DNA of 57,738 nucleotides, from the NCBI GenBank assembly GCA_008933615.1, contig WBUR01000027.1, forward strand, positions 1-57,738. The letters are read 5' to 3'. A model generated the notes under the pieces. The model saw nothing but the letters and a program-made list of their open reading frames with translations, did no database searches and was not told the DNA's origin. The translations under genes and the position numbers were made by a program. The stretch comes from a bacterium (GTDB taxonomy: Bacteria > CLD3 > SB21). Positions within the stretch are counted from its first letter, which is position 1. Every line of letters begins with the position of its first letter. Positions 1 through 57,738 of the stretch are shown here, piece by piece.

Positions 1-1326
1 CCGATTGGCAACAGTGATCATCACCGGTGGAGTAAGAGCCTTTGTTTCTTCCCACCTCTTAGCGGTTTCGAGCCAATCCTTGCCGAGCAGATAATATCCG
101 TTTGTCACAAGGTCGGGAAGAGGTTCGTGTTCATCCACTTTGCGATTGATGTCGGACTTGACTTCTGGATCGTTATAGATGTGATATAGCCTTGACTTGT
201 AGTCTTTCGAGAGCTGGCCGTCGTCGCGAATAACGACGCGCGGGGTTTTTACAAGACCGGATTCAATGGCGTCGTTCAGACCGAAATCGCTGACGATCCA
301 GTCAAATAGCGCCTCCTCGGTACTGCGCTTACCTGACGGTGCGAATGGTGTTGCTGAAAAATCGAAGCAAGTCAGAATGTTTCTTGCTTTGTTAATACGA
401 TCCAGTCCGCCGATCCATTTCGTGGCTTCTTCAATGTCTTCTTTCTTCACACCTTTGATCTTTGATTCTGCGGGAACGCGCCAAGCGTGATGCGCTTCAT
501 CATTAATAACGATAATATTCTGAGCATTGGACATTTCCGCAAGCACTTCGCGAACGTAAGCTTCATCGCTTTTCGCTCCGCGCTTGTCTACTGACTTTCT
601 CTTTGCAAGGCGTTCTTCTGTGTCCCAATTTAAGGCATGCCAATTGCGGATCAAAACACGGCCTTGCCTCAACTTATCATTCAGACCGGATGGAACAATG
701 TTGAATTCATCATAATAATTCCCCGGCTGGTGAGGATTCAGAACTTGCAGACGGCTTTTTACGGTGAGCCCAGGAGCAACAATAAAAATATTTTTTGAAA
801 ATCGTGCGTCCTGTGGATAGGTAACTTTATTCAGTATCTGCCAGGCACAAACCATGGCCATTACAATCGTCTTGCCGGAACCGGTAGCCATCTTAGAACA
901 TAGCCGGAGAAATTCTCCGCCATCAGAGGGTACATCGATACCCACCTTTTCCGATTCATTGGCTTCGACAAGCCAGATGAGAGTCTCCATCGCTTCAAGC
1001 TGGCAGAAAAAGAATCGTTTGTTTTCCCGTGCTTCCGTGTCTCGCCAATGCTCAAGCAGTCGCTTGGTCATGCCGGAAACTCCCGCGTATGGATTGGTAG
1101 GATGCTCACTCCACGCTTTGATACGCGGACGAATAGTATTGACGAGCGGTATTTCGATGAAAATGCCCGGATCGTCAAATGCTCGGGAAGACTCCGACGC
1201 TACAATATATCCCGCAGGGCGACGGCCATTTTTGCGGCTGAATGTCCGCGTCTTTGCGTCGTAACTCCAGTAGCTTTTCGGCTCCCCGTAGGGGGAATTG
1301 ATGATTAGTTTATCTATTGAGTTCAT
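1..1326 (-). CDS. res: Type III restriction enzyme Res subunit (SF2 helicase-nuclease), partial
   Basis: ATP-dependent translocase and nuclease subunit of a Type III-like restriction system. Only the first 442 codons are present; the gene continues beyond the left edge. Read from the ATG at 1326, the protein begins MNSIDKLIINSPYGE. It carries Walker A (ATGSGKT, about residues 147-153), a DEAH-like box NDEAHHAW (about 275-282) and the SF2 motif III FSATPF further on. The partner methyltransferase is on the same strand at 4659-7259. Res and Mod are normally adjacent, but here about 3.3 kb of accessory genes separate them. A diverged copy of this N terminus lies at 2224-2337. The upstream region (1327-1490) also holds a plus-strand small RNA gene antisense to any res leader. 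Family assignment is firm; the C-terminal nuclease domain is out of view. Confidence 0.88.
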   Translation of the reverse strand, partial: MNSIDKLIINSPYGEPKSYWSYDAKTRTFSRKNGRRPAGYIVASESSRAFDDPGIFIEIPLVNTIRPRIKAWSEHPTNPYAGVSGMTKRLLEHWRDTEARENKRFFFCQLEAMETLIWLVEANESEKVGIDVPSDGGEFLRLCSKMATGSGKTIVMAMVCAWQILNKVTYPQDARFSKNIFIVAPGLTVKSRLQVLNPHQPGNYYDEFNIVPSGLNDKLRQGRVLIRNWHALNWDTEERLAKRKSVDKRGAKSDEAYVREVLAEMSNAQNIIVINDEAHHAWRVPAESKIKGVKKEDIEEATKWIGGLDRINKARNILTCFDFSATPFAPSGKRSTEEALFDWIVSDFGLNDAIESGLVKTPRVVIRDDGQLSKDYKSRLYHIYNDPEVKSDINRKVDEHEPLPDLVTNGYYLLGKDWLETAKRWEETKALTPPVMITVANR

Positions 1327-1349
1327 ATTGACAAAAAGTTAACAAAGAC

Positions 1350-1378
1350 TTGACAATCTGTACGCTTCATGTTACCTT
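1350..1378 (+). promoter_or_regulatory. Candidate sigma-70 promoter of the small RNA
   Basis: TTGACA at 1350-1355 is a perfect -35 box. After a 17-nt spacer comes TACCTT at 1373-1378, a moderate -10. Transcription would begin near 1385, about 50 nt before the nested hairpin and terminator. No open reading frame of note follows on this strand, which argues for a non-coding transcript. Confidence 0.5.
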
Positions 1379-1384
1379 GTATCA

Positions 1385-1493
1385 GAGCTTTTGATGACGA
1401 AAGTTGCCATTGGCTTTGAAATTTTAAAGGTTCCGCCCTGATGATAAGAGCCCATGGGGCTCTTCGAAAGATAGTCAGGGCGGTCGTTTTTTT
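1385..1493 (+). ncRNA. Putative structured small RNA next to DUF3800 gene
   Basis: A transcript of about 110 nt is bounded by a promoter-like sequence and a U-tract. Its 3' part is a nested double stem. The outer arms CCGCCCTGA (1433-1441) and TCAGGGCGG (1475-1483) pair perfectly over 9 bp. Inside, AAGAGCCC (1446-1453) and GGGCTCTT (1457-1464) pair over 8 bp around a 3-nt loop. The 5' part can form weaker short stems. Seven Ts follow, overlapping the stop codon of the convergent DUF3800 gene. Families of structured RNAs near DUF3800 genes have been described from comparative genomics (the DUF3800 RNA motifs). Membership is inference; I cannot compare covariance. Confidence 0.5.
1433..1493 (+). 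terminator. Rho-independent terminator of the small RNA
   Basis: A 9-bp GC-rich perfect stem (1433-1441 with 1475-1483) encloses a second hairpin and is followed by T7 at 1487-1493. No T-tract follows on the opposite strand, so it acts on plus-strand transcription rather than on the DUF3800 transcript. Confidence 0.65.
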
Positions 1494-2184
1494 AGTAATA
1501 TAGATTAGTTCCCTGTCCAAATGTCTCGTACTCGCTCGAAATAAACTTCTTAATCAAATCGTAACTCCGCAAATCCTTTTTTTCCCACTTTCTGAAAATC
1601 GCCCAGTTCAAATAATCGGCTATTTGAAGATTCAGGTCTGACTTGGAAGAATGAAACATCAAAATATATGGAACACGTGACTCTCTCGACCATTCTGCAA
1701 GAGTTAATTTAGTAGCTTTCTCAATTTCCTTCCTTTTCTTCTCCACCGGTATTCGATCTGAGACAACAATTACTCTATCCGGCATAGTTTTCTGGCACTT
1801 TAAAACGTACCTTAATAGAATGTTCAGGATTTTGTGATAAAATCTTGCATGGTCAATCTGCAATGTTGGATTAGTTTTTCTCTTTTCCACTATCTGGCAG
1901 TCAATGCGGCACTTCGGAAGATGGATTCTGAGTATGTCAAACACACGATCTCGTACCATCTGACGATCTTCAGACGCATGAAAACATTCGAGATCCAGCC
2001 CGCCAGATTCCCAAATGTCATATTTCAAATCGACCAGTTCGGTTATTGCATCAAAGGGCCTCACGAGAGAAAAAGACGTGAAAGTGAAAAAAGCCGTGCC
2101 CTTATTTGAAAAATCAAAATTTCCAGCTTCATCGAGAAAAATATAAAGCGCCTTTTTACCTCCGGGAGTCTCAGTCATGACCAT
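1492..2184 (-). CDS. DUF3800 domain protein
   Basis: Protein of 230 aa with both hallmarks of DUF3800: an N-terminal acidic motif (FLDEAGNFDF, about residues 16-25) and a C-terminal stretch SKSDLNLQIADYLNWAI (about 180-197). The conserved acidic and polar residues resemble an RNase H-like nuclease fold, but no biochemical role is established for the family. DUF3800 genes commonly lie in defence and mobile regions, and here it sits between parts of a Type III restriction locus. The stop codon overlaps the T-tract of a convergent small RNA gene. Start is uncertain: ATG at 2184 or ATG at 2178, neither with a clear ribosome-binding site. Confidence 0.85.
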   Translation of the reverse strand: MVMTETPGGKKALYIFLDEAGNFDFSNKGTAFFTFTSFSLVRPFDAITELVDLKYDIWESGGLDLECFHASEDRQMVRDRVFDILRIHLPKCRIDCQIVEKRKTNPTLQIDHARFYHKILNILLRYVLKCQKTMPDRVIVVSDRIPVEKKRKEIEKATKLTLAEWSRESRVPYILMFHSSKSDLNLQIADYLNWAIFRKWEKKDLRSYDLIKKFISSEYETFGQGTNLYY

Positions 2185-2223
2185 TCATCGTTTAGTTCCG
2201 CCATATTTGGACCAGTTCTGTTG

Positions 2224-2337
2224 TCATGAGAATATCAAGTAATAGAAATTTTTATTACATGTTATTACATACGCAGTTTTCTTGCACTTCTCATCATAAG
2301 GAGAGTTGAAGATGAGTTTGTCTATCGATGATTTCAT
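2224..2337 (-). pseudogene. Remnant of a second res 5' end
   Basis: Read on the minus strand from an ATG at 2337, this 37-codon frame begins MKSSIDKLIFNSPYDE. It aligns with the start of the intact res gene (MNSIDKLIINSPYGE), then diverges and stops at TGA. At nucleotide level the two starts differ at many synonymous positions, so this is not a fresh duplicate; it looks like the beginning of a different res allele. It lies 11 bp after the ImmA/IrrE gene, where res would be expected if the DUF3800/small-RNA block were absent. I infer recombination or insertion at the res start. It may still be translated as a short peptide. Confidence 0.6.
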
Positions 2338-2348
2338 CTAATCAGGCT

Positions 2349-3137
2349 TTAGTTATTGTCTTCATCAATCCAAATAAGGCTTAAGACGGTATTGTAGCTT
2401 TTAAGAGGGATTACTTCCTCATAAAGGAAACAATTTTCCCCAATGCCGTAATCAGTTAACCACGCTGTACCAATAACGCTTTCACGACTCGATGGGGTCT
2501 TGCCTGATTGAAAAAAATCATTTGCGCATGAATATTTGTCCAGGTTAACTCCCCGTCCATTAACTCTATACGGAAAGGCACTATTGGCTGAAACCCATTC
2601 AATTTTGCCGTTTTTAGATGCAACGAGAACGCAAGCCTTATTTCCAATGTTTACATAGCGAATTGCAGCAGCACTCAAGCTTGTTTGAAACTCATGTGCT
2701 AGCCTTTGTACTTCCGCGAAGCTTGGGGTCTTGTCGGCACAACGCGGTCGGAACAGATCTTCCGGCATAAGGAGTTCAGCAGCGAAAACATTTGCCTCAG
2801 TTTCAGCGGGTGATTGCTCGTACCAATCTTGAAAGTCGTCATCAGTACAAATAGTTAAAGGCTTGGCTGACCTGTGAAGAACATAGTGGCCAATTTCATG
2901 AGCGATTGCAAACCTCTTTCTGCCAGATTCGATAATGCGGTCACTTACCGAAATAAAACCGGCACTGCCTTTACAGACAATTCTTGCGACCGCTCCAGTG
3001 ATAGATCGTTCAATTATAAGCAAATTCATCTGTGATGCAATAATTTCTAGGTCAATCTCAGCCGGATTCATGATTGACCATTCTGCGATAATCGCGCGTG
3101 CCTTTGCTTTTGCTACTGCGAATGTACTATAGCTCAT
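2349..3137 (-). CDS. ImmA/IrrE-family zinc metallopeptidase
   Basis: Protein of 262 aa with the zinc-binding HEIGH motif at about residues 80-84 and a downstream glutamate in the context ETEANVFAAELLMP (about 113-126), the usual third ligand in ImmA/IrrE peptidases. Such proteases typically cleave a partner repressor or sigma-like regulator and relieve repression of a mobile element or stress response. The start overlaps the stop of the upstream gene by 4 bp (ATGA), so the two are translationally coupled. The upstream pair, a helical protein and a sigma-like protein, are the natural candidates for substrate or regulator. No transmembrane segment is visible. Confidence 0.85.
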   Translation of the reverse strand: MSYSTFAVAKAKARAIIAEWSIMNPAEIDLEIIASQMNLLIIERSITGAVARIVCKGSAGFISVSDRIIESGRKRFAIAHEIGHYVLHRSAKPLTICTDDDFQDWYEQSPAETEANVFAAELLMPEDLFRPRCADKTPSFAEVQRLAHEFQTSLSAAAIRYVNIGNKACVLVASKNGKIEWVSANSAFPYRVNGRGVNLDKYSCANDFFQSGKTPSSRESVIGTAWLTDYGIGENCFLYEEVIPLKSYNTVLSLIWIDEDNN

Positions 3138-3589
3138 TCTTGTGGATTCGAGTCAAGTTTTTTGAGTTCTTCTTCGAAAAGATTCAGAAGCTCTGCATCA
3201 GAAAGTAAATTTCTTAAATCATCTTCAGTAATATCTTTGTGTTTGTGTGCAAAAGCTTGTGCGAATTGCGAGTCGCCTTCCGCACTAAGAATCGTGCTCA
3301 GTTTATTTCGTACAATTTCGATTGGTTGCATTACGTCTATTCGTTGTAACTTATCATAAAGAGACAATAGCTGTTGCCTCCTGGCTTGCGCGACCTTTAC
3401 TTTTTCTTTTTTTTCAAGATCAAGAATCAGTGCCAATCCTTTTCTAGCGAGCGTATCAGGATTCACTCCAAAAGAAATAAGTTTCTCACGCACTTCTTGC
3501 ATATTGTTTTCATCAACGTCATGGACGAACTCGATAAGGCTGTCCAGTTTCTCGGCAAAATTTTTGGGAGGGGTGTCATTTTTTTTCAT
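3134..3589 (-). CDS. Small helical protein between sigma-like and ImmA genes
   Basis: Unrecognised 151-aa protein, strongly charged and predicted helical throughout, rich in Glu, Lys and Leu, with no cysteine cluster and no membrane segment. The start is placed at the ATG at 3589 because AAGGAG lies six bases upstream; the frame is open further to a TTG at 3604 with no such site. It overlaps the upstream sigma-like gene by 14 bp and the downstream ImmA gene by 4 bp, so the three form one tightly coupled operon. An antitoxin, anti-sigma or adaptor role is possible from context, but the sequence itself shows no diagnostic motif. Confidence 0.6.
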   Translation of the reverse strand: MKKNDTPPKNFAEKLDSLIEFVHDVDENNMQEVREKLISFGVNPDTLARKGLALILDLEKKEKVKVAQARRQQLLSLYDKLQRIDVMQPIEIVRNKLSTILSAEGDSQFAQAFAHKHKDITEDDLRNLLSDAELLNLFEEELKKLDSNPQE

Positions 3590-4205
3590 TTTTTTCTCCT
3601 TCAAACACTCTAAGAAAGTCCCCTATTTTCTTTTTCGCTTTATATATTTGCTCAATGGACATTCCAGTTTCGACCTTAATATCTGCTGGCTTTGATATCC
3701 CACTCTCAATACAACAAAGTACCAACTCAGCATCCTCATCACTCTTGACCATTGTCCACAGCTTCTCGAAAATGTCTTTTGCTACCAACTCATCGTAAGG
3801 GGTTGGCATACTTTGGTCTGGTGGATCAAAAATAGTCTCATCTTGTTCGGCGTCTCTTTCGATATCGTCTTGCCTTTTATGGTCCTGAGACTCAACAAGA
3901 TGACTGATCAAACTATTAACTACGCTCTTCAGATGTATAAGTATATCCGGCTTTCCCTCAAAGTCCCAAGCTCTGTCACCCGTCCAAACTGCCGTAATTG
4001 CTTCACATGCAATGTCGTCTGGTTTAAGACCCGCTGGTACCCTTGACTTGTTCCACTTGAGTCGATGCAACTTACCAGCTGCATGCAGTGTCAGCTTGGA
4101 AAGAATTGTATCCCAATCCTGCTGCTTAAGCTTTGCTAATTTTTCAAAATCGGCCAATCGAATAACCCTTATAGTAGTATGCCAATAAAAGGATGTTTTT
4201 TTCAC
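3576..4205 (-). CDS. Sigma-70-like regulatory protein, divergent
   Basis: Protein of 209 aa. The N-terminal half (about 45-105) resembles the sigma region 2 layout of ECF-like factors: GLKPDDIACEAITAVW followed by a helix ending in LKSVVNSLISHLV. The C-terminal part (about 165-200) has a helix-turn-helix-like pattern, PADIKVETGMSIEQIYKAKKK, as in region 4. A charged linker rich in Asp separates them. It is first in the operon with the helical protein and the ImmA-type protease. A sigma-like factor controlled by proteolysis is a reasonable inference, but similarity is by pattern only. The start could be a later TTG after AAGGG. Confidence 0.5.
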   Translation of the reverse strand: MKKTSFYWHTTIRVIRLADFEKLAKLKQQDWDTILSKLTLHAAGKLHRLKWNKSRVPAGLKPDDIACEAITAVWTGDRAWDFEGKPDILIHLKSVVNSLISHLVESQDHKRQDDIERDAEQDETIFDPPDQSMPTPYDELVAKDIFEKLWTMVKSDEDAELVLCCIESGISKPADIKVETGMSIEQIYKAKKKIGDFLRVFEGEKNEKK

Positions 4206-4314
4206 CTAAGGCATAAAAAACTGCTATTTGTCCGGCATATAATAAAAGAGGGCTAACCTCACCCAAGGTTTTCCTTGGTTTAACTAAATTAATAACTAAA
4301 TGAAGAGGTGCATC

Positions 4315-4608
4315 ATGTACCAAACTCAAACCTTAACCCCGTTTACGCCTCGGGAAGTTGACAACGTTCCCGAAAGAGAGGGGGTGTATCAGCTTTTCGA
4401 CGCCAGCCAAGAGCTCACCTACATTGGTAGGTCAGATAATCTTCGCCGGAGACTATCTGAACACCTTAACACCTCGGACTCTTGCATTAAAAATGCAAGA
4501 TATTTTGTGTACGAGGTTACGAACCGATCCGAAGAAAAGGAGCAACAAATGCTCGCGGAATACAAACGAATACACGGACGGTATCCTCGTTGCAATGATA
4601 GAGGATAA
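4315..4608 (+). CDS. GIY-YIG domain protein
   Basis: Stand-alone GIY-YIG domain of 97 aa. The signature runs GVYQLFD (about 23-29) to YIGRSDNLRRRLSEHL (about 36-51), covering the catalytic-domain tyrosines and arginine. No DNA-binding domain is attached. The start is set at 4315, where AGAGG sits six bases upstream, rather than the ATG at 4300, which has no ribosome-binding site. It is the only plus-strand gene between mod and res, so it may be a later insertion or a small accessory nuclease. An inverted repeat (CCAAGG-4-CCTTGG) precedes it, and a strong terminator follows. Confidence 0.75.
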   Translation: MYQTQTLTPFTPREVDNVPEREGVYQLFDASQELTYIGRSDNLRRRLSEHLNTSDSCIKNARYFVYEVTNRSEEKEQQMLAEYKRIHGRYPRCNDRG

Positions 4609-4622
4609 AGCTTGTCACAATC

Positions 4623-4660
4623 GGTGAGGGAGTAACAATGTTACTTCCTCACCCGTTTTT
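4623..4660 (+). terminator. Terminator after GIY-YIG gene
   Basis: A 14-bp stem (4623-4636 with 4640-4653, one G-T pair) with a 3-nt loop is followed by CG and T5. It ends inside the stop codon of the convergent mod gene. The T-tract is on the plus strand. Confidence 0.75.
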
Positions 4661-7259
4661 ACTCCACCTCCATTACTTTCAAACTCTCAATCCCTCTATC
4701 ATCCACGATCTTTACCGCTATCCGGTTATGCTTGCCCGGCTCAAAGGGCAGTGAGATCGTGCCGCGATAGGCTTCGATCAAGTCTTCGTCTATCTCGGCT
4801 TTCAGATTTCGTGCGAGACGTGACCAGCCTTCATTCTCAGCGGCCATCGGAAAAAATACCTGACGTGGAAATAAACTGCGCCCATCGTAATCCGTATCAA
4901 GCAGCCACATGGCAATACGTTCGTTTCCGCCGGAATCAATCGTTCCGGTTTTGGTGTTGTAATAATCAAATCCAAGAACATCGACTTGATAGTTTCCTTT
5001 GGCGTCACCCGATTTGATCTTCGACAATTTCACATCCGGCTGACCGATAAGCCAGAAGCTTTCACTGCTGGAACGTTTTTTTCTCAGATCGTCCGTAAGT
5101 AGATCGGCATTCATCTGAACTTTCAGAAAAAGCATGCCCGCTTTTTGTGCATCGGTTTCGTCAATATCTTTGGCGGCTTCGGGATCGAACTGGAATGCGG
5201 CAAATACAACCAGATCCGGTTTCGGTTTTAATGTGCTGGCTTCTTCCCAGGCAAGTTCCACCTGCCGCTGTTCCAGCGGGCCGTGCTCCGGGCCAAATGA
5301 AATGACGACGCGCTGAATTGCTTTGTATTCCTTGATCGTTTCGCGAACAGAATCGGAACCTTTGTCATTCGTCTTTGTTTCCGCTTCGGCGTGAAGCCAT
5401 CGCGTGCCCGACATAGCTTCTACACGCGAGAAAAGAATATATTGGCCGTTTTTCCCGCGTATGCCCGATTTGAGCAATTCGTCGCGCCACTCACGCTGAC
5501 GTAATGTTTCACCGGAACGTGCAATGGTCGTATCAGCTTCCTGCTTAGATGATTCTATTGCACCGATAGCTTCTAACGCTTTTACAACAGGCGCCGGTAC
5601 CGCTTCCACAGTGAACGGCCCTGTTACTCTTTCTTTTTTGGAATCTGCGATTGGTTGATCGTAGAAATAAATCTCGTCTGGCTGTAAATTGTTTGCAAGT
5701 GTTTCTAATTTTATTCTTTTGGAAGATCTATATCTAAAACCACTTCCTACACCCTCGTTAGGATGAGCAAATTCGTAATATTCAAAATTTGCCGTCATTA
5801 ATCTTTGCTTTGCCAATGCAATAGCAATTCGTGAAGTATCACATGTAATCCATCGTCTTCCCCATTGCTCGGCAACAAATGCCGTTGTTCCGCTTCCACA
5901 AGTAATATCAAGAACCAAATCTCCGGGCATACTTGTTAAGAGCATACATCGCTGTATTGGCAATTCATCAGTTTGCACGGCATAGACTGGGAACTGTTCT
6001 GCAAGAGTATCATCCCAAAGGTTATTTAAGATTTGATATGGGAAATCACTATAAAATATTTTATAAGGACGTGTTGGGCTAGTACCAACTAGACGATTTA
6101 ATTCAGCTAACCTCTTCATCCCTTGTGGATTCGCTTTCCACTCATGCCCGCTTGGTGGATGTAAAGTTTTAGCTTCAAATTTTATCGGTTCTGTGTATTT
6201 AGGTTCTTTGCTTTTTTTGGAAGCTGAATGAGTTCTGAAAACTTTTGATAAATCTAGATTGGGGTTTTGAATATCCGCCTCTGTTATATTCCTAACTTCA
6301 CCTTTGTCTTGATAAAACCTGAATTCACCTCGAAGCTGTTCTTCTTTATTTGATGGCACATACAACGGGTTTACTTTCACCTTTTCAATATCTTTTGCAA
6401 ACCAAATTATATAATCAAATAGTTCAAATAGTCCCTTACCAAATCTTGAAAGGAATGAAGCTCTCTTTTTAAAAGGAATAATATTTACACAATTATCGTA
6501 ACCGAAAATTTCATCCATCACTGCTTTAACGAGGTGCAAATTATTGTCATTGATTTGAACAAAAATACTCCCGGATTCATCCAACATGTTTCTTGCTAAT
6601 AAGAATCTATCTCTAAGGTAAGTTAAATATGAATGAATACCCAATTCCCATGTATCACGGAATGCTTTTATCATTTCAGGTTCAGCAGTCAAGTCTTCGT
6701 CTTTTCCATCTTCGACATTTTTTTTATTAACGAAGGGCATAAAATTACTTCCATATTTAATTCCGTACGGCGGGTCGAAGTAGATCATTTGCACTTGTCC
6801 GCCGAGGCCCTCTTTTTCGAGGAGTGAATTCATCACAAGCAAAGAGTCGCCTGCTATCAGGCGGTTGCTCCAGTTATGCCGGTGCTTATAGAAATCAATC
6901 GCGTCCCGCAGGGGCGGGTTTTCGTCCTTGCTACTGAATAGCGACATCTGTTCGTAGTTCGATCCGTTCTTGTTTCGCACCGCTTCGATGATCGAGCGCG
7001 GGTCTATTCGTTCGTGGACATGCAGCGACACCGTAGGAATTTCAAAAGATGTGTGTTCCGCCTTGCCCGCCCATACAAGCTGTGGATCAAGATGCGGATC
7101 GTATTGGTACGTTTTTTTTGGTTGTCCCTGCTTGACATCCGGATCGGTATCCGGCGTGACGAGACCTACCGGCGGATTATTGACCCGCTGTTTGTCCTTG
7201 TGTTCGTATTGCTCGATAGGCTTTTTCTTGGCGGGGGATTTAGTTTTTCGTTTTTGCAT
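4659..7259 (-). CDS. mod: Type III-like site-specific DNA methyltransferase Mod
   Basis: Adenine-N6-type DNA methyltransferase of 866 aa, the modification subunit that would recognise the target and protect host DNA. The catalytic motif DPPYGIKYG is at about residues 162-170 and the S-adenosylmethionine motif DITCGSGTTAFVAEQW at about 450, the beta-class order used by Type III Mod proteins. The target-recognition region lies between them. The protein is longer than a typical Mod, with about 350 residues after motif I. The N terminus is basic and low complexity (lysine and proline rich). Res lies on the same strand beyond an accessory block. A hairpin sits just upstream of the start. Confidence 0.88.
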   Translation of the reverse strand: MQKRKTKSPAKKKPIEQYEHKDKQRVNNPPVGLVTPDTDPDVKQGQPKKTYQYDPHLDPQLVWAGKAEHTSFEIPTVSLHVHERIDPRSIIEAVRNKNGSNYEQMSLFSSKDENPPLRDAIDFYKHRHNWSNRLIAGDSLLVMNSLLEKEGLGGQVQMIYFDPPYGIKYGSNFMPFVNKKNVEDGKDEDLTAEPEMIKAFRDTWELGIHSYLTYLRDRFLLARNMLDESGSIFVQINDNNLHLVKAVMDEIFGYDNCVNIIPFKKRASFLSRFGKGLFELFDYIIWFAKDIEKVKVNPLYVPSNKEEQLRGEFRFYQDKGEVRNITEADIQNPNLDLSKVFRTHSASKKSKEPKYTEPIKFEAKTLHPPSGHEWKANPQGMKRLAELNRLVGTSPTRPYKIFYSDFPYQILNNLWDDTLAEQFPVYAVQTDELPIQRCMLLTSMPGDLVLDITCGSGTTAFVAEQWGRRWITCDTSRIAIALAKQRLMTANFEYYEFAHPNEGVGSGFRYRSSKRIKLETLANNLQPDEIYFYDQPIADSKKERVTGPFTVEAVPAPVVKALEAIGAIESSKQEADTTIARSGETLRQREWRDELLKSGIRGKNGQYILFSRVEAMSGTRWLHAEAETKTNDKGSDSVRETIKEYKAIQRVVISFGPEHGPLEQRQVELAWEEASTLKPKPDLVVFAAFQFDPEAAKDIDETDAQKAGMLFLKVQMNADLLTDDLRKKRSSSESFWLIGQPDVKLSKIKSGDAKGNYQVDVLGFDYYNTKTGTIDSGGNERIAMWLLDTDYDGRSLFPRQVFFPMAAENEGWSRLARNLKAEIDEDLIEAYRGTISLPFEPGKHNRIAVKIVDDRGIESLKVMEVE

Positions 7260-7285
7260 ATTCGGGATAGAATTAATATTTGTGA

Positions 7286-7307
7286 GTTTTCTGTTTGGTC
7301 AGAAAAC
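7286..7307. promoter_or_regulatory. Palindrome upstream of mod
   Basis: GTTTTCTG (7286-7293) and CAGAAAAC (7300-7307) form a perfect 8-bp inverted repeat around six bases, 27 bp before the mod start codon. It could be an operator or an mRNA leader hairpin controlling mod. No controller gene is recognised beside it. Confidence 0.35.
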
Positions 7308-7620
7308 AGTCGGTTTCTTGTTTGGATATTTTCTTGGGAGACACGATTAGGCTCCACGATAGGTGCATCCACAATTGCTTACGAAAAAAATTAGCGATAT
7401 TTACGGGCATACGCAAGATAAATTCAAATTGAAATCATGATTGGGGTTTTTCAGATCCTGAAGTCATCCAAATGAGGAATCAAAAATCTAGCATTGCAGA
7501 GATATGGATAAGATACTAAATCGAAAAAAATAAATATCGCACATTGCTTGATTATCTGCTCATGGTGTTGCTAATTTAAAGGAGGTTCGGAAGTCACAAA
7601 GCAATGAAAGACTTATTATT
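7308..7620. other. Intergenic region between divergent mod and unknown gene
   Basis: About 310 AT-rich bases separating divergent transcription units. AAAGGAGG is at about 7578-7585, with a possible six-codon leader (MKDLLL) starting at 7604 whose stop overlaps the next start as ATGA. I see no RNA gene, insertion sequence or long repeat. Confidence 0.4.
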
Positions 7621-8340
7621 ATGAAATCAGCCAGTAGAAAGCTATTTCGACTCAGTCAAGGTGAACTCGACTTCGCAAAGATCAGATCGTTTTGGAATTT
7701 GGCACGCAATGAACATTTAATGCATGGTAACGCTGAAGTTCCAGAAGGTCAAATATTATACTTCACGGAAAAAAATGAACTATTTATGTCAATCTTGGAT
7801 TCAGATGGTTCTGACGAGATAGTTCTTTCAAACATACCGAGGAAGGCTCGTTCCCTCATTGGAGACCTTTACGTTTATTTTGTAAAGACATATGGATCCA
7901 TCCTTGTGAAAATGGGGAGACAATCAGAATTACAAGGGCATTTGAATCAATGGTTCAAGTTATTTTTGATGCTTAGTGCGGAACAAATGAGAAATCTGCA
8001 TTATGGTAAAACTTATGATCTATTTTGGCAAGAATGCATGAAGTCCCTCGAACCAAAGATGGTAAACAAAAAGGGCAAACCAAAAAAGAATATATCTGCT
8101 ACATTGGAAGTTATTGCAATGGCTCTGAGAGAGTTGTCAGTGGTCCGCAAGCTTAAGAGCTTTCGCGAAGCATATGTCTGGGCAGAAGATGAGCTCTTGG
8201 AAAATGGCCGCCCTTTCAGCTGGGAACAACTTGAAAAAGCTGCAAACAATGTCACTTCAAAAATTGCAGAAGCTGAATTCGCCGAAGACAATTCAAAAAT
8301 AATTAGCTTTGTTTTATCTGAAATTAGTAAGATCAAATAA
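7621..8340 (+). CDS. Unrecognised cytoplasmic protein
   Basis: Protein of 239 aa that I do not recognise. It is mixed alpha/beta by composition, with a lysine-rich segment KKGKPKK (about 149-155) in the middle and a helical C-terminal third. It has no signal peptide, no membrane segment and no cysteine cluster. It is the first plus-strand gene of the island's right half, divergent from mod and 260 bp before a primase-helicase gene. Its start lacks its own strong ribosome-binding site; a purine-rich site about 35 bases upstream may serve a tiny overlapping leader instead. Its position suggests accessory cargo or a defence-associated gene, which is inference. Confidence 0.55.
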   Translation: MKSASRKLFRLSQGELDFAKIRSFWNLARNEHLMHGNAEVPEGQILYFTEKNELFMSILDSDGSDEIVLSNIPRKARSLIGDLYVYFVKTYGSILVKMGRQSELQGHLNQWFKLFLMLSAEQMRNLHYGKTYDLFWQECMKSLEPKMVNKKGKPKKNISATLEVIAMALRELSVVRKLKSFREAYVWAEDELLENGRPFSWEQLEKAANNVTSKIAEAEFAEDNSKIISFVLSEISKIK

Positions 8341-8364
8341 ATAAATAGTTTATAGTATTTTTCC

Positions 8365-8424
8365 CTACCTCTTTTCTACCTTTTTAACCTCCATCCTATA
8401 CCTTTTTACAAACACTCGCTACCT
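8365..8424 (+). repeat. CTACCT iteron-like motifs before the helicase gene
   Basis: CTACCT occurs at 8365, 8376 and 8419, with a variant CTATACCT at 8396, within a pyrimidine-rich 60-bp stretch that contrasts with its surroundings. Spacing is irregular. Being upstream of a replicative helicase gene, it could be a replication origin or a regulatory array. Confidence 0.35.
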
Positions 8425-8603
8425 CACGACAAATTGTTTCGATTCAACAGTGACCGTAAATTAACCTCAGCAGATACGGAAATGAAGGTGTTTATGAAAG
8501 TACAATTATTTGCATCATAGACATGCGCGACGTCGATCTGTGCTTTTACAGAGATTGGAGAGTAAAGCAGTAATGGAATATAAACAATTAAAGGATAATG
8601 ATT

Positions 8604-9986
8604 ATGGAATCGACCGATGTTTTAGGGAGTAGCATAGGACCGGCCCCTGATGAAAACCTATTGGACTCCTTAGTTGATGATCTAAAACAAGGCCGAATAC
8701 GAGTCAACGAAATAGCCCTCTATTTGCAAAGCGTACTACGCCTCATCTATAAGGGATCGTCAAACTACTGCTATGATGAAAAGACCGGTATTTGGATTGT
8801 GGCCGAAGTGCACATCATCAACAACAGGATTGCAGATTTTTTGACCCTCTATTCTCCAACCAGAGCAGATAACATTCGCATTAATGACATACGGAGGCGC
8901 CTGTTTGACATTGTAAGAGAAAGGCACCAATACTACCCAAAATCCGAAAAAACACGGTTTGTCAATTTTAGAAATAAATTATATGACATTGAGACCGAAG
9001 GCGTATATCCGCATATCCCTGATATCTATTCATTTTTTCAACTGCCCGTTGACTTTGACCGTAAAGCCACCTGCCCTATGTGGCTCGAATTTATTGATTT
9101 TGTCACAGAGGGTGATCTGGAAGTTGCCCGGCTCTTACGTAATTTTGTTGGTCTGATCCTTTCTGAGCGAACTGATATACAACACTATCTCCATATCATC
9201 GGTAGTGGAGGTACTGGCAAATCTACGTTTGCAAAGACAATTCACCAACTCATTGGACGAGAACAAACGGCCATCCTGGATTTCGGAAACGAACGTGACA
9301 ACTTTTCCCTATCTGCTATCGAAGGCAAGAAGTTCTTATTCGTTGATGAATTTGAGTATCCGCGTTTGTCACCCCAAGCGGAAGGCCATATTAAATCGCT
9401 TGCTTCCTTCGGGCCTGTTCGGGTAAACCAGAAATACAAGAACGCTCTTGAAATCTACAATAGAGGCAGACTAATCATCTGTTCAAATAATTTCCCCTTG
9501 ATCTCTGATGCATCAAACGCACTGTTCAGGAGATTATTACTGGTTAAATTTGAAAAGACAATTCCTCGCGACTCGCAGACCAAATGGTTCTCCGATACGA
9601 ACGCATTCCAAAAAGAACTGCCAGGAATAGCCCTTTGGGCTCTTGAAGGGTTAAAAGAGGTCGAAGCTTTGGGTTCAGCGGCCCTTGCATTGCCTGACAA
9701 AGTAATCGAGTGGATCGAGGAAATAAAAAATGACGCTAACCCAGTGATGCGCTGGGTTCAAGATTGTTGTGATTTCGTAACTGATCAGAAAACACCAACC
9801 GAAGCCTTGTATAAAAGCTACAGTGATTGGTTTATCAGAGAAGGTATGCACAGTCAATTCAGATCAAGCAAGAATAGTTTTAGTAAGAAACTGAAACAGG
9901 CTTTCCCCAGCAAGATTCAGTCTGATACGGACGGAAACTCACGGGGCTACAAAGGAATAACACTCAAAATTAAACCAATTTCTTAA
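8604..9986 (+). CDS. P4/D5-type phage-plasmid DNA helicase-primase
   Basis: Superfamily 3 helicase of the phage/plasmid primase P4 family, 460 aa, probably the replication protein of a mobile element. Walker A is GSGGTGKST at about residues 200-208, Walker B is FLFVDEFEYP near 245, and the SF3 motif C asparagines are in IICSNNFP near 290. The N-terminal part matches the D5_N region. The C-terminal 90 residues resemble the winged primase C-terminal domain. No catalytic primase domain is present, so it probably acts as helicase only. The start is taken at ATG 8604, eight bases after AAGGA; the ATG at 8598 would leave only two. Confidence 0.85.
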   Translation: MESTDVLGSSIGPAPDENLLDSLVDDLKQGRIRVNEIALYLQSVLRLIYKGSSNYCYDEKTGIWIVAEVHIINNRIADFLTLYSPTRADNIRINDIRRRLFDIVRERHQYYPKSEKTRFVNFRNKLYDIETEGVYPHIPDIYSFFQLPVDFDRKATCPMWLEFIDFVTEGDLEVARLLRNFVGLILSERTDIQHYLHIIGSGGTGKSTFAKTIHQLIGREQTAILDFGNERDNFSLSAIEGKKFLFVDEFEYPRLSPQAEGHIKSLASFGPVRVNQKYKNALEIYNRGRLIICSNNFPLISDASNALFRRLLLVKFEKTIPRDSQTKWFSDTNAFQKELPGIALWALEGLKEVEALGSAALALPDKVIEWIEEIKNDANPVMRWVQDCCDFVTDQKTPTEALYKSYSDWFIREGMHSQFRSSKNSFSKKLKQAFPSKIQSDTDGNSRGYKGITLKIKPIS

Positions 9987-10194
9987 CATGTGCTGTAACA
10001 TAAAAACATGTATTAATTCTGAAGTTAGAATTTACACGAAACCGCTGGTCATGGTGACCTAAATGACGTGTAAATATCAAATTATTGAGAGCTATGAACT
10101 TATTACTTACAGGACAGCTAAAAAGAATCGCCTATGAAAAGTAGAAATTTAGCCAAAATGTAGTTGAAGAAAACTCAAAGAAAGGAACAGATAT

Positions 10195-10611
10195 ATGACA
10201 CTAACACAAGATCTCCGCTATCCGTATTCTTTTACCATCTCAGTAAAGGTCGAGTCAGACCTATATGAAATTATCATGGTGTGCTATGACAGGGACCGAT
10301 TGACATTAAGTGGCTACCTCAGAGAAGTTTTGAACAACTTCTTTTTGGGAAAGACAAAAGCCAATTTAGAGCGTTATCAACTCTACATGGGTCACTTCCA
10401 TCAGGTATTGAAAAAACAAATCGTCTTCTGTGTTGACCGAAATGTGAATGAAAAACTCATAAAGTGCTCACAACAGTTTCATAGGAAAACGCCCGTAATA
10501 GTTAGGACTATCCTCAGACAGATGTATTTTGGATTCTGGAATGAATACAGAGATTACTTGATGGAACTGTCAAAGAATGACGTTTATCGTTCTGATCCTT
10601 GGAGGCAATGA
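10195..10611 (+). CDS. Unknown small protein of the recombinase operon
   Basis: Protein of 138 aa, basic, that I do not recognise. AAGGA lies shortly before the start. Two similar halves may be present: FTISVKVESDLYEIIM (about 13-28) and QIVFCVDRNVNEKLIK (about 76-91) each precede a helix, which would fit two ribbon-helix-helix-like units binding DNA, but that is a weak pattern. The stop overlaps the next start as ATGA, and that gene in turn overlaps the recombinase, so it is translationally coupled to it. A recombination directionality or copy-control role is possible. Confidence 0.6.
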   Translation: MTLTQDLRYPYSFTISVKVESDLYEIIMVCYDRDRLTLSGYLREVLNNFFLGKTKANLERYQLYMGHFHQVLKKQIVFCVDRNVNEKLIKCSQQFHRKTPVIVRTILRQMYFGFWNEYRDYLMELSKNDVYRSDPWRQ

Positions 10612-10796
10612 GATTATCTAACGAAAAACTGAGATCCATCCTGGAAGATAATGGAACAAAGATGGATGATGTAAAACTCGCTAAACTGGTGGAACTGCTT
10701 TACCAATTGGCAGAGATAGATTATGCTATTTTTAAATCAAAGGAATCAATTGACAACGAGAAGAATTCAGAGTACTTTCTGGAAAAAGCATCATGA
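10608..10796 (+). CDS. Small coiled protein before the recombinase
   Basis: Protein of 62 aa, acidic and helical, unrecognised. The start is placed at ATG 10608 because it overlaps the upstream stop as ATGA; an in-frame TTG at 10599 is the only alternative. Its own stop overlaps the recombinase start in the same way. This coupling suggests it is made in step with the recombinase and may bind it. Confidence 0.55.
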   Translation: MRLSNEKLRSILEDNGTKMDDVKLAKLVELLYQLAEIDYAIFKSKESIDNEKNSEYFLEKAS

Positions 10797-12310
10797 AAAA
10801 TGTTGTAATATATCCTCGTGTTTCGACCGGTGACCAGGTCCACGGCTATTCGCTTCGTGACCAGGAAGATAAGCTGCGTCGACATTGTGAACGAAATGGT
10901 CTTATAATTCACAAACACTTCGAAGATAGTCAGTCAGGTAAGAATTTCAACCGCAAAGAGTTCCAAAAAATAATTGAATATGTTAAGAGCAATCCTATCA
11001 TTGACGGATTATTGGTAGTGAAATGGGATCGATTTTCAAGAGCCGAAATTGACGAATCGATAACGATGATCAAAAAATTTCGAAAGCTCGGAGTAGAAGT
11101 TCAGGCCATAGAACAACCGCTCAATTGGAATGATCCTAATCACAAATGGATGCTATCCATTTATCTGACGGGTGCAAACGTAGAGAATGATCAAATATCG
11201 AATAGAGTAAAAGTTTGTATGCGACGCGCGATGTTAGAAGGCAGGTGGATGGGCAGCGCGCCTTTCGGGTATCGTAATTCGCGAGACGAAAAGATGAAGC
11301 CGATCATTGTGCCTAATGAAAATGCAGAGACGGTAAGGTCGATTTTCCGAGATTTCACATCAGGTCAGACCGATGTTTTTGCACTATTCAAGAAGTACAG
11401 TGCATTAGCTTATAATGGCTCCCGAAGTAACCTATACAACCTCCTTACAAATCCAGTTTATATCGGAAAAATAAGAATCAAATCAGGTGATAGAACACCG
11501 GAGACTATGGTTGATGGAATTCATGAAGCAATTATTTCTGACGATATGTTTGAGAAGGCTCAGGCAATAATCTCTGGGCGACATGTGAAAAAGACGAGAA
11601 ACCTTAATACAAACGTTCCTCTCAAAGGTCACATCTTGTGTTCAAAATGCGGCAAACCAATGACATGTGGAACTGCAAATGGGAACGGCGGAAAGTATTG
11701 GTATTATCGATGCAATCCGTGCCGAGAGATCGTGTCCGTTGAAAAAGCCGATAGACTCTTACAAGAACATATGGCATGCTACAGGCTCCAGCCTGAAGTA
11801 GCTGAAATTTATTTGACAGTCGCACAAGATGTGTTTGAACAAAAAGAAAAGTCTGAGCAGACGGAAGCCATGAGGCTAGACAAGGAGATTCAGAAAACAG
11901 AAGCCAGAATTTCAAGCTTAGATATGAAGTTCATCGACGATGCTGTTGACAAGGCGACTTATGGCTCACTGAAAAAACAATTGAAGGCTGAAATTGATGT
12001 TCTCAAAGGACAGCGTCACGATATGACGTCTGTTAAAGGTAAGGAATTCTTGAAATACCTGGCGGGTGCTTGTACATTGCTAACAGACCTCGATCAGCGT
12101 TACAAACAAGCTCCTTCTGAAATTAAGAGTCAAATACTTGGTTGCATATTTCCTGAAAAATTACATTTTCAGAAAAATAGTTATGCAACCACGAAATTGA
12201 ACCCTATTCTCGCTTCAATCCTATCAAAAAACAATACGTTGGAAAACAAAAAAATCGCCACTACTGATGGCGATCTTGTTGGGTGGACCCGACTGGATTC
12301 GAACCAGTGA
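10793..12310 (+). CDS. Large serine recombinase (integrase)
   Basis: Site-specific recombinase of 505 aa. The resolvase domain starts YPRVSTGDQ with the catalytic serine at residue 11. It is followed by the recombinase domain (GSAPFGYRN, about 148-156), a zinc ribbon (CSKCGKPM near 283 and YRCNPC near 307) and a coiled coil (about 340-420). It would integrate and excise the island. The last 17 residues are odd: they are encoded by the terminator and 3' part of the oppositely oriented tRNA-Val gene, ending LVGWTRLDSNQ. The native C terminus may have been replaced at the junction, so the tRNA is a candidate attachment site. Confidence 0.9.
   Translation: MKNVVIYPRVSTGDQVHGYSLRDQEDKLRRHCERNGLIIHKHFEDSQSGKNFNRKEFQKIIEYVKSNPIIDGLLVVKWDRFSRAEIDESITMIKKFRKLGVEVQAIEQPLNWNDPNHKWMLSIYLTGANVENDQISNRVKVCMRRAMLEGRWMGSAPFGYRNSRDEKMKPIIVPNENAETVRSIFRDFTSGQTDVFALFKKYSALAYNGSRSNLYNLLTNPVYIGKIRIKSGDRTPETMVDGIHEAIISDDMFEKAQAIISGRHVKKTRNLNTNVPLKGHILCSKCGKPMTCGTANGNGGKYWYYRCNPCREIVSVEKADRLLQEHMACYRLQPEVAEIYLTVAQDVFEQKEKSEQTEAMRLDKEIQKTEARISSLDMKFIDDAVDKATYGSLKKQLKAEIDVLKGQRHDMTSVKGKEFLKYLAGACTLLTDLDQRYKQAPSEIKSQILGCIFPEKLHFQKNSYATTKLNPILASILSKNNTLENKKIATTDGDLVGWTRLDSNQ
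12248..12274 (-). terminator. Terminator of the tRNA operon, inside the recombinase 3' end
   Basis: ATCGCCA (12254-12260) pairs perfectly with TGGCGAT (12268-12274) around a 7-nt loop. Six As at 12248-12253 read as a T-tract on the minus strand, downstream of tRNA-Val. It lies within the coding end of the recombinase. Confidence 0.75.
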
Positions 12311-12357
12311 CCCCTACGATGTCAACGTAGTACTCTAACCAACTGAGCTACGAGTCC
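12284..12357 (-). tRNA. tRNA-Val (GAC)
   Basis: Full cloverleaf on the minus strand: acceptor GGACTCG/CGGGTCC, D-arm sequence AGCTCAGTTGGTTAGAG, anticodon arm CTACG-TTGACAT-CGTAG giving GAC, and T-arm with GTTCGAATC. Discriminator base A; CCA is not encoded. The 3' half overlaps the end of the plus-strand recombinase gene, making it the likely integration site of the island. Confidence 0.95.
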
Positions 12358-12372
12358 GAAATTTTTTCGCTG

Positions 12373-12458
12373 TGCTCGGGACCGGAATCGAACCGGTACG
12401 GGCTTTGAGGCCCGCAGGATTTTAAGTCCTGTGCGTCTACCAGTTCCGCCACCCGAGC
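12373..12458 (-). tRNA. tRNA-Leu (TAA)
   Basis: 86-nt class II tRNA: acceptor GCTCGGG/CCCGAGC, anticodon arm CAGGA-CTTAAAA-TCCTG giving TAA, a long variable arm (GCGGGCCTCAAAGCCCGT), T-loop GTTCGATTC. Discriminator A; no encoded CCA. Confidence 0.95.
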
Positions 12459-12490
12459 TTAGGTAGTTTTCGACGATTATGAAAGAACTG

Positions 12491-12561
12491 AGGCGACGAA
12501 CAGAGTCGAACTGTTGATGGGGCTTTTGCAGAGCCCTGCCTTACCACTTGGCTACGTCGCC
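12491..12561 (-). tRNA. tRNA-Cys (GCA)
   Basis: 71-nt cloverleaf: acceptor GGCGACG/CGTCGCC, anticodon arm GGGCT-CTGCAAA-AGCCC giving GCA, T-loop GTTCGACTC, and the U73 discriminator typical of tRNA-Cys. CCA is not encoded. Confidence 0.95.
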
Positions 12562-12600
12562 AAAAAAAATGACCAGAACCCGTTAGTAGAATTCTGGTCA
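12562..12600 (-). terminator. Hairpin and T8 between tRNA-Gly and tRNA-Cys
   Basis: TGACCAGAA (12570-12578) pairs perfectly with TTCTGGTCA (12592-12600); on the minus strand eight Ts follow. It would attenuate transcription between tRNA-Gly and the three downstream tRNAs. Confidence 0.7.
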
Positions 12601-12670
12601 TCGAGTTACACATACCTCTACAATCTACTGGGTTACAGTAGATCCCATCTGGATTACACAGGAGCAAAAG

Positions 12671-12743
<73 letters not shown>

Positions 12744-12797
12744 GTGTAATAATACACGTCTATGTCAAAGAAACCCCTATTTATCGTAGGGATAAGA

Positions 12798-12826
12798 AAT
12801 ATACCCAAAAAATAATCCCTTGTCAA
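12798..12826 (-). promoter_or_regulatory. Sigma-70 promoter of the tRNA cluster
   Basis: On the minus strand TTGACA (12821-12826), a 17-nt spacer and TATATT (12798-12803) make a near-consensus promoter, with transcription starting roughly 45 bases before tRNA-Gly. Confidence 0.8.
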
Positions 12827-13095
12827 GCAAATTAATGGCTGATCCATAATGCACCATATTAAACTATTAATAACATTATATTTAACTTTTAAAATTAATA
12901 TCTTGACACGATTTCAGGGATGAATTGCAATTAAGTCATTATGACATATAGTATCATAAGTATATTAAAATATAAATTTATAAAAAGTCAAAAATCAGAC
13001 ATTTTAACAGTAAAATTTTGTGTTGTTTCCTAAATAATTAGTTTTAAATTTACTTAACAACTTATTCACATTTTTTTTTGATATTGAATTTATCC
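12827..13095. other. AT-rich intergenic region before the M23 gene
   Basis: About 270 very AT-rich bases. A possible plus-strand promoter is TTGACA at 12903-12908 with a 17-nt spacer and TGCAAT at 12926-12931. No RNA gene or mobile element is seen. Confidence 0.4.
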
Positions 13096-13986
13096 ATGAA
13101 TATAGTTCGTATCACAATGATATTTTGTTTCATTATCCTGAATTGTTTGTCAAATTCATGCACGACAACATCGTTTAAAACTAAATATCGCCGATTAATT
13201 TACCAGCGTGATTCAATTTCTACTGAATTAAATTCGCTGAATCGTGAACTTGAAAGTACGGAACTTGAATTATTCAAAACATTATATGAGATTGAGTTCT
13301 TACGTAATACCATTGTAAAAGCCGAGGCGGATTCTGTCGTCCATTTCTATCACAACTATATTTTTAATTTCCGGCGACCTATTCTGGCGCTGGTCGAACC
13401 GGATCTGAATTCCCCGTTTCTTTTTCCGCTCACGGTCGAAAAGATAGAACGGAACTGGCATTGGCCGGTTCTCTGGGGCAGGCTTTTTTATTTTGACTAC
13501 AATCACCTCGGCATAGACCTTCATGCGCGTGAAGGCGACACCGTGAGGGCGGTTTATGACGGCGTGATACGGAATTACGAGCCGGCGAACGGATACGGCG
13601 AACTGGTTGCCGTTATCGAACATGCGTACTCACAGAAGTGGAAGAACAACGTGCTGTCGCCCGAATTTATTTCCATTTACGGCCACATCCGTAAGGAAAA
13701 AATTCGCGATTCCACGGCCGCGCTTCATTGGAAAAATGACGATCGTATCCAACGCGGAGAGATTATTGGTTTTATCAACGACGATGATCACAACGGCGAC
13801 GGCGGCGAACACCTGCACTTTGGAATACGCCTGCAAACCGCAGACGCCTCTAAAGCATCGGACGGCGGACGCTGGCTCAGAGGTTATGATAATCGCAAAG
13901 GCGATCAGCTTCAATATTTTCTTAATCCGGTGGAACTGTACGGACGGTACATACGCTTTACATTTGACCCGATCGACAGGAATTGA
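13096..13986 (+). CDS. M23-family peptidase, probable lipoprotein
   Basis: Envelope zinc metallopeptidase or LytM-like factor acting on peptidoglycan, 296 aa. The M23 fold has both zinc motifs: HLGID (His137, Asp141) and HLHFG (His239, His241), plus the central SIYGHI. The N terminus is a hydrophobic segment ending in CLSNSC, a weak lipobox, so it is probably an envelope lipoprotein. A short coiled coil (about 30-70) follows. The start is taken at ATG 13096; the frame is open back to a TTG at 13078, which would spoil the signal peptide. No obvious operon partner. Confidence 0.8.
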   Translation: MNIVRITMIFCFIILNCLSNSCTTTSFKTKYRRLIYQRDSISTELNSLNRELESTELELFKTLYEIEFLRNTIVKAEADSVVHFYHNYIFNFRRPILALVEPDLNSPFLFPLTVEKIERNWHWPVLWGRLFYFDYNHLGIDLHAREGDTVRAVYDGVIRNYEPANGYGELVAVIEHAYSQKWKNNVLSPEFISIYGHIRKEKIRDSTAALHWKNDDRIQRGEIIGFINDDDHNGDGGEHLHFGIRLQTADASKASDGGRWLRGYDNRKGDQLQYFLNPVELYGRYIRFTFDPIDRN

Positions 13987-14088
13987 ATGAACTTACAATT
14001 TATTTTGCATTTTTATTTTATATTCCCTATTTTAATTTCCAATTCGCAATACCATTCCACATAGAGATCAATCAAGGAGCAATAGATT

Positions 14089-14979
14089 ATGCGTCTCATT
14101 ACACGAACGGATCTTGATGGTTTAACCTGTGCTGTATTCATCACCGTTATGGAAAAGATCGATGAAGTTCTGTTTGCCGAACCCAAGGCAATGCAGGATG
14201 GGAAAGTAGCCGTCAACGATCATGATATTATTGCTAACCTTCCGTATCACCCCAAATGCGCGTTATGGTTCGACCATCACACCAGCCAAATGAAACATTC
14301 GGAGAAGGAAGGCTACCGGGGAAAATTTGCAGTTGCGCCAAGCTGCGCGCGTGTGATCTATGATTTTTACGAACGCCCGGATGAACTGAAGCCTTTTGAT
14401 GAACTGTTGGTCGAGACCGACCGCGTGGACAGCGCCAATCTTAACATGGATGACGTGATGAACCCGAAAGGATGGGTCTTATTATCTTACACATTGGATC
14501 CGCGTTCCGGCCTGGACGCATTTGAAGATTATTTTCAGCGCATGATTGGCTGGATTCAGGTTCACAAAGTCGATGATATTCTGAATCTCCCGGACGTTAA
14601 ATCCAAGGTGGAGACGTATTTGGCGGAACAGGATAATTTCAAGAAGGCCTTATTGGAACATAGCCGCCAGGACGGAAACGTTATTATCACAGATCAACGT
14701 CCTGTACAGAAATTTCCAGCCGGCAACCGTTTCCTTATCTACACCTTATTTCCTGAAGGCAATATCTCCGCTCGTCTTTTCAGAGGCAAAGAGCCCGGTA
14801 TAACGGTTTGCGCGGTTGGCCACAGCATATTTAACCGCACGTCGAAAACGGACGTGGGCGCACTGATGGCAGAATACGGCGGCGGCGGCCACAAAGGCGC
14901 CGGCACATGTCAGTTGCCTGATGCCGAAGCGGATGCGAAAGTGAAAGAGATCATTGAAAGAATGAAAAAAGCCGGGTAA
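14089..14979 (+). CDS. DHH/DHHA1-family phosphoesterase
   Basis: Cytoplasmic phosphoesterase of 296 aa related to exopolyphosphatase and nanoRNase/c-di-AMP phosphodiesterase proteins. It carries TDLDGL (about 7-12), the DHH signature in WFDHHTS (about 61-67) and the C-terminal DHHA1 glycine motif GGGGHKGAG (about 264-272). The substrate cannot be told from sequence. It has its own leader with GGAGC before the start and stands alone between the M23 gene and a small membrane protein gene. Length is normal for the family. Confidence 0.82.
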   Translation: MRLITRTDLDGLTCAVFITVMEKIDEVLFAEPKAMQDGKVAVNDHDIIANLPYHPKCALWFDHHTSQMKHSEKEGYRGKFAVAPSCARVIYDFYERPDELKPFDELLVETDRVDSANLNMDDVMNPKGWVLLSYTLDPRSGLDAFEDYFQRMIGWIQVHKVDDILNLPDVKSKVETYLAEQDNFKKALLEHSRQDGNVIITDQRPVQKFPAGNRFLIYTLFPEGNISARLFRGKEPGITVCAVGHSIFNRTSKTDVGALMAEYGGGGHKGAGTCQLPDAEADAKVKEIIERMKKAG

Positions 14980-14996
14980 TACCTAAAAAATTCTCA

Positions 14997-15079
14997 GCCA
15001 CTAAGGCGCAAAGACTCAAAGTTTTTAAAACCTTTTTAATTCTGTATTAAATAACTTGGTGTCTTGGTGCCTTTGTGGC
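14997..15079. repeat. Imperfect inverted repeat of the GCCAC-AAGGC-CAAGA type
   Basis: The left arm (14997-15021) and the reverse complement of the right arm (15055-15079) match at about 20 of 25 positions. Sequences of this kind, reading like CCACAAAGGCACCAAGACACCAAG, recur as dispersed repeats in many environmental bacterial genomes; function unknown. A related fragment is at 31063-31091. Confidence 0.5.
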
Positions 15080-15100
15080 AATATAAAAATAATCTACCAT

Positions 15101-15505
15101 TTGAAAATAAATACAAAACTACTCATGTCTTCCAGCGCCATTGTCATGGGAGTGCTGGGCATATCCGTTTCATTTCTTCCTCAGGAAATACTGCGCAGCG
15201 AAGGCATTGAACCTGCAGTTCTCCCTGTGTTGTTACTGCAAATCCTCGGAGCTCTTCTCATGGCATTCGCGATGGTCAACTGGATGGCCAAAGATATTCT
15301 TATCGGCGGAATTTACAGCAGGCCTGTTGCGGTGGGAAACTTTATGCATTTTATGGTTGGCGCGCTGGCGCTGATCAAAGGAGCATTCAAGAACCCCGAT
15401 ATGCCAGTTCTATGGGCGGCGGGTGTTATCTATATCGTATTTGCCGTGGGATTTGCTATAGTCCTTTTTTTCCATCCAACTAAAATAAACATTGACAATC
15501 CGTAA
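15101..15505 (+). CDS. Small integral membrane protein
   Basis: Unrecognised membrane protein of about 134 aa with four hydrophobic segments and short polar loops, no catalytic motif. The start is uncertain: TTG at 15101 gives MKINTKLLMSSS, ATG at 15125 gives MSSSAIV; longer readings run into the dispersed repeat upstream. A 7-bp hairpin (15555-15571) follows the gene and may terminate it. Confidence 0.6.
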   Translation: MKINTKLLMSSSAIVMGVLGISVSFLPQEILRSEGIEPAVLPVLLLQILGALLMAFAMVNWMAKDILIGGIYSRPVAVGNFMHFMVGALALIKGAFKNPDMPVLWAAGVIYIVFAVGFAIVLFFHPTKINIDNP

Positions 15506-15613
15506 TCTTTTACCTTAACTTTCCTTTGTTCGTTATCCAAATCTTGCTTATCTGACATCTGCCCCAGATGTATTATTCAATGAACTACCAAATCTAAAAG
15601 AGGAGAAACTATC

Positions 15614-16803
15614 ATGAAACACATTTCTATCAAGCCACTAATGGCAAATCTTGTCTTGTCTTGTCTTGTCTTGTCTTGTCTTGCACAGATGAACAGACCA
15701 ACGTAAAAGATGATGGTCAAATTTCATTTAGTATGCCTCTGTCTGTAGCTAAAACACAAGCCGGAATCCAAATTGATAGCGTTCGTGTAAATTTAAGTGG
15801 GCCCACAAATACGAGTGGCAATTTAGTAATTTCCAATGATTCTACAGTAGCTTCTGGTTCATTTAATAATTTAGTTGCTGGAGAATACTCAATTTCTATT
15901 CTTGCGTTTGCAAACCATGATACGGTCGCTACTGGATCTGGAAATGCCACGGTCATACCTGGACAGATTACAAATGCAACTATAACACTGACCCTCTTAA
16001 CTGGTGGTTTGAATATTAATGTAAATTGGAGCATACCTCAAACGATAGTTTATGTAAAAGATGTGGCAGGTATTCAACAGATTTGTACAATCAATACAGA
16101 TAGTACCAACTTTACAATCCTTACATCTTTTTCCTCCAATCCTTCAACAATTGGAAAGCCGGCGTATTCACCAGACGGAAACAAGATTGCATTTTATCTT
16201 AATGATGGATCTGGCATAAATATATGGGTTATGAATTCTAATGGCTCAAATCTAACTCAGGTGACATTTAACAATGAATCGTTCATAGGAGAAAGACCTG
16301 AATTCTCTTCAACATCTGATGTATTATATTATCGTCGAACAACCGGGGCAGGTGCTGCTTCAATCTGGAGGGTTGACATTAATGGTCAAAATGACAGCTT
16401 ATACAATGACTTCTCTGGTAACGAATATATGATAGAGTTCATTGGAAACAGTTATCTGATGTTTTTTGTCCATGGCGGAGGTATCTATCGAACAAATAGC
16501 CTCATTGATTTGGCTTCAACTTTATTGATTAGCGGAGCTCAATATCCTGCTGTCAATCATGATTTAACAAAACTTGCATACGCTGGTTCCGGGTTTAATT
16601 CAATATGGATTTCTAATCTTGATGGAACATCACCTCTACTTTTAAAGGATGAAGGTGTATTTAGTGGCTCAGTATCGTTTACAAAAGACGGCCAATATGT
16701 TGTATATAGTAGGAATGGCGCCACTATCAAAATTGTAAAGATTGATGGCAGTGCGGAAAAAATAATTACTGATGGCTGGGACCCTATGGCAAAACCAAAT
16801 TAA
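15614..16803 (+). CDS. Phase-variable surface lipoprotein with PD40/TolB-like propeller, out of frame in this copy
   Basis: The ATG at 15614, seven bases after GGAGA, opens a lipoprotein signal peptide that runs through a CTTGT repeat. In the present sequence that frame ends after 30 residues, and the large downstream frame is reached only by a shift. Removing one 5-bp unit, or adding two, joins them into a 394-aa lipoprotein with lipobox VLSC followed by TDEQ. The body has an N-terminal beta domain (about 40-150) and PD40/TolB-like blades (AYSPDGNKIAFY, SFTKDGQYVVYS), as in cell-surface beta-propellers. The gene therefore appears to be in the OFF state, or silent. Followed by a terminator. 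Confidence 0.7.
15650..15684 (+). repeat. Pentanucleotide repeat (CTTGT)6 plus CTTGC
   Basis: Six perfect CTTGT units and a seventh ending in C lie within the signal-peptide region. Because the unit is 5 bp, any frame encodes the same cyclic peptide Leu-Val-Leu-Ser-Cys, so the hydrophobic core and lipobox survive in all frames while the downstream frame changes with copy number. Confidence 0.9.
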
Positions 16804-16905
16804 TCACTTGATTCTGGTCTTTTGAGGGCAGATACCGGAAATCATACAAAAAAATAAGATTGTTCTCGTATTTCACCAAATGCATTTTATCGATTAACAA
16901 AAAAA

Positions 16906-16937
16906 GCAATTCCGCATATTCGGAGTTGCTTTTTTTA
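16906..16937 (+). terminator. Terminator after the phase-variable lipoprotein gene
   Basis: GCAATTCCG (16906-16914) and CGGAGTTGC (16921-16929) pair over 9 bp with one G-T, followed by T8; a run of As precedes, so it may work in both directions. Confidence 0.8.
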
Positions 16938-16986
16938 TTCTGCCAGAATTTCCCTTAACGAAGTAAGAAAATTTACAGTTTCTTTA

Positions 16987-17247
16987 CTACCTTTTACTCA
17001 GACTCAATAAATGATTTTCAATCTCGGCCATATCCAATTCTTTCAACTCACTCCGGTGCATCCACTTAAAGATCTCAATCTCTAACGCAATCCCGTCCAA
17101 ATCCGGTTGCTGCTTCTTAACGACCAACTTGGCAAAATATTTACCTGACGCATACAAACGCCCTGTCTTATGCAGCCTTTCTTCGGGGCTCATCGCCGAG
17201 ATAAGCTCAAGCATCTGTTTTTCAATTTCGGGATGTGTGTCGTTCAT
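16987..17247 (-). CDS. Small acidic helical protein
   Basis: Protein of 86 aa, unrecognised. It is helical, charged, with no signal peptide or metal motif. It stands alone, separated from the next minus-strand gene by a dispersed repeat element. Coding is supported mainly by composition and by a plausible start (MNDTHPEIEKQM). Confidence 0.5.
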   Translation of the reverse strand: MNDTHPEIEKQMLELISAMSPEERLHKTGRLYASGKYFAKLVVKKQQPDLDGIALEIEIFKWMHRSELKELDMAEIENHLLSLSKR

Positions 17248-17292
17248 AATAATTGTCTAACTATACATCTGTCAGCCCAAAATACCGAGCGT

Positions 17293-17436
17293 GTCATTCT
17301 TGTAAGAATCTTTTTTGAATCATAGATTGCGCGTTGCAAAAAAAAGGATTCTTACAAGAATGACAACGGCTTTTTTTGATTTCCTTTTTTTCTTGATTTC
17401 CATTAATCCCTAATTAGTCAAAAAACATCTGGAGAG
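17293..17436. repeat. Dispersed repeat copy 1 (about 145 bp, internal inverted repeat)
   Basis: Begins GTCATTCTTGTAAGAATC and contains its near-perfect inverse GATTCTTACAAGAATGAC about 45 bases later, then a conserved tail ending near ACATCTGGAGA. The same arrangement, clearly homologous throughout, occurs in the same orientation at 55957-56099. Confidence 0.75.
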
Positions 17437-17493
17437 AAGTAACCATTACTCGTTCGATTCCGGTTTGGTGTCTTTTAATTATTTTCAGCTCTC

Positions 17494-18648
17494 TCACATC
17501 TCCCTGATCTCAATTCCAATACTTCTCTTTTTTAACTCCTCGATGAATTTTTCCGCCGGCACACAGAGTTCCTGCGGGATAGCGCCTTTTTCAGTAATTT
17601 CTCCAGCCGACATCATTTGAGCGATCACCGAAATCGGATAGGACGTCAGCCGCATCATAGCGGTTATGTTATTTGCCGCATCGCCGTAATCGATAATTTG
17701 ATACTGTATACGACGCGGTGTGCCATTCTTCTTTCCTTCGACAACCACGCGCACTAAAACGCAATCTTTACCATCCATGGTGAGTTTGTCCGTGATTAAA
17801 CTCGACAGTAATTCGCGTGGAGTGATTTTCTGGTCGCCAAGTTTATACGGTTTACTGTCCATCAATCCGAGATCGAAAAGCGTCTTGAACTGCGCGCAAT
17901 GGCCGGGATAACGGATCGTTTTATAATCGAGGTTCTTAACTTTTCCTTTGTAAGTCTGGGGTAATGTGGATGTTCCGCCGGATGTGTTGAATGCTTCCAA
18001 TTTGCCGAACGGCGCGGGAAATTCAAGTTCCTCCACATCGATCAACGGTTCTTCTTCAATGATTTTACCATCGCGGATCTTGACGCACGATTCAACGTAC
18101 TCATTGATCAGACCGTGTACCGAAAAAACAAGTTTATAATTCATCGGCGGTTTCGGATCCACCGGCAGTCCGCCTACCCGAATCTTCACATTATCTGTCT
18201 CATCCATCTTCGCCATCCCGTGCGCGACCAGCACAGAAACCATACCCGGCGCTAATCCGCAGTCAGGAACGATGGTGACAAGTTTTTTCTTTGCTTTTTC
18301 GTGCAGTTCCAGTTCCTGATTCACGATCGTATTATTTCCGCCGAGATCGCAGAAATTGCATCCGTTGACGATCGCAAGTTTAGCCAATTTAAAATTGTAT
18401 TTGTACGTCACTGCACTGACAACCGTATCGCAGCCCTGCATCAGTTTGGTAACTTCTTTATCATCGTCGATGTCCAGTTTCTTGTATTTGATCCGCAATT
18501 CGTTAGGATCGTTGATCAACGCTTCCGTTTCTTTAAGCTGTTTCGGATCATGGTCTGCGACCACGAGCCCTTCTAGTTTTGGGTTACGCATCATGTCAAA
18601 TACGACCGCGCGTCCCATGAGCCCTGCGCCGAGAACTAAAATTTTCAT
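17494..18648 (-). CDS. Saccharopine dehydrogenase family oxidoreductase
   Basis: NAD(P)-dependent oxidoreductase of 384 aa. The Rossmann motif is GAGLMGRA (about 7-14), with a conserved DLGGNN (about 117-122) and PDCGLAPG (about 148-155) typical of saccharopine dehydrogenase/reductase and lysine 6-dehydrogenase relatives. It may act in lysine catabolism or in synthesis of a related amino acid; the sequence alone does not separate these. GGAGAG six bases before the start supports the chosen ATG. The RsmB-like gene lies 16 bp upstream on the same strand, so they may be co-transcribed. Confidence 0.8.
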   Translation of the reverse strand: MKILVLGAGLMGRAVVFDMMRNPKLEGLVVADHDPKQLKETEALINDPNELRIKYKKLDIDDDKEVTKLMQGCDTVVSAVTYKYNFKLAKLAIVNGCNFCDLGGNNTIVNQELELHEKAKKKLVTIVPDCGLAPGMVSVLVAHGMAKMDETDNVKIRVGGLPVDPKPPMNYKLVFSVHGLINEYVESCVKIRDGKIIEEEPLIDVEELEFPAPFGKLEAFNTSGGTSTLPQTYKGKVKNLDYKTIRYPGHCAQFKTLFDLGLMDSKPYKLGDQKITPRELLSSLITDKLTMDGKDCVLVRVVVEGKKNGTPRRIQYQIIDYGDAANNITAMMRLTSYPISVIAQMMSAGEITEKGAIPQELCVPAEKFIEELKKRSIGIEIREM

Positions 18649-18664
18649 ATCTTTCTCTCCAAAT

Positions 18665-20338
18665 TTATTTTCTGATCAGTTTGCATCCAAAAAATCCACT
18701 GAGTTTATGTTCAAATGGTTTTATATAAAAAAATCCATTACTATCGATAAAGGGAATAAATTTTCCATGATGATCGGCGCTCATTCTGAATCGGGTATCC
18801 GTTGCCAGAAAATGACGAATGATATTTTCGTTTTCATCCGGATTCAAAGTGCACGTTCCGTAGATCAATTCCCCGCCGTCTTTCACAAATCGGGCATAAT
18901 AATTTAATAAAGTTATTTGTTCCGCGGCTAATGTAGAAAAACTTTCCGGGTCAAACCGCCACTTAATATCGGGGTTTCGTCCAAGAACACCCAGGCCACT
19001 GCAGGGCGCATCAATGACGACTTTGTCCACTTTGCCTGTCCAGTGTTCTGCCGTTTCCGCAGCATGTAAATCCACAATCTCGATATTGGTGCTCCCCGAC
19101 CTTGTAGATCTTTTTCTTAGTTTTTCAAGAGAGCGAGGATTGGTATCCGTCGCAAGTATTTTTCCTTTGTTATTCATGGCCGCGGAAAAATATAACGACT
19201 TCCCGCCCGCACCTGCGCAGGCATCGATCACGGTATGATTAGGTTGCGGGTTGCACCATGCGGCGAATAGCAGACTCGATTCGTCCTGAATTTCAAATGC
19301 GCCGTCCTTAAAACTCTGCGTAGAAAATATTTCGCCCTGGCCTAACACATTAAAACCGTTTTCTGCATGCCGGCACTCACTCACTTGAAATCCGTCGCGC
19401 TCAAGGTTTGCCATAACATCTTTTTTGGTCGCCTTGATCGAATTGAATCGCAAAGTCAATGCCGGTTCGGTGTTGTTAAATTCGCATAATTTCGTAACGG
19501 CTTCTTCGCCATAAATGGCAATCCATTTCTCAACCAGCCAAACCGGGTGGGAATATGTTATCGACAACGCATTCACAAGATTTTTTTTAGGATTGGGATA
19601 CGGAATATCCTTTTTGGCTTTATTAAGAAATTTAATAAAATCACGGATCGTCTCTTTATGTCTACCGAACTCTTTCGGAATGGCAAAGTCCGACAGCGAG
19701 ATCGATTTCTCAGCAGACTTATTCATCCACACGACGTTAAAGGTTGCCAGCCGATACGAACTCTTGAGTGTCGTATCCAGCGATTCCGCATCCCGCTTCA
19801 GTGATTTGGAAATAATATAATCGATCTTTAGTTTCCACCGGATAATATTCAAAACCGTTTTGGACAAATTCCCTTTTTCGCGCGCCTCAAGCAGCTTAAT
19901 ATTTTTGTGAATAGCCTGCTGAATAAGGTGATCAAGACGATCGTGTGTCTCCTCGAATGTGTTGAGAATTTCCAGGGCAATACGCTGGACGGTTCCTTCC
20001 GCCAACTGCGTTTCCTCGTCTTTGGAATGCGCGCCTTTAAAAGTTTTGGGTGTGTAAAAACTAACCCTGCCGCGTCTTATGGGGCGTGTAGATTTAGCTG
20101 ATCCTTCAGTTTTCCTTTCCCGAAACGGCGGCCTGACTTCATCGGATCTTGGCGAAGTCGACGATTTGGCTCTCCATTTATTATTTCCGGATTTACTGCG
20201 ATTGGAAGATTTGGAATCAGAGGTCTTTGAGGTTTTTGGACTTCGGACCGGCCACTCCGATTTGTTCGTTTTCTTATAAACGGATGACTTAGAGTCAGAG
20301 GATTTTGAACTCTTTGAAAAGTTTTTTTTGGACTTCAT
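18665..20338 (-). CDS. RsmB/NOP2-type RNA m5C methyltransferase with NusB domain and charged N-terminal tail
   Basis: rRNA cytosine-C5 methyltransferase of 557 aa. The first about 95 residues are a low-complexity Ser/Lys/Arg tail with repeated SDSKSS segments, absent from ordinary RsmB. A NusB-like helical domain follows (about 115-260). The catalytic domain then has the SAM motif DACAGAGGKS (about 367-376), motif IV DAPCSGLG (about 447-454) and the motif VI cysteine in GTCTLNPDEN (about 497-506). The basic tail probably adds RNA or ribosome affinity. The TPR gene ends 9 bp upstream on the same strand. The exact position modified cannot be told. Confidence 0.85.
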   Translation of the reverse strand: MKSKKNFSKSSKSSDSKSSVYKKTNKSEWPVRSPKTSKTSDSKSSNRSKSGNNKWRAKSSTSPRSDEVRPPFRERKTEGSAKSTRPIRRGRVSFYTPKTFKGAHSKDEETQLAEGTVQRIALEILNTFEETHDRLDHLIQQAIHKNIKLLEAREKGNLSKTVLNIIRWKLKIDYIISKSLKRDAESLDTTLKSSYRLATFNVVWMNKSAEKSISLSDFAIPKEFGRHKETIRDFIKFLNKAKKDIPYPNPKKNLVNALSITYSHPVWLVEKWIAIYGEEAVTKLCEFNNTEPALTLRFNSIKATKKDVMANLERDGFQVSECRHAENGFNVLGQGEIFSTQSFKDGAFEIQDESSLLFAAWCNPQPNHTVIDACAGAGGKSLYFSAAMNNKGKILATDTNPRSLEKLRKRSTRSGSTNIEIVDLHAAETAEHWTGKVDKVVIDAPCSGLGVLGRNPDIKWRFDPESFSTLAAEQITLLNYYARFVKDGGELIYGTCTLNPDENENIIRHFLATDTRFRMSADHHGKFIPFIDSNGFFYIKPFEHKLSGFFGCKLIRK

Positions 20339-20347
20339 CGATTGGTT

Positions 20348-20674
20348 TTAACACTCCGTCGCGTATCTGAGTTCATCTCTTGCGTCGATCAATTCATTTA
20401 CTGCGTGTTGATTATTAAGTTTCCTGGCTATGAGAATTCCAGTTTCGTAAGCGGCAAACGCCTCTCGAACTTTCCCCAACGCCTCATACGTTTTTGCAAG
20501 GTGATAATAGGCTGCATGATACAGAGGATCGCGCCTGATCAGTTCGTTAAACGTCTCGACGGCTTTGGCATGGTCGCCGGTGCTTGCGTATTCCATCGCA
20601 AGACCGTATCGGGAAAAAGAATCGTTCTCATCTTTTTGAACAAGATGAAGCAATGCTTCAAGTCGTGTACTCAT
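20348..20674 (-). CDS. Tetratricopeptide repeat protein
   Basis: Protein of 108 aa with two to three TPR units (SRYGLAMEYASTGDHAKAV, AAYYHLAKTYEALGKVREA). It probably mediates protein-protein contacts. The start is placed at the ATG giving MSTRLEALL, matching the usual beginning of this small TPR family; the frame is open 18 codons further upstream but that extension looks non-coding. It lies between pgi and the RsmB-like gene, all on the minus strand. Confidence 0.75.
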   Translation of the reverse strand: MSTRLEALLHLVQKDENDSFSRYGLAMEYASTGDHAKAVETFNELIRRDPLYHAAYYHLAKTYEALGKVREAFAAYETGILIARKLNNQHAVNELIDARDELRYATEC

Positions 20675-20752
20675 GGCAATTTTCACTTTCGGCCATTGAA
20701 TTATTTTGTGGAGAAATATTTTTTTCAACGGCCATGTTCTTGACTGAATTTT

Positions 20753-22114
20753 CTATACTACTTTTCTTTCCGTCTTTGCTAATACAGCGTTCAATTCTTT
20801 CGACTTCTCTTCATATCCTTTTTTCCCGAGCAGCGCAAACATGTTGGTCTTATAAGCCTCTACGCCGGGCTGGTCAAACGGATTGACGCGCAACAAATAG
20901 CCGCTCATCGCGCAAGCCTTTTCAAAGAAATAGATCATTTGTCCGAGATAATACGCATTCAGTTCCGGCAGAGTGACCGTCATATTAGGAACGTTACCGT
21001 CATGATGCGCGAGGGTGACACCTTCATACGCCTTGCGGTTAACATGATCGAAAGATTTACCGGCCAGGAAATTAAATCCGTCCATATCCTCTTCTAATGA
21101 AGGCACCAGCGCATTCCCGCGCGACTTCTCAACCCACAAAAACGTTTCGTAAATATTTCTAGTTCCTTGCTGGACCCACTGTCCCATGGAATGCAGATCA
21201 GTCGAATAATCCACCGAAGCCGGATAGATGCTCTTATTGTCTTTGCCTTCGCTTTCACCGAAGAGTTGTTTCCACCACTCGGAAACATAATGAAGAGACG
21301 GATCGAAATTGGTGAGTATCTCTATGGCTTTGCCGTTAGTGTACATCAGATTTCGTATCGTCGCGTACATGTACGCCGGGTTCGATTTGAGATCGGGATT
21401 CTTCAGTAATTTTTCCATATCGCGCGCGCCCTGCAGAAGTTCGCCGATATGAATTCCCGCTGCGGCAATCGGCAGAAGTCCGACCGGCGTCAGTACGGAA
21501 TATCTACCCCCGACATCATCCGGAATCACAAATTGCGTATAACCTTCTTTGTCTGCCATCGTTTTAAGAGAACCCTTCGCTTTGTCGGTCGTAGCGATGA
21601 TGCGCTGGCGAACCTGTTCATTCGACATATTCTGGCTCATCAGGTCGCGCAGATAACGCAACCCCAGCGCGGGTTCCGTCGTCGTGCCGGATTTGGATAT
21701 CACGTTGACTGACACGCGTTTATTCATCAATACTTCTTTCAGGTCTTCATAATATTTCGCGCTCATATTCTGCCCGGCAAAATAGATCTGCGGCGTCTTG
21801 TGCGGCAGATTATTATGGAATGAATGCGACAGCGCATCGATCACCGACTTCGCGCCGAGGTACGAACCGCCGATGCCGATGACGACAAGAATATCCGAAT
21901 TCTTCCGGATATCATCCGCAACTTTATTGATCTTGTCCATTTCCGACATAGTTACACGGCTCGGCAGATCAAGCCATCCCAAAAAATCATTCCCGATCCC
22001 CGTGCGGTCCTCGATGACCTTATGAACTTCATTCACTTTGGCCTGCATTTTCAGAATGTCTTTTTCTTTGACGAAATCCAAAATGTAAGTGTAATCCAAT
22101 TGAATATTCTTCAC
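20753..22114 (-). CDS. pgi: Glucose-6-phosphate isomerase
   Basis: Interconverts glucose 6-phosphate and fructose 6-phosphate in glycolysis. The 453-aa length fits the shorter bacterial (Bacillus-like) form. Recognisable features are GIGGSYLGAKSV (about 82-93), SKSGTTTEPALG (about 142-153) for phosphate binding, GGRYSVLTPVGLLP (about 202-215) matching the PGI signature, and the C-terminal region with QPGVEAYKTNMF. The start codon is GTG, with AAGGAG six bases upstream. It is followed by the TPR gene and preceded by about 220 bp without a recognised gene. Confidence 0.93.
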   Translation of the reverse strand: MKNIQLDYTYILDFVKEKDILKMQAKVNEVHKVIEDRTGIGNDFLGWLDLPSRVTMSEMDKINKVADDIRKNSDILVVIGIGGSYLGAKSVIDALSHSFHNNLPHKTPQIYFAGQNMSAKYYEDLKEVLMNKRVSVNVISKSGTTTEPALGLRYLRDLMSQNMSNEQVRQRIIATTDKAKGSLKTMADKEGYTQFVIPDDVGGRYSVLTPVGLLPIAAAGIHIGELLQGARDMEKLLKNPDLKSNPAYMYATIRNLMYTNGKAIEILTNFDPSLHYVSEWWKQLFGESEGKDNKSIYPASVDYSTDLHSMGQWVQQGTRNIYETFLWVEKSRGNALVPSLEEDMDGFNFLAGKSFDHVNRKAYEGVTLAHHDGNVPNMTVTLPELNAYYLGQMIYFFEKACAMSGYLLRVNPFDQPGVEAYKTNMFALLGKKGYEEKSKELNAVLAKTERKVV

Positions 22115-22338
22115 GGTTTACTCCTTGAATGGGATAATTATTGTTGATTGGTGAATTGTCCAAATATACGCCGACGGAATTTCAAAAACAATTGTTTTGA
22201 AAAGGAGTGCACCGCGCCCTGACTCTGGGATGAGATTCTCAACGCGACGGAGTTATTCCCAGTTTACCGGCCAAAAAACTTTCTGCCCAGTCAAGTATAG
22301 CATGCGCAGATTGCTTTCACTGGATTTCATAATAATTT

Positions 22339-24321
22339 TTAGTGTCTTGAATTTTCTTCTGAAACTTTTGCGCTCAATTCCGGCAGACTCATATTACCCA
22401 GAGCCATCTTTCTTAATTGTCCCATGATCCACCTGCCGGCGGCGTCGTGAACTTTTGAATTATTTATCTGTGTAAATTTGGTTGCCATGAACGGAATCAA
22501 TTCGGTGATCTCTTCTTTGGGAACCGGCTTATAGCGTATAGTGGAAAGAACAGAATCAAAGTCTAATTTCGGATGCTGATAATATTCGACCAACATTTTT
22601 CCGGCAATGTTTAGTTCCATATCCCGCTCTTTGAGAAATTTGAACAGGTCAAATATTTTTTCGTAGCTGAAATCCTTAGTAGCCGCATAGTGATTTTCGA
22701 TGAACTTCATTGTATGCCCGATGAACGCACCCGAAAACCGATGGTTGATCCCGATCTCGTCATAAATTTTTTCGATCAGAGGCACGAGATTTTTTTTTAG
22801 AATATAAGTAAACGTATCCTCCGGCACATTCCATGATCGTAACTGCTGAATACGGTCAAACACATCGACAGGAATATGTTTTCTGATATCTTCAATGCTT
22901 TCGTTTTTCAATGGTATCGGAGCAGAATCGGTGTCGGGATACATGCGGTCAGCGCCAGGCAATACCCGTTCAAAAATACTGGTCCCGTCCGCCAGACCTT
23001 TCCGTGTCTCATTGGGAACCCCCTTGAATGCCATTCGACAACGCTCTTCCACCGTTTCAATTGCCGTAGGCATATCTTCTTTTGGGCCCCACAATACGAT
23101 CCATGCGTCGTCATTTGCGCAGGAAAGAATTTTAGAGATCTTTTCGGAGTCCTGGTCGGTAATTCGCTTTCGAAAATTCTCCGAATGGATCATATTGGGT
23201 TTTTCTATACAGGCAATGACTTTCAGCCTGGTGGAAATCTCATCTGCAAAAACTTGTTTTGGCTGTGTGAAATGGGATAGAATGCCTTTGAACCAGGGCA
23301 ACCGGAGGGCCGTGATTTCCAGCTTATTAGTTTTTGCATGCTGAAGCGGCACATAACTAAAATCAAATTCGTCAGGATTGAGTTTCACCGAATTTATTTT
23401 CCATTGATTAACACCACTGATTTTTGCATTCAACAGGTTCTTAACATGCAGCAATGCAAATTGCCTGAATGATTCGTTATGTGTCAGTTCCGGCATCCAA
23501 TTCGTATGAGCAACGCCCTTTATTTCCACGCGTGTCCCGTCTTTGCAGCTCACATTGACGTCCGCTCTGGTGGAACCAATTCCGGTTCGCACTTTTCCGG
23601 TGCTTCTATTCAGAAAACGAATGTAGTCCGCGCCTTCTTTTACTTCATCTGGATTTTTAAAATCCGCGTGGGTTACTGTTTCGATCAAAGGCATCCCGAG
23701 GCGGTCGGTTTTGTAAACTCGAACATGGCCGATGTCGGAAATTTCACGGCATGAATCCTCTTCAATACTCAATTGGATAAGATTCACAACCTTATTTTTC
23801 AATTGGATCTTTCCGCCGACACCGATGATCGCCGTGCGTTGAAATCCGGTCGGAATACTTCCGTCAAGATATTGTTTGCGGGTGATGTGCACTTCGCCGA
23901 CAATATTCATTTTATTTAGAATAGATATTTCCAATGCAATGTCCAGCGCTTTTAAGTCAATTGAAAAGGGCGGCGTATCATCTACTTCATACGTACAGGC
24001 GGTTTCATTCTTTATGCGGTAAATAATATTTTTTCGCGTTTTGAATTCCATCAGCGCCGTACCGTCATACTCCCCAAGTTCGCTCAGCGTCGGGCGCATG
24101 TGCCTGACTATCTCTGCATCATAATCATCATGGGGATTAAATTTTCCGGCGGGGCAGCGGCAAAAGAGTTTGCGTTCGGTCAATAATTGCTGATGAACTT
24201 CCAAGCCCGACATGAATCCGATTCGGCTGTAGTCTGCTTGTGTGGCGTCCTTCCTGCTGACGTAGCCGATGGCTTCTTTCGTTTTCTCGTAATTCTGTTC
24301 CGGGTCAAAAGGCTGGCTCAT
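22339..24321 (-). CDS. gatE: Archaeal-type Glu-tRNA(Gln) amidotransferase subunit E
   Basis: The tRNA-binding amidotransferase subunit that converts Glu-tRNA(Gln) to Gln-tRNA(Gln) with GatD. The 660-aa length, GLEVHQQLLTERKLFCRCP (about 39-57), VEIKGV (about 268-273), an AspRS-like GAD insertion (about 335-450) and ERVLPGADRMYPDTDSAP (about 469-486) identify GatE rather than the bacterial GatB, which lacks the insertion. A YqeY-like helical tail ends the protein. No gatD is in the window. GatE is characteristic of Archaea and rare in Bacteria, so horizontal origin is likely. It stands between pgi and CBS genes. Confidence 0.88.
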   Translation of the reverse strand: MSQPFDPEQNYEKTKEAIGYVSRKDATQADYSRIGFMSGLEVHQQLLTERKLFCRCPAGKFNPHDDYDAEIVRHMRPTLSELGEYDGTALMEFKTRKNIIYRIKNETACTYEVDDTPPFSIDLKALDIALEISILNKMNIVGEVHITRKQYLDGSIPTGFQRTAIIGVGGKIQLKNKVVNLIQLSIEEDSCREISDIGHVRVYKTDRLGMPLIETVTHADFKNPDEVKEGADYIRFLNRSTGKVRTGIGSTRADVNVSCKDGTRVEIKGVAHTNWMPELTHNESFRQFALLHVKNLLNAKISGVNQWKINSVKLNPDEFDFSYVPLQHAKTNKLEITALRLPWFKGILSHFTQPKQVFADEISTRLKVIACIEKPNMIHSENFRKRITDQDSEKISKILSCANDDAWIVLWGPKEDMPTAIETVEERCRMAFKGVPNETRKGLADGTSIFERVLPGADRMYPDTDSAPIPLKNESIEDIRKHIPVDVFDRIQQLRSWNVPEDTFTYILKKNLVPLIEKIYDEIGINHRFSGAFIGHTMKFIENHYAATKDFSYEKIFDLFKFLKERDMELNIAGKMLVEYYQHPKLDFDSVLSTIRYKPVPKEEITELIPFMATKFTQINNSKVHDAAGRWIMGQLRKMALGNMSLPELSAKVSEENSRH

Positions 24322-24411
24322 TTATTTTTTACGTCATTTGGATCATCGTTTTAGTAACGAGAGATAAAATAGTATGCCCAGCCTTTACACGGCGGAAAAG
24401 GGGACGGTTCG

Positions 24412-24954
24412 CTACGCTCCATCAGCGTGTTTATCGCCGATTCGTATCGGGTGCGGCGGCAAATTGAGCACCTCTTCTGAAAAAAACCCTACGATGTAAT
24501 CGATCATGCCCTTCACCGAAGTATGCCCGATCGGCTCGTTATTATTATTCACAATAGCAATGTGGCGCACTTCGTGTTCACGAAATATTTTGACTGCCTC
24601 CCGCACCGGATCGGTGAGTTTCAGACAGACGGGATCTTTACGCATGTAATCGTCCACAACATCTTTCTCATAATCAGGACATTGATCGGCGATCCTGTAA
24701 AGCAGATGACGCTCGGTTAGTATGCCAATGAGCTTCCTATCCTGCACGACCGTCACGCAGCCGACGTTATGCTCCGCCATGAGTTTAACCGCGTTTTTCA
24801 GGAGGCTGCCGGAATGTACGATCAAGGGCGCCGGGGGTTCCAGAACGCCGATCGGCTGGTCAAAATCCTCGATGTTAATTTCGTGTTTATCGAGTTCGCG
24901 TTGAAGTTCGTCCATATGAACCAACTCATCGTCCAATTCGTGTTGATTTGCCAT
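24412..24954 (-). CDS. CBS-domain pair protein
   Basis: Cytoplasmic protein of 180 aa with two CBS domains (about 45-105 and 112-170), preceded by an acidic helical N terminus (ELDDELVHMDELQRELDK). Conserved features are VHSGSLLKNAVKLMAEHNVGC and GILTERHLLYRI in the first domain, and AIVNNNNEPIG in the second. Such pairs bind adenine nucleotides and usually regulate a partner. It is 12 bp downstream of a second CBS gene, so they form an operon and may work as a heteromer. Confidence 0.85.
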   Translation of the reverse strand: MANQHELDDELVHMDELQRELDKHEINIEDFDQPIGVLEPPAPLIVHSGSLLKNAVKLMAEHNVGCVTVVQDRKLIGILTERHLLYRIADQCPDYEKDVVDDYMRKDPVCLKLTDPVREAVKIFREHEVRHIAIVNNNNEPIGHTSVKGMIDYIVGFFSEEVLNLPPHPIRIGDKHADGA

Positions 24955-24965
24955 AATCGCCCTCC

Positions 24966-25370
24966 TTAAAAATTCAATCTGTCAATGATGTGATCGAGAA
25001 TATGTTCGATCGTCAGAATACCATTGGGTTTATTATCCTTTCCCAGAACGGAAAGACTGCGATGACCGCCAACGGACATCTCATTCAGCGCATACGCTGC
25101 AGAATCGTCATCATAAAGATAATTCGGATCGTCATCCATCAGTTCGGCAACTTTAATATTCCGGAGATCAACGTTGCGGGATAAACTGCGCAGCACATCG
25201 CGTTCCGTCAGAATACCAGCCCATTTTTCACCGTCTTTGATCAAAACGCATCCCATCTGATGCTCTTTCATGCTTTTGACTGCATCCTTGACTGAAGCGT
25301 CTGCGCTTAGATAAAATGGTTTTTTCGGATCCAATGACCCCACTTTTGATTTTATCAGACTTGCGTTCAT
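24966..25370 (-). CDS. CBS-domain pair protein
   Basis: Protein of 134 aa consisting of little more than a Bateman module of two CBS domains: FYLSADASVKDAVKSMKEHQ with GILTERDVLRSL, then NYLYDDDSAAYALNEM with a second beta-alpha unit ending GILTIEHIL. GGGG lies close before the start. It probably senses adenine nucleotides. First gene of a two-gene operon with the neighbouring CBS protein; the partner enzyme is not visible. Confidence 0.85.
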   Translation of the reverse strand: MNASLIKSKVGSLDPKKPFYLSADASVKDAVKSMKEHQMGCVLIKDGEKWAGILTERDVLRSLSRNVDLRNIKVAELMDDDPNYLYDDDSAAYALNEMSVGGHRSLSVLGKDNKPNGILTIEHILDHIIDRLNF

Positions 25371-25569
25371 GGCATCCCCTTTCGTGTTTGTTCGGTGCCG
25401 GTTAGTAAATCAGTTTACATTTTTTTTATAAAATTGTGTATAAAAATGAAAAATCAAATTTCAAATGTCAAACAGTGCGATTCAGATATTAGAAACATCG
25501 AAAATATAGATATTTAAAACCTGTAGTTTCATTTTTCTGTTTCGAAATATTTTGAATTAAGCATCATTT

Positions 25570-26571
25570 TTATGCGCCAAACCGCATGAATTCAAATCCC
25601 TCCGTGTGATCTTCTAAAATTTGTTTCTTCTCGGCATCAGAAACAAAAAACAGTCCCGTTGCCAATGCGTCCGCGTCACGGCAATTATTGCCAATGACCG
25701 TCAGGCTTTCAAATGTCGAATTGCCAGGCATCGCCAGTTTCGGATCGATCAGGTGATGATAAACATGTCCTTTGGAGAGAAAATACTGTTCGTATGTCCC
25801 GGACGTGGCAACGGCCTGGTTTCGCAGGGTTAGTACTTCTATGATATCATGTGGCGCTTCCGGATTTTTTACTCCGACGCGCCAGCCATCACTTTCCGAT
25901 TTTCCTCCCAGCGCAACAATATCTCCGCCCAGATTCACTAGCGCCTGATCGATGCCCTCTTCTTTTAATATATCCATGGCACGGTCGGCGGCATATCCTT
26001 TGCCGATACCTCCAAGATCGATTTTAACGTCTTCGGTGAGTAGTCGAATCGTTGAAAATTTTTCATTTTGAGTCAAAGATATCTTTTTGCTGAAATGCCT
26101 GCCGGCAAGTCTTATCCACTGCTCCTCCTGCGGCGGTTCCGACCGGTGCTTGACATCCCAAAGTGCGCTGACCTTGCCAAGCCCCGGTTCAAAACATCCG
26201 CGTGTGGCGTGAGACCACTGTAGCGCGCGCGCGATGAGTTCTGCAGTTTCACGAGAAAGATTAATATCCTGAGATGCGCCAAACCGGTTGATGCGGCCGA
26301 TCTCGCTATCGTCCGAAAAATAGGTCAACTGCTTTTCAATTCGATTTAATTCTTCAAAAGCCATTTCAATAGCACGCAATGCCAGAAATTCGTCGTCATG
26401 CACGACCTGTATTTCACCGATGGTGCCCATCAGACTTTTGGACATGCTGTAGACTCTGCGGTTACGAAATAGTACCGGCCCCAGTCCCGCGCCGGCAACA
26501 AGGAACAAGGCGCCGGCCCCGGTTTTTAAAAACCTTCTTCTATCCCACTTTGCGCTGTCATTGGTTTTCAT
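25570..26571 (-). CDS. apbE: FAD:protein FMN transferase
   Basis: Attaches FMN covalently to threonine in target proteins, here most likely RnfD and RnfG of the same operon. The 333-aa protein starts with a Tat-like or lipoprotein-like signal (RRRFLKTGAGALFLVAGAG), placing it outside the cytoplasmic membrane where the Rnf flavin sites are modified. ApbE hallmarks are IDLGGIGKGYAADRA (about 178-192), LVNLGGDIVALGG and SGTYEQYF (about 255-262). It is the last gene of the Rnf operon, 2 bp after the small NqrM-like gene. Confidence 0.9.
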   Translation of the reverse strand: MKTNDSAKWDRRRFLKTGAGALFLVAGAGLGPVLFRNRRVYSMSKSLMGTIGEIQVVHDDEFLALRAIEMAFEELNRIEKQLTYFSDDSEIGRINRFGASQDINLSRETAELIARALQWSHATRGCFEPGLGKVSALWDVKHRSEPPQEEQWIRLAGRHFSKKISLTQNEKFSTIRLLTEDVKIDLGGIGKGYAADRAMDILKEEGIDQALVNLGGDIVALGGKSESDGWRVGVKNPEAPHDIIEVLTLRNQAVATSGTYEQYFLSKGHVYHHLIDPKLAMPGNSTFESLTVIGNNCRDADALATGLFFVSDAEKKQILEDHTEGFEFMRFGA

Positions 26572-26572
26572 A

Positions 26573-26773
26573 TTATCCCTTTCGCATCATTTTATTATCC
26601 TCGCATACATCGCCGCCGCAGCTGCAGCTACTTCCGAATTCAGAACACGACGTCGGACGATGGTCAAAGAGATTTTTTGTTTTCATTTTTCTCGCTACCA
26701 TTTGTACGACGATCCATCCCGCGCATAAAAGCGACGCGGTCAAAATTCCGATTATGTATTGTGTTATTTCCAT
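26573..26773 (-). CDS. NqrM-like small membrane protein with Cys cluster
   Basis: Protein of 66 aa with one transmembrane helix (about 6-27), a basic stretch, and a C-terminal cluster of four cysteines (SCSEFGSSCSCGGDVC). This layout of helix plus Cys-rich tail is that of NqrM, which helps insert the iron centre between NqrD and NqrE. RnfA and RnfE are the homologues of those subunits and lie immediately upstream. I infer an iron-centre assembly factor for Rnf. Direct sequence similarity to NqrM is limited to the architecture, so function is tentative. Confidence 0.55.
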   Translation of the reverse strand: MEITQYIIGILTASLLCAGWIVVQMVARKMKTKNLFDHRPTSCSEFGSSCSCGGDVCEDNKMMRKG

Positions 26774-26794
26774 AGGATAAAATTTTTAAGAGCA

Positions 26795-27373
26795 TTATTT
26801 CGAACTAAATAACCCGGCAAAACCCATGAAAGCCATCGACAATATTCCCGCGACGATCAAACTCAGAGCCGTTCCATGCACCACCCGAGGAATATCAAGA
26901 ATGCGCGCTTCTTCACGAATTCCAGCCATGATCACGAGTGCCAGCGTCATGCCCCCGCCGCCGCCCAATGCGTAAAATAAACTCTGAACCAGTCCGTATT
27001 CTTTCGTTGTCTGAAACAGGGCAAGGCCAAGTATAGCGCAGTTGGTCGTAATGAGCGGCAGAAAAATTCCCAACGCCTTAAATAGGTCCGGGCTGAATTT
27101 CTTGATGACCATTTCCACGAATTGCACCGTACTGGCGATCACAATAATAAAACTGATCAACCTTAGATAAGGCGCATAAATAAGTACGAAGGTATTTAAT
27201 GCCCATGCGCTGATCGCAGTAATGAGCATGACGAAGATATTTGCAAGGCCCATCCGAAGCGCGGTATCGACACGATCCGAAACGCCGAGAAACGGGCAAA
27301 TTCCAAGAAAACTGCTCAGCGTAAAATTATTGATCAGTAGCGCAGATATAAAAATCCATAACAGATCACCCAT
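26795..27373 (-). CDS. rnfA: Rnf complex subunit RnfA
   Basis: Integral membrane subunit of the ferredoxin:NAD+ oxidoreductase, 192 aa with six predicted helices. The conserved cysteines FLGICPFLGVSD (about 22-33) and TTNCAILG (about 107-114) are the expected ligands of the membrane [2Fe-2S] centre shared with RnfE. It overlaps rnfE by 8 bp. It is homologous to RnfE and to NqrE, and is inserted in opposite topology to its partner. Confidence 0.95.
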   Translation of the reverse strand: MGDLLWIFISALLINNFTLSSFLGICPFLGVSDRVDTALRMGLANIFVMLITAISAWALNTFVLIYAPYLRLISFIIVIASTVQFVEMVIKKFSPDLFKALGIFLPLITTNCAILGLALFQTTKEYGLVQSLFYALGGGGGMTLALVIMAGIREEARILDIPRVVHGTALSLIVAGILSMAFMGFAGLFSSK

Positions 27374-28025
27374 GCTGCACCTTTACTTTCTCTGCCTCCA
27401 ATTTCGCGCGATCCAGGCGAACCGCTTTCAGCCAATTGAAGAATAGCAGCAAAAATCCTAACAATAAAAATCCGCCGGGCGGCAGAATCATAATCACCCA
27501 AGGTTCAAAATGATTTCCAAAAAGCGACACGTCAAAGAAAGAGCCGTTCCCAAGAATTTCACGGATACCGCCAAGCATCAAAAGAGCGATAATAAAACCA
27601 ATACTCATACCCAACGCATCAAGAAAAGAAAGCCATGGCGGATTTTTTGATGCAAATGCCTCTTGCCTTCCTAATATGACGCAATTCACCACGATGAGCG
27701 CAATGAAAGCGCCGAGTTCCTTATGTATTTTTGGGAAAAATGCTTCAAGCGCAAGATCCACGGTAGATACAAAAGTTGCTATGATCACAATATACGTGGT
27801 GATGCGAACCTGCTTCGGAATCCATTTTCTCATAAGCGAGACCAATAAAGACGATCCGATCAGAACAAACGTCGTCGCTAACCCCATGGCGAGGCCGTTG
27901 ATGGCGGAATTCGTCACCGCAAGCGTCGGGCACATACCGAGTACGCTAACAAAGATCGGATTTTCTTTCCATATTCCTTTGATGAGTTCCTGATAGGCGC
28001 GGCCGCTTTGTTCTATCGCATTCAT
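27366..28025 (-). CDS. rnfE: Rnf complex subunit RnfE
   Basis: Membrane subunit of 219 aa pairing with RnfA. It carries the matching cysteine sites SVLGMCPTLAVTNS (about 28-41) and VVNCVILGRQEAFASKN (about 112-128). Six helices are expected. The start overlaps the rnfG stop as ATGA and the gene end overlaps rnfA, so translation is coupled. The charged C-terminal tail is normal for the family. Confidence 0.95.
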   Translation of the reverse strand: MNAIEQSGRAYQELIKGIWKENPIFVSVLGMCPTLAVTNSAINGLAMGLATTFVLIGSSLLVSLMRKWIPKQVRITTYIVIIATFVSTVDLALEAFFPKIHKELGAFIALIVVNCVILGRQEAFASKNPPWLSFLDALGMSIGFIIALLMLGGIREILGNGSFFDVSLFGNHFEPWVIMILPPGGFLLLGFLLLFFNWLKAVRLDRAKLEAEKVKVQHG

Positions 28026-28711
28026 GGTCTTTGGTTGTAGGTTAATTGGTTTTTCTGAACGTACGCATCAATGGCTGAACGCCACTCTTTAAGTGATTTT
28101 TGCAGGGCGCGAATCACCGCTTTGGATGAAATTGTCGCGCCCGTAATGGTCTCCACCTGATTAGGTTTTACTTTCGCGCCGGTTTTTACGGCTTCGAGAT
28201 CAGGCTCAACTGCCAGTGCAGTAAAATTGGAAACAAAATGTTTGTCCTTAAAAATCCGATCTCCGAGTCCGGGTGTTTCCTTGCTGTCAAGAACTTCAAA
28301 TCCCACAATGACTTTTCCGATACCTTCAAAACCGTAGAGAAGCCTGATCACGTCCACAAAACCCGGTTCGCTTGCCGGTATCGCAAAGCCTATGACAGTT
28401 CCGCTGTCATTGTAACCCAAAAATATCCGTGATACACTCTGGCCCGCCGCATTTTTATCCTGTTTAACCAATTCACCGTTTTTCAAAATCATCGCATCGT
28501 AGCTGCTGCAGCCCGGCAATACCCGATAGATCGCGGCCTGCAGTGCCTCCTCTTTATTCCTTTCGATCAGCGGCAACGTAAAAACGTACGCTGAAACGAG
28601 AATGAGACCTGAAAAAAATCCGGCAATTCCCAGCGTCATGATCAATCGTAGTGAACTCGGCTCCGCAGAAGAGACTATCGGAATTTCCGTATGTACCGGC
28701 TGATTATTCAT
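28022..28711 (-). CDS. rnfG: Rnf complex subunit RnfG (covalent FMN)
   Basis: Membrane-anchored flavoprotein of 229 aa: one N-terminal helix (about 22-44), then a periplasmic FMN-binding domain. The flavinylation motif ETITGATISS (about 183-192) ends in the threonine that would receive FMN from ApbE. The position usually Asp in the ApbE target motif is Glu here. The start is set at the ATG overlapping the rnfD stop as TAATG; upstream in-frame residues belong to the rnfD region and are not part of the protein. Confidence 0.92.
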   Translation of the reverse strand: MNNQPVHTEIPIVSSAEPSSLRLIMTLGIAGFFSGLILVSAYVFTLPLIERNKEEALQAAIYRVLPGCSSYDAMILKNGELVKQDKNAAGQSVSRIFLGYNDSGTVIGFAIPASEPGFVDVIRLLYGFEGIGKVIVGFEVLDSKETPGLGDRIFKDKHFVSNFTALAVEPDLEAVKTGAKVKPNQVETITGATISSKAVIRALQKSLKEWRSAIDAYVQKNQLTYNQRP

Positions 28712-29712
28712 TAATTTGTTCCGTAAACGCGGTATCTTGTTACGCGATTTATTAGAGGCGTAACCGAATTCATCAGTAAAATGGCATACATCACGCCTTC
28801 CGGCAGTCCTCCGAAAACACGGATCAGAACAACCAAAAACCCTATTCCCGCTCCGAAAATCCAAATGCCTTTGATTGTAAATGGCGAGGTCACCGGATCC
28901 GTGGCCATAAATATTGCGCCGAGCAATAACCCGCCAGAAAACACCATTTGCAACGGCGCCGGATATACGGTGGGATCAACTAAAAACAAAATTCCGGACA
29001 TAACAATCGTTGACGCAAGTATGGAAACAGGAATATGCCAATTAAATATTTTTTTTGAAGCGAGATAGATCCCGGCAAGCAATATGATCATTCCTGACGT
29101 CTCGCCAAGCGATCCGCCGGTATTACCGATCATCAATTTAAACAGCTCCGTGGATTCATGTTGAAATTTCATCAAGGAAAGAGGCGTTGCGCTCGTCACG
29201 GCGTCAAGGCTCTCCCCCTGAAAAAAAGGCAATGCGAGATTCGTTCCTCTTGCGGCGAAAAGATTTCCGCCCGGGGCAGACCATGTCGTGATCGCCGTCG
29301 GGAATGCCGCTTGCAAAAAAGCGCGGCCGACCAGCGCCGGATTAAAAACATTTTGGCCGATGCCGCCCCATATAATTTTTCCAATGACAATGGCGGCAAA
29401 ACCGCCCAAAAAAGCCATCCACAAAGGAAACCCCGGCGGCAGACAAAGCGCCAGCAAAAGGCCAGTGATCAATGTGCTCCCGTCCTTAATAGATTTTGTT
29501 CGCGGCTTTTCGTTGGTGAAGAACCATTCTGCGGCGAAGCATGAAGTCACGGTCGTTACGCATAACAATATGACGCTGAGTCCAAAAAAATAAAACGCCG
29601 TGCCGATCACGGGAACTAACGCAAAGACAACCTGGTACATAATCCACGGCGTCGTGTCCTGATCATGAAGAAACGGCGATGTCGAAAGGGATAATTTGGA
29701 ACGCTCTTCCAT
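28711..29712 (-). CDS. rnfD: Rnf complex subunit RnfD (covalent FMN)
   Basis: Integral membrane subunit of 333 aa, homologous to NqrB, about ten helices. The covalent flavin site DAVTSATPLSL (about 170-180) has the ApbE target threonine, and MATDPVTSP near 270 is conserved in RnfD/NqrB. It probably lies in the ion-translocation path. Its start overlaps the rnfC stop as TAATG and its stop overlaps the rnfG start the same way. Confidence 0.94.
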   Translation of the reverse strand: MEERSKLSLSTSPFLHDQDTTPWIMYQVVFALVPVIGTAFYFFGLSVILLCVTTVTSCFAAEWFFTNEKPRTKSIKDGSTLITGLLLALCLPPGFPLWMAFLGGFAAIVIGKIIWGGIGQNVFNPALVGRAFLQAAFPTAITTWSAPGGNLFAARGTNLALPFFQGESLDAVTSATPLSLMKFQHESTELFKLMIGNTGGSLGETSGMIILLAGIYLASKKIFNWHIPVSILASTIVMSGILFLVDPTVYPAPLQMVFSGGLLLGAIFMATDPVTSPFTIKGIWIFGAGIGFLVVLIRVFGGLPEGVMYAILLMNSVTPLINRVTRYRVYGTN

Positions 29713-31055
29713 TACTTTTTTGCTTTCCGCTCACGAATAATACTTTTAGCCACCCTGAAACTTTGGACCAGCGGGATGCCCGACGGACAAACAAAGGAAC
29801 ACGACGCGCATTCAAAACAATCCATAATGTGCAGTGGCTCCATATCTTCATACATGTCTTTTCGGGCGAGAAGCCCCATGACGGAAGGATTTAAATACAT
29901 CGGACAAACTTCCACACACCGGCCGCATCGGATACATTTGTATGTTGTGAGGTCTTGAACTTCGTTGTCGGTGAGAACAAGCACGCCGGAGATGCCTTTG
30001 GTAACGGGAACATCCAGCGTTTTCTGAGCGACACCCATCATCGGCCCGCCCAAAAGAATTCGCACCGCTTCTTCCTTAACGCCTCCACACCATTCGATCA
30101 GATGCCGGATCGGCGTTCCGACCGGAACCATCAGGTTCGCCGGACGCCGTATCGCCGTTCCCGTAACAGTCACGACACGTTCTATCAGCGGCATAACTCC
30201 TGAAAAATATTGGTCAAGCGCGACCAATGTTCCCACATTCGAAACCAATGTATCAACGTCAATCGGCAGTTTCCCGGATGGAACTTCTTTGTTCAATACT
30301 GCTTTGATAAGCATTTTCTCAGCGCCTTGAGGATATTTTACCTTTAGCGGAATCACTTCGAAATCGGTATTCTGCTTCTTGATTTCGTCATTAAGAATTT
30401 TGATGGCGTCGGGCTTGTTGCTTTCAATACCAATGTACAATTTTTCTGCGGGAATAAACTTTCTCAGAATGGTCATCCCATGAACCAACTCCGCAGCAAA
30501 CTCGACCATGATCCTGTGATCGGAAGTTAGAAAGGGTTCACATTCACATCCGTTAGCGATTATGTATCGGCAGCGCTTACCCTCGGGAATAGAAAATTTT
30601 ACGTGCGCAGGAAAACCTGCTCCGCCCAATCCGACCAAGCCTGCGGTCTGCACGGCCTCGATGAACTCCTTCAAATCCATCTCCTGCCAAGGTTTCGGCC
30701 TTTTCATTTCAACCGTCTGCGCAGAAAACGGATCGGCTTTGATCTTTATGGCAGTGACTAATAAACCGTTAGGGTGTTCCGCTAATTCAACTGCCGTTAC
30801 CGTTCCGGTCACAGGTGCGTGTTGTGCTACGGAAACGAAACTCGCCGCTTTTGCAATGATCTCGCCCCGCCTGACTCTTTGACCCTTCTGCACAAGCGGT
30901 ATGGAAGGTGCGCCGGCATGTTGAGACAGAGGAATTATATAGTCTTCAACAAACGGAATTCGTTCGACGGGTAAATTCGCCGTTAGTTCCTTGAATTCTT
31001 CCGGGTGAACACCGTGACGAAAACTCAGACGTGATGTCGAACCGTTATCATTCAT
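29712..31055 (-). CDS. rnfC: Rnf complex subunit RnfC (NADH/FMN, Fe-S)
   Basis: Peripheral NAD(H)-binding subunit of 447 aa where electrons reach NAD+. GLGGAGFPAHVKF (about 144-156) is the FMN/NAD-binding glycine loop related to the complex I 51-kDa subunit. The C terminus has two [4Fe-4S] motifs, CIRCGRCVEVCP and CFECASCSFVCP. The C terminus is short, without the alanine-rich extension of gamma-proteobacterial RnfC. The start is ATG 31055 (MNDNGS); a GTG five codons upstream is possible. Confidence 0.93.
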   Translation of the reverse strand: MNDNGSTSRLSFRHGVHPEEFKELTANLPVERIPFVEDYIIPLSQHAGAPSIPLVQKGQRVRRGEIIAKAASFVSVAQHAPVTGTVTAVELAEHPNGLLVTAIKIKADPFSAQTVEMKRPKPWQEMDLKEFIEAVQTAGLVGLGGAGFPAHVKFSIPEGKRCRYIIANGCECEPFLTSDHRIMVEFAAELVHGMTILRKFIPAEKLYIGIESNKPDAIKILNDEIKKQNTDFEVIPLKVKYPQGAEKMLIKAVLNKEVPSGKLPIDVDTLVSNVGTLVALDQYFSGVMPLIERVVTVTGTAIRRPANLMVPVGTPIRHLIEWCGGVKEEAVRILLGGPMMGVAQKTLDVPVTKGISGVLVLTDNEVQDLTTYKCIRCGRCVEVCPMYLNPSVMGLLARKDMYEDMEPLHIMDCFECASCSFVCPSGIPLVQSFRVAKSIIRERKAKK

Positions 31056-31062
31056 AATGTTT

Positions 31063-31091
31063 CTTAGCACTCTCCGTGTCTCTGTGGTAAA
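31063..31091. repeat. Fragment of the CACAGAGACACGGAGA dispersed repeat type
   Basis: The stretch reads CTTAGCACTCTCCGTGTCTC and onward to TGTGGTAAATA, resembling the right arm of the inverted repeat at 14997-15079 and the general class of such dispersed repeats. It lies in the gap between the 1285-aa PFOR-like gene and rnfC, possibly modulating expression there. Confidence 0.35.
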
Positions 31092-31100
31092 TATAGAGCT

Positions 31101-34100
31101 CTATTTATTCCCATACCCGGACAACGCCATCAGTTTATCGCTCAATTTCTGCTTAATTTTTTCAAGTTGGACGTTTTCCAATTGCTGTAATTTTTCTTCA
31201 TAATCCGCCTTTAATTGTTCCAGTGCCGCAGTGTGCTTTACCGACCATTCTTCGTCCATTCGATCTTTCAGTTTCTGCGGATACGGGGTCAACATGCCGG
31301 CCATTTCCCGTAAAGTGCTCCATGAGATATCTGCAGCTTCTACGGCTCTGACAATTTTTTGGGATACTTGATGTTTCTCGATATTATTTTGTTCGTTAAC
31401 CGATACGATAAATGGAATTTTATCGGCACGCGCTTCGGGCTCCAGTACGACGTACTCGCTGACAGGCATGCCCCGGCGATTCTGATCATCCATTAATGTA
31501 AATTGATCTTTCAGTTCAGGCTGATGAAATGCCCAATCTGCAAAAGTTAAGACATATTTTGCCGGTTGACTTCCGGCTGATTCTTCCTGTTCATACTGGA
31601 GCGAAATATTATCTTCATACGGATCCGGATTTGCGCTCATATTGAGTGCCTGTGCAAAAGTGGATTTTTTAGCCGAAGGTACAAACCGAAGCAAAGGGAA
31701 CGCGCGGGATTGAAGTGCGAGTTGGAAAGACTTTTCAGAATAATCAAAACCGGGCGTCAGTATATGAAAAAAACTGGGCGTCATATGCCGCATACCGTCC
31801 ATCAGGCCATTGAACAAATGTTCTTTCTTCGCCATCGATGACTGAAGGAAGAACGTATTTCGTGCAGACAACACCGTAGTCGTAATGGCCATACGGCCGC
31901 GCCAATATTCAGCAGTACCGCATGCGGAATCAAACATTAATATTTTAATTGGAAAATCCGAAGACAACAGAGCGACAAGGGATGACGCGTTTATATCTGC
32001 TATCATTTTGTAATCGGCTATGACAAAAACCGGGGGGACGAACACTTTTTCATTTTCCGTCAACTCTCCCCAAGCCAGGGCGGCTATTCTTTCGTCGTGG
32101 ACAATGGGATCGTATTCATTCTGCATTTCCTGATCGGCGCGACGCAGAAGTTTGACATTATCCATCATCTGCCGGATATGCCCGTGGCATAATCCATGTA
32201 TAAAATTCATAGAATCAGGCTGATCATAAATCACTACCGGAGAAGTAAACGCGTTATAAGGAAATTGTTTAGCCCATGCCATAGAGCCTGTCCCGGACAG
32301 AACGGCTCCGAAGCGCGCGCGTCCAACGCCGGTAGGACCTTTGGATAATGCCCACCCGAGCGTCTTAAGATCATTGATCAGCGTCACGATTCTTTCCATC
32401 CAGGCGGTTTCAACGATACCGAATCGCTGCGATTCACTAAGCTTTTTTAGAATAACGTCGAGGGATACTCGCGCGTTTTCAGTGCCTTTGAAACTTGTGA
32501 TTACGGCGTCAAAATTACTCGTCGGAAGCGCCTCGCGTAATTTATTCTGAATTTTTTCAGAAAGCGATTGTATGCGTTGTTCGATCTCCTTGATCACTGT
32601 ATTCATCCTCGATTGCGTCAGAGATTCCGTTACGGCAGTGACGAGATGGGTCATCGTCTTCTCAGACGAACTTTTTCCATAGTTGAAACCGCCGGCCATC
32701 GACATGTAATAATTTCTGCTTAGCAGTATGGCTGCGAAAGGATCGTACGCTTTGTCCTGAACCATTTTCTGGATGACATCTGCAGGTGTATCGGGCAGTT
32801 GCTCCCATAAGCGGAAATGCTTTTGCAGTTGCGCGGAACGCTCGCTATCCTGCGCGCGCAGGACTAAAGCTTCTTCCGGGCAAACATCCGCGCAGATTCC
32901 GCATCCGGTACATGACTGAGGATTTATCGCAACCGAGAAAAGATAACCGCTTCCCTTCTGCTGCCTTTCACAATCGGAGAAAAACGTTTTTGTGACTGCA
33001 ACAGGAAAGAAATTCAGCAACGGCGTCATTGCGTTAAATTGTTCCTTCAACGTGTGCAGACGCTCTCCTTCCATTTTCATCTGCCCGGCTAATTTGATTA
33101 GAATATCCGGCAATATCCCGCCGAACGTCGTCCTATTTTCCTTCGGTGAGGACAACGCCTGATTTATCATTTTGGCAAAATTCTTTATAACGGGAGGCGC
33201 CCACGACGACATCGCCGTTCCACTGACCTGAACCTGGTCCACAGCAGATTTAATAAAGGATTCCGCCGAGATCACGATCGGAGGAATTGCCGATTCCGGG
33301 CAATAGACGGAACATTGACCGCAGCCCGTGCACTTGGATGGTATAAATTCAGGAACTATCTCTCGTGTAATTTCATTCCGAATAAAAGTGGCCGTTGAGG
33401 ATGGAACAACAGGAATACTTTGAAATGGATCGGCTACTATTTCCTGTGTTGCGTCTGTTTCATAGAAAACACCCGTGCGATCGTAAAATTGTGAAACGCG
33501 AGAATACGGTGGCCCGTGATCTTCATATTGCCTTAAAGAAAGCGGCAATTCCGATGGCTCCGTTTTTTTCGTGTTGGATACGGACGAATCCTTCGTTTTC
33601 GTCAAATCCGGTGTGAGCGACAAGCTCAGCGCTTCGGGATAATCACGATTTATATTCTGTAATAATATCTGCTGTTTTGGATACTGCGATGATGTTCGCG
33701 TAAAGTCAATGTCAACAAAAAAACGGCGTTGCCCTCCGCCGATCATATTTTCAAAAACGCGAATCATATCGGCATAGTTTAGCGATGCTTCGCCGGTTCC
33801 ATACTGGCCGGAATATAAGACCGGCTTTTCACGATCGCTCATGGCCGGAAAATCAGGGAATACCGGATTTTTCTTCTTTCCACTATTTTGTGAGGCTTTA
33901 TCCAAGGCTGAAACAATGTCACGGTAAATCGGAGGTTCGGAATCTAAAGGCTGTATCACTCGTTCCAATATCGCAACGCCTTTTTTGCCCGTTAGCATTT
34001 CGCATACTACTTTGACGGGGAAGGGACGAACCATACGCAGATGCATAGCGCCTGCCTTAATCTTTTTTGAACGAAGGTGATCTACAACCGAAGCAATTCG

Positions 34101-34958
34101 CTGATAAGCAGAACCTTGAATGATGATTACATAATCGGCATCGTCGGTTTTGTAGGATGCAATGGGTGAATAGTCGCGGCCGGTTAACTTGGCAAATTCA
34201 TTAAACAGTTGATCTGCTATAGGCGCCGCATGAGAACCAAAGTAGGCTTGCTGCGCCGCCAATTCAAATGCCTGCGCTTGTCCCGTTTTATCCATTCCCT
34301 GGATCGTTGGAAAATCAAAGTGAAACCAGTTCGGAATCCGTCGCCGCGACTTCCCAAATATCATTTTCTGCGCCGGTGTCGGAGACTCGATAAAGTCGTC
34401 ACCTTGGCCGAGGAATTCTTTCAATATATTTTGATCCGGCAGTGTTACCTGTTCCACTGATGACTTAGCATTATCCATGGCAACCATAACCGGGCAGAGT
34501 GACAGTTCAGCCAGTTTGTGTCCCAGAATAGTCAGGTCAACTGCTTCTTGAACATTGGGTGCGAAAAACTGAATACAGCCAGAGCCGGTTACGGCATGGA
34601 AATGGCGATGGTCGGTATTTTGAGAATGGCCACCCGGGTTACTATTTTCCGTATAATGTTGAATTACATAGGCAAGATGCCGATGTACGGATTCCGATAT
34701 CGATTCCTCTTCTCTCAGAATATTCCTGCCCTGCATGACCGTATTGGCGCGCATACCGGAAGCAGACAATCCCATTGCAAATGCAGCCCCTTGCGTATGT
34801 TGCTGCAATATCAGAGGTCGGCCGAAAATATTTCGAACAATCCCCGTTGGTATTTCCGTAACGCCTTCACAAATAGCCGATTCCACTATGTCTATGGCTG
34901 ACGTGCCTGTCAACGTTGTTGTTTTTCCAAGATACGATGTATGGCTGTGCTGATTCAT
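31101..34958 (-). CDS. PFOR-like 1285-aa iron-sulfur protein in the Rnf operon
   Basis: Residues about 10-400 resemble domains I-II of pyruvate:ferredoxin oxidoreductase (QGAAFAMGLSASG, GSGCIQFFAPNVQEAVDL, LRMVRPFP). Two ferredoxin motifs follow: CTGCGQCSVYCP (about 541) and CTGCGICADVCP (about 684). The last 350 residues sit where the PFOR thiamine domain would be but lack a recognisable GDG thiamine motif. They are homologous to the middle of the 850-aa neighbour, and end in a coiled coil. It lies between rnfB and rnfC, so I infer an electron-input or scaffold protein for Rnf. The start overlaps the rnfB stop as TAATG with GAGG upstream. Confidence 0.75.
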   Translation of the reverse strand: MNQHSHTSYLGKTTTLTGTSAIDIVESAICEGVTEIPTGIVRNIFGRPLILQQHTQGAAFAMGLSASGMRANTVMQGRNILREEESISESVHRHLAYVIQHYTENSNPGGHSQNTDHRHFHAVTGSGCIQFFAPNVQEAVDLTILGHKLAELSLCPVMVAMDNAKSSVEQVTLPDQNILKEFLGQGDDFIESPTPAQKMIFGKSRRRIPNWFHFDFPTIQGMDKTGQAQAFELAAQQAYFGSHAAPIADQLFNEFAKLTGRDYSPIASYKTDDADYVIIIQGSAYQRIASVVDHLRSKKIKAGAMHLRMVRPFPVKVVCEMLTGKKGVAILERVIQPLDSEPPIYRDIVSALDKASQNSGKKKNPVFPDFPAMSDREKPVLYSGQYGTGEASLNYADMIRVFENMIGGGQRRFFVDIDFTRTSSQYPKQQILLQNINRDYPEALSLSLTPDLTKTKDSSVSNTKKTEPSELPLSLRQYEDHGPPYSRVSQFYDRTGVFYETDATQEIVADPFQSIPVVPSSTATFIRNEITREIVPEFIPSKCTGCGQCSVYCPESAIPPIVISAESFIKSAVDQVQVSGTAMSSWAPPVIKNFAKMINQALSSPKENRTTFGGILPDILIKLAGQMKMEGERLHTLKEQFNAMTPLLNFFPVAVTKTFFSDCERQQKGSGYLFSVAINPQSCTGCGICADVCPEEALVLRAQDSERSAQLQKHFRLWEQLPDTPADVIQKMVQDKAYDPFAAILLSRNYYMSMAGGFNYGKSSSEKTMTHLVTAVTESLTQSRMNTVIKEIEQRIQSLSEKIQNKLREALPTSNFDAVITSFKGTENARVSLDVILKKLSESQRFGIVETAWMERIVTLINDLKTLGWALSKGPTGVGRARFGAVLSGTGSMAWAKQFPYNAFTSPVVIYDQPDSMNFIHGLCHGHIRQMMDNVKLLRRADQEMQNEYDPIVHDERIAALAWGELTENEKVFVPPVFVIADYKMIADINASSLVALLSSDFPIKILMFDSACGTAEYWRGRMAITTTVLSARNTFFLQSSMAKKEHLFNGLMDGMRHMTPSFFHILTPGFDYSEKSFQLALQSRAFPLLRFVPSAKKSTFAQALNMSANPDPYEDNISLQYEQEESAGSQPAKYVLTFADWAFHQPELKDQFTLMDDQNRRGMPVSEYVVLEPEARADKIPFIVSVNEQNNIEKHQVSQKIVRAVEAADISWSTLREMAGMLTPYPQKLKDRMDEEWSVKHTAALEQLKADYEEKLQQLENVQLEKIKQKLSDKLMALSGYGNK

Positions 34959-35830
34959 TATAATTCCTCAGGTAAAACTTCTACTCTGCCGACGGGCAGG
35001 TTCGCGCTGGATTTTTTCTTAAACTGCATTCCTTCAATCCACACGATCGCATTAGTCGGACACCGGCGTGTCGCTTGCGGGGAGGCCAATTCATTTTTGC
35101 TGTAATCGATCACCGGAAGATTATTTTTCATTTCGATCAGGCCGGGTTCTGCATCGGCAACGCACCGCGTGCATGCATTGCAAGCGACGGAGCATCGCTC
35201 AAGCGCGGCGTCGCCTTCCAGAAGTGACCGGCATTGGACGATGAGATTATAACTGATCGGCATGATCGTAAAAAGTTGTTTGGGACAAACGTCCACGCAG
35301 TCATTGCATGCCGTGCACAAATTAATATCCACCACCGGCAATCCGTCGTCATTCATGGTGATCGCGTTAAACTCGCAGACCCGCGCGCAGTCGGCAAGTC
35401 CAAGGCAGCCCCAGACGCAGTCTTTATTTCCGCCGGTTATCATCGACACGCCGCGGCAGGTTCGCTGCCCCGCGTAGTCTGCCTGATTGTGGCTTTCTTG
35501 TTTTCCACCCGCGCATAGTAAACGCGCCACGCGTTTTTCTTCAAAACCTGCATTCACACCGAGAAAGCCTGCGATAGTTTCAACTCCGGCCGGCGAACTG
35601 ACCGAACATTTACCGGGCTTATTTTCACCGATGATAACGCTTTCTGCAAACGCACGACAACCGGGTTTTCCGCAGGCGCCGCAATTCGATCCCGGCAGCA
35701 TGGATTCAACCTGGTCGATTCTTGGATCTTCATACACCCGGAGTTTTTTGTAGGCTACAGCGAGGAGCGCGGCAAAAAATAGCCCCAACCCCACCATGAT
35801 GATAACTGCTGTTATGATTTGTGATATCAC
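34958..35830 (-). CDS. rnfB: Rnf complex subunit RnfB (ferredoxin input)
   Basis: Membrane-anchored iron-sulfur subunit of 290 aa that accepts electrons from ferredoxin. One N-terminal helix (about 5-27) is followed by the NCGACGKPGCRAF motif (about 49-61) with a further cysteine at about 74. Clusters then include CVWGCLGLADCARVC and CTACNDCVDVCP, a two-[4Fe-4S] ferredoxin unit. The start codon is GTG, five bases after AGGA. Unusually it is separated from rnfC by the 1285-aa PFOR-like gene and follows an 850-aa ferredoxin-domain gene. Typical Rnf operons keep rnfB next to rnfC or at the end. Confidence 0.93.
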   Translation of the reverse strand: MISQIITAVIIMVGLGLFFAALLAVAYKKLRVYEDPRIDQVESMLPGSNCGACGKPGCRAFAESVIIGENKPGKCSVSSPAGVETIAGFLGVNAGFEEKRVARLLCAGGKQESHNQADYAGQRTCRGVSMITGGNKDCVWGCLGLADCARVCEFNAITMNDDGLPVVDINLCTACNDCVDVCPKQLFTIMPISYNLIVQCRSLLEGDAALERCSVACNACTRCVADAEPGLIEMKNNLPVIDYSKNELASPQATRRCPTNAIVWIEGMQFKKKSSANLPVGRVEVLPEEL

Positions 35831-35849
35831 GATCGTCCTGACTTCCCGA

Positions 35850-38402
35850 TCAGTTAAAAGCCGCCGCGCGTTTGATTAAATCGTCCAACCCTTCTTCATC
35901 CGCATTCAATGGGATGCCCGGGTGAATACATTTTGCAGGACACTTTTCAGCAGCCTTAACCAATTGGGCGTAGGTTCCGCTCTTTGCATCGGCGATATAC
36001 GCCTGCTTGCTTCCGTTATATTTAAAAAGGTTCGGATTTACGTTAATGCACTCATTACAACTGGTGCATCGGATGGTATCCAGCCAAGGCTCCGTAGAAA
36101 CCGGTTCTTCCTCTTCAACCGCTTCCGGCGCTTGCGGTTCAGCAGTCTTTTGTGTGACAGGCTCGGTAACCGCAACCGCAGCTGATATCTTTACGGCCGG
36201 CTTAACTTCCAGCGAATCAAGTTCTAAAAGGATCGCAGATAATTTTTCCATCGCTTCACGAGCGGTAGATTGTTTGACTTGTTCTATCTCAGTGTTATGC
36301 GCTTCATTCAACCCTGCGATCTCTTTGGTTTTTTCTTCGAGCAACATTTGACGCGCTTTTTCGACGGCACGATCAACATGGTAACTGTTGATCCCTCCGA
36401 ATTCCTGTATGAAGTGCCAAAAATCCAGACGTTCCTGTCCGTACAACACCAGAAAATGCGTCGTGGCTACCTTATGCAGCATGTTCTGCTGATCGACCAT
36501 CCAAACAAATGGAATTTTCGAATAGGCCTCTGTTGGTTCCATTTTTAAGTAATCAGCAAACAAAACTAAATCATCTGACCAGTATTGCGGGGGAACATCA
36601 AAAAAGTGTTCCGCAAAAAAAACATCCTGTGAAGCAAAATCGGCGAATGAAAACGGCACGTTTATCACGGATTTTTGATCGCGTTTTGTTATAAAACTCA
36701 GTTCATATATCGGCCAATCCTGATCAGTCTGAGGATTTTTTTCAACATTGAATCGGCTTCCCCATTGAACCCCGCGGCGTTGATCGTAAGTAAATTCGGG
36801 GAATGCCCTGCTTTCCAATGCCGCTCCTGCCCAAACGTAAGTGTTTCGGCCGGATTCATCCCTGGGTGACAAAATATAAAATAATGCCGGAGAGAAGCCT
36901 GATATGCCCTTCATATAACCTTCGTACAAACCTTTCGGGTGAATCGTTGTCGATTGGAACACATAGGCGTTTCGATGCGATACGGCCAAAGCGCCCAATT
37001 CCTGTGGAAAAGAAAAATAGTCCTGGGCCATTGATTTTGCGGAGTGAATAATTTCCGCGTCCGATTTGATCACGATGGTCTTAATGGGTTTGTGCGATGC
37101 GAGCAATCTGGAAAATTCCGTCAGGTTATGCATTATCAATTCCTCCACCGGCGTGATGAGAAGTACCGGCGGGCACAGCGCCATTTCATCCTCGGTAAAA
37201 GCGCGCCAGTCAAAATTTGAAAAATACGCATCGTGAATGTCCGGTATATATTTTCCTTCAACTTCAAGCCGCGCAATACGAAACGCGCTTAACCATTCCG
37301 ACATCGACTTCATGTGCATCTCAAAAGCATTTTGCGCTTCAGAGCTGATGATGCGTTTGTCCGCAATGAGAATACTAGAATGCGCCAACAGGTCCGACCA
37401 GTTTCCTGCGATCGATCCGCTGAGGTTTTCTGCGATAACGGCTACGGAATCATACTTGAAATAGGAATCTATATTGCGAAGTATCGTAACTATTTTCTCA
37501 ATTCGCGTTAATCTTTGCGGCATCATCATCTCCGACGACGATTCCGGAATAACATTAGAAAATTTATCAAAATTGATAAAGGATGCGCCGTAGCCATACG
37601 AACCTTTAAGCGTTTCCGGGGCATTCGCGGCAGGTGTTTTTTGATTTTCTATGCGGAGCAGTTCATCTAATTTGTTTCGCAGAACGACTGTATCTTCTTT
37701 TACTTTTTGATATGATCGATGAAATTGAACACGAATTGCGGCTGACAAAAGCCAATACGGAGATTCGTGCGAGAAATGTAAGAGCTGCCCCGATTGAGGC
37801 AATTGGCTTTTAAGTTTTTGGATATCCTCCGAAAAAGTTTTCCCATCCTGCCCTTTGATTTTTAATTGGGTTTCCAATTTTTGCAGCGCCGGCCACATCA
37901 CATCGGTAAAAACAACGGACGCTGCCCTTGCATCAATGGATTCACGAACTATCAATTCCAGTCGGCCGATATTGTCTTTGAGAATTTTTGCATCCTGCGC
38001 TGACGGAGCAAAAGTTTTCAGGGCATTGTTCAGCAGTTCTGTTAACGATAGAACCGCAGCGTCATTTTCTGCCAAGCCGGCTTCATCCGGAACCCACACC
38101 GGGTAGTCGTATCGGACATGCATCATATCACGATAGTCACTGAGCAGCGCAGGAAATAATTGACTCCCTTTGATCCCGCCGCCCTGTGCGCTTCTGTAAA
38201 ATGATCTGAGGTTCCTCCAAAATGTTGTGAGCGTCTTCTCGTCCGATTCGTCCTTGATTTCAGGAAGGACCGGTATAGTTTTCAGGCCGGACGTAATTTT
38301 TTTTTCCGCGGATGATTTATCACGAGGATCTTCTCGCGATCGAATCGTTTTTTTCTTCAGCAGTTCATCCAATTCTGCAAATTTACTATCTACGCTGGTC
38401 AT
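35850..38402 (-). CDS. 850-aa ferredoxin-domain protein, paralogue of the PFOR-like neighbour
   Basis: Not a recognised family by name. The N-terminal third is helical (about 1-300). The middle (about 410-660) is homologous to the C-terminal part of the 1285-aa neighbour: HRNAYVFQST against ARNTFFLQSS, PALFYILSP against PSFFHILTP, KIPFVWMVDQQN against KIPFIVSVNEQN. A coiled coil (about 660-720) and an Ala/Glu/Pro linker lead to a ferredoxin-like domain with CTSCNECINVNPNLF near 778 and a later cysteine in EKCPAKC. GAGGGG precedes the start; rnfB begins 20 bp downstream. It may hand electrons from the 2-oxoacid oxidoreductase to RnfB; that is inference. Confidence 0.65.
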   Translation of the reverse strand: MTSVDSKFAELDELLKKKTIRSREDPRDKSSAEKKITSGLKTIPVLPEIKDESDEKTLTTFWRNLRSFYRSAQGGGIKGSQLFPALLSDYRDMMHVRYDYPVWVPDEAGLAENDAAVLSLTELLNNALKTFAPSAQDAKILKDNIGRLELIVRESIDARAASVVFTDVMWPALQKLETQLKIKGQDGKTFSEDIQKLKSQLPQSGQLLHFSHESPYWLLSAAIRVQFHRSYQKVKEDTVVLRNKLDELLRIENQKTPAANAPETLKGSYGYGASFINFDKFSNVIPESSSEMMMPQRLTRIEKIVTILRNIDSYFKYDSVAVIAENLSGSIAGNWSDLLAHSSILIADKRIISSEAQNAFEMHMKSMSEWLSAFRIARLEVEGKYIPDIHDAYFSNFDWRAFTEDEMALCPPVLLITPVEELIMHNLTEFSRLLASHKPIKTIVIKSDAEIIHSAKSMAQDYFSFPQELGALAVSHRNAYVFQSTTIHPKGLYEGYMKGISGFSPALFYILSPRDESGRNTYVWAGAALESRAFPEFTYDQRRGVQWGSRFNVEKNPQTDQDWPIYELSFITKRDQKSVINVPFSFADFASQDVFFAEHFFDVPPQYWSDDLVLFADYLKMEPTEAYSKIPFVWMVDQQNMLHKVATTHFLVLYGQERLDFWHFIQEFGGINSYHVDRAVEKARQMLLEEKTKEIAGLNEAHNTEIEQVKQSTAREAMEKLSAILLELDSLEVKPAVKISAAVAVTEPVTQKTAEPQAPEAVEEEEPVSTEPWLDTIRCTSCNECINVNPNLFKYNGSKQAYIADAKSGTYAQLVKAAEKCPAKCIHPGIPLNADEEGLDDLIKRAAAFN

Positions 38403-38426
38403 CGGACCCCTCTCTCGATAAGGCGC

Positions 38427-39380
38427 TTACACCGCAAATTTATCGAGCTCTAAGTTAATAGCTTTTTGTTTTTCCTCAGGCGTTATTCCCATATTGTGCG
38501 CGCCGTACAGATCATATCGTTCCTTCGTCTTGTCCTGATAAAGCAAACCGATCACCTGACGGTCAAGATTTTCAGCAAGTTCACGCGCCTCATGCAGATT
38601 CGAAGGATCATGATCCACGGTGTGTTTGTACATTTTGGCAACTGCGGGATCAATTTGAATTCCGTTCTTATGAGTCAGCAACGTAATCTCATCAGGGTTA
38701 TTAATGACCGGTTGGAATAGTTCTTTTTGAAACACAGGACAGCGCTGCAGGATGCGAATAAATGAAAAGCCCGGATGCTCAAACCCCGCCTCGATTGTGG
38801 CATACAAATGAGCCGGATTCCAGTCAACCGTCTGTGCAACAAACGATGCATTGGCAACGCCAAGGGTCGTTTGAATCGGATTGATTGGCGGTAATATAGA
38901 ACCGCGCGGATTCGTATTTGAAATGGTACCTTTGGACGAAGTTGGCGACGTCTGCCCTTTCGTTAAACCGTAGATCTCATTATCCAGAAGTAAAACGGTG
39001 ATATTCATGTTGTAGCGAATGGCGTGAATCCAGTGCGCGGTTCCGATGGAACAGCAGTCGCCGTCACCGGTTGCAACGAACACGTGCAGATCGGGCCGGC
39101 GGAATTTAACGCCGCAGGCAACGGGCAGCGCTCGGCCGTGCAGGCCGTGGAATCCGTAGGTCTTCATATAATGAGGAAATCGGCTTGAACAACCGATACC
39201 GGAAACAAAAACGGTGTTTTCCGGCGCAAGTTGTTTTTCACTGCAGAGTCTCTGCACGGATGTAAGTATGCCGTGGTCGCCGCATCCAGGACACCAACGG
39301 GCAATCGCGCTCTCGTAATCGGCCAGCGTGTAATATTCCTCGGGAATATCGAGGATACAATCGGATTTTAATCCAAACAC
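38427..39380 (-). CDS. korB: 2-oxoacid:ferredoxin oxidoreductase beta subunit (TPP)
   Basis: Thiamine-diphosphate subunit, 317 aa. The TPP/Mg motif is GDGDCCSIGTAHWIHAI (about 105-121) ending around LLLDNEIYGLTKGQ (about 131-144). WCPGCGDHG (about 29-37) and GIGCSSR (about 62-68) are typical KorB/2-oxoglutarate-type sites. With KorA it decarboxylates a 2-oxoacid to acyl-CoA and reduces ferredoxin. 195 bp separate it from korA, enough for an internal promoter. The annotation as 2-oxoglutarate-specific is by similarity only; pyruvate or branched substrates are possible. Confidence 0.92.
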   Translation of the reverse strand: MFGLKSDCILDIPEEYYTLADYESAIARWCPGCGDHGILTSVQRLCSEKQLAPENTVFVSGIGCSSRFPHYMKTYGFHGLHGRALPVACGVKFRRPDLHVFVATGDGDCCSIGTAHWIHAIRYNMNITVLLLDNEIYGLTKGQTSPTSSKGTISNTNPRGSILPPINPIQTTLGVANASFVAQTVDWNPAHLYATIEAGFEHPGFSFIRILQRCPVFQKELFQPVINNPDEITLLTHKNGIQIDPAVAKMYKHTVDHDPSNLHEARELAENLDRQVIGLLYQDKTKERYDLYGAHNMGITPEEKQKAINLELDKFAV

Positions 39381-39574
39381 GGGAGTTCTCCTTATTTATA
39401 ATTCTAGTAAGTGCTCATCAATTGAGAAACTTAATTCAATGAATAAAACTAAACAAAAGACATAAAATATATAAGGTGATTTTCTTTTTCATTTCTTGTT
39501 ATATGTTTTTCATTTCTTCTGCCGCCAAAAACAGCTCCTTAAGGAAGACTGATAATTTAGATTCAAAATTGTCT

Positions 39575-41482
39575 TCAAGCCGGAACCAGTTCATCGCCAT
39601 TGACAAGCGTTAATTCTTTTTCGAGCATCGCCACGATCGCGCCGGGGCGTAACGGCTGTCCGTGAACATTGGAAAAACAGTCCACTTCGATCAGCGTCTG
39701 CGCTCTCAGATAGAATGCCAATTGCGAAAGCCGGCGATTTTCACTTGTGATCATCGGATCGTTAGCATTGTCGGAGTAATTGATTTCTACCGTAATAATT
39801 TTCTTGAATCGCTTGAAAATATCTTTCAGGCCTGGTTCGAGCGGCGAGAGGAACCGGAGATGCACCGACGAAACGCGTCCGCCTTTTTCACGGATCATGT
39901 CGACGGCTTCTTCGATCGCGCCCAAGGTTGATCCCCAGCCAACAACGAGAATATCGCCTTCAGGTTCTCCGTGAACTTCAGGCGGTTTCAGAGACTGTAA
40001 AAACGATGCAAGTTTACGGCTTCGCCGGTCACAGCCTACTTGATTGATAGATGCTTCATAAGCCACGTGGCTCCATTGATCATGAGCCAAACCCGTCAGC
40101 GTATACATGCCGCCTTTTTGGCCTGGAATAGGCCTGCGGCTGAGTCCGGTTTCTTCATCCCAATCAAAAGCAGGCGTCCCTTCTTTCCAAGGGCTTTGAT
40201 CAATCGGCGAAGCAAACCACTCGGTATCAATTTTTGGCCTGGGGAACGGCTGAACGCCTGTCGCAAGATTGGCGTCCGTCAAAAGTATAACAGGCATCCT
40301 AAAGGCTTCGGCCAATCGGCGCGCCAATATTACAAAATGGAAACATTCTTCGATAGTCGCAGCGGCTAAAACGATTTTGGGCGTGTCACCCGGCTGTCCG
40401 AAAATAGAATATAATAAATCGCCTTGTTCGACTTTGGTGGGCAAACCCGTTGACGGGCCGCCGCGCTGCACGTTTACAATAACGAGCGGCACTTCGGCCA
40501 TTACAGCGAATCCGATGAATTCCGTTTTCAACGCCATGCCCGGGCCCGATGTAATGGTAATGGCCGTCTTGCCGGCGTAAGATGCGCCGATCGCAAATCC
40601 TATAGCAGCAATTTCGTCCTCCGCCTGATGAATCAATCCGCCGGCATTCTGAAAGCATTCCGCCAGGTGATGCGACGCCGACGTTGCCGGCGTGATAGGA
40701 TACATAGCGCACAGTTCAATTCCGGCTGAAATAGTTCCGAGACTCACCGCTTCATTTCCATTCATTACAACAAATTCCTCTGTCGTATCCATTACAGGTA
40801 TATCAAATTGAAAATTCAAATTTACCTTTGCCCATTCAAAACCGGCGCGTAAAAGCTTCAAGTTCACATCGACCACATCCTGTTTTTTCTTTCGGAAGAC
40901 GTGCTTGATCTGCGCTTCCGCTTTTTCCATATCCCGCGAGTAAATGAAACAAAGCATTCCAAAGACCCACATATTTTTTCCTTTACGCGGATCGGCGATA
41001 TGTTTCATTGACTCATGCTCAATTGGAATCTCGATGATTTCATAACCTCTGTCTTTGAGGTCCTTTAATGATTCCGCATATTCAGCCTGAATCGTTTTGA
41101 CTTCATGGTTTGCCCATTTGTTGTCCAATAAAATGATCGTTCCTTTGCGAAAGGCTTGCTGATCTATACGCCCGTACAGAACCTGTTCATTCATTGCAAC
41201 TACCAAATCCGCTTCGTCGCCCATGTTCGTTACCTTCTTTGACCCGATACGAATGCGAATCCCCGATGCCCCCGCTTTAGAGCGTGCCGGAGGTTGAATT
41301 TCAGCAGGAATGATCTCGACCGTCCAAACTCCGTTTCCCATTTTGGCCGAAATCAAGCCCATACTTTGACCGGTTTTTTGGGCTCCTTCACCGGAGTCGC
41401 TGACAATTTCAATGATATGTTGCTGGAGAGTCGTTTTCTTTATCAAGGTCTTTTGACCCCCGTTGGACTTGTTCTCTTTCAT
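39575..41482 (-). CDS. korA: 2-oxoacid:ferredoxin oxidoreductase alpha subunit (gamma-alpha fusion)
   Basis: 635-aa fusion of the gamma domain (about 25-215; GEGAQKTGQSM) and the alpha domain (about 230-600), as in KorA proteins. The alpha part has YPITPATSASHHLAE, EDEIAAIGFAIGASYAGK and VNVQRGGPSTGLPT, which bind substrate and TPP at the interface with KorB. GAGG lies five bases before the start. It opens the operon leading to the Rnf genes; a Crp/Fnr-like palindrome lies 91-104 bp upstream, with a -10-like TATATT at the right distance for activation. Confidence 0.93.
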   Translation of the reverse strand: MKENKSNGGQKTLIKKTTLQQHIIEIVSDSGEGAQKTGQSMGLISAKMGNGVWTVEIIPAEIQPPARSKAGASGIRIRIGSKKVTNMGDEADLVVAMNEQVLYGRIDQQAFRKGTIILLDNKWANHEVKTIQAEYAESLKDLKDRGYEIIEIPIEHESMKHIADPRKGKNMWVFGMLCFIYSRDMEKAEAQIKHVFRKKKQDVVDVNLKLLRAGFEWAKVNLNFQFDIPVMDTTEEFVVMNGNEAVSLGTISAGIELCAMYPITPATSASHHLAECFQNAGGLIHQAEDEIAAIGFAIGASYAGKTAITITSGPGMALKTEFIGFAVMAEVPLVIVNVQRGGPSTGLPTKVEQGDLLYSIFGQPGDTPKIVLAAATIEECFHFVILARRLAEAFRMPVILLTDANLATGVQPFPRPKIDTEWFASPIDQSPWKEGTPAFDWDEETGLSRRPIPGQKGGMYTLTGLAHDQWSHVAYEASINQVGCDRRSRKLASFLQSLKPPEVHGEPEGDILVVGWGSTLGAIEEAVDMIREKGGRVSSVHLRFLSPLEPGLKDIFKRFKKIITVEINYSDNANDPMITSENRRLSQLAFYLRAQTLIEVDCFSNVHGQPLRPGAIVAMLEKELTLVNGDELVPA

Positions 41483-41545
41483 GGCTTCCTCTGTCTCTTA
41501 TTGGAACGAATTTATTCACCTAAGTTCGTATATATACATGTAAAT

Positions 41546-41586
41546 AATATATCGGTTCCGCCTTTAAAAACAATGACATTGGTCAT
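41546..41586 (-). promoter_or_regulatory. Candidate activator site and promoter of korA-rnf operon
   Basis: ATGAC-ATTG-GTCAT (41573-41586) is a perfect palindrome with the 5-4-5 layout of Crp/Fnr-family sites. On the minus strand TATATT (41546-41551) lies 31 bp away centre to centre, placing the palindrome near -40.5, as for class II activation. Similar sites are at 45014, 52161 and 57715. Confidence 0.55.
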
Positions 41587-41804
41587 GTTTGCCATAGAAA
41601 ATTGAAATAGTTTTTCCTACAGAAAAATCGACAAACAGCACCCAAAAACCGCAGTCCCTAAATTAGGCGGCACGAATCAGCATGTCATTTTTAACAGCAT
41701 TTTGTTATAAAAATCTGCCAATGTGTCACTAGTTTTTGGACAAATAGAGCTGGACAATATCTAATCGGTACTCAATTTGTTTATCAGGTCTCGCGCAATA
41801 AAGA

Positions 41805-41834
41805 AAGTCCGCTTAGACACATCCAAGCGGACTT
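41805..41834 (-). terminator. Terminator after the Rieske/cytochrome b operon
   Basis: AAGTCCGCTT (41805-41814) pairs perfectly with AAGCGGACTT (41825-41834), a 10-bp stem. On the minus strand it runs into TTTCTTTATT. It separates the cytochrome genes from korA. The rest of 41587-41908 holds no gene I can see. Confidence 0.7.
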
Positions 41835-41908
41835 GTTATGGTGTAGTGATTTGAACCGTAGCAGCGTTCTTCGAGGTTTACAGGATCAAGACAGTGAGGT
41901 AAAATTTT

Positions 41909-43369
41909 TTATTTATTTTCAAGACGCCTGATATACGCGTACAATGATACGGCAAGAATTGTAATGATGAGCGTCGCAATTCCGAGCCCCCACCGACGAA
42001 AGAAATACTCTTCGACAGCCCGTTGTGCTTCGGCCGAAACAAAAGACGTTACATTCAGCCCCTTCTTCACAACCTCATCAAATTTTTCCTTGTTAAATGA
42101 ATGTATCATCGTGCGAGACTCCAGCCGCGCTTGGTGGGCGTCGCGTAGTTTGAATTTGGCCTCGCCGATCTCCATACCCCTTTGTTCAGCTTCTTCTACA
42201 ATACCCAGTGCCCTTTTCTGATCGTTTGTCAGGCTGTCTATAAGCAGTCTCATTTCCATCGCAACTTTATAGCCTTTAACGCTCTTCTGTTCCGTATGAC
42301 ATTTACTGCACACGGCGGTAGAATCCACACCCAGCATGCTCACCGTTGCAGTCGTGATGCCGTGGTTTCCGTGGCAGGTTTCGCATTCCGGAAATTTGTT
42401 TTCATCAAAAGCTTTTTTATGCGGGCTGGCAGAAAAAAGATCCGCATTAAGCGCGTGGCAAGATCCACAGACCTTTGAAATCGATTCAACTCCGGGAGGA
42501 ACCGCTCCATGATTACCGTGGCAGTCGTTGCAGGCGGGCGCCGACAGATCGTGCTTCTGCAACAGCGCTATTCCATGCACGCTTTTGGTAAATTTTTCAT
42601 ATTGATCCGTCGGAATCTTGTATTCTTTCATATAACCTGCATCCGCGTGACACTTCGCGCACGTTTCTGGAATAAGGGCGGCATTAACATGAGACTTCGC
42701 GCTCCCTGCAGGTTGAATATCATGCCCGCTGTGACAACTGGAACATACGGCAGTCTTTGCGTCACCCTGCGCATTGCGAATCCCGTGCACGCTCGTACGG
42801 TATTTATCCAACTGATCGACGGGAAGTGACGGATTATACAAACGCATATAGGCCGCGTTGGCGTGACATTGAGTGCAAGTCTGAATAACTCGAAGCGGAT
42901 GAACCGGAGACTTTGGATTCTTGACAGACACAATACCGTGCGTGCTATGACAGGTTATACATTGGACAATATGCTGGCCGCCTTTGATTGCATTTTTTCC
43001 ATGTACACTTGCTGCGAGCAAATTCATTTGGTGCGTCGGCAATTTTGAATTGTAACGGCTCATCCTCAGAGAATCCGCATGACAATTCGCGCACACTTTG
43101 GAAATCTCATCGCCGCGCGGAACCCCGATGAATCCATTACTTTTTTTCATTGCTTCATCCTGATCCTCTTTGGACGCGTCACCGCCATGACAGCCGGAAC
43201 AGGAAATTCCGTTCAAATTATGAACATCGGACTTGTATAGAGATGCCGGTTTGTCTCCCATGCCCTCGTGGCAGATGAAACATTGGTCAGGATTTTTGGG
43301 TGACGCTGCAATCGCATAAGGAATCGACAGGAAAAAAAATGCGATTAAAATTTTTGTTCCGTATTTCAT
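41909..43369 (-). CDS. Undecahaem c-type cytochrome with C-terminal anchor
   Basis: Exported 486-aa cytochrome with 11 CXXCH motifs (CFICH first, CSKCH last), a signal peptide ([18 protein letters not shown]) and a C-terminal transmembrane helix (about 455-478) that tethers it to the inner membrane. The start is the ATG overlapping the cytochrome b stop as ATGA, not the ATG three codons upstream. It follows the Rieske and cytochrome b genes, so it probably replaces cytochrome c1/f as electron acceptor of the quinol-oxidising complex. Repeated SVHG segments precede haem motifs, as in related large cytochromes. Confidence 0.88.
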
Positions 43370-44445
43370 GTCAACCATCCTAAGATCGTTAGAAGAAGCA
43401 TATAAATAACGACACCGATTCCGAAATAGTTGACAAGCAGATTCCTTTCACCTCGGGAACTTTTCTTATCCCAGAAAGGCACAAGAATCCACAATAAACC
43501 GCCAATCCCAAAGAGCAGAACGCCCAGCACTTCTCCATCAATAAAGAAAACGTGAGCGGGAATATATTTCAGCGTTTGAAACATAAACAAGAAATACCAT
43601 TCGGGCTTAATACCCGCAGGGGCGGATGCGAAAGCGTCCGCTTTCTTGCCAAGTTCCCATGGGAAGAACACGGCCAGAATGGCTAGAATATTAAGAACAA
43701 TGAGCCAGAACAAAAGATCGCGCAGCAGAAAATTAGGAAAGAAGGGCATCGTTTTTCGCACATGCGCAGGATTGTTTGCCAACTCAAGCGGCTCGCTCAT
43801 CCCTTGCCGTTGGACGAGTAATAAGTGCACAGCTAATAGAACTGTAAAAATCCCGGGAAATACTGCGACGTGAAGGCCAAAAAATCTGGAAAGCGTTGCG
43901 CCGGTAACGTCTTCGCCCCCTCGCAAAAATACAAGGATCGGTTTGCCAATTACCGGAACTACTCCGGCAATGTCTGTCCCTACTTTCGTTGCAAAAAAAG
44001 CAAGTTCATTCCAAGGCAACAAGTAACCGCTGAATCCAAAACCGAATCCGAGCAATAGCATGAACATGCCGGTCAGCCATGTTATTTCACGGGGTTTCCG
44101 ATAGGCTTTGGTGAAATAAACGCTGAACATATGGATAAACGCCGCCAGAATAAATAAATTAGCCGCCCAGCTGTGAATGGATCGAATCAACCAGCCAAAC
44201 TGTACTTTGGCCATAATAAAGTGAATACTCTCAAACGCTAGATCTTCACTTCCTTTGTAATAAAGTAAAAGTAGAATGCCCGTAATAACCTGAATGATAA
44301 AAAGAAAAAGTGAAATTCCGCCAAAATAGTACCATACCGAATGGCTATTGATCGGGACGTATTTCTTTCCCATAAATTCCACTAGATCGTCAAGATGAAC
44401 CCGATCATTTACCCAATCATATAATTTCTTAGATAGTGATCTCAT
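43366..44445 (-). CDS. Cytochrome b of a Rieske/cytochrome b complex (b6-IV fusion type)
   Basis: Quinol-oxidising membrane subunit, 359 aa, about seven helices. Haem-ligand histidine pairs are H-x13-H in [17 protein letters not shown] and H-x14-H in [17 protein letters not shown]; the second spacing is the cytochrome b6 type. The Qo-site PEWY is present ([10 protein letters not shown]). The length equals b6 plus subunit IV fused. Start and stop overlap the Rieske and undecahaem genes by 4 bp, so the three are a tightly coupled operon delivering electrons from menaquinol to the multihaem cytochrome. Confidence 0.92.
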
Positions 44446-44897
44446 GTGCTCTTTGAAATAAATATTTCATCTTCTTTAATGATTACTTTATACTCATCCA
44501 ACGGTTTTGGAGGCGGGCCGGAAATATTGGATCCGTTTAGATCATACTTGCCGTTGTGGCAAGCGCACCAAATTGATCCAAAATCTTTGCGATATTGTAC
44601 CGTACAGTCAAGATGAGTGCATGTGCCTGAAAATGCTTTCAACTCGCCATCAGCCTTTCGAATAAGAATAACCGGCTTATTGCCAAATTTTACAATCATG
44701 CCGCTGTCTTTCTCCATATCAGAAAGCTTCCCTGCTTTTACGCTGCTGACTTCAACCTCGCCTTGCTTCGGCGGTTTCAGAAATGAAAGAATAGGGTATG
44801 TGACCGAAACAACCCACGCTGCCGTTGCACTTCCGATAAGCCATTTGAGAAAATCACGTTTGCCCGGTTGCACAGGAACATCAGTGGATTTTTCCAT
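44442..44897 (-). CDS. Rieske iron-sulfur protein
   Basis: 151-aa Rieske [2Fe-2S] protein. It has a Tat-like N-terminal anchor ([19 protein letters not shown]) and the ligand motifs CTHLDC (about 92-97) and CACHNG (about 109-114), in which all four ligands and both disulfide cysteines are kept. It carries electrons from quinol to the partner cytochrome. First gene of the three-gene complex; a Crp/Fnr-like palindrome lies 117 bp upstream of its start. Confidence 0.93.
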
Positions 44898-45013
44898 ATT
44901 CCCCTTCGATTTGATTTATTTTACTGAAAAGTCTTTTAGTAGATATGGATAAGTCGAACGGAAAAGAAGCGAATCTAACTTGAGAAGAGTAATGCAAAGT
45001 GACCCAAAAAACA

Positions 45014-45027
45014 ATGACAAAAGTCAT
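45014..45027. promoter_or_regulatory. Crp/Fnr-like palindrome upstream of the Rieske operon
   Basis: ATGAC-AAAA-GTCAT, perfect 5-4-5 inverted repeat flanked by ACA on the left and GTT on the right, with an extra TGACATGAC half-site beside it. A convincing -10 box is not obvious here. Confidence 0.55.
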
Positions 45028-45082
45028 GTTTTGACATGACGAATCGTAATACAATCCATATCCGGAATGGGGCTATTTATTT

Positions 45083-46579
45083 TCAATCATTCTTGCTGTG
45101 GCACTCACTGCAATTTTTCTGTTTCCACTCATTCCCGACATCCACAGGATGAATATACTCTACTCCGCCCAGTGCAATTCGTTTATCGCCTTTTTCGAAT
45201 TCCTGAGCCAATAACGTATGGCAGGTATTGCAGTCCCGTGATAATACTTTACCCTCTTCGTTCACATGTTTCCCATCATGACAACGGAAACAGCCTAACG
45301 AATACATATGACCAATATTGTCCGGATAATGTTCCCAACTCACTTTCATCTCCGGGAAAAAATTGCGGCTGTATATTTTCTGGACTTCCTTAATGGCCCT
45401 TTCAATCGGTTCCTTCTTGTTTTGCAGTACATCCGGGTTATGAGTACTGTAGAAGTCGGTTACGGCGATCCGTATACTATCAAACGCAGACTGCCTTGTG
45501 GCATAAGGATGCTGCAGCGCTTCTACGGTGATGTTTTTGATAAAAGGAAGCGTCGGATCAATCCAGCCAACGGACATTGCCTGATTTACCGATGCGGCCG
45601 GATGATGGTAAATATGTGTCGGCCTGTTGTGACAGTCAATGCAATCCATTCTCCGCTTTTCAATTTTATTCAAATCCTCTTCGTCGATTTTCACTTCGGT
45701 GCTGCGATAAACCGACTCTTTGCCATTGCCATGTCTAACTCTGACCCATGGAATTATCTGGCGCTCCCGGTCAATCGGCGCATAGGTGATCTCATTGGCA
45801 ATATTCATGTGCCAATGAATACCGGACGTTGGCCCTTCGTCGGCATTGCCACCCCCGATTTTAACCAATAGATTCAGCGTCCATTTGGTGTTGTGTTCAT
45901 CCGAAAGGTAATAAGTCAGCACCCGCTGTTTTTCGCTAAAAAAATGTTTTGGCCAGTGACATTGTTCGCAAGTCTGCTGCGCCGGACGCAAGTTTTCAAT
46001 CGGCGTCTCGATCGGTCTGGCATATTTGTTGAATAAAACAGAATAGACCTGGTAAGACCCTGATATCTTTGCCTTGACAAACCACTCCGCTCCGGATCCG
46101 ATATGGCACTGGGCACAGCCCACCTTGGCATGAGGGGAGAACTGGTAGGCCGTATATTCAGGGCTCATCACCGTATGGCACATTTCACCGCAAAATTGAT
46201 CGGAATCTGTGAACTCATACGCCTTGTAACTGCCAAATGCAGACAAGCCCAGAAAAAGAATTGCTCCAAAAGAAAAAACAGCAAAGGCCGTGCGGTGCCT
46301 CGGGATATTAAAATCAATTTTCGGCAGATGGCCTTCCGAAGTTATACCCGCTTTTCTCCTGCGAATTTCCCGTAACATCCCCCATATCATTATAACAATA
46401 CCGCCCGTCATGAACATGGGGAGAATGATGAGCGTGATAATACCCATGTATGGTTTCGACGTCTCGGAGAAATACTCCAACACAAACAGAAAAACGATCA
46501 GCCCTAAACTGATTCCGCTCAATGCCGCCCCGCTTAAGGACATCACATTATAAAAGGAACTCGGGAGAATTCTTCTCAT
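45083..46579 (-). CDS. ImcH-like NapC/NirT-family heptahaem cytochrome
   Basis: Inner-membrane quinol-oxidising cytochrome, 498 aa. Two or three N-terminal helices (about 13-35, 44-68, 93-115) are followed by a periplasmic domain with seven haem sites: one CX3CH (FCGEMCHTVMSPEY) and six CXXCH (CAQCH, CEQCH, CIDCH, CFRCH, CNTCH, CSECH). The haem number and NapC/NirT-type first motif recall ImcH of Geobacter, which passes electrons from menaquinol toward extracellular acceptors. It follows two CbcL-like genes on the same strand. Function is by similarity in layout. Confidence 0.85.
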   Translation of the reverse strand: MRRILPSSFYNVMSLSGAALSGISLGLIVFLFVLEYFSETSKPYMGIITLIILPMFMTGGIVIMIWGMLREIRRRKAGITSEGHLPKIDFNIPRHRTAFAVFSFGAILFLGLSAFGSYKAYEFTDSDQFCGEMCHTVMSPEYTAYQFSPHAKVGCAQCHIGSGAEWFVKAKISGSYQVYSVLFNKYARPIETPIENLRPAQQTCEQCHWPKHFFSEKQRVLTYYLSDEHNTKWTLNLLVKIGGGNADEGPTSGIHWHMNIANEITYAPIDRERQIIPWVRVRHGNGKESVYRSTEVKIDEEDLNKIEKRRMDCIDCHNRPTHIYHHPAASVNQAMSVGWIDPTLPFIKNITVEALQHPYATRQSAFDSIRIAVTDFYSTHNPDVLQNKKEPIERAIKEVQKIYSRNFFPEMKVSWEHYPDNIGHMYSLGCFRCHDGKHVNEEGKVLSRDCNTCHTLLAQEFEKGDKRIALGGVEYIHPVDVGNEWKQKNCSECHSKND

Positions 46580-46672
46580 CGTTTTTTCTCTTTTATTTTA
46601 GATTATGTAAAAATAAATACCCAGCTAATCTAAATCAATCGACTTTCATTTTTTGCTTCAACAGCGCCGTTC

Positions 46673-49471
46673 TTATTGATACGAAAACAGCATGGCGTAA
46701 ATGATCCAGAGCACGATGCTAAATCCGATCGTCAGCGCGGCCCACCCGAATATACGAATGGCTTTGATCACGATTGGTTGATACGGTTCAACCAGATATT
46801 TTTCAAGTTCGCCACTCGCAACCAGTGCCTCGTATTCGGCGGGTTTGTCGCGCTTAAATTCTTCCACCGGCATACGCCCGGTGAATACGACAATATCCAT
46901 CGGAAATTTTTCCGGACGCAGATGGGTATTAAAGAAGTGGACGGTGAAGATAAATCCGACAGCGAGCAGCGCCTCATCGGAGTGAATGATCGTTGCGATA
47001 TTGATGGCCCATCCCGGCAATACGACGGTAAAAAATTCAGGAAACCACAACATGAGTCCGGTGGAACCGATCACGGCAACTCCCCAGAATACGGCAAAGT
47101 AATCGAATTTTTCCCAATAAGTCCAGCGGCCATAATGCGGACGCTGCCCCATACCAAGAAACCATTTGACGGATCCGATAAAATCCTGCAAGTCCTTTTT
47201 GTTGAACATGAGAGAACCCGGGCTGAATATCATCGCTTTCCAGCTTTTGAATTCTCGCCGTTTTCGTCTGACCAGATCGGTAATGTGGGTAATAAAAATA
47301 CCAAACATGAAGACCCCGGCCAAGCGATGTATATAACCCGCCGATTCGAAGCCGCCGAAGAAATTAGAAACGAATCGCGCCCATCCTGTATTTGAGAATT
47401 TAAGCGTCAGTCCAGTCAGAGCAAGACTGATAAAGCTGACTATCATGACAATATGAAGAATACGGTTCAAACGAGTAAATCGTTGAAATTGTTTTTCACC
47501 GGGATCAACCGCGTATTCCTTATGCGCATTCCGCATCTGCAGCGCGCGCGGCAGCCAAAGCAGCGTGTGAAGTCCGCTGAAAAAAAATGTAGTTAAAAGC
47601 AGCCCCGTCATCCCCCAGAAAACCCAGAATAAGCCCGGATATTTGTCCGGATCATGGTGCGTTGCGTGCGTCAGATAACCGGCAAATTTTCGATTAGCTT
47701 CAGGATGGCATTTCTGGCATGTTGCAACTACGTTCTCCCGGCTAAGATGCGACTTCGGATCAATCACCCTTAATATATCGTGAGCGCCGTGACAATCGTA
47801 ACATTTCGCCGTCTTGGTATAACCCAGTTGCGATACTTTGCCGTGGTACGTGTCAAAATAAGTTTTCGTTATTTCCTCGTGGCATTTACCGCAGGTGTTG
47901 GTTAACTCTAATTTAAATCCCGTTTCGTCCGTTCTCCGAATGGTATGCGCCGTGTGGCAATCGTTACAAACAGGTAATTTCTTATCTGAGGTTGACACTG
48001 AGCGCGCATGAATGCTTTTATTGAACATCTCTTCAATTCCGCTGTGGCACTTACCGCAGGTCTCCGGAATATTTCTGAAATTCACGCTTGATGTAGAATC
48101 CGATGCGGGCAATTCCCGGTGAGACGAATGGCAATCGGTACATTTAGCAGTAACTAACAGCCCGCTTTTAAGCAAACCCTTGCCGTGTATACTTTCCTGA
48201 TAGTGTTCAATAATATCGTGTTCTTCGCCTTTGTACCGTACGGCCGCCTTTTCCCCTTCTCGATGACATTGCGCGCACAAATTTGGAATATTCGTCGGAT
48301 ATATCGGCGATGCAATATTTTGCTTCCCCAATACATTATGCGTGCCGTGACACTCAACACATACCGGCGCATTAGAATCGTTTTGCGCATGCAACTGGCC
48401 GTGTGTGCTGTTCTTGTAATCCTCTCCAACCTGTGCGTGGCATGACGCGCAATCTACTTTCTTGGTAACCGTTTCGCACGGACGATCTTTTCCTATGGGC
48501 GTTACACCCGTATGACATTGGCTGCATGAAATTTTATAGTGTTGCGAACCCGATACTTGCCGTTCATTCACAAACATAGCGCGTCCGTCTTTGGACTTCA
48601 GATCTTTCTTATCATGGCAAATCATACAATCGGAATTGGCCATTCCTTGTTCATAAAACGCTTTACGTGCCTTGTGCGGCTGATGACAGTCCACACAAGC
48701 CGGCAGAACATGGGCTTCCTTTTCCCACAATTCACCTTTGATCACTTTTTGATGAACGGCTTCGATCGCCTGATGACACTTGGCGCAAGTGCGGGCGATA
48801 TTGACGCGCGCAATGGACGAACGCGGATCGGTATGCGGCAAAATACGATGCGCGGTGTGGCATGACGCGCAATTGGCGCTGACGGCAAGACCTTTTTTTA
48901 GCAATCCTTCGCCGTGAATACTTTCGGAATAGTTTTCTAAAATATGCGTCTGCGGAATATCATATTTGATCTGAACCGGCGAGCCTTCGTGGTGACAACG
49001 ACCGCAGAGTTCCGGTATTTTTATCGGAGCGACAGGTGAATTGGGGTTATAACGCGAGATAATGTCGTGCGGAGCTCCGTGGCACGTGATGCAAGAAGGA
49101 GCCAACGGGTCGCCCGCTCTAAATACCTGCCCGTGCAAACCTTCATCATAAAATCTCTGAGCTGTTGTGTGGCACGATCCGCATTGCGCTTTCGAAACAA
49201 ACTCTTCATGCGGCATTTCCTGGCCTGCTAATTCCGCATGGCAGCCTATACACTTGACATCCTTATGGGCCGAATATCCGAATTTTTTTTTACTCACATA
49301 CAGCGAGACCTCACTGTTGTTTCGCTTAACGGTCAGCGTAATGTCATCGTGACAATCAAAACAGTCGCCGTTTTCCTGAGTATATAAACTATTCGTAGGA
49401 GTCAGAATACACAAACACAAAAAGGAGAACAAAATAAAACATGTTTGCATTCTAATAAGTCTTTGTATCAT
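46673..49471 (-). CDS. CbcL-like fusion: 19-haem c-type domain plus cytochrome b
   Basis: 932-aa protein: signal peptide, then 19 CXXCH motifs over about 600 residues, then a di-haem b561-type membrane domain of about 250 residues with helices carrying His (RILHIVMIVSF, YIHRLAGVFMFG, IIHSDEALLAVGFIFTVHF). The c-type region holds an internal duplication of roughly 150 residues: SIHGEGLLKKGL with CASCHTAHR recurs as SIHGKGLLKSGL with CTDCHSSHR. The architecture matches CbcL, an inner-membrane quinone-linked cytochrome of metal-reducing Geobacter, but with about twice its haems. It is expected to move electrons from menaquinol into the periplasm. Confidence 0.85.
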   Translation of the reverse strand: MIQRLIRMQTCFILFSFLCLCILTPTNSLYTQENGDCFDCHDDITLTVKRNNSEVSLYVSKKKFGYSAHKDVKCIGCHAELAGQEMPHEEFVSKAQCGSCHTTAQRFYDEGLHGQVFRAGDPLAPSCITCHGAPHDIISRYNPNSPVAPIKIPELCGRCHHEGSPVQIKYDIPQTHILENYSESIHGEGLLKKGLAVSANCASCHTAHRILPHTDPRSSIARVNIARTCAKCHQAIEAVHQKVIKGELWEKEAHVLPACVDCHQPHKARKAFYEQGMANSDCMICHDKKDLKSKDGRAMFVNERQVSGSQHYKISCSQCHTGVTPIGKDRPCETVTKKVDCASCHAQVGEDYKNSTHGQLHAQNDSNAPVCVECHGTHNVLGKQNIASPIYPTNIPNLCAQCHREGEKAAVRYKGEEHDIIEHYQESIHGKGLLKSGLLVTAKCTDCHSSHRELPASDSTSSVNFRNIPETCGKCHSGIEEMFNKSIHARSVSTSDKKLPVCNDCHTAHTIRRTDETGFKLELTNTCGKCHEEITKTYFDTYHGKVSQLGYTKTAKCYDCHGAHDILRVIDPKSHLSRENVVATCQKCHPEANRKFAGYLTHATHHDPDKYPGLFWVFWGMTGLLLTTFFFSGLHTLLWLPRALQMRNAHKEYAVDPGEKQFQRFTRLNRILHIVMIVSFISLALTGLTLKFSNTGWARFVSNFFGGFESAGYIHRLAGVFMFGIFITHITDLVRRKRREFKSWKAMIFSPGSLMFNKKDLQDFIGSVKWFLGMGQRPHYGRWTYWEKFDYFAVFWGVAVIGSTGLMLWFPEFFTVVLPGWAINIATIIHSDEALLAVGFIFTVHFFNTHLRPEKFPMDIVVFTGRMPVEEFKRDKPAEYEALVASGELEKYLVEPYQPIVIKAIRIFGWAALTIGFSIVLWIIYAMLFSYQ

Positions 49472-49511
49472 TATTGTATCCTGTTATTCATACCAAGGGC
49501 TACATCCTACA

Positions 49512-51665
49512 TCATAATTTATCGGAATCCGTATTCTTTTTGGATTCCTCATATTCCTTTTTTTTGATCTCGCGTAATTCCAACGGATGTTCGTCGTGCA
49601 TTTCTTCTTCAGAAACTTTTCCAGTCAACCAGGCTAAACTCATAGGATAAACATCCGGATTAAATATGACAAAATAAAAATGCCATACGATTATTGCCAA
49701 CGTGGCCAGTATCGCTTCGTAGAAATGGATCGTGCGGGCGATGTCCCATCCTAATTTTGACAACATGCCCATTGATGTATTTTCAAACCACATGATCACG
49801 CCGGTTACGCCCATGACAACCGTTCCCCAAACCAGCGCCCAATATTCGCTTTTTTCGATATAACTGAACCGACCGAACTGAGGTTTTTCTTTGCGAACTC
49901 CGGCATAATATCGGAAAGCGTCCATCAGATCAGTGAAGTCCTTGCGTCGCGGCAGCAGATCTTTGACCAACTGGCTCCCGCGGGGATTAAAGAAAATATA
50001 GTAGGTGTGATACAGGCTTGCTAAAACCATAGTAACACCGGCAATGCGGTGGATCCAGCTTCTGAATTCAAACACATTATCGCTAAGGTTGCGAATAGAT
50101 ACCACCCACCAGGCTTCGGGATAGCGGAGCATGAAACCTGTAATTACAAGCAGTATGAAACTGATGACCAAAGTGCCGTGCTGGAGCCTCTCGTTTAACG
50201 TCATGCGTTCATACATCCGGTGGTCAATTTCTTCCGGTTTGATTAACCCCTCATGGATCTTCAGTTTCCGCCGCACCTTCTTAACGAAATCGACCGCATT
50301 GTGCAGGCCCATTCCTCCGATCAGAACCACGATCAGCCAGAAATACAAATTAGCTATCCAGTATAAGATCGGATCTTCTTCTTTTGATTCGGTAGTGGAA
50401 TGAACGGACCCGATGGCAAAACGCGTATTGGCTCCGGGATGGCACTTGCCGCAGGTTTTGATAAGATTTTCCTTGTTGACTGACGACGTCGAATCGCTCG
50501 AGTGTTTGATACTGTGGGCGCCATGACAACTGGCGCAATTGACAACTTCCACCGCTCCGCCGCGCACCGATAAACCGTGGTAGCTATCCGAAAATGATTT
50601 GAAACGATCGGTGGATAATCCGTATTTCTGGGACATCTTTACTGAGGCATGGCATGTTCCGCATACTTTTTGAGAAACATTTTTGGCGGATACCGGTGAG
50701 TCCGGATCGGTATGTTTGAGTATGTCGTGCTCACCGTGGCAATCCGTGCATACCGGAGCGTCTTTGTTGCCTTTCAAAACGGCCTTCGCATGCACGCTGG
50801 TAGAAAATTCTTTCTCAATTCCACCGTGGCACTTCGCGCAAACCTGCTCAATGTTCTGTTTGTTAACACGCGAACTTTCCGAAATGCTTTTGTTCATTTC
50901 GTGACTGCCATGACAATCTACACAACTCGCCGCTTTGGCGTTACCGCCGCGCAGCGCCGATCCGTGAATACTCTTGTCATAGGATTCAATAAATTTTGTG
51001 CCGCGAACGGTCATGTCGGCGACGTCCTGATTATCCAAATGGCATGATATACAAACCTTTTCCTGCGTCAGTTTCAGTTGAACCGAATCCAGTGCGGCAG
51101 TCACTCTGGTTATATTGCTCTGATGACAATTCAGGCAAAGCGGCGCTTCTTTGATTCCCCTTTCGGCGGCCTTGTGATGCTCGGAATGAAGAAATTTTTT
51201 GGTGACGTCCTCATGGCATTTTCCGCATGCATGGATGATATTCTCCTTGCTGAACTTGGTTCCTTCGATTTTTGGCGACTGCACCTCATGCGTCCCGTGA
51301 CATCCTTTGCAATCCACGTCAGGAGTACCGCCTCGACCCGAGGCTTTGACCATGTTGATATGAAACGCATGTTTTGTTAATGCTTTATTATGGCAGGATA
51401 AACAATTAACTGCAGTCATAGGCTCTTTATGCGGAACGTTGTCCGGGTCAAAACCTGTGTGGCAGCCAACGCAGGACACCTTGTCATGCGTCGAGTGGCT
51501 TAAAACCTTTTCATTCACATACAAAGAAACTTCTTTATTATACTTGGTCATGGTTAACGAATTGTCGTTGTGACATTCCAAACAAGCCTGACTGGTCTGG
51601 CCAACTAGAGGCACACTCCCGAGCATGAGTAAAACAAATAACAGAGTAGCACGTGTCATTTTCAT
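49512..51665 (-). CDS. CbcL-like fusion: 13-haem c-type domain plus cytochrome b
   Basis: 717-aa protein with signal peptide, 13 CXXCH motifs in the first about 410 residues, and a C-terminal cytochrome b561-like domain (helices with LQHGTLVISF, WIHRIAGVTMV, TIHFYEAILATLAII). Its b domain and module layout match the 932-aa neighbour (NPDVYPM against RPEKFPM near the end; SIHG before haem pairs), so the two are paralogues. It probably also exchanges electrons between menaquinone and periplasmic cytochromes. The charged C terminus (EEEMHDEHPLELREIKKK) is cytoplasmic. Confidence 0.85.
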   Translation of the reverse strand: MKMTRATLLFVLLMLGSVPLVGQTSQACLECHNDNSLTMTKYNKEVSLYVNEKVLSHSTHDKVSCVGCHTGFDPDNVPHKEPMTAVNCLSCHNKALTKHAFHINMVKASGRGGTPDVDCKGCHGTHEVQSPKIEGTKFSKENIIHACGKCHEDVTKKFLHSEHHKAAERGIKEAPLCLNCHQSNITRVTAALDSVQLKLTQEKVCISCHLDNQDVADMTVRGTKFIESYDKSIHGSALRGGNAKAASCVDCHGSHEMNKSISESSRVNKQNIEQVCAKCHGGIEKEFSTSVHAKAVLKGNKDAPVCTDCHGEHDILKHTDPDSPVSAKNVSQKVCGTCHASVKMSQKYGLSTDRFKSFSDSYHGLSVRGGAVEVVNCASCHGAHSIKHSSDSTSSVNKENLIKTCGKCHPGANTRFAIGSVHSTTESKEEDPILYWIANLYFWLIVVLIGGMGLHNAVDFVKKVRRKLKIHEGLIKPEEIDHRMYERMTLNERLQHGTLVISFILLVITGFMLRYPEAWWVVSIRNLSDNVFEFRSWIHRIAGVTMVLASLYHTYYIFFNPRGSQLVKDLLPRRKDFTDLMDAFRYYAGVRKEKPQFGRFSYIEKSEYWALVWGTVVMGVTGVIMWFENTSMGMLSKLGWDIARTIHFYEAILATLAIIVWHFYFVIFNPDVYPMSLAWLTGKVSEEEMHDEHPLELREIKKKEYEESKKNTDSDKL

Positions 51666-51727
51666 TTCCTTAAGACATAGGTATAGTTTAATAAAAGCAG
51701 TCGATCCACAGAGAATCGTTCCTTAGC

Positions 51728-52075
51728 CTATTTCCCATTTAATGTCGCAAGCCAATTAGCAAGCTTTTCGATGTCGGCGCCGGATGTTTTCAGGTTCTTG
51801 ATATGTTTCTTACCGTTAATAGCCACTTCTCTCTTCATGTACTTAACCAACCATTCCCCGGTATACCTGGAACCAACGGCAGAAAGATCGGAAACTACCC
51901 TCTGGCCGGTAACGTCAATGTTCATCGCCGAGATCGAATGGCATCGTTGGCATTTTTCAGCTAAAAAAATTTCTTTTGCATCATCGGAGTTTTCCTGAGC
52001 AAACACATCTTGCGAAAAAAGGCACATCACCCCGACAAAGATAATCAGCCATTTCATTTTCATTCTCTTCTTCAT
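51728..52075 (-). CDS. Monohaem c-type cytochrome
   Basis: Small exported cytochrome c of 115 aa with one CQRCH motif (about 42-46), an N-terminal signal peptide (WLIIFVGVMCLFSQDVFA) and the class I pattern with a C-terminal helix LANWLATLNGK. A methionine ligand could be the one in YMKREVAING. It is likely a soluble shuttle between the membrane cytochromes. First gene before the two CbcL-like fusions, with a Crp/Fnr-like palindrome 86 bp upstream. Start could be a few codons later (MKMKWL or MKWL). Confidence 0.85.
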   Translation of the reverse strand: MKKRMKMKWLIIFVGVMCLFSQDVFAQENSDDAKEIFLAEKCQRCHSISAMNIDVTGQRVVSDLSAVGSRYTGEWLVKYMKREVAINGKKHIKNLKTSGADIEKLANWLATLNGK

Positions 52076-52160
52076 TTTGTAAGACCGGATGTAAGAATAT
52101 TTATTAGGTTAGAATACAAATTTTTTTAGTATTTAACAACGACCAATGTCATACGGTTTC

Positions 52161-52174
52161 ATGACTTTTGTCAT
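52161..52174. promoter_or_regulatory. Crp/Fnr-like palindrome upstream of the monohaem/CbcL-like operon
   Basis: ATGAC-TTTT-GTCAT, extended to TTTC-ATGAC-N4-GTCAT-GAAA, a perfect 22-bp palindrome between the c554 terminator and the monohaem cytochrome gene. Confidence 0.6.
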
Positions 52175-52243
52175 GAAACAGACTCCGCCGGAAAAAAGTA
52201 AAATAGAATGAACTGAATGAATTCTCTCAATTCTCATAAAAAA

Positions 52244-52290
52244 ACGTCCCAGTAAGCCGTATAATACCGGACTCACTGGAACGTTTTTTA
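52244..52290 (-). terminator. Terminator after the c554-like gene
   Basis: An imperfect stem of ACGTCCCAGTAAG against CTCACTGGAACGT is flanked by A-runs on one side and T-runs on the other, so it can act in both directions. It ends the c554-like gene's transcript on the minus strand. Confidence 0.65.
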
Positions 52291-52319
52291 AAGGTAAAAG
52301 AAAAAAGATCAGCTTAGAA

Positions 52320-52898
52320 TTATTTAGGCATTGGATGTGCGATCTTCTTAAACATTTCTTCAAAGTTAAATCCGGCAAACGTCGGTGACTCCTCGTTGTG
52401 ACATTTCTTACAGGTTTCTTCAACGGGTTTCACCAAACCAACCGTTGCGCCGTCGATTTTTTTGGTTGAAATATCCGTCATAACTTGTTTAGTCCAATAA
52501 TCCCCGCCGGCTCCGTGACAGGATTCGCATCCTACGCCGTCTTCTTTTTTGTATTTTTCACCAAGGAACTTAGCGTCCACTCCAAATCCATCTATATGGC
52601 ATTTCAGACATTTGGCGTCTTCCTGAGGATTGGTCACGCCAACTTTTGCGCCGAGTTCTTTTGCTTTGTCCGTTGCCAAAGTTGCAAACGCGCCTGCATG
52701 TTTGGATTCTTTCCAACTCTTGTATTGCGCTCCTTTTTTCTCGGACATGTGGCATGGTTTACATTTATCCGCTCCGACAAAAGCTCTCTGCTCATCTCCC
52801 GTCGCCCCATACTCTTCAGTCAAAGTCACAACATGGTTATTTACGTTGAATGAGATCAAAAACAATGCAACGACTGTTAATACTAATGATGTTTTCAA
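52320..52898 (-). CDS. Cytochrome c554-like tetrahaem protein
   Basis: Exported 192-aa cytochrome with four CXXCH motifs (CKPCH, CLKCH, CESCH, CKKCH) in the spacing of the cytochrome c554 family, including the FVGADKCKPCHMSE start and GVGCESCHGAGGDYW core. It has an uncleaved-looking or cleavable N-terminal hydrophobic segment. It is likely a periplasmic electron carrier. Same strand as, and 27 bp after, the CX3CH lipoprotein gene. Confidence 0.88.
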   Translation of the reverse strand: MKTSLVLTVVALFLISFNVNNHVVTLTEEYGATGDEQRAFVGADKCKPCHMSEKKGAQYKSWKESKHAGAFATLATDKAKELGAKVGVTNPQEDAKCLKCHIDGFGVDAKFLGEKYKKEDGVGCESCHGAGGDYWTKQVMTDISTKKIDGATVGLVKPVEETCKKCHNEESPTFAGFNFEEMFKKIAHPMPK

Positions 52899-52925
52899 TG
52901 TTCCCTCCTTATATTTATTGACAGG

Positions 52926-53324
52926 TTAATTTTCCTTAAGAGAATCCACGACGACCCACTGATATATCATATCCTGATTGGGCTGACTGACCGACTGATG
53001 TCCGCCTGCAAGCTTCGTAATCAAGAGACTGTTCGGATCACCCGCTATCGCGTTGGACGTGGCATCGGTGCCGTTACCGAGCACACCCCCGAAAGCGCCG
53101 GAAGAATAAGAACTCAAGTCGTAACTCCCAAAATGATTAGCCGCCGAATGGCAGGTTGTCGCGCAAGCCGCATCCAAATAAGGTTTTATATCGGTGCCGT
53201 AAGTCAGAACCGCGGGCGGTCGCTCTTTATAAACTGACGTAATACCCTGCCGTTCACTGCAACTGTTTATGAATAACATAAACATTATAAAAGTAACGGA
53301 ACAAAGTGTGATAATCTGTTTCAT
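52926..53324 (-). CDS. Putative monohaem lipoprotein with CX3CH site
   Basis: 132-aa lipoprotein (hydrophobic leader ending INSC) whose domain looks like the small cytochrome c-type fold of surface proteins: TDIKPYLDAAC then GSYDLSSY and DPNSLLITKL. The haem-binding site is CATTCH, a CX3CH rather than CXXCH motif. Either an atypical haem site or a degenerate one. It lies between the dodecahaem and c554-like genes and belongs to the same operon. Confidence 0.65.
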   Translation of the reverse strand: MKQIITLCSVTFIMFMLFINSCSERQGITSVYKERPPAVLTYGTDIKPYLDAACATTCHSAANHFGSYDLSSYSSGAFGGVLGNGTDATSNAIAGDPNSLLITKLAGGHQSVSQPNQDMIYQWVVVDSLKEN

Positions 53325-53356
53325 GATGATGTCCTATCGTTTCGATAAAAATCTCA

Positions 53357-54436
53357 TTATTTCATTTTAAATGTATGACAATCCATGCACTTTGGATCTG
53401 CGTTTTCAACCTGATGGCACGACGTGCAGTTTTCCATGTCCTTTTTGGCTAACTTCGCATGCATACCGCCGCTGGCTGTTACGAATCCCGGTACAGCGTG
53501 CCATACCGGTTTTGTAACTTTACTGCTTCCATTATGACACTGACTGCAAAACGACTCGGTCTCGTGACAGCTTTGGCATTCCATCGTTTTTGCCTTGGCT
53601 TCAAATCGATGAGTAAAGACATAATCTAATGCGTGCGCTTTCTCAAGATTCATCAAGCTGTTGCCGCCCGTACCCGAAGGAGACATGGATGATTTGAATT
53701 CACCTTTGCTTTTGAATTTCTGCAGATTGCCGCCTTCGTGGCAGTCTGCGCAGGTTTCTTCCGCATGGCACATTTCACAATTCGCCGTCCCGTTGGATGC
53801 AACCACTTGTTTGTGCGTGCGAACAAATTCCATATTATGATCAGCCGGCTTGATGAAACGTATATCGGTATGGCAGGTGCGGCAGTCGTTGCTTGCCTTG
53901 GCGCCGTCATGGCAACTCATACACGATTCCATGGTCGGCAGAAGACTTGCATTCACATAATCCTCTTGCGCAGCGTCCTTATGGCAAGTCTCGCACTTCA
54001 TACCTTGATCGCCTACATGCTGCTTGTGTGAAAAAACCAGTTCCCGTTTCGGGTTCTTGAAAGCAGAATACGGTTCCGATTTTTCCAAATGGCATGTTTT
54101 ACAATCGGTGGTCTTTTGATCGTGGCAAGTATAACACTGATCCATTTTTCCTAAGTTGTTATCCGACGATCTTTCGCTTTTTTCAATACCGGCATGGCAT
54201 TGCGCGCATTCAGCGCCCGTATCCTGAATATGGAATTTATGGCTGAATTTAACAAGCTGGCTCCGGTCCTCTTCCTTATAAATGTCGTGGTATTTATGAC
54301 CGAACATTTTCTGAACCAATTGGGATTTTGTGAATAAACCCGAGACAGCCTCGCGCCCGACGCCGGATAACGAGATCATCGAAAGAATCAAACCAACAAA
54401 TGGTATGATAAGTAATAAAGAAGTTTTGTTTTTCAT
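53357..54436 (-). CDS. Dodecahaem c-type cytochrome
   Basis: 359-aa exported cytochrome with 12 CXXCH motifs packed into about 300 residues, a hydrophobic N terminus (signal peptide or anchor, about 6-25) and many spaced distal histidines (FSHKFHI, FSHKQHV, DYVFTHRFEA). It is probably periplasmic or on the inner face of the outer membrane. It directly follows, by 13 bp, an outer-membrane barrel gene, so a porin-cytochrome conduit is a natural model, though barrel insertion is unproven. Confidence 0.87.
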   Translation of the reverse strand: MKNKTSLLLIIPFVGLILSMISLSGVGREAVSGLFTKSQLVQKMFGHKYHDIYKEEDRSQLVKFSHKFHIQDTGAECAQCHAGIEKSERSSDNNLGKMDQCYTCHDQKTTDCKTCHLEKSEPYSAFKNPKRELVFSHKQHVGDQGMKCETCHKDAAQEDYVNASLLPTMESCMSCHDGAKASNDCRTCHTDIRFIKPADHNMEFVRTHKQVVASNGTANCEMCHAEETCADCHEGGNLQKFKSKGEFKSSMSPSGTGGNSLMNLEKAHALDYVFTHRFEAKAKTMECQSCHETESFCSQCHNGSSKVTKPVWHAVPGFVTASGGMHAKLAKKDMENCTSCHQVENADPKCMDCHTFKMK

Positions 54437-54449
54437 GTTCTTTCACCCG

Positions 54450-55829
54450 TTAGAGTTTATGAAAAATCCAATAATTGGCTCTTAGAAAAAGCCGGACATC
54501 CGATTTATTACCGGCATAGACCGGTGAACTTTTAATATTTTGCGAAAGATACTGTCCTTCAACGTCAACGTTGAAGGAACGGAAAAATTCGTAATTAACT
54601 CTGCCCGTCACTGCGATGGAGGTATTTGTGGCGGTTAAAATCTGACGTTCAAGATTAAATCTATCCCAATCCCCGGGGTTGGCGGGATATTCCCAGCTGT
54701 TTTTGTCTATATCGTCCGCCAGATCAAATCGAGCGTAAGAAATGGAACAATCCGTTTTTAATTTGTCGTTCACCGGATAATATGCCGCCGCGCTGATCAT
54801 ATCGATCGTACCGCCATAACCCATGCGGCGCTGATAGTTCACATTGGTTCTCCAGAAACCTACGCCAAATCCGTATCGCCAGGCGTCTTTCAGATCGTAG
54901 AATACGTTGGCGTATTCGGCGTTCACCGACCAGAGATCGTTTATACGGTAATTACTTCTCAGCCAGATCTCCTGATTAGTGCTTAGATCGTCAAACGAAC
55001 TGAAAATGGTATTGTACATAATATTCGGACGGCGAAAGATATACTCCACTCCTACAAATAGATTTTTGTTGTGCGTATACTGTACGTCGGTGGAAACGCG
55101 GCGCACGTTCTTCTGAAGCATATCGTATTCGAAGTGATAGAACCAGTTGATCTTACCCATAAACATGCGGTTGAGATCAAATCCGATCAATCGTTCCTGC
55201 ATATCCGCGCGCTGGAACAAACTGTCGCCGCCAAGATAATTCAGCGAATGAGCATACGCGCCGTCACGGCTTTTATCTACAAAGGTCAGCGCCGCTTTGG
55301 TCTCAAAATATTTCGCCGTGGAAACTTTTGCTCCCATAGCATGCCTGTCGAAAGGCTTCAACACGGTGAGCGATCCGTCATCCGGCGGCAATGCGCCGAA
55401 ATAACCCGAGACGGAATAATTATCCGCATTGGAATAATCCGCGCGGATGCCGTCTATCGTGGGGCTGCGCAGTCCGGTTAAAACCTGCTGTCTTCCCGCT
55501 TTTATATCCAGCCTGTGTGCCTTTTGATCCCTATTTTTCCACTGCGCATACATATTGTAAACGCGGTATTGCGGGTTTTCTGTCACCTTTCCTGATCCCA
55601 TGTCGTATGCGCCGCGAAAGTAGGTATGGAAAGACAGGTTCGGCATTCCTACGCCGTTGGCGTGAATGATCGCCGTCTGGTAACCTCGGAAACTTTTCGA
55701 CGCGGTCGAGTCGGCAAACTGATTTTCCCATGAATACACCGACGTAGAGAAACGCGCATTAAGTGTCTGCGCTTGCATCAAGCCGGGCAGGAACAAGAAA
55801 GTCAACACGAAAAACATTTTCGATTTCAT
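54450..55829 (-). CDS. Outer-membrane beta-barrel protein
   Basis: 459-aa protein with a signal peptide (MFFVLTFLFLPGLMQA) and a long beta-rich region of alternating aromatic and polar residues (YRVYNMYAQWKN, WFYHFEYDML, LFLRANYWIF at the C terminus), the pattern of an outer-membrane porin. No haem motif. Placed just before the dodecahaem cytochrome gene in an operon with other cytochromes, it may be the barrel of a porin-cytochrome complex or an unrelated porin. The family is not recognised by name. Confidence 0.75.
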   Translation of the reverse strand: MKSKMFFVLTFLFLPGLMQAQTLNARFSTSVYSWENQFADSTASKSFRGYQTAIIHANGVGMPNLSFHTYFRGAYDMGSGKVTENPQYRVYNMYAQWKNRDQKAHRLDIKAGRQQVLTGLRSPTIDGIRADYSNADNYSVSGYFGALPPDDGSLTVLKPFDRHAMGAKVSTAKYFETKAALTFVDKSRDGAYAHSLNYLGGDSLFQRADMQERLIGFDLNRMFMGKINWFYHFEYDMLQKNVRRVSTDVQYTHNKNLFVGVEYIFRRPNIMYNTIFSSFDDLSTNQEIWLRSNYRINDLWSVNAEYANVFYDLKDAWRYGFGVGFWRTNVNYQRRMGYGGTIDMISAAAYYPVNDKLKTDCSISYARFDLADDIDKNSWEYPANPGDWDRFNLERQILTATNTSIAVTGRVNYEFFRSFNVDVEGQYLSQNIKSSPVYAGNKSDVRLFLRANYWIFHKL

Positions 55830-55956
55830 TGTGACCTCTTTATTACAAAGTAGAGTTAGATTAGAATGAATGATTCCGTAAATTGAACACTTTTGAAATA
55901 TTGTAAAAAAATTGTAATAATCAAATATTTTTTTTAACTACCTACATGCTCAAAAT

Positions 55957-56099
55957 GTCATTCTCTAAGAATCTTTTTGAATCATAGATCGCACGTAGCA
56001 AAGAAAAAAGATTCTTATAAGAATGACAACGGCATTTTTTGATCTCTATTTAAATCTTGATTCCCATTATCCTCCACTAACCGAAAAACATCAGGAAAG
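55957..56099. repeat. Dispersed repeat copy 2
   Basis: Same orientation and structure as 17293-17436: GTCATTCTCTAAGAATC, then GATTCTTATAAGAATGAC about 45 bases later, and a shared tail through ACGGCATTTTTTGAT to AAAACATCAGGA. Several substitutions separate the copies. It lies upstream of the porin operon. Confidence 0.75.
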
Positions 56100-56179
56100 C
56101 TGTATAGTTACATTTTTTTTAATAAAAAAAAGCCGATCTAAAGCTCACATCTTTTCAGATTAAGACGAATCGAAAAAAA

Positions 56180-56207
56180 GGCTCCGCTATTTGCGGAGCC
56201 TTTTTTT
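56180..56207 (-). terminator. Terminator of the hexahaem lipoprotein gene
   Basis: GGCTCCGC (56180-56187) and GCGGAGCC (56193-56200) form a perfect 8-bp stem with a 5-nt loop, flanked by A7 and T7, so bidirectional. It lies 23 bp after the stop codon. Confidence 0.85.
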
Positions 56208-56229
56208 ACGTAAGATTAACTGATCCGGC

Positions 56230-57579
56230 TTATGGAAATAGAGCAATCGTGTTAGCTAATAAAGCGGATGTATAAGCCGTATTATGGATACCATTGCTGG
56301 ATTCTCTCAAGGCAAATTGGAAATTGATCATAGCGCCAATATCACGGGCTGTCAGTGATGGAAATTTCGGTTTTGCATTGTTGATCGCAATCTGAGCAGA
56401 GGTCATTCCGGAAGTGCTCGGATTTCTCCAATAACCATTGTCATTGGTGTTTGCCAGATAAATATCAAGATATCCATCCCAGTTACCTGTCGTCAAACCT
56501 GCCCACAGGTTCAGTTCTGAATCAGTCTCCGAGTGCAGAATGGGGGTTCCTCCGCCAAGCGCATTCAGCTTCGCAGCCAAAGCGTCAAGCTGAGCTTTTT
56601 GATTGGCTCGCGGGGTAGTCCACTTGGTAGTTGATGATGAAGAAATAGGAGCCGCTGAATGGCAGCCGGATACGTTGCAACCGTTGAAATTTCCCTGAAC
56701 CATAAACGTATGTCCGCCTGCACGTCCTGAACGGGTCGCCATGTGGCAATCCTGGCAAGAAGCAACCGATGTGTGCGCTGAATTGGCATACGTAGCGGAA
56801 CCGGTGAACTCCACGCCGCCCTGGCCGGCAAATACAGCGCCTACGACGCCATAGTGAACGTGTGTCCTGTAGCTCGGAATAATCTTGTTTGGGAAGGCAT
56901 TGCCGACGGCGGAATCATACAAAACTGTGCTCGGGGCCAACACCAAGGAATCATATTGCACACGATTACCGTTTGTAAAGGATGAACTATATGATAATGC
57001 ACGCGGTTGATGGCACTTCACGCAAAGATTGGATTTCCCACCATCCTGCGTAAGATTGATTGTCTTAGTAGCTCCCCACATAACCATAGGAACTGCTGCC
57101 GTCGTCGTCAAAGCATTGTCGGCTGAAGTATAGGTTTCATGCAAATTGGAATGGCAAGTGCCGCAGCGAATTTCTCCTAAAGCCTGAGAAGATGTCGTCG
57201 AATATTGCAATGCATATTTTGGCGGAGTGGCCGTATTTAATACGAATTGGCCGGTTGCAATAGTTGGGTTTGCTACCACATACAAAAATGCTTCTTGTGT
57301 ATGGCAAGGAGAACAACCGGTATTGCCGGCTTCTTCAAAAGCGGCTTCACCATAGAAGTGTTTCGAGAATTCAAATTCAAGGGCGAGTTGGTCTACTACA
57401 GCAGGCGTGTGGCACTGCTTGCAGGTTTCATTGGCATCAACACCGTTGATACCATTAGTACCATTCGTTCCGTTTTCACCTGCCGGTCCTCTTGGTCCTT
57501 CGCAGCTGATCACTAAAAACATAGCCATCAATGCCAAAGGAAGGGTCATTGCGGCTATAAATCGGAATGCGTTTTTCAT
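56230..57579 (-). CDS. Hexahaem surface lipoprotein with collagen-like linker
   Basis: 449-aa lipoprotein. The signal ends ALMAMFLVISC, then a collagen-like Gly-X-Y run (GPRGPAGENGTNGTNGING) precedes the cytochrome domain. Haem sites are five CXXCH (CKQCH, CSPCH, CGTCH, CVKCH, CQDCH) and one CX4CH (CNVSGCH). The collagen-like spacer probably lifts the haem domain off the membrane, so extracellular reduction of acceptors is a reasonable guess. The start is fixed by GGAGG five bases before the ATG at 57579; the frame is open 24 codons further upstream without support. A Crp/Fnr-like site lies upstream. Confidence 0.85.
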   Translation of the reverse strand: MKNAFRFIAAMTLPLALMAMFLVISCEGPRGPAGENGTNGTNGINGVDANETCKQCHTPAVVDQLALEFEFSKHFYGEAAFEEAGNTGCSPCHTQEAFLYVVANPTIATGQFVLNTATPPKYALQYSTTSSQALGEIRCGTCHSNLHETYTSADNALTTTAAVPMVMWGATKTINLTQDGGKSNLCVKCHQPRALSYSSSFTNGNRVQYDSLVLAPSTVLYDSAVGNAFPNKIIPSYRTHVHYGVVGAVFAGQGGVEFTGSATYANSAHTSVASCQDCHMATRSGRAGGHTFMVQGNFNGCNVSGCHSAAPISSSSTTKWTTPRANQKAQLDALAAKLNALGGGTPILHSETDSELNLWAGLTTGNWDGYLDIYLANTNDNGYWRNPSTSGMTSAQIAINNAKPKFPSLTARDIGAMINFQFALRESSNGIHNTAYTSALLANTIALFP

Positions 57580-57686
57580 ATCAACCTCCGCGGTTAGCGT
57601 TAAATTAGGTTTTTGAGTAACTTGGGGAGAATTAAATTTCAACTTTGACAAAAAACATACTAAAATCTTACAAAATTCTTACACCA

Positions 57687-57728
57687 AATATAATAAGTGT
57701 ATAGAATGTAAACAATGAAATTCGTCAT
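57687..57728 (-). promoter_or_regulatory. Candidate activator site and promoter of the hexahaem lipoprotein gene
   Basis: ATGAA-ATTC-GTCAT (57715-57728) differs at one base from the palindrome found at three other places. On the minus strand TATATT (57687-57692) lies 32 bp away, which places the site at -41.5. Confidence 0.5.
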
Positions 57729-57738
57729 GTTTTAGTAA

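Follow-up and report, generated by a model that had tools for sequence, protein, structure and literature searches.

Switches in which a microsatellite lies within signal-peptide codons are known mainly from host-adapted pathogens. In the opa genes of Neisseria, a (CTCTT)n tract resides in the leader-peptide region and the number of units sets the reading frame; the Opa proteins are outer-membrane barrels encoded by a family of about 11 loci, for which switching has been measured at about 1e-3 per cell per generation (PMC3960869). Similarly, the ON and OFF states of Helicobacter pylori oipA are determined by frame through a (CT)n tract in the signal-peptide region, and variation among strains has been documented (PMC10564699). 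Phase-variable lipoproteins have been described as well, but for Vlp and Vpma of Mycoplasma this relies mainly on promoter changes or on site-specific recombination (PMC11868660, PMC2268961), and no repeat that shifts the frame within the signal peptide is involved. The locus described here, which is located in a 57,738-nt stretch of bacterial DNA (the window), is probably an Opa-like translational contingency, or phase-variation, locus that was assembled in its OFF state. As in opa, a 5-bp unit lies within the signal-peptide codons and its count would set the frame of a cell-envelope protein, and, as in oipA, a repeat inside these codons would decide between ON and OFF by frame. Several points set it apart from opa: a single locus is present, its predicted product is a lipoprotein whose lipobox is encoded by the repeat as well, switching is presumed where that of opa has been measured, and the sequences are unrelated; oipA differs in that its repeat is a dinucleotide and its product is an outer-membrane protein and not a lipoprotein. 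We regard the locus as a probable further instance of an established type of switch, its particular twist being that the repeat unit codes for a lipobox; the gene is accessory and belongs to an uncultured lineage. A search of the literature for a lipobox encoded by a repeat returned no description.

Features of the locus and its surroundings (positions are those of the window)
Feature	Position	Strand	Basis
Segment absent from the congeners G001 and G002 at the same site; GC 37% vs 44% for the window	15486..17003 (approximate)		Synteny comparison, GC
Ribosome-binding site GAGGAG, 8 nt 5' of the ATG	15600..15605	+	Sequence read
OFF reading frame as assembled, 7 units, 30-aa peptide MKHISIKPLMANLVLSCLVLSCLAQMNRPT followed by stop	15614..15706	+	Translation from ATG 15614
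Pentamer tract, encoding (LVLSC)n as predicted signal-peptide hydrophobic core and lipobox	15649..15684	+	Sequence read, TRF, unit rewriting
TGC codon in the last repeat unit, lipobox Cys of the long frame (LVLSC-TDEQ)	15682..15684	+	Aligned to the lipobox Cys of the G005 homologue (SVAC-ENNQ)
Mature lipoprotein frame, 372 codons and stop, not in the register of the ATG	15685..16803	+	ORF reading, coding statistics
N-terminal beta-rich domain, 37% identical to its counterpart in a CCP/MauG lipoprotein from a related genus; end approximate	15685..16038	+	Alignment to the G005 homologue
Beta-propeller part, PD40, best full-model similarity to TolB; start approximate	16039..16800	+	PF07676, TIGR02800, TolB chains in PDB
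Inverted repeat with directly adjoining arms (22 nt each, 86% complementary) and A/T ends, resembling a terminator by eye	16896..16939	+	Repeat search

The tract consists of seven perfect TCTTG units (15649-15683; TRF score 70, 100% match) and may alternatively be parsed as six CTTGT units (15650-15679) followed by one CTTGC (15680-15684). Its pure, non-triplet unit begins to repeat at codon 12 of the frame that starts with the ATG at 15614. The long frame downstream is open already 5' of the tract, where reading of the sequence revealed no ATG, GTG or TTG in this frame; its last codon ends at 16800 and its stop codon at 16803. When unit counts from 4 to 11 were written out in silico and each was translated from the ATG at 15614, the long frame was opened by six units (394 aa) and nine units (399 aa) only, while counts of 4, 5, 7, 8, 10 and 11 all led to peptides of 22-35 aa (22 aa with five units, 27 aa with eight, 30 aa with seven and 35 aa with ten). 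In the 6-unit reading, MKHISIKPLMANLVLSCLVLSC followed by TDEQ, a basic n-region, a hydrophobic core and a lipobox of the form [LVI]-x-[ASG]-C were recognised by eye, joined to the mature part. A first-pass annotation made from the sequence alone had already reported an ATG with a good ribosome-binding site, six CTTGT units plus CTTGC and a stop after 30 residues, all of which can be read directly, and its proposal that the register is regained by losing one unit or gaining two agrees with the 6- and 9-unit readings. It had also stated that the lipobox survives any change in unit number; this holds for the peptide motif, as all registers of the CTTGT tract spell LVLSC, but only every third count joins this motif to the mature protein.

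The tract is far above chance expectation. In 458 kb of the host genome, comprising the window and twenty 20-kb stretches, the runner-up pentamer tract has 2.8 copies versus 7.0 at this locus, and in six first-order Markov simulations of equal length and equal dinucleotide content the maximum was 2.8-3.2 copies. Apart from the CTTGT tract itself, nothing with a period of 4-10 exceeded 3.5 copies in the 458 kb sampled, and a pattern search of the whole 3.77-Mb genome yielded no second CTTGT tract. Among 385 other genomes, none carried the tract in sense orientation; it recurs in a single one (G273), in reverse orientation and at the 5' terminus of a TPR-like gene unrelated to the present one. 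The idea that more lipoprotein genes might carry CTTGT tracts was thus not confirmed, either elsewhere in this genome or, in sense orientation, in the 385 others. As the 458 kb hold no other long microsatellite, nothing suggests that contingency loci are used more widely in this genome.

The long frame downstream of the tract represents a genuine gene. Judged by codon frequencies taken from 160 long open frames in the host genome, it reaches 0.05 per codon, a range in which real genes are found (they start at 0.04), whereas the other five frames score between -0.29 and -0.88. Its predicted product resembles TolB/PD40 proteins in its propeller repeats: the match to PF07676 (PD40; 1e-6, 29 bits) passes the gathering score of 20.9, while that to TIGR02800 (TolB; 9e-15, 54.5 bits) is partial and stays below the curated cut-off of 343. 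Unlike in TolB, about 90-130 residues match, far under the cut-off, and a lipid-anchor signal is predicted; no tol-pal genes were seen adjacent to the lipoprotein gene. A search of 84,980 genomes for close homologues returned remote propeller matches only, and a structure model from the single sequence, although all-beta, was too weak for a fold search (mean pLDDT 49.5). The N-terminal part has a homologue in G005, a member of a sister genus. This homologue is an intact lipoprotein, its signal being normal and about 22 residues long (MKKANLLVLSFLCLSFLFLSVAC followed by ENNQ), and its C-terminal part is a CCP/MauG di-haem peroxidase instead of a propeller. Homology between the two proteins begins at the lipobox Cys, which is here provided by the last repeat unit; this fixes the frame and shows that the tract encodes hydrophobic core and lipobox. 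Coding statistics, the homology up to the lipobox Cys and the outlier status of the tract uphold the anatomy initially proposed, i.e. a lipoprotein signal, a PD40 propeller and a frame-breaking tract in an otherwise intact gene. The lipobox and the Thr at position +2 would be consistent with a surface location. A consensus terminator scan did not call the inverted repeat downstream of the gene.

In addition to what had been annotated before, the lipoprotein gene is accessory. It resides on an insertion of about 1.5 kb with 36.5% GC, compared to 44.5% for the window, and only 3% of 1.1-kb windows have a GC content as low as that of the gene. The DHH-type gene upstream is 99% and 97% identical in the congeners G001 and G002, respectively, and synteny with the congeners continues on both sides of the segment (78-96% nucleotide identity of the flanks); in a third relative, G003, a saccharopine dehydrogenase gene follows the DHH gene almost directly. 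Acquisition of the low-GC segment in the host lineage is the simpler reading, and a recent arrival is probable, while no convincing flanking direct repeats or other mobile-element signature was found around it. The gene is missing at this site in both congeners, there is one genome per species, and a second allele with which to compare unit counts was not found. The window is a contig (C27) of a draft genome of 97 contigs (3.77 Mb, 99% complete) that contains two 16S genes of 77.9% identity (G000:C6:42481-43994 and G000:C70:604-2121). This indicates some contamination, at least one contig being probably foreign, and, together with the number of contigs, points to a metagenome bin; synteny places the window itself within the genus.

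The switch may be envisaged as follows. Slipped-strand mispairing at (CTTGT)n would add or remove 5-bp units, and six or nine units (3n) would join the start and the signal peptide to the lipid-anchored N-terminal domain and the beta-propeller, while at the remaining counts translation would end within about 22-35 residues. Each change would alter the length of the hydrophobic core and shift the lipobox, but LVLSC would be kept in every register, and every ON form would thereby stay recognisable to the machinery that exports and lipidates lipoproteins. With three units the core of an ON form would be very short, so that six and nine units are likely to be the working forms. We infer that the tract slips in the host, that the 6- and 9-unit forms are exported and lipidated, that the protein is located at the surface, and that switching is under selection.

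Save for its unit count, the gene is intact, with a ribosome-binding site, an ATG and 372 stop-free codons; its architecture, which equals that of the experimentally known opa and oipA switches, likewise supports a contingency locus. On the other side, a single allele has been assembled and no length variation was seen. Since two thirds of all unit counts give the OFF state, meeting it in the assembly says little in favour of switching, and the same picture would be expected of a dead gene; given the probable recent arrival of the low-GC segment, decay is also plausible. The gene might accordingly be a fresh pseudogene, acquired as a lipoprotein gene whose signal repeat changed once and was then fixed, with no selected reversible switching. 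Its absence from two congeners, its low GC, the impossibility of full translation from the ATG at 15614 in the assembled allele and a genome devoid of other contingency-like tracts (genome-wide for CTTGT, in 458 kb for microsatellites) all fit such a history. We nevertheless consider it unlikely, as the 372 codons have remained without a second lesion, the ribosome-binding site and the terminator-like hairpin have been kept, and the sole lesion falls precisely on an uninterrupted 7-unit microsatellite, being of the one type for which reversion is easy.

It is also conceivable that the true or majority count is six or nine and that the gene is simply ON, as the consensus at a length-variable tract in a 97-contig draft, probably a metagenome bin, may be wrong. 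However, the 35-bp tract fits within one short read and lies mid-contig between syntenic flanks, and disagreement among reads would itself mean variation, which makes such an artefact quite improbable. The chance that the 7-unit allele is translated by another route appears smaller still. TTG codons occur in frame inside the tract (15661), and an in-frame ATG (SMPLS, at about 15733) follows within about 30 nt of the OFF stop, but initiation at TTG would place the lipobox Cys after no more than seven residues and provide no basic n-region, and re-initiation would strip the signal peptide. Ribosomal frameshifting would lack a classical slippery heptamer, and the normal signal of the G005 homologue also speaks against any of these routes.

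For the favoured contingency locus, a more elaborate version might be put forward, if only tentatively: a self-templating lipobox switch, in which the microsatellite would serve at once as hydrophobic core, as frame switch and as the source of several alternative sites of lipidation, and in which the number of units would tune signal strength too, in an accessory envelope lipoprotein of a little-known, apparently environmental lineage. If the locus does switch, envelope phase variation might serve ends other than immune evasion in an uncultured lineage, such as the avoidance of phages or predators. The lipobox-coding unit offers a simple signature for sequence searches.

The same pentamer was encountered in other settings. 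In a family of phage DNA methyltransferases from IMG/VR (phrog_757, E 5e-23), an (ACAAG)n tract, read as (DKTRQ)n, lies near codon 55; its members are L094:1687-2442 (-), L107:11981-12184 (+), L099, L100, L101, L118 and L122. L094 and L107 originate from separate samples; over 1,335 aligned positions their sequences differ by nothing but a single 10-bp gap, which corresponds to seven versus five ACAAG units, and the frame runs to 252 aa in the former and is broken at 68 aa in the latter. L101, L118 and L122 have 9 or 10 units and are in frame, and L099 and L100 have 8 units and are out of frame. These genes look like a phase-variable phage methyltransferase, of which a literature search by title returned no description, and the complement of CTTGT is seen in these sequences to change its count in nature, which informs on the repeat and not on the host bacterium. 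None of the CTTGT tracts in IMG/VR was convincing as a lipoprotein signal, the coding strand there being mostly ACAAG. In the unrelated bacterium G273, two loci (L067:2744-2778, n=7, and L068:2608-2657, n=10) have near-identical 5' ends, ATGGAG(ACAAG)n, with a signal-peptide-like stretch after the repeat; in L067 a TPR-like frame follows, out of register with the ATG.

Elsewhere in the window, an 866-aa N6/N4 DNA methylase (4659-7259, -) and a serine recombinase (10793-12310, +) lie 3.5 kb apart and possibly mark a mobile or defence region. An archaeal-type GatE is encoded in this bacterial contig at 22339-24321 (-), with 379 bits to TIGR00134, above the cut-off; the neighbouring gene encodes phosphoglucose isomerase and not GatD. 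GatE is also present in the congener G001, and other relatives stay under the TIGR00134 cut-off with weaker, GatB-sized matches. Neighbouring genes in the window are respiratory, including those for multihaem cytochromes and ferredoxin oxidoreductases, and at 46673-51665 (-) two adjacent large proteins contain multihaem cytochrome c regions together with a cytochrome b part similar to formate dehydrogenase gamma.
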